Origin: Treponema sp.
GTDB lineage: Bacteria > Spirochaetota > Spirochaetia > Treponematales > Treponemataceae
NCBI RefSeq assembly: GCF_024696245.1
Contig: NZ_JAILGZ010000042.1
Location: forward strand, 1-37,421
Length of the DNA stretch: 37,421 nucleotides
Direction of reading: 5' to 3'
In this document: positions 1-37,421 of the stretch, one piece after another
Layout of the letters: every line of letters starts with the position of its first letter
Position numbering within the stretch: position 1 is the first letter of the stretch
Notes under the pieces: generated by a model
Seen by the model: only the letters and a program-made list of their open reading frames with translations
The model's database searches: none
What the model was told of the DNA's origin: nothing
Made by a program: the position numbers and the translations under genes

Positions 1-92
1 TAGCTGGAATTTACGGAAGTTACTGTTCCCGTATATTTAATAGGTTCAGTGCGCTCCACAATATTAGTATATTTAGTGAAGAATTTTTCCAT
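1..92 (-). CDS. fliI: Flagellar export ATPase FliI, N-terminal fragment
   Basis: Only the first 30 codons lie in the window; the gene runs off the left edge on the minus strand. The translation begins MEKFFTKYTNIVERTEPIKY and continues TGTVTSVNSS, which resembles the start of FliI, the ATPase that energises flagellar type III export. The ATG at 92 lies 2 nt after the fliH stop, as expected for the conserved fliH-fliI pair whose products form a complex. The Walker motifs are outside the window, so the call rests on position and the short N-terminus. It could only be another gene if the operon order were unusual here. Confidence 0.72.
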   Translation of the reverse strand, partial: MEKFFTKYTNIVERTEPIKYTGTVTSVNSS

Positions 93-94
93 GG

Positions 95-1027
95 CTATGC
101 ATCCGGATTAATAACATCTGACTTACTGACAGTCTTAATAGGTGCAATATTAAGAATCTGGGTTTCAAGTTCACCAAGCTGGCTGGAAATACGGGCATCG
201 ATAGCACCAAAGTCTGTTTCTACAATACAGCCGCCCTTTTCTACAGAACTGTCTTCCACAATATGAATATTCTGAATGTTTTCTACTTCACGGATAAAGT
301 CAGCAGTATGTTCAGTTGTAAGTTTAATATCTGCAAGGTTAACTCTAAGGGTAACGTCACCGCGGCCCTTAACCTTTTTAAGTGCCTGAACAACATTAGA
401 AAGAATAACGCTTTTCTGGCTGTCACTCATAATCTTTACAACCTTACGGGTCATAAGGATTACCAGGTCAACAATCTGCTGTTCCGTTCCATCAAGGATT
501 TCCTGCCTGCGCTGAAGAACTGCATCAATAATACCGTGCATTTCTGCAACAAGACGGTCTGATTCTGCCTTACCATCTGCATATCCTGATTCAGAACCGG
601 AACTATAGCCGGCCTTTTCTGCCTGAGAGGTAATTTCCTGTTCCTGAGCGTGAGCTTTGTCTATAATCTCTGAAGCTTCCTGTCTTGCCTTATCAAGTAT
701 GGATTTTGCTTCTTCCTGAGCAGAGTTTCTGATAATGGAAGCCTGGTCTGACTGACGCTTTACCTGTTCAAAAGCTGCTTCTTCTGCATTTTTTACAATC
801 TGATCTGCCTGAGCCTGGGCATCGGCAAGCATACGGGCTTTTTCTTCTTCCCACTGCTTTTTAAAAGCCTCTGCTTCCCTTCTAAGGTCATCAGCAGTAG
901 GGCCTGTGTATTCAGGTTCAACAACTTCCTCAACTTCCTCAGGCATGGAAAATTCCTTGGTAAGTTTGAGCATTATTTCGCCTTCTTTGGCTGTTATCTG
1001 ATTAGGTCTGAATACACTTTGTGCCAT
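95..1027 (-). CDS. fliH: Flagellar assembly protein FliH (export ATPase regulator)
   Basis: 310 residues. FliH binds and restrains the FliI ATPase and links it to the export gate and C-ring. The protein is acidic near residues 28-42, then has a long charged, Ala/Glu/Gln-rich coiled coil (about 45-140) and a C-terminal FliH/type III stator-like domain (about 150-300). This matches family architecture, although spirochaetal FliH is longer than the enteric one (about 235 residues). The ATG at 1027 has an AAGGA ribosome site 6 nt upstream; a second Met at codon 19 is possible. It lies 17 nt after fliG and 2 nt before fliI, so it is operonic. Identification relies on moderate family resemblance plus strong context. 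Confidence 0.88.
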   Translation of the reverse strand: MAQSVFRPNQITAKEGEIMLKLTKEFSMPEEVEEVVEPEYTGPTADDLRREAEAFKKQWEEEKARMLADAQAQADQIVKNAEEAAFEQVKRQSDQASIIRNSAQEEAKSILDKARQEASEIIDKAHAQEQEITSQAEKAGYSSGSESGYADGKAESDRLVAEMHGIIDAVLQRRQEILDGTEQQIVDLVILMTRKVVKIMSDSQKSVILSNVVQALKKVKGRGDVTLRVNLADIKLTTEHTADFIREVENIQNIHIVEDSSVEKGGCIVETDFGAIDARISSQLGELETQILNIAPIKTVSKSDVINPDA

Positions 1028-1044
1028 AATATGTCCTTACTTTT

Positions 1045-2109
1045 TTATACAATCATTTCGTCATCACCACCACGGGCAATAACAACTTCACCACTGTCTT
1101 CAAGACGACGGATTACACTTACAATCTTCTGCTGGCTTTCTTCAACGTCCTTCAAGCGTACAGGTCCCATGAATTCCATATCTTCTTTAAGCATACTTGC
1201 GGCACGCTTGGACATGTTACGGAAGATTTTATCCTGAACTTCCGTATCAACAGACTTAAGGGCCTTGGCAAGTTCCTGCTGGTCAACTTCACGAAGAACT
1301 TTCTGAATGGCACGGTCGTCAAGCATAACGATATCTTCGAATACGAACATGCGTTTCTTGATTTCTTCTGCAAGTTCTGGATCGTCTTCTTCAAGGGTTT
1401 CAATGATGGCCTTTTCAGAAGAACGGTCAACAAGGTTAAGGATTTCAACGATGGAGTCAACACCACCGGCTGCAGTATAATCTTCGCTGGACAAGGTAGA
1501 CAGCTTTTTCTCAAGAACGCGTTCTACTTCACGAAGAACGTCTGGAGATGTACGGTCCATTGTTGCAAGACGTTTGGAAACTTCAGGCTGAATTTCTGCC
1601 GGAAGGTTCTGCAAAATAGTAGCTGCTTTCTGAGGGTCCAGATAAGCCAGAATAAGGGCTATGGTCTGAGGGTACTCCTGCTGAACAAAGTTAAGGAGGT
1701 GTGCCGGGTCAGTACGTCTGATAAAGTCAAAAGGACGAACCTGAAGACTTGATGTAAGACGGTTAATAATATCAATGGCTTTCTGGGAACCAAGGGATTT
1801 TTCAAGGAGTTCGCGGGCAAAATCAATACCACCGGTAGTGATAAAGTTCTGAGCCTGCATAAGTTCCTGGAATTCTTCAAGAACCTGATCCTTAAAATCT
1901 GCATCAATTGTATCAAGACGGGCAATTTCAAAAGTAATCTGTTCAACTTCATCATCACGAAGGTGTTTCATTACTTCTGCAGAAACTTCACTTCCAAGAG
2001 CAACAAGGAATATGGCAGCCTTCTGACGGCCGGTCAAGCTTTTATAGTCTTTTATCCCGCCCTTCTTCTTACTGGAAGCTGCAGGTTTAATCGATTTATC
2101 ATCAGCCAT
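1045..2109 (-). CDS. fliG: Flagellar motor switch protein FliG
   Basis: 354 residues, close to the usual 330-350. FliG forms the rotor ring on the cytoplasmic face of the MS-ring and takes torque from the stator. Visible features are the N-terminal TGRQKAAIFLVALGSEVSAEVMKHL-type FliF-binding segment, a middle domain with EYPQTIALIL (the EHPQ motif as EYPQ), repeated armadillo-like helices, and the C-terminal motor domain with FEDIVMLDDRAIQKVLREVD, which holds the conserved charged residues facing the stator. The ATG follows GGAGG inside the fliF end, with a 3 nt gap from the fliF stop, so translation is probably coupled. Spirochaetes often carry two FliG paralogues; the basal-body-operon position suggests the main motor copy. 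Confidence 0.96.
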   Translation of the reverse strand: MADDKSIKPAASSKKKGGIKDYKSLTGRQKAAIFLVALGSEVSAEVMKHLRDDEVEQITFEIARLDTIDADFKDQVLEEFQELMQAQNFITTGGIDFARELLEKSLGSQKAIDIINRLTSSLQVRPFDFIRRTDPAHLLNFVQQEYPQTIALILAYLDPQKAATILQNLPAEIQPEVSKRLATMDRTSPDVLREVERVLEKKLSTLSSEDYTAAGGVDSIVEILNLVDRSSEKAIIETLEEDDPELAEEIKKRMFVFEDIVMLDDRAIQKVLREVDQQELAKALKSVDTEVQDKIFRNMSKRAASMLKEDMEFMGPVRLKDVEESQQKIVSVIRRLEDSGEVVIARGGDDEMIV

Positions 2110-2112
2110 TGA

Positions 2113-3816
2113 TTATTCCTCCATAAGCCATGTACGGATAAGCATTGCAACATCTTCAGGATGCTCTTTTGCCATAGCAACTGCATTTTCCTGAAGTTCG
2201 GCACGTTTGCGTTCTTCGACAGACATGGTAACTTCCATACCCTGTTCCTTTGCGTCCCAAAGTGCCTTCTCTCTTTCTTCCTGCTGGCGTCTTCTTTCTT
2301 CTTCTTCACGGAGACGGCGGCGGCGTTCAATTTCTCTGGTAATAATCCTGAAGAGAATAAATGCTACAAGAACAACTGTTACACCAACAAGGATAAGAAC
2401 GATTGTCTTATTGCGCTGCTTGCGGGCACGTTCTGCTGCATCAGCCTTTTCAAATTCTTCAGAATGGTCAACACCGATATTTGTTACCGTTACAATGTCA
2501 CCTTTTTTGGCATCATATCCTATAGCACCCTGAACAAGTCTTGTGATTTCCTTAAGTTCATCTTCTTCTATAGGAGTGTATTCACGTTTAATGGCACCGT
2601 CTTCTATTACAAGTTCACCATCTTTATCACGGATTTCCTTCCAGATACCGTCAATGTTTACAGAAACAGTGCGGCGCTGAATCATAGGACTTTCTTTAGC
2701 GTTTATATTTTTTTCGTTAAGTACGTAATTTGTCTGATGACTTTCTTTCTGCTGCTGACCAATAAGATTGCTGGCATCTTCATAAACTGCAGGATTCTGA
2801 CCTTCTACACCGGAAGGACCTTCAGGGTTAAGCCCCGTACCTGTAAAGGATTCAGTTACGGAAATCTCAGAAATAGCAACCTTTTCCCTTACGTCAGAGT
2901 CATCGTATGGAGTATCCTGGTTGTCTTCCTTAAGGGTAACACCACCATATTCCTTTGCAGTATAGGACTTTTCTGACATGTCCATTTCTATCTTCATGTT
3001 TACATAATCAACACGCTTGTTAAAGATAGGCTTAATCTGCTGAAGAATACGGCTGCGGTATTCATTTTCAAGCCCCTGAATAAGGCGCTGCTGCTTGTCT
3101 ATGTTTGAAATACGGTCAGACTCTTCCATTCCCTCAAAGTTGTTGATTTCTTTATTGGTAGAACCGTCAACAATGGAAATATTTTCTGCAAGAAGACCTT
3201 CAACACTTTTTTCTATAAGACGCTCAATACCCTTGACTGAAGTCTTGTTGGAAAGGGCATCACTATAACCTTCTGCATAAAGTACGACACTGGCTGTTAC
3301 AGGCTTCTGGTTATCACTAAAATAGGTGTCATCAGGAAGGGTAAGGCTTACGCTGGCATCACGGATACCGCTTAAGCTCTTAAGGTGCTGTTCAACTGCC
3401 AGCTCACGGGAATGCTGCCACTTAACCTTGTCATCAAAATCATTGCGGGACCAGCTTGTTTCGTTAAAGAGGTCATAAGGGTTCATTCCCTTAGGTTCAA
3501 GATTTTCTGCAATGAGGATGCTGCGGTACTGGGCTGCAACTTTTTCGTTATCTACGGAAATATAATTGTCAGAAGATACGTAAGCCTGAACATTGTCCTG
3601 AGAAAGACGCATGAGAATCTTATTACGTTCAGTCTCACTATTTACAGGTGCATTAAAAAGTCTTGTAGTTGTAGGACGTGAAGAACCAACAAAAAGCCAT
3701 ACCACTGCTGCAAGAACAGCAAGGACGATTCCTATTGCAATTCCTTTTTGAACTTTTGTCCACTTAGACCATTTATCACTTAAAGACGCTATAAACTGCT
3801 TGAAGCGTTCGTTCAT
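2113..3816 (-). CDS. fliF: Flagellar MS-ring protein FliF
   Basis: 567 residues, the usual family size. FliF builds the inner-membrane MS-ring on which the rotor and export gate assemble. An N-terminal transmembrane helix (about 24-44) is followed by the periplasmic ring-building domains, including the SRPTTTRLFN segment, then a second helix (about 472-492, KTIVLILVGVTVVLVAFILF) and a strongly charged cytoplasmic tail ending RTWLMEE that binds FliG. Two adjacent ATGs exist, at 3819 and 3816. The GGAGG at 3822-3826 is only 2 nt from the first and 5 nt from the second, so I chose the second. Unlike the closely packed genes downstream, fliF is separated from fliE by about 200 nt holding a terminator and a promoter candidate. 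Confidence 0.95.
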   Translation of the reverse strand: MNERFKQFIASLSDKWSKWTKVQKGIAIGIVLAVLAAVVWLFVGSSRPTTTRLFNAPVNSETERNKILMRLSQDNVQAYVSSDNYISVDNEKVAAQYRSILIAENLEPKGMNPYDLFNETSWSRNDFDDKVKWQHSRELAVEQHLKSLSGIRDASVSLTLPDDTYFSDNQKPVTASVVLYAEGYSDALSNKTSVKGIERLIEKSVEGLLAENISIVDGSTNKEINNFEGMEESDRISNIDKQQRLIQGLENEYRSRILQQIKPIFNKRVDYVNMKIEMDMSEKSYTAKEYGGVTLKEDNQDTPYDDSDVREKVAISEISVTESFTGTGLNPEGPSGVEGQNPAVYEDASNLIGQQQKESHQTNYVLNEKNINAKESPMIQRRTVSVNIDGIWKEIRDKDGELVIEDGAIKREYTPIEEDELKEITRLVQGAIGYDAKKGDIVTVTNIGVDHSEEFEKADAAERARKQRNKTIVLILVGVTVVLVAFILFRIITREIERRRRLREEEERRRQQEEREKALWDAKEQGMEVTMSVEERKRAELQENAVAMAKEHPEDVAMLIRTWLMEE

Positions 3817-3850
3817 CATCCCCTCCAGAGAACGAATCTATATAATAGAA

Positions 3851-3879
3851 AATATATCACGTACAGGCCAATTTGAAAA
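3851..3879 (-). promoter_or_regulatory. Candidate sigma-70-type promoter of fliF-fliG-fliH-fliI
   Basis: On the minus strand TTTTCA (3874-3879) is followed by 17 nt and an extended -10, TGATATATT (3851-3859). This puts a start about 25 nt upstream of fliF. An alternative pairing is TTGGCC (3866-3871) with TATTAT (3842-3847), spacer 18. A fresh promoter here fits with the terminator just upstream at 3973-4007. Confidence 0.5.
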
Positions 3880-3972
3880 GAGTAAAACTTACTATTATAC
3901 GACACCTGAACCACTCCATTTTTACAGGCAGCAAAGGCTCTGTTACATACCTTAAACCGCCTCTGTAATGAC

Positions 3973-4007
3973 AAAAAAAAGCCGGAAGGTCTGCATTCCC
4001 CCCGGCT
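3973..4007 (-). terminator. Rho-independent terminator after fliE
   Basis: AGCCGG at 3980-3985 pairs with CCGGCT at 4002-4007. On the minus strand the hairpin is followed by eight T residues (the A run at 3973-3980). It lies 17 nt beyond the fliE stop and before fliF, so it should end or reduce transcription from flgB-flgC-fliE. Read on the plus strand there is no good T tract. Confidence 0.78.
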
Positions 4008-4023
4008 GCTTTATATAAAAAAA

Positions 4024-4362
4024 CTATCTGTTCTGTGAAAGCTCTGTCCAGCCGCTTACTATGCGGTCAATAACAGTCTTTGCCAGTGACATGGAAGACT
4101 GAGCCTTAGCCATGGCAATTGTTACGTCATGAATATCCACACTGTCAGGATCAGTTACAATCTGTTTCTGAAGTGAAGATACCTGAACCTGCTGTTCATT
4201 CATCTTGCTTACTGCATCCAGCAGATATGTTTCAAAAGCCCCCTTACGGCCAGAAACTTCACCTGCTTCTGCAACTTTATTCTGACCTGCAACCCTGTTT
4301 ATACCACCAATATGCTCAACCTTAGTTGCTGTCATCTGATTAACGTCAAAAGAAATATTCAC
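4024..4362 (-). CDS. fliE: Flagellar hook-basal body protein FliE
   Basis: 112 residues, typical of FliE (about 100-115). FliE joins the MS-ring to the proximal rod and is among the first export substrates. The C-terminal half (FETYLLDAVSKMNEQQVQVSSLQKQ... VDIHDVTIAMAKAQSSMSLA) follows the family pattern, in which conserved Asp/His and Ala-rich helices pack in the rod. The start is GTG at 4362 with a GAGGGGG ribosome site about 6 nt upstream; no ATG fits. It lies 55 nt downstream of flgC. A terminator follows directly, so it is the last gene of the first flagellar transcript. Confidence 0.92.
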   Translation of the reverse strand: MNISFDVNQMTATKVEHIGGINRVAGQNKVAEAGEVSGRKGAFETYLLDAVSKMNEQQVQVSSLQKQIVTDPDSVDIHDVTIAMAKAQSSMSLAKTVIDRIVSGWTELSQNR

Positions 4363-4417
4363 CAGCTACCCCCTCTCATGCTCCTAGTTTATCACCAGAA
4401 TGCCGCCCTCTCAATAC

Positions 4418-4879
4418 TTAACGGGATGCTATTTCCAGAGCTGCACTGAACATTTCCTTGCTGCCCTGAATTACCGAACTGTTGGCTTCGTAAGCCCTGT
4501 TGGCATCTATCATGTTTACCATTTCGTTTACAATATTAACGTTTGGATATTCAACATAGCCCTTGTGAGGACCGGACTTTATTGCATCAGGGTGGCCCGG
4601 GTCATAAACAAGACGGCCTTTTTCGCTGTCCTTTACGATTTTACTTACGCGGACACCTTTTCCAGGACCATTATCCATGCCTTCGTTAAGAAAAGAGCTT
4701 CTCCAGGTAGGATTATCCTTTGCAATCGGTTCAACAATTACAGTCTGCTTGCGGTATGCTCCTCCATCCTGAGTACGGGTAGTAGTTGCATTGGCAATAT
4801 TGTTGGAAATCACGTCACTTCTAAGACGCTGAACGCTCATTCCTGTTGCTGCTATGTTAATGCTGGTAAAAAGTCCCAT
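4418..4879 (-). CDS. flgC: Flagellar basal-body rod protein FlgC
   Basis: 153 residues (family 130-155). FlgC is a proximal rod subunit exported through the basal body. The N-terminus (MGLFTSINIAATGMSVQRLR) and the rod-protein signature NNIANATTTRTQDGGAYRKQ are clear, as is the C-terminal heptad helix VNMIDANRAYEANSSVIQGS that forms the D0 coiled coil with the N-terminal helix. The ATG at 4879 has GAGGA about 7 nt upstream. It lies 33 nt after flgB and upstream of fliE, and belongs to the sigma-28-linked transcript. Confidence 0.96.
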   Translation of the reverse strand: MGLFTSINIAATGMSVQRLRSDVISNNIANATTTRTQDGGAYRKQTVIVEPIAKDNPTWRSSFLNEGMDNGPGKGVRVSKIVKDSEKGRLVYDPGHPDAIKSGPHKGYVEYPNVNIVNEMVNMIDANRAYEANSSVIQGSKEMFSAALEIASR

Positions 4880-4912
4880 TTTATATCCTCACTTCTGCTC
4901 TTTTATCTATTA

Positions 4913-5344
4913 TTACTTGCTGTTTCTCATGGCTATATCAAGCTGATTGAACTGGAAGCTTGTAAGCTGAGTCATAAGGCGGTACTGTTCCTGCAGCTGA
5001 ACAAGTGTCATTGCTTCTTCTTCTGCATCAACATTGTTACCGTTGGCCTTAACGGATGTACTCCAGTCAGTTACACGGCGGGGTTCAACATCAAGCCAGT
5101 TTTTTCCTTCAGGAGTGCCAAAATGAAGGGGGTCAGTAGTTGTAAGCTTAAAAGGATTAGCCTTAGCGTTCTCTTCTGACTCAAAAGCCCTCTTAAGTTC
5201 ACTTTCAAAGTTTACATACTGCTTTTTGTAGTTAGGAGTTTCGCTGTTTGCAATATTATTTGCAGTTACCTGATAACGCAGGCTGGCAACATCCATTGAT
5301 CTGTGAAGAAGTTCTACTGAACTGAAAAAATCATTCATTCCCAT
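4913..5344 (-). CDS. flgB: Flagellar basal-body rod protein FlgB
   Basis: 143 residues, normal for FlgB, a proximal rod component. The rod signature VTANNIANSETPNYKKQ lies near residues 28-45, and the C-terminal helix LVQLQEQYRLMTQLTSFQFNQL is typical. It is the first gene of the cluster. In-frame ATGs occur at 5344 and 5338. Neither has a good ribosome site, and the sigma-28-type promoter element ends only 8-14 nt upstream, so the message may be leaderless or nearly so. Upstream lies the divergent grpE gene. In some treponemes another gene (tap1) precedes flgB; it is absent here. Confidence 0.95.
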   Translation of the reverse strand: MGMNDFFSSVELLHRSMDVASLRYQVTANNIANSETPNYKKQYVNFESELKRAFESEENAKANPFKLTTTDPLHFGTPEGKNWLDVEPRRVTDWSTSVKANGNNVDAEEEAMTLVQLQEQYRLMTQLTSFQFNQLDIAMRNSK

Positions 5345-5351
5345 ATTATTA

Positions 5352-5378
5352 AAATCGGCATCTCAAATATTTTATTTA
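5352..5378 (-). promoter_or_regulatory. Sigma-28 (FliA)-type promoter of flgB-flgC-fliE
   Basis: On the minus strand TAAA (5375-5378), exactly 15 nt, then GCCGATTT (5352-5359) matches the flagellar sigma-28 consensus TAAA-N15-GCCGATAA in all positions but the last two. The predicted start is about 5344, which is the flgB start codon itself. Confidence 0.75.
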
Positions 5379-5451
5379 GCAGTTTTTACCCTTAAAAAAT
5401 AGGAAAAAAGTCCCTAAATATGCCATAAATTCAATTTTTTTTGAAAATTTA

Positions 5452-5480
5452 TTGACGATAGAAGATTTTTTTTATTATCT
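5452..5480 (+). promoter_or_regulatory. Sigma-70-type promoter of grpE-dnaK
   Basis: TTGACG (5452-5457), a 17-nt spacer and TTATCT (5475-5480), followed by a leader of about 26 nt and AAAGGA before the grpE ATG. No CIRCE inverted repeat (TTAGCACTC-N9-GAGTGCTAA) is visible, so HrcA control is not supported here. Confidence 0.65.
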
Positions 5481-5512
5481 TATTCAGCAAATAACAAAGG
5501 AAATACGAAAGA

Positions 5513-6118
5513 ATGGCTAACGAAGAAAAGAAAGAGCAGGAAGAAGTTAAAGAAGAAACACAGACTTCTCAGGCTCAGGATGAACAGCAGGAAGCTACAC
5601 AGACTGAAGAAGCAGCAGAACAGAAGGAAGAAGTTCCTGAAGACGAGCTTACAGTCCTTAAAAACAAGGTTGACCAGCTGGAAAAAGAGAATGCAGACCT
5701 TAAGGATCAGGTTTTACGCCGTGCAGCAGATTTTGAAAACTACCGCAAGCGCATGATTCAGGAAAAACAGGATGCATTTGACTTTGCAAACACCAACCTT
5801 CTCAAGGACCTTCTGGACAGCCTTGACAACTTTGACCGTACGGTAGAAGCAGCAGCAACAGCTACAGATCCAAAATCCATAGCTGATGGTGTTTCAATGA
5901 TAAGCAAAAGCATGGTAAGCATGCTTGAAAACAAGTACAACCTTGTTTCTTACGGCGCTGTAGGAGATGCCTTTGACCCTAACATTCATGAGGCAATCGG
6001 CATGCAGGAAGGCGACGTAGACGAAGAAAAGCTTGCAGCAGTTTACCTTAAGGGTTACAAGCTTAAGGACAGGGTTATCCGCCATGCAAAAGTCATGGTA
6101 ACTAAACCAAAGGCATAA
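5513..6118 (+). CDS. grpE: Nucleotide exchange factor GrpE
   Basis: 201 residues (family 180-220). GrpE releases ADP from DnaK and resets the Hsp70 cycle. A very acidic, Gln-rich N-terminal tail (1-45) leads into the long dimerising coiled coil (about 45-100), then the signature RRAADFENYRKRMIQEKQDA and the C-terminal beta domain with GDAFDPNIHEAIG. All hallmark segments are present. Starts at ATG 5513, with AAAGGA 11 nt upstream, a rather long spacing. It is first in grpE-dnaK-dnaJ; dnaK follows after 59 nt containing a small hairpin. There is no hrcA upstream, in contrast to many heat-shock operons. Confidence 0.96.
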   Translation: MANEEKKEQEEVKEETQTSQAQDEQQEATQTEEAAEQKEEVPEDELTVLKNKVDQLEKENADLKDQVLRRAADFENYRKRMIQEKQDAFDFANTNLLKDLLDSLDNFDRTVEAAATATDPKSIADGVSMISKSMVSMLENKYNLVSYGAVGDAFDPNIHEAIGMQEGDVDEEKLAAVYLKGYKLKDRVIRHAKVMVTKPKA

Positions 6119-6123
6119 GATAA

Positions 6124-6144
6124 TGTCCGCATTTTCAACGGACA
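6124..6144 (+). other. Intercistronic hairpin between grpE and dnaK
   Basis: TGTCCG (6124-6129) and CGGACA (6139-6144) form a perfect 6-bp stem with a 9-nt loop. There is no T run after it, so it is not a strong terminator. It could be an RNA processing or stability element that sets the grpE:dnaK ratio; that role is inferred. Confidence 0.5.
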
Positions 6145-6177
6145 CTTTAACAATAAAAGCAATAGGAGATAAATAAA

Positions 6178-8151
6178 ATGGGAAAAATTATCGGTATCGA
6201 CTTAGGAACCACAAACTCTTGTGTAGCCGTAATGGAAAACGGTGAACCTGTAGTAATTCAGAACTCAGAAGGTGGACGCACAACTCCATCTATCGTTGGT
6301 TTTACATCAAAAGGAGACAGAATTACAGGTCTTCCTGCTAAAAACCAGATGGTTACTAACCCAAAGAACACTGTTTACTCAGTAAAACGTCTTATCGGAC
6401 ACAGATTTAACGAACTTGAAGGAGAAGCAACAAAGCTTCCTTATGCAATTAAAGATCATGGTGCAGATGTTCGTGTTTGCGTTCAGGAAAACGGAGCAGA
6501 AAAGGAATACTCTCCACAGGAAATCAGTGCCTTTATCCTTCAGAAGATGAAGAAAACTGCAGAAGACTACCTTGGAGAAACTGTAACAGAAGCTGTTATT
6601 ACAGTACCAGCTTACTTTAACGATGCTCAGCGTCAGGCAACAAAAGATGCAGGTAAAATTGCAGGTCTTGATGTAAAGCGCATCATTAACGAACCAACAG
6701 CAGCTTCCCTTGCTTTTGGTTTTAACAAAGATCAGAAATCAGAAAAAACAATCGCCGTATACGACCTTGGTGGTGGTACATTCGATATTTCCATCCTTGA
6801 ACTTGGAGACGGTGTATTTGAAGTTAAATCAACAAACGGTAACACTCACCTTGGTGGAGACGACTGGGACCGCCGAATCGTAAACTGGCTTATTGACCAG
6901 TTTAAGGCAGATACAGGAATCGACCTTTCAGGTGACTCAATGGCTATGCAGCGTCTTCGTGAAGCAGCTGAAAATGCAAAAATCAGCCTTTCTAACCAGA
7001 CAACTGCAGAAATCAACCTTCCGTTCATTACAGCAGACTCAACTGGTCCAAAACACCTTCAGAAGTCTATTACACGTGCTCAGTTTGAACAGATGACTGA
7101 CGATCTTTTTGAAGCAACCCGCGAACCTTGTCAGAAGGCTATGCGCGATGCAGAAATCACAGCTGACAAAATCGACGAAGTTCTTCTCGTTGGTGGTTCA
7201 AGCCGTATGCCTAAAGTTCAGGAAATCGTAAAGTCTATCTTCGGAAAGGAAGGAAGCCGTGCAGTTAACCCTGATGAAGCAGTTGCTATTGGAGCTGCCG
7301 TACAGGGTGGTGTTCTTGCAGGAGACGTTAAGGACGTTCTTCTTCTTGACGTAACTCCACTTTCTCTTGGTATTGAAACAATGGGCGGTGTATTTACCCG
7401 TCTTATTAACCGCAATACTACAATTCCTACAAAAAAGAGCCAGGTATTCTCTACAGCTGCTGATAACCAGACTGCAGTAAGCATCCACGTACTCCAGGGT
7501 GAACGTGAAATGGCAGCTCAGAACCGTACACTTGGTAACTTTGACCTTACAGACATTCCACCAGCACCACGTGGAGTTCCACAGATCGAAGTAACATTCG
7601 ATATTGATGCTAACGGTATCGTTCATGTTTCTGCAAAGGACATGGGTACAGGAAAAGAACAGCATATTCAGATTCAGTCTTCTTCCGGCCTTAGCGAAGA
7701 CGAAATCAACCGCATGGTTAAAGATGCAGAAGCTAATGCTGATGCAGACAAAAAGAAGCGTGAATCAATTGATGCCCGCAACGAAGCTGATTCTCTTGTT
7801 TACCAGACAGAAAAGACCCTTAAGGATCTTGGAGACAAGGTAAATGGAGATGACAAGGCTAAGGTAGAAGCTGCAGTAAACGAACTTAAGGAAGCCCTTA
7901 AGGGAGAAGACATTGAAGCTATCAAAGCTAAGTCAGAAGCCCTTAAACAGGCATCTTACAAAATTGCAGAAGAACTTTACAAACAGCAGGCTGCTAACGG
8001 TGGTGCCCAGGGTGCCGGTCCGGGAGCAGGAGCAGGTGCTGGTCCAAACCCAGGTGCAGGTGCCGGAGCTGGTTCAGCTGGAGCAGGTGCTTCAGGATTC
8101 AACAAGGCTGACGCTGATGATGTTGAATACGAAGTTAAGGATGAAAAATAA
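6178..8151 (+). CDS. dnaK: Molecular chaperone DnaK (Hsp70)
   Basis: 657 residues, slightly longer than the usual 610-640. This ATP-driven chaperone works with DnaJ and GrpE. The N-terminal ATPase domain opens with [19 protein letters not shown], with [32 protein letters not shown] and the [14 protein letters not shown] phosphate-binding loop; the hydrophobic linker [16 protein letters not shown] leads to the substrate-binding domain and helical lid. The C-terminal tail (about 608-640) is an unusually long Gly/Ala/Pro stretch, then a short acidic end [10 protein letters not shown] good AGGAG site precedes the ATG. A terminator follows, before dnaJ. Confidence 0.99.
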
Positions 8152-8175
8152 TTCCTTAGAGTCATAAAGCTCATG

Positions 8176-8209
8176 CAGCCTCCGTCAATTGCGGCGGGGG
8201 CTGTTTTTT
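8176..8209 (+). terminator. Rho-independent terminator between dnaK and dnaJ
   Basis: CAGCC at 8176-8180 pairs with GGCTG at 8199-8203, with an inner CCG/CGG pairing, followed by TTTTTT (8204-8209). It should lower dnaJ transcription relative to dnaK. No clear promoter is visible in the 41 nt left before dnaJ. Confidence 0.82.
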
Positions 8210-8250
8210 GATACATTTAACTGATTAAAACTAATTTTTAGGGAAATATC

Positions 8251-9384
8251 ATGGCCGCTAAACGTGATTATTACGAAGTTCTTGGAATCGATAAGAGTGC
8301 AGACAAAGAAACAATCAAGAAAGCATACCGCAAGCTTGCTGTAAAATATCATCCTGACAGAAATCCGGGTGATAAAACTGCAGAAGAAAAATTCAAGGAA
8401 GCAACAGAAGCTTACGAAGTACTCTCTGATGAACAGAAACGCCCGATTTATGACCAGTATGGTTTTGCCGGACTGGACGGAATGGGTGGTGCAGGAGGCG
8501 GACAGGGATATTCCCACGCTTTCCACGATTTCAGCGACATTTTTGGTGGAGCCGGCGGATTCAGCGATATTTTTGAAAGCTTCTTCGGTGGTGGCAGTTC
8601 AAGAAGCCGCCGTAATGATAATGACGGAGCAAGCATCCGCGTAAACCTTACCCTTACATTAAAAGAAGCTGTTTACGGTTGTAAAAAAGACATACGCTTT
8701 ACCCATAAAGAAGCCTGTCCTGAATGTCACGGTACTGGTGGAGCTGCAGGTTCAAGCAGAAAAACCTGTCCTACCTGTCGCGGTGCAGGTCAGATAAGAA
8801 GAAACAGCGGATTCTTTTCCGTTCAGCAGACCTGTCCTACCTGTGGAGGCAAGGGCACTGTTATAGACAAGCCATGTTCAAGCTGCCGTGGAAGTGGTGT
8901 TTACAATAAAACCACTACCCTTTCCGTTTCCATTCCAGAAGGAACTGATGACGGAAGCCGCAAGATGATTCACGGTATGGGAGATGCAGGTACAAACGGA
9001 GGATCAGCAGGAGACCTTATCATAATGGTACAGGTTCAGCCTGACCGCTACTTTGAACGCAGCGAATATGACCTTTACTGTGCAGTACCTGTTACGGTAG
9101 CCCAGGCTATTCTTGGAACAGACCTTACCATAAAGGGACTTGATGAGCGTTCAATAACAATAAAAGTACCTTCCGGAACTACAAACGGAAAAATGCTCCG
9201 TATAAGAAACGAAGGTGTTCCTTACGGTTCTTCCGGTAAAAAAGGCGACCTTTACGTTAAGCTTATCGTTGAACTTCCAACAAAACTTTCTTCTGAACAG
9301 AAAGCTGCCATGGAAGCCTATGCCCGCTACGAAAAAGCTTCAACAGAACCTTCAAAGATTCCTCTGGATAAACTTCAGGGTTAA
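8251..9384 (+). CDS. dnaJ: Hsp40 co-chaperone DnaJ
   Basis: 377 residues, standard for a type I DnaJ. It delivers substrates to DnaK and stimulates its ATPase. The J domain (1-70) holds the HPD triad (34-36); a Gly/Phe-rich region with [10 protein letters not shown] repeats follows. Then come four zinc-binding CxxCxGxG motifs ([32 protein letters not shown]) around residues 155-215 and the C-terminal substrate-binding beta domains. All zinc ligands are intact. It is 99 nt after dnaK, beyond a terminator, so it is probably expressed by partial read-through. Confidence 0.98.
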
Positions 9385-9391
9385 AAAACAG

Positions 9392-9421
9392 CCGGTCTTA
9401 AAGCCATATTTTTAAGGCCGG
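9392..9421 (+). terminator. Hairpin terminator after dnaJ
   Basis: CCGGTCTTAAA (from 9392) pairs with TTTAAGGCCGG (to 9421), an 11-bp stem with one G-U pair. The following tract (ACTATTTTA) is weak in T, so termination may be partial. Confidence 0.65.
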
Positions 9422-9441
9422 ACTATTTTACTCAATAATCT

Positions 9442-9470
9442 GATACATTTTGCCGATAGTATGGTATAAT
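9442..9470 (+). promoter_or_regulatory. Extended -10 promoter of the SpoIIE/STAS/VanY operon
   Basis: TGG-TATAAT (9462-9470) is a consensus extended -10. The -35 is weak (GATACA at 9442-9447, spacer 17). GCCGATAG (9452-9459) resembles a sigma-28 -10 but lacks a matching TAAA 15 nt upstream. Confidence 0.65.
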
Positions 9471-9504
9471 TCTACATACAAAAACTAAGGATTTGAGGTC
9501 AGAA

Positions 9505-10908
9505 ATGTATCAGGCAAAACGACGAATTTCAGTTTTTATTGCTAACGTCATATTAATTGCGTTCTTTACTTTTACAGCAGTCAGCGTTATTCCGGCTTTA
9601 AGGAGAAACTCACCTAAAAATTCACCACTGGCAACACTTATTACAGTAGGAGTCGCTTTTGGAGTTGTAACCGTAGCTTCCCGCTTAACTGCCGTTTACC
9701 TTACAAAAAAGGCTGCAAAAAGCTCTCTTGAAGAAGGTGAGACTGAAATTCTCTCTGACTTTATAGAAAAACTCCGTTTCTGCTATTCCCTTGATGAATT
9801 TAACGAAATCGTTTCCCAGGTACTTGAAGTACAGGGTGACTGTTCCGTTCTTTATATTGACCGTGAACAGAACTATATCCTTTACAACAGTCCGGACAAG
9901 CTTACCTGTTCCAGCGAAATTACCACAAAACTTGAACGTAACTACTCTGTAGACTGGAAAGACGGTATTTTCTTCCTTGGACCTAACTTTGGTGTAGTAT
10001 CAGGTCCTAAAAAGGCAAGAGGCTTCCTTCTTGTACATAATAAACAGCATCTTTACATATTCTGCCGCTATACAAAACTCTTTGACCACTTTATTTTTAA
10101 GAGTCTTTACGAAGAATACTGCCGCTTCCAGAGCCGTATTAAGACAATTTCACAGCTTTCCGAAATTTCTTCACTTTCAAAAGACTGGAATCAGCTTGCA
10201 GAGACCCAGAGATCCTTCCTTCCTCCTGCAATGCCTTACATTAAAAAACTTTCACTTGCAGCCTACTATAAACCACTGGTAAACGTTTCCGGTGACTACT
10301 ATACAGTTCTTCCTATTTCTGAAACAAAAACCCTGCTCATGCTTGGTGACGTATCAGGTAAAGGTCTTGCCGCAGCCCTGGTCATGGGTCTGGTAATGAA
10401 TACTGTAAAGAACATTGCCAACAAGGAAAACCTCAGTGGTGTAATTCAGTCTGTAGATAAGGCTATTAAGGGAATGAAACTTCAGGATAAATATACTGTA
10501 GTTTTCATCGGAATCGTTGATACGGAAAAAATGTCTATCCGCTATGTAAACGCTTCCATGTCTGACCCGGTAGTTATTTCCAAATCACCTACAGGCTACA
10601 AGCTTAAGCCTCTTACTTCCAACTGTTCCCTTGTCGGAATTATTGATCTTCCGGACATTGAACCAACTGAACTTAAGCTTTTCCGTGGTGACGTAATCCT
10701 TATGGCATCGGACGGTGTTTCTGAAGTAATGGATAAAGACGGTGTAGAACTTGGTACTACCCAGCTCTATCAGGATACAATCAAGGCCAGTGCTGCCAAA
10801 AAACCTGATGATTTTATCAAGGATGTTGTAAACCTTATACACAGCTACAACGGTGGAGCAAAACTTAGGGACGACCTTACTATGATGGTTGCCAAGGTGG
10901 AGAGATAA
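9505..10908 (+). CDS. Membrane SpoIIE-type PP2C serine phosphatase, catalytic residues intact
   Basis: 467 residues. Two transmembrane helices (about 9-29 and 41-62) precede a GAF-like sensory region (about 80-215), a short helical linker and a SpoIIE/RsbU-type PP2C phosphatase domain (about 235-467). Such enzymes dephosphorylate STAS-domain anti-anti-sigma factors. The metal-binding acids are present: SGDYYT (D264), GDVSGKG (D282), ASDGVSE and RDDLTMMV. The ATG at 9505 has GAGG 6 nt upstream; the upstream TTG at 9493 overlaps that site and is less likely. It is first in an operon with the second PP2C protein (1-nt gap), STAS and VanY genes. The likely substrate is the STAS protein at 13093, by inference. 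The sensed signal is unknown. Confidence 0.87.
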   Translation: MYQAKRRISVFIANVILIAFFTFTAVSVIPALRRNSPKNSPLATLITVGVAFGVVTVASRLTAVYLTKKAAKSSLEEGETEILSDFIEKLRFCYSLDEFNEIVSQVLEVQGDCSVLYIDREQNYILYNSPDKLTCSSEITTKLERNYSVDWKDGIFFLGPNFGVVSGPKKARGFLLVHNKQHLYIFCRYTKLFDHFIFKSLYEEYCRFQSRIKTISQLSEISSLSKDWNQLAETQRSFLPPAMPYIKKLSLAAYYKPLVNVSGDYYTVLPISETKTLLMLGDVSGKGLAAALVMGLVMNTVKNIANKENLSGVIQSVDKAIKGMKLQDKYTVVFIGIVDTEKMSIRYVNASMSDPVVISKSPTGYKLKPLTSNCSLVGIIDLPDIEPTELKLFRGDVILMASDGVSEVMDKDGVELGTTQLYQDTIKASAAKKPDDFIKDVVNLIHSYNGGAKLRDDLTMMVAKVER

Positions 10909-10909
10909 T

Positions 10910-13093
10910 ATGGTTTTTCTTTTACTGAACTTAATTGCATTTGCATTTACAATCAGGCTTGCATTCCGCACTGATAAAAAAATTGAAGTAACAAAATACA
11001 GTACTGATCTTGTAAACCTTACTCTCTTTTTAAGTATAGTTTTCCTTTCTTCAGCTGTTATGATTGCCCTCAGTCTCTGGGGTCCTTCCCAGCTTTCTCT
11101 GTTTTCCGGAAGAATCACAATTATGCTTTTTGCCTGCTACAGTGTTTCTGCAGCAATTTATATAGTAGGATTTCCTAGATCAAACAAAAAGCGTCCAAGC
11201 ATATTAATGCAGTTTTTTAAGTGGGGTCTTTTTATTCTTGCCTTCTACCTGGTTTTCCTTGCAAAAGGTTCCATTCTGGCTCTTGGCATGAACGAAAGAA
11301 AATTCATTTTCCGTTCAGGATTTATTTTCCGCGGTGCAATGAGACGTACCTTCCACTACACCTGGTTTGACCTTATTTCTAAGCTTTATATTTACGCAAT
11401 ACCATGTTTCTTTGTACTTCTTGCTGCAATTAAGGCAGAAAATACAGATTCAAGGCTTTTAAGACAGAAGCGTATCATTACCATCATTGGTATTCCTATG
11501 GCATGGCTTACCTGGTATTACATTCAGTGGGCAAGTGAATATCAGTCACTTATTATGTCCCTCTTCTCATTTACCTTCCTGCCACAGATTATTCTTTTCT
11601 CTTACGGAAGTAATCTTGAGACTCTCTGGACACCATTAAGCCTTTTAAAAGCTGCTGCCCGTGTAGGTGTAAGGTACCTTCTTCCTGCAGCTTTAGGAGG
11701 ACTTTTATTTATAGCCCTGGCTGACATTTACAGACAGAACCTGCCTCTCTTTATGATTCTTTACATTACAGGTATTTCTGTTATCACCTTCTTCTGGTAC
11801 TACCTTGACCGTCTCATTCAGTCAAAAGACTTTTTGCGTGACAACAACTATTCTTCTGAATTTGAAAAGGACATTACTTCCATTAACTACGACGATGAAC
11901 CACAGGCAATCACTGAGCATGTATTTACAACCTTCCAGAGATACCTTGATTCTTCTTCCATTACCCTTCTTACTGACAACGGTACGGAAAACGGTCTTGA
12001 AACAGTATACAGCTCAAAGGGAAACAATATTACCCTTAAGGTAGATCCTTCGGTATTTGATACACTTCTTAACATGAACCATCCTGTAGTATTCAGGGAA
12101 TGGCTTATGCAGAACTCTTCTGTAAGTAACATCCGTTCCTATGCAGTTGACCTTCTTACAAAGACAGATTCAGATGCCTTTATCATCCTTAATGAAGGAC
12201 GCCAGGTTGTCGCAGTTCTTGCTTTAGGTAAAAAACGTAACGGTAACGTTTACTCAGCATACGACTATGAAGTTCTTAACAAGTTCTATTCCAACATTTT
12301 CGTTGTCGGCTACTATGTAAAGAACATCATGAACGAAGCCCTTATTGGTACTGTAAACCGCGAAATCCGCATGTCAGACCAGATTATTACTTCCATTCAG
12401 GAAAACATGGACTTTATCAAGAATCCTAAGGCAGACGTAGGCTACCTTATGGTTCCTGCCCATAACATTGGTGGTGAATTTGTAGATATCATCCGTCTTA
12501 ACGACCAGCGTTACATCTTTATTATTGGTGCCCTTAACGGTAAGGGTATTGCAGCTTCCATGAACATGGTCATCCTTAAGTCCATTATCCGTACCTTCCT
12601 TGCAGAAACTACAGACTTTAAGCTTCTTGTAGAAAAGGTTAATACCTTTATCCGTGAATCCCTTCCAAAGGGTTCCTTCTTTGCAGGAACTTTCGGACTT
12701 ATAGACTTTACTTCTGATACCCTTTACTACATTAACTGTGGTGCCCCTGCCCTCTTTATGTATACAAAGGCCTACAACAACATCATCGAAATCCAGGGTG
12801 CCGGCCGTATCCTTGGCTTTGTTCAGGATATTGGTCCCCTTATTAAGGTAAAGAAAGTTAAGCTTTCCGAGGGAGATATGATTATGGCCTGTACAGACGG
12901 TCTTATTGAATCCCGCTCCCTTCGTGGTGATGTATACGGAAAATCAAACATTCAGTCTAACTTTATGGAAAACTCAGGTTATCCTGCTAACAAAATGGCT
13001 CAGTTTGCATACGATTCCCTGGTACACTTCAGCTCAAAAGAGCTTGATGATGATGTTACTATCCTTGTAATTAAATATCTTGGAGGCAAATAA
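10910..13093 (+). CDS. Multi-pass membrane SpoIIE-type PP2C protein, probable pseudophosphatase
   Basis: 727 residues. About nine hydrophobic helices (residues 1 to about 310) form a membrane sensor; a GAF-like region (about 340-480) and a C-terminal SpoIIE/PP2C domain (about 490-727) follow. The fold markers are clear (HNIGGEFVD, NGKGIAASMN, TDGLIES, DDDVTILV). However, the first metal-binding Asp (GGDFYD) is Glu523, and the metal-bridging Asp of GDVSGKG is Ala541 (GALNGKG). In PP2C enzymes that second residue is essential, so activity is doubtful; a regulatory or sensing role is inferred. The ATG at 10910 has GGAG 7 nt upstream. The next gene overlaps by 1 nt. Confidence 0.83.
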   Translation: MVFLLLNLIAFAFTIRLAFRTDKKIEVTKYSTDLVNLTLFLSIVFLSSAVMIALSLWGPSQLSLFSGRITIMLFACYSVSAAIYIVGFPRSNKKRPSILMQFFKWGLFILAFYLVFLAKGSILALGMNERKFIFRSGFIFRGAMRRTFHYTWFDLISKLYIYAIPCFFVLLAAIKAENTDSRLLRQKRIITIIGIPMAWLTWYYIQWASEYQSLIMSLFSFTFLPQIILFSYGSNLETLWTPLSLLKAAARVGVRYLLPAALGGLLFIALADIYRQNLPLFMILYITGISVITFFWYYLDRLIQSKDFLRDNNYSSEFEKDITSINYDDEPQAITEHVFTTFQRYLDSSSITLLTDNGTENGLETVYSSKGNNITLKVDPSVFDTLLNMNHPVVFREWLMQNSSVSNIRSYAVDLLTKTDSDAFIILNEGRQVVAVLALGKKRNGNVYSAYDYEVLNKFYSNIFVVGYYVKNIMNEALIGTVNREIRMSDQIITSIQENMDFIKNPKADVGYLMVPAHNIGGEFVDIIRLNDQRYIFIIGALNGKGIAASMNMVILKSIIRTFLAETTDFKLLVEKVNTFIRESLPKGSFFAGTFGLIDFTSDTLYYINCGAPALFMYTKAYNNIIEIQGAGRILGFVQDIGPLIKVKKVKLSEGDMIMACTDGLIESRSLRGDVYGKSNIQSNFMENSGYPANKMAQFAYDSLVHFSSKELDDDVTILVIKYLGGK

Positions 13094-13428
13094 TGGATCA
13101 GCTTGCCATTAACGAAAAAGTTGGAGCTTACTACATGCTTCTGGAACTTTCCGGAGCTGTAAATGCCTATACTATTACGGAATTGAAAACAAAAGTTTAC
13201 AGTTATATACTTGACTCCAACGTTGTACTTGATATGTCTCAGGTATACCAGCTTGATTCCACAGGTCTGGGAGTAATAATCGCTGCCCATAATGACGGCG
13301 AAGGATGCGGTACAAAGGTATTTATCCTTAACCCTTCTGCAGAAGCCCGCCACTCCCTGGAAAAAACCGGATTTCTGGACACCTTCAACGTAATTCATTC
13401 CGTTACGGAGGTTAGTGATGCATTGTAG
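13093..13428 (+). CDS. STAS-domain anti-anti-sigma factor
   Basis: 111 residues, the length of a lone STAS domain (SpoIIAA/RsbV family). Such proteins are phosphorylated on one serine by an anti-sigma kinase and reactivated by SpoIIE-type phosphatases. The site motif is VYQLDSTGLG with Ser56 as the likely phospho-acceptor. The gene overlaps the previous stop by 1 nt (TAATG) with GGAGG 6 nt upstream, so translation is coupled to the PP2C genes. No anti-sigma kinase or sigma factor is nearby, so the rest of the partner switch must be encoded elsewhere. Confidence 0.9.
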   Translation: MDQLAINEKVGAYYMLLELSGAVNAYTITELKTKVYSYILDSNVVLDMSQVYQLDSTGLGVIIAAHNDGEGCGTKVFILNPSAEARHSLEKTGFLDTFNVIHSVTEVSDAL

Positions 13429-14275
13429 CCGCGGTTTGTGTATTGCTGCATCAATTCTTGCCATCAATTTTTTTGGAGGATGTACAAAGTCTTCCGCTAA
13501 AACAGTTTCAGAAGAAAAAAAACCTTCTGAAAAAATTACTGAAGAAAAAAAAATAAACCCTGACATTGCAAAAGCCAGGGCTGTTTATGACAAAATGAGT
13601 GACCGCTTTAAGGGTGACATTCAGTTTGCAGATGATGAACAGATAGAAGACTTTCTTGCAGACTTAAATGAAATCCTTAAAGAAGAAAAGACTTTTTCAA
13701 AAGATGATGTAAGTCTTTTTTACCTTATTGATAAAAAACATAATATCGGTTCAGACTATGTTCCTGCAGAACTTATACCGGTAAAGCAGAACAATCTTTT
13801 TAACGTAAGCCGCAACGACCTTAGCTTAAGGTCAGAAGCTTATGATGCCCTCTGCAATCTGTCTAAGGCAGCCCTGGCAGACGGAATAAAACTTATGGTA
13901 AGTTCTACATACCGTTCTTACACTTACCAGACCGGTCTTTTTAACCGTTATGTTGCCCAGGATGGAGTTGAACTTGCAGAACGTTACTCTGCCCGCCCTG
14001 GTACAAGTCAGCACCAGCTTGGAGTAGCAGTTGACTTCGGTTCCATTACTGATGACTGGGGTGACACAAAAATGGGCCAGTGGGTATACAACAATGCAGC
14101 CCGCTACGGATGGTCCCTTTCTTTTCCAAAAGGATATGAAGATGTCACAGGTTATATGTGGGAATGCTGGCACTTCCGCTATGTAGGAGTTAAAGCCTGC
14201 CGCTTTCAGGAAAAATGGTTCAGGAACATTCAGCAGTATATGCTTGAATATATTGAAGAGTGGAAGCAGCAGTAA
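13418..14275 (+). CDS. VanY-type D-alanyl-D-alanine carboxypeptidase, lipoprotein
   Basis: 285 residues. A short hydrophobic signal ends at a relaxed spirochaetal lipobox (FFGG-Cys22), then a charged Lys/Glu-rich spacer (about 23-65), then a peptidase M15B/VanY domain (about 110-265). The zinc site is visible: SxHxxGxAxD as SQHQLGVAVD (His199, Asp206) and ECWHF (Glu249, His252). Such enzymes trim the terminal D-Ala from peptidoglycan stems. It is likely anchored in the periplasm. It overlaps the STAS gene by 11 nt; GGAGG lies 6 nt before ATG 13418, while the GTG at 13415 is too close. Coupling to a partner-switch module suggests cell-envelope control, by inference. Confidence 0.9.
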   Translation: MHCSRGLCIAASILAINFFGGCTKSSAKTVSEEKKPSEKITEEKKINPDIAKARAVYDKMSDRFKGDIQFADDEQIEDFLADLNEILKEEKTFSKDDVSLFYLIDKKHNIGSDYVPAELIPVKQNNLFNVSRNDLSLRSEAYDALCNLSKAALADGIKLMVSSTYRSYTYQTGLFNRYVAQDGVELAERYSARPGTSQHQLGVAVDFGSITDDWGDTKMGQWVYNNAARYGWSLSFPKGYEDVTGYMWECWHFRYVGVKACRFQEKWFRNIQQYMLEYIEEWKQQ

Positions 14276-14296
14276 AAAAGCTCCTTTACTATAAGG

Positions 14297-14338
14297 AATC
14301 CGGCTTTAACCCTATGTGTTTAAGACCGGATTTTTTTT
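14297..14338 (+). terminator. Rho-independent terminator after the VanY gene
   Basis: AATCCGG (from 14297) pairs with CCGGATT (to 14332), extended inward by TTAA/TTAA, followed by a long T run ending at 14338. Confidence 0.85.
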
Positions 14339-14366
14339 GTCTTAAATAAAAGCAAATCCTATTTAA

Positions 14367-14409
14367 TTTTTTACAATTTTTTATATTTTTTACATCTTTC
14401 AGCCTTTTT
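14367..14409. promoter_or_regulatory. Phased T-tracts (predicted bent DNA) upstream of the citrate synthase promoter
   Basis: T6 runs start at 14367, 14377 and 14386, with shorter runs at 14397 and 14405, so about one per helical turn. Phased A/T tracts bend DNA. They lie about 65-110 nt upstream of the -35 element. Otherwise the 281-nt gap holds only the terminator and promoter. Confidence 0.45.
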
Positions 14410-14474
14410 ACGTAAAATTTTAAGCTGGATTTTTGTTATATAAAGAAATATTTATACAATTTTCTGTATACTAA

Positions 14475-14503
14475 TTGAATAACTATTCCATAATTTGTAT
14501 AAT
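14475..14503 (+). promoter_or_regulatory. Strong sigma-70-type promoter of the citrate synthase gene
   Basis: TTGAAT (14475-14480), a 17-nt spacer and a consensus TATAAT (14498-14503). The predicted leader is about 47 nt and ends in GAGG before the ATG. No riboswitch-like structure is seen. Confidence 0.8.
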
Positions 14504-14556
14504 TATAGAAATATTCCTAGATTGATTCGCATAAATATGCAAAAGTGAGGTATGCC

Positions 14557-15924
14557 ATGGCAAATGAAATTAACCACGACAACAAGTTCATAGAAAAACT
14601 GACAATGATTGCCCAGCTTGACGATCAGATCGATCCTTCACTTTATGAAAAATATGACGTTAAAAGCGGTCTCCGTTATGCAGATGGTCGTGGTGTTCTT
14701 GTAGGCCTTACCAGAATCGGTGACGTTGTAGGTTACGAAATTGAACCGGATGGATCTAAAAAAGCTGTTCCTGGACGCCTTATTTACCGCGGCTATAACG
14801 TGGAAGACATTGTACGTGATACAGAAAAAAACAAGAGCTTCGGCTTTGAACAGTGTGCCTATCTTCTTCTCTTTGGTGAACTGCCAACAAAAGAACAGCT
14901 TGAAGAATTTACAACATACCTGGGTGCCATAAGATCACTGCCTCCTAACTTTACGGAAGACATTATTATGAAGGCTCCATCTGCTGACATTATGAATAAG
15001 ATTGCCAGCGGTGTACTTGCTTCATATTCCTTTGATCCGGATCCAGAAAACCGTGACGTAGCTAATATTCTCCGTCAGTGTGTTGAACTTATCTCAAGAT
15101 TCAGTTCCCTTGCTGCCTATGCTTACCAGGCAAAACGCCGCTATGTTGACGGAAAAAGTATGTACATTCACAATCCTGATCCAAAGCTCAGCATTGCAGA
15201 AAACCTTCTTCAGCTTATCCGCAACGACAAAAAATACAGCCGTCTTGAAGCAGAACTTCTTGACCTGGCACTGATTCTTCATGCAGAACATGGTGGTGGT
15301 AATAACTCTTCCCTTACTATCCACGTAGTTTCTTCTGCAGATACAGATACTTACTCGGCAATTGCAGCTGCCCTTGGTTCCCTTAAAGGACGCCGTCATG
15401 GTGGAGCTAATATCCGCGTAATGGAAATGATGGATGACATTAAGGCTCATGTAAAGGACTGGAGCAACGAAAAAGAAATCGCTGATTACCTTAGAAAAAT
15501 CTGCCGTAAAGAAGCTTTTGATCACACAGGACTTATTTACGGACAGGGACATGCTGTTTATACAATCAGTGACCCTAGGGCTAAGCTTCTTCGTGACAAG
15601 GCTGAACTTCTTGCAAAAGAAAAAGGCTGCATGGAAGAATTTAACCTTTATAAAACAATTGAACGCATAGTTCCGGATATTATCTGCGAAACTCACGGAA
15701 ACAAAAAGCGTATCTGTACAAACGTTGACTTCTATTCAGGCTTCGTTTATACAATGCTTAATATTCCACGTGAACTCTTTACACCTCTTTTTGCCATTGC
15801 CCGTATTGCAGGCTGGAGCGCTCACCGTATAGAGGAAATCGTAGCAGGTAGAAGAATTTACCGTCCTGCTTACAAAAATGTACAGGGTGAACGTCCTTAC
15901 GTTAACATGGAAGACCGTAAGTAA
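14557..15924 (+). CDS. gltA: Citrate synthase (citrate/2-methylcitrate synthase family)
   Basis: 455 residues. It condenses acetyl-CoA with oxaloacetate. The catalytic triad is visible: His245 in LHAEHGGGNNSS, His332 in GQGHAVYTISDPRA and Asp391 in NVDFYSG. KGRRHGGAN and the RRIYRPAYK end are also typical. It is a little longer than simple bacterial forms because of an N-terminal extension of about 35 residues. Start chosen at ATG 14557, 6 nt after GAGG (the GTG at 14545 overlaps that site). It stands alone between its own promoter and a terminator, with no aconitase or isocitrate dehydrogenase nearby. A role in making 2-oxoglutarate or glutamate is possible. Methylcitrate synthase activity cannot be excluded. 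Confidence 0.92.
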   Translation: MANEINHDNKFIEKLTMIAQLDDQIDPSLYEKYDVKSGLRYADGRGVLVGLTRIGDVVGYEIEPDGSKKAVPGRLIYRGYNVEDIVRDTEKNKSFGFEQCAYLLLFGELPTKEQLEEFTTYLGAIRSLPPNFTEDIIMKAPSADIMNKIASGVLASYSFDPDPENRDVANILRQCVELISRFSSLAAYAYQAKRRYVDGKSMYIHNPDPKLSIAENLLQLIRNDKKYSRLEAELLDLALILHAEHGGGNNSSLTIHVVSSADTDTYSAIAAALGSLKGRRHGGANIRVMEMMDDIKAHVKDWSNEKEIADYLRKICRKEAFDHTGLIYGQGHAVYTISDPRAKLLRDKAELLAKEKGCMEEFNLYKTIERIVPDIICETHGNKKRICTNVDFYSGFVYTMLNIPRELFTPLFAIARIAGWSAHRIEEIVAGRRIYRPAYKNVQGERPYVNMEDRK

Positions 15925-15946
15925 AATATTCAATAAACATAAAAAA

Positions 15947-15997
15947 AGCCCTGAAAAGAAGTTTACTTAAAATGAAGTACACTTATCTTTCAGGGCT
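15947..15997. terminator. Bidirectional terminator between citrate synthase and esterase genes
   Basis: AGCCCTGAAA (15947-15956) pairs perfectly with TTTCAGGGCT (15988-15997), and the interior AAGTTTACTT/AAGTACACTT nearly pairs as well. The plus strand is followed by CTTTATTTTT; the minus strand is followed by seven T residues. It should end both converging transcripts. Bases 16000-16105 show nothing recognisable. Confidence 0.88.
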
Positions 15998-16105
15998 CTT
16001 TATTTTTAAAATCTCATATCAGCATTCAGACAGGAAAACCTATGGTTAAAAAAACCGCTGCAACACAAACGAATGCTATCAATACTAAAGTAAATATACA
16101 GTTCT

Positions 16106-16945
16106 TCAAAGACTTTCCATCCATTCTGCAAATAATTCAGGCCATACCTGACACTCTTTTTGAATACCGGCAGGGTTTGTACCGTTATTCCAGGTTGTTT
16201 CTTTTGTAGCAAGAGAAAGACCGTGACCTCCCCTTCTGAATACATGGTACTCAAGGGGAACATTGTTCTTTTTACATGCCATTGCAAACAAGAGGGAATT
16301 TTCTACAGGAACACAACCGTCTTCATAAGTATGCCACATAAATACCGGAGGAACTTTTGGAGTAACATGGTCTTCCAGCTTAACATCTTCCTGGGAATAT
16401 TCCTTAGAGCATCCAATTACATTGTTAATTGAATCCCTGTGGGCAAACTCATTGGAAGTTATTACAGGATAAGCAAGCATAAGACCATCCGGTTTTACAT
16501 CAGCAGCAGAGTAAGGCAGGTATTTCTGAATAAGAGGATTATTCCAGTAAACACCAAGGGATGCAGCAAGATGTCCCCCTGCGCTAAAGCCTGCAACAAT
16601 GATTTTTTCTGAATCAACGTTCCATTCTTCAGCATGAGAGCGGACATATTTTACTGCTTCACATAAGTCCAGAAGACTTGCAGGAAACTCCATGGGCTTA
16701 AGGGAATACCAGAGTGTAACTGCATGAAAACCAAGGGAATTCATTTTTAAGGCAACAGCCTCACCTTCCCTTGTAGAAAGCATCTCGTATGCACCACCAG
16801 GACATATTAAAACCAGAGGACGTTTTCTTCCTGCTGAATATTCTTCAAAGTTTTCAAGAATATAGGTTTTAATAAAGGGAACAAAATTATTGTTCTCAAT
16901 TTTTCCACGGTAGTTAACCGGAAGTTCAATTGTTTCATGCAGCAT
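16106..16945 (-). CDS. Alpha/beta-hydrolase esterase (acetyl-xylan-esterase-like)
   Basis: 279 residues, no signal peptide, so probably cytoplasmic. It has an alpha/beta-hydrolase fold of the BD-FAE/carbohydrate-esterase-like type: oxyanion-hole region ICPGGAY (about 48-53), nucleophile Ser121 in GFSAGGH, acid Asp209 in HTYEDGCVP and base His241 in GGHG. Relatives remove acetyl or other acyl groups from sugars. It is last in the glycoside hydrolase operon, 16 nt after the cellobiose phosphorylase, with GGAG before ATG 16945. In this setting it may deacetylate imported hemicellulose oligosaccharides, by inference. The exact substrate cannot be read from the sequence. Confidence 0.85.
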   Translation of the reverse strand: MLHETIELPVNYRGKIENNNFVPFIKTYILENFEEYSAGRKRPLVLICPGGAYEMLSTREGEAVALKMNSLGFHAVTLWYSLKPMEFPASLLDLCEAVKYVRSHAEEWNVDSEKIIVAGFSAGGHLAASLGVYWNNPLIQKYLPYSAADVKPDGLMLAYPVITSNEFAHRDSINNVIGCSKEYSQEDVKLEDHVTPKVPPVFMWHTYEDGCVPVENSLLFAMACKKNNVPLEYHVFRRGGHGLSLATKETTWNNGTNPAGIQKECQVWPELFAEWMESL

Positions 16946-16961
16946 GGCACTCTCCTTAGAT

Positions 16962-19430
16962 TCAGCCTACGCTTACCTCAAGGCTGACTTTATTTTTTCC
17001 AGGCTGTACTTTAACAAGAGTTCCGTCAACATCAGCACCGTCAGCAGTAATAGTTACGCTTCCTGTGTTGTTATTGTTCTTTACGTTGATGATGTATTCT
17101 ACACCACGGAATTTTCTTGTAATTACAGCAGTTTTTACGTGAGAAGGAAGACGAGGTTCTACTGTAAGACCTTCATATGAAGGACGGATACCTGCAATAT
17201 ACTGACTTAAAGCAAGCATGTTCCAGGCAGCAGTTCCTGTAAGCCAGCTGTTCTTTGCTTCTCCAAAGCGGCGGGCTTCCTTACCGGCAACCATCTGTGA
17301 ATATACATAAGGTTCTGTTCTGTGAATTTCACTGAATTCTTCTACATAAGCAGGAGCAATCTTCTTGTAGTGGGCAAAGGCATCATCTGCACGATTATTT
17401 ACAACTTCTCCAATGATTACCCATGGATTGTTGTGGCAGAAAATACCACCGTTTTCTTTGTATCCAGGTGGATAAGAAGAAACTTCACCCAGCTCTACGT
17501 GATAGTCCTGATAAGCTGGAGAAAGAATTACGATACCGTACTGTGAATCAAGGTACTTCTTAACTGAGTCCAGGGATTTTTCAGGATAGCCTTTATCTTT
17601 ACCGATTTTAGCCATTGTTCCGAAGCCCTGTGTTTCAATATAAATCTTTCCGTGTTCACATTCTTTTGAACCGATTTTGTTTCCTGCATCGTCATAAGCA
17701 CGGATATACCATTCACCGTCCCAGCCAGTTTTACAAATTTGTTCTTCCATCTGGCGGGCTGCATCTTCTGCAAACTTAGCTTCTGCTTCATCACCCTGAA
17801 GGCGGCACATTGCAGCGTAATCAGGTGTAACATAAACAAACATCTGTGCAATCATTACAGATTCTGCATTCTTACCTTCCTTGTTTGTACAAGTCTGGAA
17901 AGAATCGTTAGGGTTTGTAGAGAAACAGTTAAGGTTAAGACAGTCATTCCAGTCAGCACGGCCGATTAATGGAAGACCGTGTGGACCCTTGTGGGTTGTA
18001 ATGTATCTGTATGATCTCTTAAGGTGTTCAAACATTGTTGCAGTATTCTTTTCGTTGTTATCAAAAGGAACCTGCTGGTTAAGGAAGTCCTTGTCTCCTG
18101 TCTCACGGATATATCCGCCTACACCAAGAACGAGCCAGAGAGGGTCATCGTTAAAGTTAGAACCGATGTCAGCGTTTCCTCTTTTTGTAAGAGGCTGGAA
18201 CTGATGGTAAGCACTTCCGTCTTCAAACTGAGTAGAAGCTACGTCAAAGAGACGTTCACGAATTCTTTCTTTAGGAAGCTGATGAACTGCACCAAGCATA
18301 TCCTGAGAAGTATCACGGAATCCGATGCCACGGCCGATACCGCTTTCAAAGTAAGAAGCACTGCGGGCAAAGTTGTATGTAACAACACACTGATACTGAT
18401 TCCACAAAGCCATGCGGTCAAGTTTTTCGTCACCAGTTTTAAGGGTAAAGTTAGAAAGAGTAGCATCCCAGTATTTTCTAAGGGTTTCATATTCAGCAAG
18501 AACTTTTTCCTTTGAGTCAAAGCGCTTCTGGATTTCGTATGCCTTTTCCTTATTGATGATTCCGCTTGCTGTATTTGTGCGGAGGAGTTTATCAGAAGCT
18601 TTTTCTGAACTCCATTTTTTGTCTTCAGGATTTTCTACATAACCTAAAACAAATACAAATGATTTTTCTTCACCTGCTTTAAGTTCAACATTAATTCTAT
18701 GGCTGGCAACAGGAGACCATCCGTCTGCTACAGAGTTGCGGCTCTTTCCTTCTACAACTGACTGTGGCTTGTCATAACCGTTGTAAAGGCCAAGGAAGCT
18801 TTCCCTGTCTGAATCAAATCCGTCTACAGGAACATTTACACTGTAGAAGCTGAAGTGATTGCGGCGTTCACGGTATTCTGTCTTGTGGTAAATTGCACTG
18901 CCTTCAATTTCTACTTCACCAGTTGAATAATTGCGCTGGAAGTTTGTGCAGTCATCCTGTGCATTGTAAAGACACCATTCAACATAAGAAACAAGGCTTA
19001 CCTTTTTAGCTGCTGAAGATTCGTTCTTAAGGGTAACGAGTTCTACTTCGCAGTTAACACCGTTTGGAACCATGTAAAGAACTTCTGCACGAAGATTATT
19101 CTTTACTGAATTGATTTTTGTATAGCCAAAACCATGGCGGCATTCATAAGAATCAAGTTCTGTCTTACAAGGCTGCCATCCAGGATTCCAGATTGTATCT
19201 TCATCCTTGATATAAAAATAACGTCCATTTGTATCAAGGGGCACATCATTGTAACGATAACGGGTAATTCTTCTAAGGCGGGCATCAGTATAAAAAGCGT
19301 ATCCACCTGCAGTGTTGGAAATCAATGAAAAAAACTTTTCATTGCCAAGATAGTTAATCCACGGATATGGTGTGCGAGGAGTATTAATAACATACTCACG
19401 TGACGCATCATCAAAATTTCCGAATTTCAT
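16962..19430 (-). CDS. GH94 cellobiose phosphorylase
   Basis: 822 residues, the length of cellobiose phosphorylases; cellodextrin phosphorylases are longer. It converts cellobiose and phosphate to glucose-1-phosphate and glucose, saving one ATP. The N-terminus [15 protein letters not shown]...[11 protein letters not shown] is highly characteristic. The catalytic region [11 protein letters not shown] holds the general-acid Asp (about 496), and the C-terminal [14 protein letters not shown] barrel end is typical. There is no signal peptide, so it is cytoplasmic. A strong AGGAGG precedes ATG 19430. It lies 48 nt after GH95 and 16 nt before the esterase. Its presence implies uptake of intact cellobiose or cello-oligosaccharides. 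Confidence 0.95.
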
Positions 19431-19478
19431 AATATTTTCCTCCTGACTTCTTAAGATAATATTAAGAGTTCTAACATC

Positions 19479-21818
19479 TTATAATGATTCCAAAAAAGAA
19501 TCCAATGATATCTCATCATCTTTGTTAAAATTATAAAATTTTCCACTGTTATTGTAAGATATTCTCACTTTTCCGCCCTTTTTTGCCCTTATTCTGGCAT
19601 TTTTAAGCTTTAAATCCCTCCATTCCATGTCAATTATGTAAGCTCCCCTTACTTTTAAGCCCCTTATACTGCCACAGGTCCAGGACTGGGGAAGGCAGGG
19701 TAAAAGTTCAATACAGCTGCTTTCTTCATCATAAAAGGAACCACTGTGAACCAGCATTTCCGTTATGGCTGCCGTACCTCCAAAGTTTCCGTCAATCTGA
19801 TAGGGTGGACATACATTAAAAAGATTTTTATAAGTCAGTTTGTTAAAAAGAACATCCAGATATTTTTCTGCTTCTGCAGCTTTTTTAAATCTGGCAAAAA
19901 GACATACTGTCCAGGCACAGCTCCATCCTGTATGACCGCCGCCATTGGACAAACGTTCAAGAAGACTTTTTTCTGCAGCAGCCTTATATTTTTCTTCTCC
20001 CTTTTCAAAAAGAAGATGACCGGGATAGATTCCAAAAAGATGTGACACATGTCTATGGCCTGCTTCTGCTTCTTTAAAATCTTCACACCATTCCCTTAAC
20101 CTTCCGTCTTTTGTAAGACCATAAGGAAAAAGTTTTTCTATTGCAGATTCTGTCTCTTTTGCAAAGTCTTCATCAAGATTTAAAAGACCGGCAATTATTT
20201 TGTACTGGGTAAAGACTTCCCTGATGATGGACATATCCATAGTACCTGCCCTGGAGAGGCAGCACTTATTATTTGTCTCCGGATCAATAAAATTATTTTC
20301 AGGACTTATAGAAGGATTTGTTACAAGATAACCGTCTTTATCTTTCTGGAGAAAATCCATTAAAAATTCCACACAGCCTTTAAGGGCAGGATACATGTCT
20401 CTTAAAAATTCCATATCCCCTGTGTGAATGTAATGTTCCCATATATGAGTGCAAAGCCAGGCTCCCCCTAAAGGCCATAAAGCCCACTCACTGCTTCCAC
20501 CAGCAGGACTTGCCTTACGCCATAAATCACAATTGTGGTTTGCAGCCCAGCCCCGGCACTTCCACCTGTACTTTGCCACATCCCTTCCTGTTACTGAAAG
20601 TTCCTTTATTAAATCAAAAAGAGGAAGATGACATTCACTTAAGTTACAGACTTCTGCAGGCCAGTAATTCATCTCAAGATTTATGTTTGTTGTATAATTG
20701 CAGTTCCATGCAGGACGAATATCCTGATTCCAGATTCCCTGAAGATTTGCAGGCTGACTTCCCTGTCTTGAAGAAGAAATTAAAAGATAGCGGCCAAAGT
20801 TAAAGAAAAGAGGAGCCAGTTCCCTTGAAAAAACAGGAGAAGATTTATCTGAAAGTTTTTTTAATGCCAGCTGACTGTTTTCTCCCTTAAGTTCAAATTG
20901 AACTTTATTAAATAAAGAAGAAAAATCCTTTACATGTTCCTGGTAAAGTTCTTCATAAGAAAAAGCAGAAACTTTTTTATCCATTGTCCTGCAAAGTAAA
21001 TCGCAGTCCTTTCCCTGACTCCCGGCTTCCCTGGTAAAACCATTAAAGGAAGTTGCAGCAGTTAAATAAAGTTCTGCCCTGTCTGCTTTATTTACAAGAA
21101 TACTATCATGATCTTTTTTTACATGAGCATCATTTCCGTAAACCTTTACCCTTAGACAAGAGGTGTAATTCATACCCATTACATCATCATAAAGCACAGG
21201 CTCTTCATCAGGACCAAAAGTATTAGGACCGCTTACAGGAGCCTTTCCCCTTAAAATAAAATAAGCGGAATCAGAAGAATCTTCATTTACATTAAGCTGA
21301 TATTTTAATAATGAAGAAAGGCGGATTTTAAAACTAAGACCGGCAGCTTTACTGCAGTCAAGTTTAATAATAATTGCATCAGCAGGATGACTTGTAAATA
21401 TTTCTCTTGTATATAAAAGATTATCTGCTTTATAGCTGACACTGCACAAGGCCTTTTCTAAATCAAGGCTTCTTGAATAATCAGAAAAATTTTTATGACT
21501 GTCAGGAAAATCCAGAAAGATATCTCCTGCCGGTTCATAAAAACTGCTCCAGGGACCAAGAAGTTTTTGGTCTGCAATTTTCTGGGCCTGACTGTAGTGT
21601 CCCTGATTAATTAAAGACCTGACTTTATTTACAGCCTCTGAATAAATGTCTTCTTCTTTTTTTTGGGGAATACCACTCCAGAGACTGTCTTCATTAAACT
21701 GTATTCTTTCTCTTACAGGATCACCAAATACCATACAGCCCAGCCTTCCGTTTCCTAAAGGAAGGGCACTGGTCCATTCATCTGCAGGAGAAAAAAATTT
21801 CAGTTCATTATTTTTCAT
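19479..21818 (-). CDS. GH95 alpha-L-fucosidase-type glycoside hydrolase
   Basis: 779 residues, normal for GH95 catalytic units. The N-terminal beta domain starts at PADEWTSALPLGNGRLGCMVFG. The (alpha/alpha)6 domain has TTNINLEMNYWP (Asn378, Asn380), the acid region SISPENN (Glu507) and QIDGNFGGTAAITEML (Asp676), corresponding to the Asn/Asn/Glu/Asp set of GH95 inverting enzymes. No signal peptide, so cytoplasmic. GH95 removes alpha-1,2-L-fucose, for example from xyloglucan side chains, or alpha-L-galactose. The ATG at 21818 overlaps the GH3 end by 11 nt; upstream in-frame TTG, ATG and GTG codons (21833, 21830, 21827) are alternatives. Fucose versus galactose preference cannot be decided here. 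Confidence 0.92.
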   Translation of the reverse strand: MKNNELKFFSPADEWTSALPLGNGRLGCMVFGDPVRERIQFNEDSLWSGIPQKKEEDIYSEAVNKVRSLINQGHYSQAQKIADQKLLGPWSSFYEPAGDIFLDFPDSHKNFSDYSRSLDLEKALCSVSYKADNLLYTREIFTSHPADAIIIKLDCSKAAGLSFKIRLSSLLKYQLNVNEDSSDSAYFILRGKAPVSGPNTFGPDEEPVLYDDVMGMNYTSCLRVKVYGNDAHVKKDHDSILVNKADRAELYLTAATSFNGFTREAGSQGKDCDLLCRTMDKKVSAFSYEELYQEHVKDFSSLFNKVQFELKGENSQLALKKLSDKSSPVFSRELAPLFFNFGRYLLISSSRQGSQPANLQGIWNQDIRPAWNCNYTTNINLEMNYWPAEVCNLSECHLPLFDLIKELSVTGRDVAKYRWKCRGWAANHNCDLWRKASPAGGSSEWALWPLGGAWLCTHIWEHYIHTGDMEFLRDMYPALKGCVEFLMDFLQKDKDGYLVTNPSISPENNFIDPETNNKCCLSRAGTMDMSIIREVFTQYKIIAGLLNLDEDFAKETESAIEKLFPYGLTKDGRLREWCEDFKEAEAGHRHVSHLFGIYPGHLLFEKGEEKYKAAAEKSLLERLSNGGGHTGWSCAWTVCLFARFKKAAEAEKYLDVLFNKLTYKNLFNVCPPYQIDGNFGGTAAITEMLVHSGSFYDEESSCIELLPCLPQSWTCGSIRGLKVRGAYIIDMEWRDLKLKNARIRAKKGGKVRISYNNSGKFYNFNKDDEISLDSFLESL

Positions 21819-23949
21819 ATACTTCACCATCAAGGAATATTTCTTTTACAAGTCTCTTATCCCTTACAGAAGAAGCTGCAATAATTTCATAGGCACCTTC
21901 ATCTGTTTTCCAGCACATATAATCAGAATCAAAACGGGCGAAATCTTTTTTACTTAACTCAAGAACAATTCGTTTTCTTTCTCCTGCTTCAAGAAAAACT
22001 TTCTTAAAGGCCTTAAGTTCAATACTGCTGCGCTGACATGCAGGGGCAAGAGGAGAAATATAAAGCTCGACAGTTTCTTTTCCTGCCATGGAGCCTGTAT
22101 TTTCTACGTTAAGAATTATTTTAAAACGCTCACTGTCCACAGGAATTACTTCCATGTCTGAATACTCAAAGTTTGTGTAGGAAAGTCCGTGACCAAATGG
22201 AAAGAGAACATCTTTTTTATAAGTTTCAAAATATCTGTAACCGATAAAAATATCTTCACGATAATGTACGGTCTTTACATCTCCTTTAATGTCTCCAGGA
22301 AAGTCACCAAGACAATGAGCAGGACAGTCCAAAAGCTGACGGGGAATTGTATAGGAAAGTTTTCCGGAAGGATTTGTTTTTCCAAAGATAACTTCTGCAA
22401 GAGCCCTTCCCCCTTCCATGCCGTTATATGTTGTGGCAATCAGGGCAGAGGCAGAATCAATCCACTTAGTCATGTCTACTGCATTACCACTAAAAATTAC
22501 AGTTACAGTATCAGGTCTTTCTTTTAAAAGGCTGCACAAAAGTTCATCCTGACCGTAAGGTAATGTCATGTCATCCCTGTCAAAACCTTCACTGTCTATG
22601 CGGCAAGGTTCATCGTCCTTTGTAACACCAATGGCATTTGTTCCCATCTGAAATTTTGGATTGTAATGAGCACAGCCTCCCACATAGATAACGGCATCAC
22701 ATTCCCTGGCAAGCTTAAGGGCTTTATTCCTTAACTCCTCTGACTTAGCCGGATCCGGACTGTAACCCTTTTCATATTTAACCTTTATATTTCCACCGGC
22801 TTCCATTGCAATACCAAGAAGAGGTGTTATTTCGTAAAGGGATTTTATTTCTGCACTTCCTCCGGCATGGGACTGAAGTACATCAGCATTTTCTCCTATT
22901 ACGGCAATTGTTTTTATCTGAGCCTTATTAAGTGGAAGAATTTTTTTACCATTAAGTTCATCATTTTTAAGAAGGATTACTGACTCCCTTGCAATTTCAA
23001 GAGCCCTGGCCTGATGTTCAGGATTATTATAACTTCCTTCTTTTCTTGAAGAAGAAAAAATATGAACCTTATCCATAAGTCTGAGAATTCTTTTTATCTT
23101 ATCATCGATAACACTTTCAGAAACATGGCCGGCTTTTACTTCTTTAAGAAGGGGCTGGGCAAAACAATATTCATCAAAGGAATAAGTTACATTCATATCT
23201 ATATCAAGACCGGCCTCTGCAGCTGACTTAGCATCATGAACAGCACCCCAGTCACTGACAACTACACCGTCAAAATGCCAGTCACTTTTTAATATCTGTG
23301 TAAGAAGTCTTTTATTTGCACTGCAATGCAAACCTTCCCAGCGGTTATAGGCACACATAAGGGCATAGGCATCTCCCTCTTCTATAGCAGCCTTAAAAGC
23401 AGGAAGATAAATTTCGTAAAGGGCCCTGTCACTTACTTCTACATTTACTTCAAGACGTTCAGTCTCCTGATTGTTCAGGGCAAAATGTTTAACACAAACA
23501 GACACATCGTTTTCCTGAACACCCTTTATATAAGGAACACAAATTTTAGAAACAAGGTAAGGATCTTCGCTCATATATTCAAAATTTCTTCCGCACAAAG
23601 GAGAGCGCATTATATTAATGCCAGGACCAAGAATCATATCTTTACCACGACCACGGGCTTCTTCTCCAAGAACAGATCCGCACTTATATGCAAGATCAGG
23701 ATTCCAGGTAGAAGCAAGTGCTGTTCCACAAGGCAGGTAGCTTACAAAATCATCAGTATAGCCGTAAGGAATCCAGCTGGCATCAGGAAACTCAGTTCTT
23801 ACACCAAGAGGTCCGTCACTAAAATACAGGGGAGGAATATTTTTTTCTTTTACTCCTTCAGTTCTAAAAAGACCTGCACCATGTATCATTTTAATTTTTT
23901 CTTCCAGGGTCAGCTGACTTACAAGTTCATCAATTTCTTTTTCATTCAT
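21808..23949 (-). CDS. GH3 beta-glucosidase
   Basis: 713 residues. The (beta/alpha)8 domain contains SDGPLGVR, KHFALNNQE and the nucleophile Asp233 in GVVVSDWGAV; the alpha/beta sandwich follows (about 320-560, with FSGNAVDMTKW and TTYNGMEGGRALAEVIFG), then a C-terminal fibronectin-III-like domain (ENTGSMAGKETVELYISP). It removes terminal beta-glucose from oligosaccharides. No signal peptide, so probably cytoplasmic beside GH94 and GH95. GGAG lies 10 nt before ATG 23949. It is 21 nt after the upstream GH5 gene and overlaps GH95 by 11 nt. Beta-xylosidase activity is a less likely alternative. Confidence 0.95.
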   Translation of the reverse strand: MNEKEIDELVSQLTLEEKIKMIHGAGLFRTEGVKEKNIPPLYFSDGPLGVRTEFPDASWIPYGYTDDFVSYLPCGTALASTWNPDLAYKCGSVLGEEARGRGKDMILGPGINIMRSPLCGRNFEYMSEDPYLVSKICVPYIKGVQENDVSVCVKHFALNNQETERLEVNVEVSDRALYEIYLPAFKAAIEEGDAYALMCAYNRWEGLHCSANKRLLTQILKSDWHFDGVVVSDWGAVHDAKSAAEAGLDIDMNVTYSFDEYCFAQPLLKEVKAGHVSESVIDDKIKRILRLMDKVHIFSSSRKEGSYNNPEHQARALEIARESVILLKNDELNGKKILPLNKAQIKTIAVIGENADVLQSHAGGSAEIKSLYEITPLLGIAMEAGGNIKVKYEKGYSPDPAKSEELRNKALKLARECDAVIYVGGCAHYNPKFQMGTNAIGVTKDDEPCRIDSEGFDRDDMTLPYGQDELLCSLLKERPDTVTVIFSGNAVDMTKWIDSASALIATTYNGMEGGRALAEVIFGKTNPSGKLSYTIPRQLLDCPAHCLGDFPGDIKGDVKTVHYREDIFIGYRYFETYKKDVLFPFGHGLSYTNFEYSDMEVIPVDSERFKIILNVENTGSMAGKETVELYISPLAPACQRSSIELKAFKKVFLEAGERKRIVLELSKKDFARFDSDYMCWKTDEGAYEIIAASSVRDKRLVKEIFLDGEVYEK

Positions 23950-23970
23950 TTTTTCAATTCTCCGTTTTTT

Positions 23971-25038
23971 TTAGTTAAGGACCTGAGAATAGATTTTTCC
24001 AAATCCAAAAGGTGCCTTTCTGTTTACGTACTTTCCATTTTCCCAGAGGACAGGAACTACGTCATAATCATGACATATTTTTCTAACACTTTTAAGCCAG
24101 AGAATAACAGAATCATAATCTTTTGAATCAATACAGCCATATTCCCCTATTACAACAGGGATACCCTTATCAATATAAAATTCCTTAAGCTTTTCAAACT
24201 TAGATTTTAATTCAGCAAAATCTTTTTCATCACCCCATTTTTCTGCATACCAGTATTCATTGTTTTTATCCATGCTGATGGTAAAGGCACTTGGAGTATA
24301 GTAATGAAGGCTGAGCATAAGCCTGTCCTTTACAGAATCAGAAGGAAGCTTAAAACGGGAATCGCAGCTTGCATCTACATCAGTCCAGTAACCGGAAACC
24401 ATAATTAATCTGTCTGAATTTTTACCGCCGCTCTTTCTTACAATATCTACAAAAGCCTGATTCAGAATATTAAGCTGATGGTAGCTGTCATCTGTCCAGC
24501 CGTCAAAGCCTACTTCATTCATGGCTTCAAAAATAAGATTATGACTGTAGTCCTTAAAGTTTTCACAAATCTGAGTCCATACTTTTTTATAACGGTCCAG
24601 CCTTACTTCATAAGGGATTTCCTTTTTCTGAATCCAGCTTGTTTTACTTGTTCCCCCGTCGTGATGAAGATTAATAATTACATGCATATCTTCACTGATA
24701 ATCCAGGAAACAACTTCACTAACCCTGTCCATCCATTTTTTATCGATTGTATAATCTTCTGTAAGGGCCATGTGTTCAGCCCAGGTTACAGGAAGCCTTA
24801 TGGTTTTAAATCCAGACTTCTTTAAAAATTTTATATAGTCCCTGCTTATTACGGGATTACCCCAGCAGGTCTCATCACTGCCGCTTCCGTCAGCATCTGT
24901 AATTACATCAAGACTGTTACCGATATTTATTCCGTCACCAAGGTCAGCAGCTGTCTTATGAGGAAATGAATTAAGACTGGCACAGGAAGTAATTAACATA
25001 ATCAATGGCAGATAAAAAAAGGACCGGCATATTTTCAT
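23971..25038 (-). CDS. GH5 endoglucanase-like lipoprotein (fourth of four GH5 genes)
   Basis: 355 residues. A signal with lipobox LITSC (Cys19) is followed almost directly by a GH5 (beta/alpha)8 domain, most like subfamily 4 (GINIGNSLD, ETCWGNPV, IRLPVTWAEH, NLHHDGG). Acid/base Glu175 is in FEAMNEV and nucleophile Glu299 in IGEYG; the barrel-end Trp332 (LWENG) is present. It cleaves internal beta-1,4-glucan bonds of cellulose, mixed-linkage glucan or xyloglucan, probably from the cell surface. There is almost no linker between lipid anchor and catalytic domain. The ATG at 25038 has no obvious ribosome site. The 79-nt gap upstream carries 12-bp direct repeats. Confidence 0.9.
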   Translation of the reverse strand: MKICRSFFYLPLIMLITSCASLNSFPHKTAADLGDGINIGNSLDVITDADGSGSDETCWGNPVISRDYIKFLKKSGFKTIRLPVTWAEHMALTEDYTIDKKWMDRVSEVVSWIISEDMHVIINLHHDGGTSKTSWIQKKEIPYEVRLDRYKKVWTQICENFKDYSHNLIFEAMNEVGFDGWTDDSYHQLNILNQAFVDIVRKSGGKNSDRLIMVSGYWTDVDASCDSRFKLPSDSVKDRLMLSLHYYTPSAFTISMDKNNEYWYAEKWGDEKDFAELKSKFEKLKEFYIDKGIPVVIGEYGCIDSKDYDSVILWLKSVRKICHDYDVVPVLWENGKYVNRKAPFGFGKIYSQVLN

Positions 25039-25080
25039 GCTACAAAGATAGCACTATATACCGGCCTAAAAAATCAGATA

Positions 25081-25111
25081 AATTTCTAGTCTTTTCTTTA
25101 ATTTTTAGTCT
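25081..25111. repeat. Two 12-bp direct repeats in the gap between GH5 genes
   Basis: AATTTCTAGTCT (25081-25092) and AATTTTTAGTCT (25100-25111) differ at one base and are spaced 19 bp start to start. They lie 43-73 nt upstream of the fourth GH5 start. They could be tandem regulator sites or chance in AT-rich DNA. Confidence 0.4.
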
Positions 25112-25117
25112 ATTTTT

Positions 25118-27022
25118 CTACTGGGCAGCTGCAATTATTGCAGGTACAAGGTCCGTGCAATGAGAATAAATCTCTCCTGTAGACCTGTTGAATAACCCTG
25201 AATTTTCTGACCCGGAACCAGAAGCACCATTATCCCATACAATAGGAACAAGTCCGTGATCATGAGCTGAATCAATCATGTATTCCATATAAGCCTGTCT
25301 GTAACTTTCATAACCAGACTGATATGTTGCACCACACTCTCCTATAATTACAGGAATATTATTATCAACATAAGTTTCCTTTAATGACTGGAAAAGACTG
25401 TCTATATCTTCTTCCTGTCCATAGTCAGAAACCTCATAACCAAGACTGCTTGCACCACTGCCCCAGTAATTAATTGTAGCATTAAGACAGAAGTCATTAG
25501 GGTCATAATAATGCACGGTAACCATAATTTTATTTGTAAGAACATCATTTGGTTTTACAAAATTGTTTATAGTTAAAGAAGGATTTGTAACATAACCCGG
25601 ACATGAAACATAGTTTGCAGCACCTGCATTACGGATTGCATAAAGACAAACCTGGTTCCAGCTGTTAAGGATGTCATACTGTTTTGTAGAAGAATTACTG
25701 TAGTTTTCTCCCCAGCCCCATCCACCGTCATGGATTTCATTCATGGTTTCAAAAATTACCCAGTCTTCCGTACCGGCAAACTTACTTGCAATCTGATACC
25801 AGAGGGCATAAAGCTCTTCCTTTATCTGAGTATCTTTTTCTTCATCATAAGTTCCGGCATTATAGGTAGAACCGGACACAGTAACACCCGCTGCATCTTT
25901 TATAGAAAGCCACCAGGCACTGTCTGCTCCATCATGGTGAATGTTGATTATTGCTTTAAGTCCGGCATTCTTTGCATAGCCTGCAACTTCATAAACACGG
26001 TCAAGCCAGGTAGAATCAATTGTATAATCCGGAGAAGAACCTATGTGTCCCAGCCAGGTTACAGGAATACGGATTGTTTTAAAACCAGCCTCTGCAACAG
26101 CAGTAATTAAAGTCTGGGTTACTGCCGGATTACCCCAGGCTGTTTCTGAACTTACTCCTGATGAATAGGAATCCAGGGCATTACCAAGATTCCAGCCAAC
26201 ATTCATTGCTTCTGCAAAAGACATAAGGGTAGCAGTATCAACGCTGTCACTTGAATCAAAGGTGTAAGTAAAATTTTCATCGTATTCAATTTCTGTCTCT
26301 GTTTCATCTTCGGAAGTCTGCTTTATAGTATTTGTAATGGTAAGCCCTGTAACTTCAACTTCAGAAGAAATAGAAGAATCAATGGCAGACTGAAAAATAA
26401 ATTTTACATAAACATAAGTTGATGCAGCTCCTGCTGTAACTTCATCAGAAAAAGAAGCTCCGTCACTTATACCTGAATCAGCCCATATCTGTCCCCAGTA
26501 AGAAGAATCCAGATTTGACTGAACTCCCATCTGCTTAAAATTGGAAGCCCCGCTTACACTGGCAGAAATTGCAATAAGGTCCCCTGCATCTACATCCATT
26601 TCTACATTGTATTCAAGTATAATTGAATCAGTACCACTGCCAGTTGAATCTTCACAAGTAACACTTACAAGATACCATCCTGCATAAAGAGTAATATCAG
26701 CACTTATTCCTTGAGAAAAATCATAAACTTCACTAAGAGCTTCATCAGAATACCAGCCTTTAAAAACATAGTTATCCCTTGATGGAGCAGAAGGTTCACT
26801 TGCACACTCACCTTCACTTACAGTCTGACTTGAAACAGAAGAGCCCCCATTAGAAACAAAAGTTACTGTATACTCCGAAGTTTCGTCCTCATTGCCGTTA
26901 ACTTCCTCTTCCTGATTAGCAGAAGAACTTTCTGAATCTCCGGATGAACATGACAGAGGAAGTAAAAGGCTCACTGTCATAAAAGCAAAAAGAAGAGCCT
27001 TTAACCAGATAATTTTTTTCAT
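25118..27022 (-). CDS. GH5 endoglucanase-like lipoprotein with InlB-type repeat (third GH5)
   Basis: 634 residues. Signal and lipobox LPLSC (Cys25); an acidic Ser/Glu-rich spacer (26-50); one Listeria-Bacteroides (InlB B-type) repeat (about 51-117, ending LYAGW); a beta-rich module that may bind carbohydrate (about 118-235); a Glu/Thr linker; then GH5 (about 262-634). Catalytic residues: Glu429 in FETMNEI and Glu562 in IGECG; HHDG and WDNG are also present. Start chosen at ATG 27022 with GGAGG close upstream; longer reading from 27097 would run into the preceding gene and hide the signal peptide. It lies 20 nt after the second GH5 gene. Function as for its paralogues, with an extra module projecting it from the surface. 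Confidence 0.92.
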   Translation of the reverse strand: MKKIIWLKALLFAFMTVSLLLPLSCSSGDSESSSANQEEEVNGNEDETSEYTVTFVSNGGSSVSSQTVSEGECASEPSAPSRDNYVFKGWYSDEALSEVYDFSQGISADITLYAGWYLVSVTCEDSTGSGTDSIILEYNVEMDVDAGDLIAISASVSGASNFKQMGVQSNLDSSYWGQIWADSGISDGASFSDEVTAGAASTYVYVKFIFQSAIDSSISSEVEVTGLTITNTIKQTSEDETETEIEYDENFTYTFDSSDSVDTATLMSFAEAMNVGWNLGNALDSYSSGVSSETAWGNPAVTQTLITAVAEAGFKTIRIPVTWLGHIGSSPDYTIDSTWLDRVYEVAGYAKNAGLKAIINIHHDGADSAWWLSIKDAAGVTVSGSTYNAGTYDEEKDTQIKEELYALWYQIASKFAGTEDWVIFETMNEIHDGGWGWGENYSNSSTKQYDILNSWNQVCLYAIRNAGAANYVSCPGYVTNPSLTINNFVKPNDVLTNKIMVTVHYYDPNDFCLNATINYWGSGASSLGYEVSDYGQEEDIDSLFQSLKETYVDNNIPVIIGECGATYQSGYESYRQAYMEYMIDSAHDHGLVPIVWDNGASGSGSENSGLFNRSTGEIYSHCTDLVPAIIAAAQ

Positions 27023-27042
27023 ATAACCTCCGTATAAAAAAA

Positions 27043-28386
27043 TCAAGGCATGGTTGCAAAATCCTGTTTTATTTGTCCAGGCATGCATCCGCTGCACATT
27101 AACATTTTCTTTATCAATGATGGAAAATACCAGGTCAGTCTCTTACGGCTAAAATAACCATGCTGTTCACTGCCATTTTCCTGAATAGCATAAACACCGT
27201 TGTCCCACAAAAGACATGGCATTCCGTAATTTTTCCAGGCAGAAGCAGTAAAATATTCAAACCACTTTAACCTTGCAGAAAGATTTCCCTTATTTGAAGC
27301 TCCCATCTCTCCTATAATTACAGGGATTTTCTTTTCCTTAACATAGTCCCTGTATATAGAAGCAAAAAAAGAATCAAGATAAGAAGCATCTTCAGATGTA
27401 AAGGCCCTGTGGTCACTGCCGTCATACATGGCAAAACCATAAGGTGAATAAGCATGAACAGAAAGTATAAGTCTCTGCTCATCTATAAAATCCTGAGGGA
27501 ATTTAAAATCCTTAAGGTATTCTCCGCTGGCCTGCATTCCCGGAATCATTACAAAACGCTTTTCATTTCCTTTTACAGAACGTACTGCCTTTAAAGCAGC
27601 TTCTTCGTATTCAGTTAAAAGAGCCATTGCCTTTTTACATTCAGCACAATCTGAAGGCATCCACCACTCATGATCCCTTGCAACCTGTCTAGGTTCATTC
27701 ATCAATTCAAAAATCAAGTGTTCATCATATTCAGCAAATTCAAGTGCAATCTGCTTCCATACTTCTGTCAGAAATCTAATGGATTCACTCTTTGCCCTTT
27801 CATCAAGACAGTATCCGCTAATCTTTCTCTTACCATAAGCAACAGCGTCATAACCATAGGAACGGATATTATTTTTATCTCCATTCCAGTAACTTGTCTC
27901 ATAACTGATATTGTCATGATGGGTATTTAAAATTACATACATACCTTCATCAATGGCATAGTCCACAACTTCCTTTACCCTGGCCATCCATTCTTTATCT
28001 ATCTTCATTGTAGAAGAATCCTGAATGTGATTGTGCCAGGTAACAGGAATCCTGATAACATTAAAGCCTGCCTTATGTACGGCACTAATCATTTCTACTG
28101 TAGTTACAGGCTGACCCCAGCAGCTTTCACTTTCAAGCCCCTGACCGTATGCAGAATCAGAATCATTAAAGGCATCAAGAGTATTTCCAAGATTCCATCC
28201 GGCTCCAAGGTGAGATACAAATTTTCCTGCAGGATTATCAGGCATCTTAGCCTTTGCTTTTAATACTTTTTTTTCTTTAACCCTTACATCATCAAAGTCA
28301 GCATTTTTATTCTGACTGGATCTTTTTGCATAAAGCATTCCCGCAGAAAGCAAAACTGTTACCATCAATAAAAATACTTTTTTCAT
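27043..28386 (-). CDS. GH5 endoglucanase-like secreted protein (second GH5)
   Basis: 447 residues. The signal peptide (about 1-20, LLSAGMLYA) lacks a lipobox Cys, so the product is secreted or periplasmic, unlike its three neighbours. A basic linker (21-55) precedes a GH5 domain with GAGWNLGNTLDA, ESCWGQPVTT, IRIPVTWHNH and NTHHD. Acid/base Glu231 is in FELMNEPR, nucleophile Glu360 in IGEMG, and Trp394 in LLWDNG. A 30-residue insertion (about 165-200) and a Cys-containing insert after the acid/base Glu set it apart. ATG 28386 is preferred to the GTG at 28398, which overlaps the previous stop. The gap to the upstream GH5 is 8 nt, so it is co-transcribed. Confidence 0.92.
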   Translation of the reverse strand: MKKVFLLMVTVLLSAGMLYAKRSSQNKNADFDDVRVKEKKVLKAKAKMPDNPAGKFVSHLGAGWNLGNTLDAFNDSDSAYGQGLESESCWGQPVTTVEMISAVHKAGFNVIRIPVTWHNHIQDSSTMKIDKEWMARVKEVVDYAIDEGMYVILNTHHDNISYETSYWNGDKNNIRSYGYDAVAYGKRKISGYCLDERAKSESIRFLTEVWKQIALEFAEYDEHLIFELMNEPRQVARDHEWWMPSDCAECKKAMALLTEYEEAALKAVRSVKGNEKRFVMIPGMQASGEYLKDFKFPQDFIDEQRLILSVHAYSPYGFAMYDGSDHRAFTSEDASYLDSFFASIYRDYVKEKKIPVIIGEMGASNKGNLSARLKWFEYFTASAWKNYGMPCLLWDNGVYAIQENGSEQHGYFSRKRLTWYFPSLIKKMLMCSGCMPGQIKQDFATMP

Positions 28387-28394
28387 TTTTCCAC

Positions 28395-29537
28395 TCACTC
28401 TTGTCTTGCAAAGATTTCATAAAGTTCAGGATAAGAAGAATTAAACCTGCACTTATACCTGTCATACCATGGATAGGAACACTGAATATCCCAGACCATT
28501 GGACACATATATCCATTGTTCCTGCAGATATCTACAAAGCTCTGTAAAAACAAATTCCAGCCTTCCTTTACATGAGGGGCAATACTGTCACTTTCGCAGG
28601 CCGAAAATTCCCCAAAGACAACAGGGACACCTGCACTGGTAAACTTTTCCATTTTAGCAAGCTGACTTTCCATCAGGGCATAATCGTCTTCACTTCCCCA
28701 GTCCCACTGAACACTACCCCAGTCTGCATCTTCCCACAGGCCGCAGTAAGTCCAGGGAGTATAATAATGAACAGAAAGCATAAGATGATTTTCTACAGTA
28801 TCCTCAGGCATTACAAAACGACTGTCACAGGTTTTATTAATATCAGTATTTATGCCTGCAATAAGAAGAAGACGCTTATCGTTATTTCCGCCGGACGCCC
28901 TTATAAGATTTACAAAAGACTGGTTTATATCTGTATTTGATATTTCATATTCACTGTCGCTGTCACCTTCCAGTTCTTCATTGGCATTTTCAAAAATAAG
29001 TTTTTCAGGATAATCCTTATAATGTTCTGCAATCTGAGTCCACAGGGAAGAATAAATGGCAGCAGCCTTTTCCCTTTTACTTTCTGAATCTGAATAAAAA
29101 TCAGACCACCAGCCACCATCCCAGTGAATGTTAATAATGCAGTACATGTCACAGGCAAGAACATAAGAAACAATTTCATCAACCCGGTTAATCCAGTTTT
29201 GAGAAATCTTATAACTGCCATTAGTTTTACTTACAGAAGTTACTCCGTTTGTATACCAGGCAACAGGAACCCTTACACTGTCAAAGCCGCATTCCTTTAC
29301 ACCCTGAATCATCTGATATGTTGTAACCGGTGCACCCCATGCTGTTTCTCCACCTGTAGCTTCAAGAGTATTACCCAGGTTCCAGCCATTCCCCATCTGG
29401 GCAACAGCTTCTGTAGCTGTAATATCGGTAAAAGTCATGTCAAAAGACTGGCAGTCTCCGGAAGAAGTCAGCTGCTTCATTTCGCCGCAGGAAACAATAA
29501 AGAGAGAAAGAAAAATTAAAAGCAGAAAGTCTTTCAT
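28395..29537 (-). CDS. GH5 endoglucanase-like lipoprotein (first gene of the operon)
   Basis: 380 residues. Signal and lipobox FIVSC (Cys17), a short spacer, then GH5 (about 45-380): GNGWNLGNTLEA, ETAWGAPVTT, VRVPVAW. Acid/base Glu187 is in FENANEE and nucleophile Glu310 in FGEFS. The usual NxHHD after strand 3 reads NIHWDGGWW, with Trp139 in place of the second His, and the Pro after the acid/base Glu is Glu. The barrel-end Trp is MVWD (349). These changes suggest altered substrate preference. It is first in the minus-strand glucan operon; a 19-bp dyad lies 12-30 nt upstream of its ATG. The ribosome site is weak (GGA). Confidence 0.9.
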   Translation of the reverse strand: MKDFLLLIFLSLFIVSCGEMKQLTSSGDCQSFDMTFTDITATEAVAQMGNGWNLGNTLEATGGETAWGAPVTTYQMIQGVKECGFDSVRVPVAWYTNGVTSVSKTNGSYKISQNWINRVDEIVSYVLACDMYCIINIHWDGGWWSDFYSDSESKREKAAAIYSSLWTQIAEHYKDYPEKLIFENANEELEGDSDSEYEISNTDINQSFVNLIRASGGNNDKRLLLIAGINTDINKTCDSRFVMPEDTVENHLMLSVHYYTPWTYCGLWEDADWGSVQWDWGSEDDYALMESQLAKMEKFTSAGVPVVFGEFSACESDSIAPHVKEGWNLFLQSFVDICRNNGYMCPMVWDIQCSYPWYDRYKCRFNSSYPELYEIFARQE

Positions 29538-29548
29538 AAAACAATCCG

Positions 29549-29567
29549 TGCAAAAATATTTTCAGCA
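29549..29567. promoter_or_regulatory. Candidate 19-bp dyad operator before the glucanase operon
   Basis: TGCAAAAATATTTTCAGCA is symmetric at 15 of 19 positions (TGC..AAAATATTTT..GCA). It sits 12-30 nt upstream of the first GH5 start, where a repressor could block transcription. No regulator gene is present to pair it with. Confidence 0.4.
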
Positions 29568-29676
29568 TAAATGATAAAAGCCATCCTGCTATAAAAAAAC
29601 ATGAGTTTTTAAATAAAAAAACTTTTTTTTTAGCAAAACGTGGGGAATTCTGCCAAACAGTTAAATATATATATAT

Positions 29677-31005
29677 GTGAAACACTATCCTGTAAAATAC
29701 ATTCTCATAATTCTCTGCATACTGAATCAAAAACTGCCTGACCTGAATGCAGAAAAAAATTTTATACGGAGCCTGAATATTCAGACAGGAATATCAGATT
29801 CCTTTTCAGATTCAAAAAAAGAGCATCAGCTTACCTGGGATTCAGGATTTAAACTGACAAGCCTGCCCTTTACCCTGACAGCTTTTTACGGCAAAGAAGA
29901 TTTCCGCTGGGGAATTGAAAGCCGGATTAATCAGAAGTATCTTTTTTTTGACACAAAAATACTGGCCGGTTTTCTAAAACATTCAGGAGCAGTCTCCAGA
30001 TTAAAATCCCCTCTGCCAGCATCTTTTTCTCCATTAAAAAGCCCCCTCCTGCCCTCCCAGGGAATTACATCATCACTGCCGGGCCTTAACGGAAGCTGCA
30101 GGGAATTCTCTACTGCAATTTATTTTTCTCCGGGAACGCTCAGCCGTCATTTTCCTTCAATCCAGGCAGCCTTTATTCCTCATAAGGAATTTTTCTTTAA
30201 CCTGAATAAAAACCTGCCCTTTTTCTTTAAAGGAAACCTTACTGCGGGAATTACAGGGGGCCTCTTCCGCCATGGTTATAAAGCCACAAGCCAGTGGTTT
30301 TTAAAAAGACTTCCATATAAAGAGGACTATTATGGAGCCGGAGAAATTTTATTAAATATAAACCTGCCTGCCATAAAAAGTTCAGCAGCCTTCAGTATTT
30401 TTCAAAACCCCTTTGGCACCCCGGCAAAAGCCCTAACCCTGACAGATTCCCTGATTCTGGAAAACTTTACCCTTAATGCACTTTTATATTTTGCTGATGA
30501 AGATTTAATTTCTGCATCCTCAAGCCAGAGCCTTACAAAAATGGAATTAAAAATTAATCCCCAGTATCTTTTTACTATTAAAAATGCTCAGCTTAACACA
30601 GGCCTGTCCCTGGAAAAAACTTACAGCCCAAGTCCCTCTTCCTCTATAAAAGCAGCCCTTCAATTAACTGCAGAAAAAAGAAAAGCCTCCCTTACTTTTA
30701 GCCGCAGCCGGCAAAAGAAAAAGGCATCTTACAGCAGCAGGCTTTTACTTACAGTTCCGGTCCTTAAAATAAAAAATTCAATTTCCTTTCTATATAAATA
30801 CTCAGACTCAAAGGAAAACATTTCTTTTAGTCACAGCATCTCTGCCCCGGGCTGCCCACTGACTACTGCCGGAATGTCCTTTGCTTCTGACATAAGGCCG
30901 GCAGAAAACCAGAGAATAAAAATATGGATGCAGTTTAACCTTGCCTTTAAACGGATAAAGGTAAACGGTAAAGTCTCTTTTTCTTTTTCCGGAGATTTTC
31001 TATAA
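29677..31005 (+). CDS. Predicted outer-membrane beta-barrel protein, function unknown
   Basis: 442 residues, no family recognised. An N-terminal hydrophobic segment (about 8-17, YILIILCILN) with a possible cleavage site near LNA (23-25) suggests export. The rest shows many short alternating hydrophobic/polar strands separated by Ser/Lys-rich turns, and ends in aromatic FSFSGDFL, as outer-membrane barrels do. No in-frame ATG exists near the front; GTG 29677 is the only sensible start and lacks a ribosome site, lying directly after an (AT)6 run. It is divergent from the cellulase operon across 139 nt, so a role as a porin for glucan fragments is plausible but only inferred. No terminator is seen after it. 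Confidence 0.62.
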   Translation: MKHYPVKYILIILCILNQKLPDLNAEKNFIRSLNIQTGISDSFSDSKKEHQLTWDSGFKLTSLPFTLTAFYGKEDFRWGIESRINQKYLFFDTKILAGFLKHSGAVSRLKSPLPASFSPLKSPLLPSQGITSSLPGLNGSCREFSTAIYFSPGTLSRHFPSIQAAFIPHKEFFFNLNKNLPFFFKGNLTAGITGGLFRHGYKATSQWFLKRLPYKEDYYGAGEILLNINLPAIKSSAAFSIFQNPFGTPAKALTLTDSLILENFTLNALLYFADEDLISASSSQSLTKMELKINPQYLFTIKNAQLNTGLSLEKTYSPSPSSSIKAALQLTAEKRKASLTFSRSRQKKKASYSSRLLLTVPVLKIKNSISFLYKYSDSKENISFSHSISAPGCPLTTAGMSFASDIRPAENQRIKIWMQFNLAFKRIKVNGKVSFSFSGDFL

Positions 31006-31059
31006 AAAATTGAAATCCTTAGAATTATTTACTTTTCTTTCCCAACTTGACGAAAACTG

Positions 31060-31088
31060 TTGAAATAAAGGCTGTTTTTCTTTATAAT
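31060..31088 (+). promoter_or_regulatory. Strong sigma-70-type promoter of the EF-G gene
   Basis: TTGAAA (31060-31065), a 17-nt spacer and a consensus TATAAT (31083-31088). The leader is about 37 nt and contains GAGAGG before the ATG. Confidence 0.82.
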
Positions 31089-31131
31089 CACCCAAATAAC
31101 TATCGCAAACTTTTTTAGAGAGGTAAACAAT

Positions 31132-33231
31132 ATGGCTTTTGATATTACTAAAGTACGTAATATCGGTATCAGTGCCCACATTGACTCTGGTAAAACAACC
31201 ACATCAGAACGCATTTTGTTCTACTGTAACAAGATTCACCAGATTCACGAAGTTCATGGAAAAGATGGTGTTGGCGCTGTAATGGATTCTATGGATTTGG
31301 AACGTGAAAGAGGTATCACAATTCAGTCAGCAGCTACACAGGTTCAATGGAAGGATATCACAATCAACCTTATCGACACACCGGGACACGTTGACTTTAC
31401 TGTAGAAGTTGAACGTTCACTTCGCGTTCTTGACGGCGCTATTATGATTCTTTGTGCCGTTGCAGGTGTTCAGTCTCAGTCAATTACTGTAGACCGCCAG
31501 CTTAAACGCTATCATGTACCACGCGTTGCTTTCGTTAACAAATGTGACAGACAGGGTGCAAATCCTTTAAGAGTATGTCAGCAGCTTCGCGATAAACTTG
31601 GTCTTAACGCTTATATGGTAGAACTTCCAATCGGACTCGAAGATAAACTTCAGGGTGTTGTTGATTTAATTGCTATGAAAGCATATTACTTCGAAGGTAA
31701 TGACGGTGAAGTAGTAAGAGTTGCAGAAATTCCTGGTGAACTCGTTGAACAGGCTAAAGAAAAAAGAACAATTCTCCTTGATGCAGCTTCTAACTTTGAT
31801 GATGATTTAATGGAACTTCTTCTTGAAGGCGATTATGACAATGTTCCTGAAGATAAAATTATTGAAGCTATCAGAAAGGGAACTTTAGCTGAACAGTTTG
31901 TTCCTGTATTCTGTGGTTCAGCACACATGAACAAAGGTATTCAGCCTTTACTTGATGGTGTTGAACGCTACTTGCCTAACCCAACAGAAGTACACAACTA
32001 TGGTCTTGATAGAGATAATAACGAAGCTGAAGTTGAACTCTTTAACACAGCAGACAAACCTTGTGTTGCCCTTGCATTCAAGCTTGATGACGGACAGTTT
32101 GGTCAGTTAACATATGTTCGTATCTATCAGGGTAAAATTGTTAAAGGTGATGAACTTTACAATGTTCGTGCTCAGAAAAAATTCAAAGTAGGTCGTATCG
32201 TCCGAATGAATGCTGCAGCAATGGAAGATATTAACGAAGGTATGCCAGGTGATATCATTGCACTCTTTGGTGTTGATTGCGCTTCTGGTGATACATTCTG
32301 TGGCGGCGGATTAAACATCGCTATGACTTCTATGTTCGTTCCTAACCCAGTTATTTCTGAAGCTATTCAGCCAAAGAACAAGTCAGATGCAGCTAACATG
32401 GCTAAGGCTCTTAACAGATTTACAAAAGAAGACCCAACATTCCAGACATACGTTGATCCTGAATCAAATCAGACAATCATTAAGGGAATGGGAGAACTTC
32501 ACCTTGCAGTTTACGTAGAAAGAATGAAGCGTGAATACAAATGCGAAGTAGAAGTTTCACAGCCAGAAGTAGCTTACCGTGAATCAATTACACAGAGAGC
32601 TGACTTTAACTATACACACAAAAAACAGACTGGTGGTTCTGGTCAGTACGGTCGTGTTGCAGGTTTCATGGAACCAGATACAGAAAAAGATTACGAATTT
32701 ATTGACTCTATCAAGGGAGGTGCTATTCCTAACGAATACATTCCTTCTTGCGATAAGGGATTCAAGAAAGCTATGGAAAAGGGTTCTCTTATTGGTGCTC
32801 CTGTTGTTGGTGTTAAATGTACAATCAATGATGGTCAGTATCACCCTGTAGACTCTTCAGACATCGCATTCCAGACAGCAGCTATTGGTGCTTTCCGTGA
32901 AGGTTATGCAAAGGCTAAGCCAGTTATCCTTGAACCAATTATGAAAGTTCAGATTGCAGGACCTACAGAATTCCAGGGTAATATGTTTGGTTTGATAAAT
33001 CAGAGACGTGGTGTTATAATAGATTCATCAGATGAAGCTGGTAACTCTACTGTTAACGCAGAAGTACCTCTTTCAGAAATGTTCGGATTCTCTACAATTC
33101 TCCGTTCTTCTACACAAGGAAAAGCTGAATTTACAATGGAATTCGAAAAGTATGGTAAGGTTCCTAACGCTGTAGCAGATGAGCTTATTAAAGCTTATGC
33201 TGAAAAGAAAAAGGCTGGTTTAACAAAATAA
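31132..33231 (+). CDS. fusA: Elongation factor G, spdEFG1/mitochondrial-EFG1 type
   Basis: 699 residues, standard EF-G size. This GTPase moves tRNAs and mRNA through the ribosome. The G domain has P-loop AHIDSGKT (15-22), [18 protein letters not shown] and NKCD; domains II to V follow, including [11 protein letters not shown] and the [14 protein letters not shown] end. AHIDSGKTT (not AHIDAGKTT), [13 protein letters not shown] and [12 protein letters not shown] are signatures of the EFG1 lineage shared by spirochaetes, planctomycetes and mitochondria, not of canonical bacterial EF-G. It has its own promoter. The next gene follows after a hairpin. Expression is probably high, judging from the promoter. 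Confidence 0.96.
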
Positions 33232-33274
33232 ATTAGTCTGGACTCCTGAATTACAGTGCTTAGTCCATTAGTAT

Positions 33275-33305
33275 AAAACCTCAGGAAGAAATTCTTGGGG
33301 TTTTT
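33275..33305 (+). terminator. Terminator or attenuator hairpin between EF-G and the P-loop gene
   Basis: AAAACCTCAGGAA (33275-33287), a GAAA loop, and TTCTTGGGGTTTT (33292-33304) form a 13-bp stem with G-U pairs ending in a T5 run. It lies 22 nt before the next ATG. Upstream TCCTGA (33244-33249) could pair with TCAGGA (33281-33286) in its left arm, giving a competing structure. Confidence 0.75.
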
Positions 33306-33327
33306 AATTGCAAGAAGGGGGAGATTT

Positions 33328-34008
33328 ATGGCAAAACAAGAACTTTATGAAAAAAGTCCAATTCGTGCATTTGATGAAGTTTCAAATGGCGGCTTAAAAG
33401 CTGGTGAATTAGGATTAGTAACTGCAAAAAAAGGATTGGGTAAAACATCTGTATTAGTACAATTCGGTATGGACACCCTTCTTAACGGAAAGCAATTAGT
33501 GCATGTTTCTTTCGATCAGCACTCAGAAAATGTTATTTCATGGTACGATGGAATTTTCTCTGAAATTGCTAAGAAAAAGACAATTTCTAATGCTCAGGAA
33601 GTAAAAGAACAAATTCTTAAGAACAGAACAATTCTTAACTTTAACCAGGACAATTTTAATCTGGAAAAAGTTGTTAATACATTAAACGCTTTAAAAGCAG
33701 GTGGAATTGCTGTTGCTGGTGTTGTAATTGATAATGTAGACTTTTCAAAAGTAAAAGAATCTGACGTTCAGGTTGTAGCTGCTTATGCAAAAGCAACAAA
33801 GTCAAAGGTTTGGATGAGTGCAACTGTTACAAGCGATAAATTAGAGGATTCAGCTCCAAAAGCTATTCTTCCATATTTCTCTGCTGTACTTCACTTGTCT
33901 TCAAAAGCTTCTGTAACTCAACTTTCTATTTTGAAGATGGGAAAGAACACTGACCTTTCAACAAACTTGAAGCTTGATTCAAAATCATTGCTTATTACAA
34001 CTAAATAA
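33328..34008 (+). CDS. RecA/KaiC-like P-loop protein, function unknown
   Basis: 226 residues, soluble. It resembles the RecA/DnaB/KaiC ATPase core: AFDEVSNGGLKAGELGLVTAKKGLGKTSVLVQFGMD matches the 'target-binding loop, Walker A' opening. The P-loop is AKKGLGKT-S (33-41) with Ala in place of the first Gly. Walker B-like GVVIDNVDF ends at Asp135, and ATVTSDK may be a sensor segment. The length covers one RecA core only, with no extra domain. ATG 33328 has a strong GGGGGAG site; longer reading would start inside the upstream hairpin. It follows EF-G by 96 nt and ends at its own terminator, so it is likely expressed by read-through. Leucine is often TTA/TTG here, unlike the CTT-rich genes to the left. 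Confidence 0.72.
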   Translation: MAKQELYEKSPIRAFDEVSNGGLKAGELGLVTAKKGLGKTSVLVQFGMDTLLNGKQLVHVSFDQHSENVISWYDGIFSEIAKKKTISNAQEVKEQILKNRTILNFNQDNFNLEKVVNTLNALKAGGIAVAGVVIDNVDFSKVKESDVQVVAAYAKATKSKVWMSATVTSDKLEDSAPKAILPYFSAVLHLSSKASVTQLSILKMGKNTDLSTNLKLDSKSLLITTK

Positions 34009-34036
34009 GGATATTCTATAGTTTTGTTTAGTTTAT

Positions 34037-34076
34037 AAAATGGCTCAAGGCAAATCGCTTTGGGTCATTTTTTTTT
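34037..34076 (+). terminator. Rho-independent terminator after the P-loop gene
   Basis: A 15-bp stem pairs 34037-34051 with 34057-34071 (several G-U pairs) around a 5-nt loop, with a T run to 34076. Confidence 0.88.
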
Positions 34077-34092
34077 GTATAAACGGTTTAAT

Positions 34093-34149
34093 GTCGAGTT
34101 ATGTTACTAAATAACAAACCATAAAGTGGTTTCGACTAAGCTCAACCAC
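34093..34149. repeat. REP-like palindromic element upstream of the acyltransferase gene
   Basis: GTGGTT (34126-34131) and AACCAC (34144-34149) flank a 12-nt loop TCGACTAAGCTC; GTCGA at 34093 is also complementary to TCGAC at 34132. TTTCGAC-N-AAGCTCAACCACC-like palindromes occur as dispersed intergenic repeats in many bacteria. Only one copy is present here, so repetition is not shown. Confidence 0.5.
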
Positions 34150-34174
34150 CGCATAAAACTTAAAGAGGGTAAAA

Positions 34175-35005
34175 ATGAATAGTAAGATTTGTGAACATAT
34201 TGTGAACGAAGGAACTTATATTCCGGAAACAGATACGGTTTTCCCGGAGAAGCCTGATACACCGCTTTGGAATCCACCTTTAATAAAACAGCTTACATTT
34301 GACAAAAACTATCCATTTTTTGATAAATCCTTTAAGGCGAGGTTAATGAATATTCTTACTTATATAGGAATATTTACAATTGTATTTCCTCTGAATACTA
34401 TTCGCTATGGGCTGAAAATAAAGGGAAGAAACAATTTAAAGAAATGCAGAAAATATTTTAGAAACGGTGCCATGACAATTGCAAATCATGTGTATCGCTG
34501 GGACTATTTAGCAGTTTTACAGGCAGTTAAATACAGAAGAATGTGGTTTCCTGCTAAAACAAGAAATATTTTAACAAGTGACGGAAATATTATCCGTTTT
34601 GCAGGCGGCATTCCTATCCCAGAAGACATAAGTGTAATAAGAAATTTCAATGATGCATTTGATTACCTGCACTCAAAGAAAAAATGGTTTCATGTTTTTC
34701 CTGAAAGCTGCCGCTGGGATTTTTACGAACCAATCAGACCGTTTAGGAAAGGTGCTTTTTCTATAGCATACAAATACAATCTCCCGATAATTCCTATGGT
34801 TTTTTCATACAGGAAACCTTCCGGCTTATATAAACTTTTTGGAGTAAAACATCCTCTCCTAACCTTAACTATAGGAGAAGTACAGTTTTTTGATAAGTCA
34901 TTACGAAGAAGTGAAGCTATTAATTTAATGAGAAAAAAATGCCACGAAGAAATGGTAAAAAACGCCGGAATAAGCTCAAATTGCTGGGAATACGCCGGGG
35001 ATTAA
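34175..35005 (+). CDS. PlsC-like acyltransferase (1-acylglycerol-3-phosphate acyltransferase family)
   Basis: 276 residues. The LPLAT/PlsC motif HX4D is His105-Asp110 in NHVYRWD, preceded by a hydrophobic membrane segment (about 58-76, LMNILTYIGIFTIVFPLNT). Motif III-like FPES (175-178) replaces the common EGTR, and IIPMVF is the fourth block. Members transfer acyl chains to lysophospholipids or similar acceptors at the inner membrane. A GAGGG site precedes ATG 34175. The gene is convergent with the HAD/GH3-synthetase pair, 4 nt from the HAD stop. The acceptor is unknown; a role in phospholipid or glycolipid synthesis is the conservative reading. Confidence 0.8.
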   Translation: MNSKICEHIVNEGTYIPETDTVFPEKPDTPLWNPPLIKQLTFDKNYPFFDKSFKARLMNILTYIGIFTIVFPLNTIRYGLKIKGRNNLKKCRKYFRNGAMTIANHVYRWDYLAVLQAVKYRRMWFPAKTRNILTSDGNIIRFAGGIPIPEDISVIRNFNDAFDYLHSKKKWFHVFPESCRWDFYEPIRPFRKGAFSIAYKYNLPIIPMVFSYRKPSGLYKLFGVKHPLLTLTIGEVQFFDKSLRRSEAINLMRKKCHEEMVKNAGISSNCWEYAGD

Positions 35006-35009
35006 AAAC

Positions 35010-35669
35010 TTACAGGCCTTCCACAATTTCTTTCCAGTCAGTTCCAAAGCTTTTATGAGATTTTACTTTTAAGAATTTCATGCCTGCTTTTTTAGCACCC
35101 TGACCGTCAGTATCGTTTCTGTCTCCAACAACTAAAACATCTTCTGGCTTAACATTAAGTTTTTCAGCAATTTCTAAAAATGGTCTTGCACAAGGTTTTA
35201 GAGCGCCAGTATCCTGAGCAGAAGAAATAATATCACATAATGAAATCATTTCATCAGTAAAACCAATTGCTTTCATTCTCTCTTCTACCAAAGGATAATC
35301 CGAAAGAATTGCAATTTTAATCGAATGGTTCTTCAGATACTTAAACAAATCTAACACTTTCTCTCTGTACCTGTAATTCTGTGCCAAAACTTCTATCATA
35401 GAAGGCATATAACGCTTGTTATACCAGTCTAAAGTTCTTTTTGAATTCATTCCTGTTCTGTGCTTCATTTTTTGACAGAAATACTTGTAGAAAGTTTCAG
35501 AATTAGAAAAGTCAATTCCCTTAAAGTTGCGTCTTATGTCGCGTTCAGCTCTCATTTTAAACATATCCAGGGGATGCTTCATTATAAGCTTGAGAGAAAT
35601 TTTTCTATAGTCATATAAGGTGCCGTCAAAATCAAATATAACAGCACCTATGTTATTAAAATCTATCAT
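35010..35669 (-). CDS. HAD-superfamily phosphatase (phosphoglycolate-phosphatase-like)
   Basis: 219 residues. All HAD motifs are visible: nucleophile Asp13 and acid Asp15 in FDFDGTLYD; Ser123 in ILSDYP; Lys158 in LKPCARPF; and GDRNDTDGQGA (Asp183). An alpha-helical cap (about 20-105) of the C1 type lies between motifs I and II, rich in Arg and Lys. Such enzymes hydrolyse small phosphate esters or pyrophosphate. The ATG directly abuts the stop of the upstream synthetase gene (TAA-ATG), so translation is coupled. The substrate cannot be told; processing a product of the adjacent synthetase is only a guess. Confidence 0.87.
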   Translation of the reverse strand: MIDFNNIGAVIFDFDGTLYDYRKISLKLIMKHPLDMFKMRAERDIRRNFKGIDFSNSETFYKYFCQKMKHRTGMNSKRTLDWYNKRYMPSMIEVLAQNYRYREKVLDLFKYLKNHSIKIAILSDYPLVEERMKAIGFTDEMISLCDIISSAQDTGALKPCARPFLEIAEKLNVKPEDVLVVGDRNDTDGQGAKKAGMKFLKVKSHKSFGTDWKEIVEGL

Positions 35670-37325
35670 TTATTTTTTTATTAAATCTTTAAACATTGCG
35701 TGTCGTTTTTCATCCTGCATAAGAAGATTCAATTTGAACTGTCCGTCTCTTGCACCCTGATCAATGCATCTAGACTTGTAGGTTTCAAATGATTCTTTCT
35801 GCAGCATATGAATAATCGGGTCTTTTACTCTAAATGAATCACGCTTTGACTCGTACTCGCAGTTGATTGCCTTTAAGTGCTTGTCTATAACTTTTCCGAA
35901 TGAATCTGCAGTTTCCTGAGTTGTGTCTTGATCAGCGAATTCAACATAGATTCTATAGGTAGAAAGTTCAAGATCTGCAAAGCCAACAAAGAACTTAGTA
36001 GAAATGCCTGTTTCTTTTTCTGCATTTTTAACGGCTTCAATAAACTGTCTTTCGTGAAGCTTTTCTCCAGTCATAGAAATAATTCCATTAACTTTCTGCA
36101 GGAACTGAATTGTTGGAATTGTTTTATAATGTCCTGTAACTTCAATCATATCGTTCATATTGTAGCGGTACAAACCTGCATAAGTTGTAACATAAATTAA
36201 ATAGCGTTTTCCTACTTCAAGTTCATCAAGCTGATAAAATCTAGGGTTTGCATTTTCCATATCTTCAACTCTGACAAATTCAAAATAATGTGCATGAGGG
36301 AATAAAACTGTATCATCTGCACCATTCATAACTAAACCGGCGCGGCATTCAGAAGCAAAGTATCCGAATTCCTGATGAAGCATATTCTTAGGGAATGAAT
36401 TTGCAAACTTATCCATATAAACATGAGTGTTACCGCATTTCCATGTTGTAAGAACCTGTAATTCAGGCCAGTAATGCTTTGGTAATACAGTGCCATATTT
36501 TTCTTTTAATGCACGAAGTTCAGCGGCTCTTTTTGGATTTGGTTTATAACAAGGTGCTAAGGATTCCCTTATGTCATCATCAATTTTCAAATTAGCATTA
36601 AGTGTTCCGTTCTCAATGTCTTTAACATAATCATCAAAGAATTCGTTTACATTATTCTGCATTTCTACAATTGTAGAAGGATTTGCTGTAACAACTAAAT
36701 GTACATTCTGTTCAATTCCAGTACGCATAATTGTATAGTAGCGTGCTCTATAGTCACTGATTTTAAATACAGCATTTGGAGCAGAATACAGGCCCTTAAT
36801 AAATTCAGGGCAGTCTCTTTGTGTAACGCCGGAAACAGAACCGTAAACAGTACCGTCTGGAGCAGCACCTTCAATTGCTTTTCCAACGATTGAAACGCAT
36901 TTTCCTTCAAAAACTTTTGGACGATGCATCATGAAACTGTAAAGCCAGAGCCTTGTCATTTTACTGTATACATTTTCATAGTATTCATTTGTGATTGGAA
37001 TCCATTTAGGTTCTTTTGTAGTACCACTTGTAGTAGCATACATCTTAGGCTTTCCAGGGAATAAAACATTTTCTTCACCATTTTTATGGCGCTCAATAAA
37101 TGGTCTTAGATCTTCGTAATCCTGTGCAGGAACATTCTGCTGCCACAAACTGTATAAATCCTGGGCATTTTTAGCTTCTAGAATTTTTGCAAAGTTATGA
37201 GCCTTTCCCCATTCAGAATCTTTTGCATACTCCAAGATTCCGCGTAAAGTTTTTTCCTGTTCTAAAGAACAATTTTTTGCAGCTTTATTTAATTTGTGCA
37301 ATTGAATTTTTCCAACAAGTCCCAA
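35670..37325 (-). CDS. GH3-superfamily (auxin-responsive GH3 type) acyl-adenylating synthetase
   Basis: 551 residues, the size of plant and bacterial GH3 acyl-acid-amido synthetases (not glycoside hydrolase 3). These adenylate a carboxylic acid and usually join it to an amino acid or similar nucleophile. ATP-binding motif I is TTSGTTKEPKWIP, motif II is FGYFASECRAG, and motif III is TTYAGLYRYNMNDMIEVTG; the C-terminal swivel domain (about 420-551) follows. No ATG, GTG or upstream TTG other than 37325 is available in the open frame. This TTG lacks a ribosome site, and the frame upstream (KIKGAGKIKLA) reads like protein, so the true start may be an unusual codon. Coupled to the HAD gene. Substrate unknown. 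Confidence 0.85.
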   Translation of the reverse strand: MGLVGKIQLHKLNKAAKNCSLEQEKTLRGILEYAKDSEWGKAHNFAKILEAKNAQDLYSLWQQNVPAQDYEDLRPFIERHKNGEENVLFPGKPKMYATTSGTTKEPKWIPITNEYYENVYSKMTRLWLYSFMMHRPKVFEGKCVSIVGKAIEGAAPDGTVYGSVSGVTQRDCPEFIKGLYSAPNAVFKISDYRARYYTIMRTGIEQNVHLVVTANPSTIVEMQNNVNEFFDDYVKDIENGTLNANLKIDDDIRESLAPCYKPNPKRAAELRALKEKYGTVLPKHYWPELQVLTTWKCGNTHVYMDKFANSFPKNMLHQEFGYFASECRAGLVMNGADDTVLFPHAHYFEFVRVEDMENANPRFYQLDELEVGKRYLIYVTTYAGLYRYNMNDMIEVTGHYKTIPTIQFLQKVNGIISMTGEKLHERQFIEAVKNAEKETGISTKFFVGFADLELSTYRIYVEFADQDTTQETADSFGKVIDKHLKAINCEYESKRDSFRVKDPIIHMLQKESFETYKSRCIDQGARDGQFKLNLLMQDEKRHAMFKDLIKK

Positions 37326-37409
37326 TGCTAACTTGATTTTTCCGGCACCTTTTATCTTTTTTGTACAATATGATTCTATTATTTAGATGTTTTTTTATGG
37401 AGACTTGAA

Positions 37410-37421
37410 ATGGAAAAGATA
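37410..37421 (+). CDS. Start of a plus-strand gene, truncated by the window edge
   Basis: ATG at 37410 with GGAG (37399-37402) 7 nt upstream; only MEKI is encoded before the window ends. It is divergent from the GH3-type synthetase. The product cannot be named. Confidence 0.4.

Follow-up and report, generated by a model that had tools for sequence, protein, structure and literature searches.

A membrane-bound SpoIIE-type protein of Treponema that has lost its metal-bridging aspartate, very probably a pseudophosphatase kept as a regulatory partner beside an active paralogue

Bacterial PPM/PP2C pseudophosphatases are already known, with E. coli RssB, in which a helical linker and switch helices are kept as a regulatory element (PMC5468089, PMC12143880), as the precedent; it has been proposed that a noncatalytic PP2C domain with a kept allosteric switch could bridge one enzyme function and another, RssB being the case cited (PMC5468089). 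The active phosphatases SpoIIE and RsbU of B. subtilis have the order sensor, linker, PP2C domain and a partner STAS protein, retain all four metal ligands, have a cognate kinase, and are switched by dimerisation via the linker and switch helices (PMC5468089, PMC12143880; also PMC11418112). In the SpoIIE structure Mn1 is held by Asp628, Asp746 and Asp795, and the ligands expected at the second Mn site are Asp628, Gly629 and Asp610 (PMC3517971). The positions of Asp610, Asp628 (bridging), Asp746 and Asp795 are referred to here as D1, D2, D3 and D4, and ligand states are given as four letters in this order. TAB1 and PHLPP2 are also PP2C pseudophosphatases with altered metal sites (PMC12002173), although these are eukaryotic proteins with other architecture and partners.

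The window (the whole stretch of 37,421 nucleotides analysed, contig NZ_JAILGZ010000042.1 of Treponema sp.) carries an operon encoding two SpoIIE-type proteins, P1 and P2, and a STAS protein, with the following features:

9392..9421, + strand: terminator-like hairpin, after dnaJ and before the P1 operon (pattern scan, consensus match only)
9505..10908, + strand: P1, membrane-anchored SpoIIE-type PP2C phosphatase (open reading frame list; Pfam SpoIIE, 4.1e-32)
10910..13093, + strand: P2, SpoIIE-type PP2C domain preceded by nine predicted membrane helices, a GAF-like domain and a linker helix (open reading frame list)
12257..12403, + strand: P2 linker helix that runs into the PP2C domain (model helices 450-498)
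12422..13090, + strand: P2 PP2C-fold domain, residues 505-727 (VIA-align structure match)
12476..12478, + strand: Glu523 codon GAA, SpoIIE Asp610 position, motif GGEFVD (alignment)
12530..12532, + strand: Ala541 codon GCC, SpoIIE Asp628 (metal-bridging) position, motif GALNGKG (alignment)
12896..12898, + strand: Asp663 codon, TDG motif, SpoIIE Asp746 position, kept (alignment)
13049..13051, + strand: Asp714 codon, first D of DDVT, SpoIIE Asp795 position, kept (alignment)
13093..13428, + strand: STAS-domain protein, anti-sigma factor antagonist type (Pfam STAS, 2.7e-16)
13415..14275, + strand: VanY-type D-Ala-D-Ala carboxypeptidase gene (Pfam, locus comparison)

A single base separates the P1 stop codon from the P2 ATG; P2 and STAS overlap, sharing bases between stop and start codon (TAATG at 13093). 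P1, P2 and STAS genes lie together on the same strand in all 226 of the 226 loci carrying all three. An apparent natural P1-P2 fusion (a 1226-aa 'open frame') resolved into two separate frames on checking. The genes grpE-dnaK-dnaJ are found just upstream of the P1 operon (window 5513-9384); among the named loci, 66 have >1300 nt before P1 and DnaJ was found in 41, so the neighbourhood of the operon may be old.

P2 starts at ATG 10910 and comprises 727 aa, the form used for residue numbers here; an in-frame TTG at 10889 would give a 734-aa product (numbering +7). The Pfam profile search matched SpoIIE (PF07228; E 1.6e-34) and no other domain above cut-off. The AlphaFold2 model (mean pLDDT 83.6) shows, in order, nine long N-terminal helices, an alpha/beta domain (about 315-445), labelled GAF-like from its order of secondary structure, a linker helix whose break at 476-489 is of low confidence, and finally the PP2C fold. 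The closest solved folds are the PP2C domains of SiaA of P. aeruginosa (Z 26.1, 241 residues, 3.0 A) and Rv1364c of M. tuberculosis (Z 25.3), followed by SpoIIE (Z 24.1) and the pseudophosphatase TAB1 (Z 17.7), and both profile and structure matches (Z 24-26 to SpoIIE-type domains) place P2 within the SpoIIE-type PP2C (PPM) fold. The entries of SiaA and Rv1364c do not describe them as pseudophosphatases, and as far as tested neither is encoded as part of a live-dead pair. In many species with EDDD P2 (e.g. L050, L079) the protein is about 820-890 aa long, with a C-terminal extension of ~90-160 residues beyond the PP2C domain.

P2 shares the PP2C fold, the sensor-linker-PP2C order and the partner STAS protein with SpoIIE and RsbU, but lacks two of their four ligands. 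In the alignment, P2 E523, A541, D663 and D714 correspond to SpoIIE D610, D628, D746 and D795, so that, with Ala541 at the Asp628 position, the bridging ligand is missing, and P2 does not have the four aspartates of an active SpoIIE-type PP2C phosphatase. A preliminary description of this DNA, made from the sequence alone, had read GGDFYD as changed to GGEFVD and GDVSGKG to GALNGKG with the later TDG and DDD motifs kept; codons and alignment with SpoIIE bear this out, with two of the four metal-ligand aspartates replaced. It had also stated that P1 keeps D264 and D282, and P1 in fact retains all four ligands (D264, D282, D403, D456, counted from ATG 9505). The AlphaFold2 model of P1 has a pLDDT of 84, and the two PP2C domains are 21% identical. 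The closest relative (87% identical) has the same residues as the window P2.

A survey of the genus and order yielded 166 P2 and 162 P1 sequences, two split frames and a few partial ones among them. A second set of 80 named loci comes from Treponema of gut and rumen and from cultured species, for example T. berlinense, T. saccharophilum and T. ruminis. The terms 'T. pallidum-like' and 'T. denticola-like' are descriptive labels, with motif and gene order among the criteria. P1 was DDDD in every readable copy (159/159 in the first set; 79/79 in the second, including the window). P2 was DDDD in 45 copies, from other families and neighbouring genera and including a 1.1 Mb T. pallidum-like genome, and EDDD in 70, while copies that have lost D2, where Ala or Ser replaces the bridging Asp, show a wide set of states (EADD, EADN, ESDD, EAAD, ESNA and others). 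T. berlinense is an example of a species whose P2 has the bridging Asp intact. The genus sample alone contains 88 scored copies, 33 of them without the bridging Asp. Among sister species, one gene in one operon thus appears with none, one, two, three or four ligands changed. Glu at D1 is, from this distribution, an old clade-wide state, and the preliminary description's use of Glu523 as a sign of death does not hold by itself: because 70 copies combine this Glu with three intact ligands, it was rejected as a sufficient inactivating change, and what sets the dead group apart is the loss of D2.

Several other degenerate copies were seen. Locus L122 (G114:C3:99000-109000) has two tandem P1-P2 units, in which both P1 are intact and both P2 degenerate (ESHD, ESSE). 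In L128 (G233) P2 is GDNE, having lost D1, D3 and D4 and kept the bridging Asp, an independent route to a broken site. The window genome also encodes a second degenerate SpoIIE-type protein (G000:C92:12327-12902; L006, ORF 1492-3486, - strand), with FEISGNG for GDVSGKG, TSS for TDG and a long membrane N-terminal half. G011 and G083 belong to the same genus and are estimated to be >90% complete; neither has P1 or P2, which suggests that the two are lost together.

On a P2 tree of 147 rows, built with the ligand columns left out, D3 was lost five times and D4 ten times. D2-lost branches account for 29.5% of the tree length and carry thirteen of these 15 losses (binomial p 7e-6; p 9e-4 for the Glu clade alone); the remaining two are both in L128, itself a degenerate copy. 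Of 263 linker and PP2C sites, the only ones evolving significantly faster in D2-lost lineages are D3 and D4 (p 0.003 and 0.0013), both named beforehand, in a scan where ~2.6 sites are expected by chance at the threshold; one further site differs in the opposite direction, and the overall rate of linker plus PP2C domain is not raised. An independent-pairs test of ligand loss had only three pairs and no power. D2 itself changed three times by parsimony with regain allowed and six times if only losses are permitted, and a reversible model fits better than irreversible loss (lnL -16.3 vs -19.7). Six independent losses are therefore not claimed, the range running from one loss plus two regains up to six losses, and the bridging Asp was perhaps regained in two lineages.

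The rest of the dead domain is under strong purifying selection. Median dN/dS of the P2 PP2C domain is 0.043 in pairs that have lost D2 (35 pairs), compared with 0.053 for the P1 PP2C domain and 0.148 for the N-terminal part of P2; the value is 0.022 between the window and its nearest relative and about 0.01-0.09 in close pairs, distant comparisons being left out as saturated. Pair identity of the P2 PP2C domain in the window clade is 71-73% where the P1 domain gives 70-90%, compared with 69-81% in EDDD lineages, and the membrane half of P2 in this clade is 30% identical. Complete P2 copies have open frames. Metal ligands lost with the fold retained, and purifying selection after the loss, are what is expected of a PPM pseudophosphatase. 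By region, dead lineages conserve the second half of the linker helix (476-505 in 734-aa numbering) more strongly than intact ones do (odds ratio 0.67, p 0.016), the flap is slightly looser (odds ratio 1.36, p 0.04) and the switch helices are equally constrained; the linker and flap tests are weak, with p values per region, uncorrected, over five regions compared.

The operon has also changed downstream of STAS. A protein of the HATPase_c_2 anti-sigma-kinase type directly follows STAS in 31 of 43 DDDD loci, as in locus L130 (G222 being the example locus in the gene-order comparison):

927-1331 of L130, - strand: HATPase kinase directly after STAS, ancestral operon (locus comparison)

Such a gene follows STAS in none of the Glu-clade loci with enough downstream sequence (0/44 D2-lost, 0/66 EDDD), and in the window the VanY-type gene occupies its place. 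Gene order thus indicates P1-P2-STAS-kinase as the ancestral operon. A profile of this kinase gave no more than weak cross-hits in the ten Glu-clade genomes of the genus that were searched, and T. pallidum-like and T. denticola-like genomes yielded no match. Relocation of the kinase was rejected, since no copy turned up at another site in the genomes checked; a HATPase match in the small T. pallidum-like genome proved to be an ordinary histidine-kinase-like frame. Loss of the kinase seems to be earlier than the changes in P2, because 12 DDDD loci also lack it. The window genome carries two other modules (C76 and C52), each with its own phosphatase, STAS and HATPase, so a kinase could act in trans; none of its seven sigma-70 region 2 proteins is linked to the P1-P2-STAS locus. 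This locus combines the phosphatase and STAS protein of RsbU/V/W-type partner switching (intact P1; phosphorylatable Ser56) with no cognate HATPase anti-sigma kinase.

In the window STAS, aligned residues D55-S56-T57-G58 keep the RsbV-type phospho-serine position (Ser56, 13258-13260), which is also kept in 36 of 45 D2-lost loci; in 36 of 66 EDDD loci Pro or Ala takes its place. Within EDDD, the motif reads DPAG, DASG or DPSG in a large group, and with the phospho-serine replaced STAS is unlikely to be a classic RsbV-type phosphoswitch there. The earlier proposal that STAS is the probable substrate stands as far as the window Ser56 goes; it is a weaker candidate given a clade without the kinase and many relatives without the phospho-serine.

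The proposal of a fold-keeping dead PP2C, in a multi-pass membrane protein encoded with an intact PP2C and STAS, is thus supported, with P2 probably catalytically dead, a reading for which sequence evolution provides good support. Very probably, P2 is a PPM pseudophosphatase that has been retained for a regulatory role with a partner. Starting from the directly observed ligand losses, conservation, gene order, kinase absence and predicted fold, we infer that catalysis is lacking, which partner P2 regulates and in which direction. The ancestor of P2 would have been one of two working phosphatases in a P1-P2-STAS-kinase partner-switching operon; the kinase would have been lost in the clade and the first ligand of P2 changed to Glu, after which many lineages would have lost the bridging Asp (to Ala or Ser), freeing the remaining ligands to change while fold, linker helix and switch helices stayed under strong selection. 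The membrane and GAF-like sensor half may now drive the PP2C domain as a noncatalytic switch element that signals to P1 via linker and switch helices, either through pairing or through competition with P1 self-pairing. A membrane-sensor pseudophosphatase that passes its state to a partner, P1 being the first candidate and STAS the second, is the reading that we moderately favour; its more specific form, a kinase-less partner switch in which P2 pairs with and gates its active sister phosphatase, is put forward as a tentative possibility.

Alternatively, the dead domain could be a substrate sink that holds STAS undephosphorylated at the membrane and frees it on a sensor trigger. The STAS gene always neighbours P2, overlapping or adjoining it, the P2 docking loops are not lost in dead lineages, and Ser56 is retained as described, but the slightly looser flap and tighter linker of dead lineages speak against it and, with the kinase lost, a pool of phospho-STAS is uncertain; we consider a sink rather unlikely. 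The linker and flap differences point weakly at the dimerisation and switch elements of SpoIIE and RsbU, a hint that leans towards tuning via linker and switch over substrate sequestration. P2 could also still be an enzyme, with a rearranged metal site or a different activity. The window protein retains Asp663, Asp714 and Glu523, as well as Asp526, which never changes on branches that have lost the bridging Asp; these four might coordinate a single metal or serve as ligands that have migrated, and pseudoenzymes with migrated residues are known in general (PMC10211241). Against this, the bridging Asp is a ligand of both SpoIIE metal sites (PMC3517971), and close relatives with the same Ala or Ser also lose Asp663 or Asp714, with no other site faster, making continued catalysis improbable.

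Decay of P2 to a gene of no present function in D2-lost lineages would fit the ongoing loss of catalytic ligands and operon kinase, and the two nearly complete genomes without P1 and P2. It is rejected as highly implausible on the selection data: low dN/dS in close pairs, open frames, and PP2C identity as high as in intact lineages. A local sequencing or assembly error at Ala541, which the preliminary description had proposed checking through orthologues, could be suspected in a draft genome of 163 contigs, but the survey of the genus and the recurrence of this Ala or Ser in dozens of genomes that were assembled independently leave it a negligible chance.

RssB has a receiver domain and a shortened C terminus and works as a ClpXP adaptor for sigma S. 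Compared with it, P2 is full length and membrane bound, has point losses of ligands only, lies beside an active phosphatase, and has a membrane and GAF-like N-terminal half with no receiver domain; the NCBIfam RssB model matches its PP2C domain partially and far below cut-off, and P2 is not a member of that family. What differs from RssB is a full-length, membrane-bound pseudophosphatase encoded right after its active paralogue, in a clade whose sister species still display the path of loss. A literature search covering few subscription papers found no report of the P1-P2 pair, and the T. pallidum locus tags that were tried gave no result either.

In Treponema, the annotations 'SpoIIE phosphatase' and 'RsbU' cannot be relied on. 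The clade shows the step from enzyme to pseudoenzyme within one gene and one operon, with only the metal site freed from selection, and the purpose of a retained dead phosphatase domain becomes directly testable; if the gating of P1 by P2 holds, these species would document, as natural snapshots, every stage on the way from an active pair to a pseudoenzyme. For gut spirochaetes related to Treponema, a dead domain maintained nearly unchanged beside a working phosphatase suggests a role as a signalling partner.
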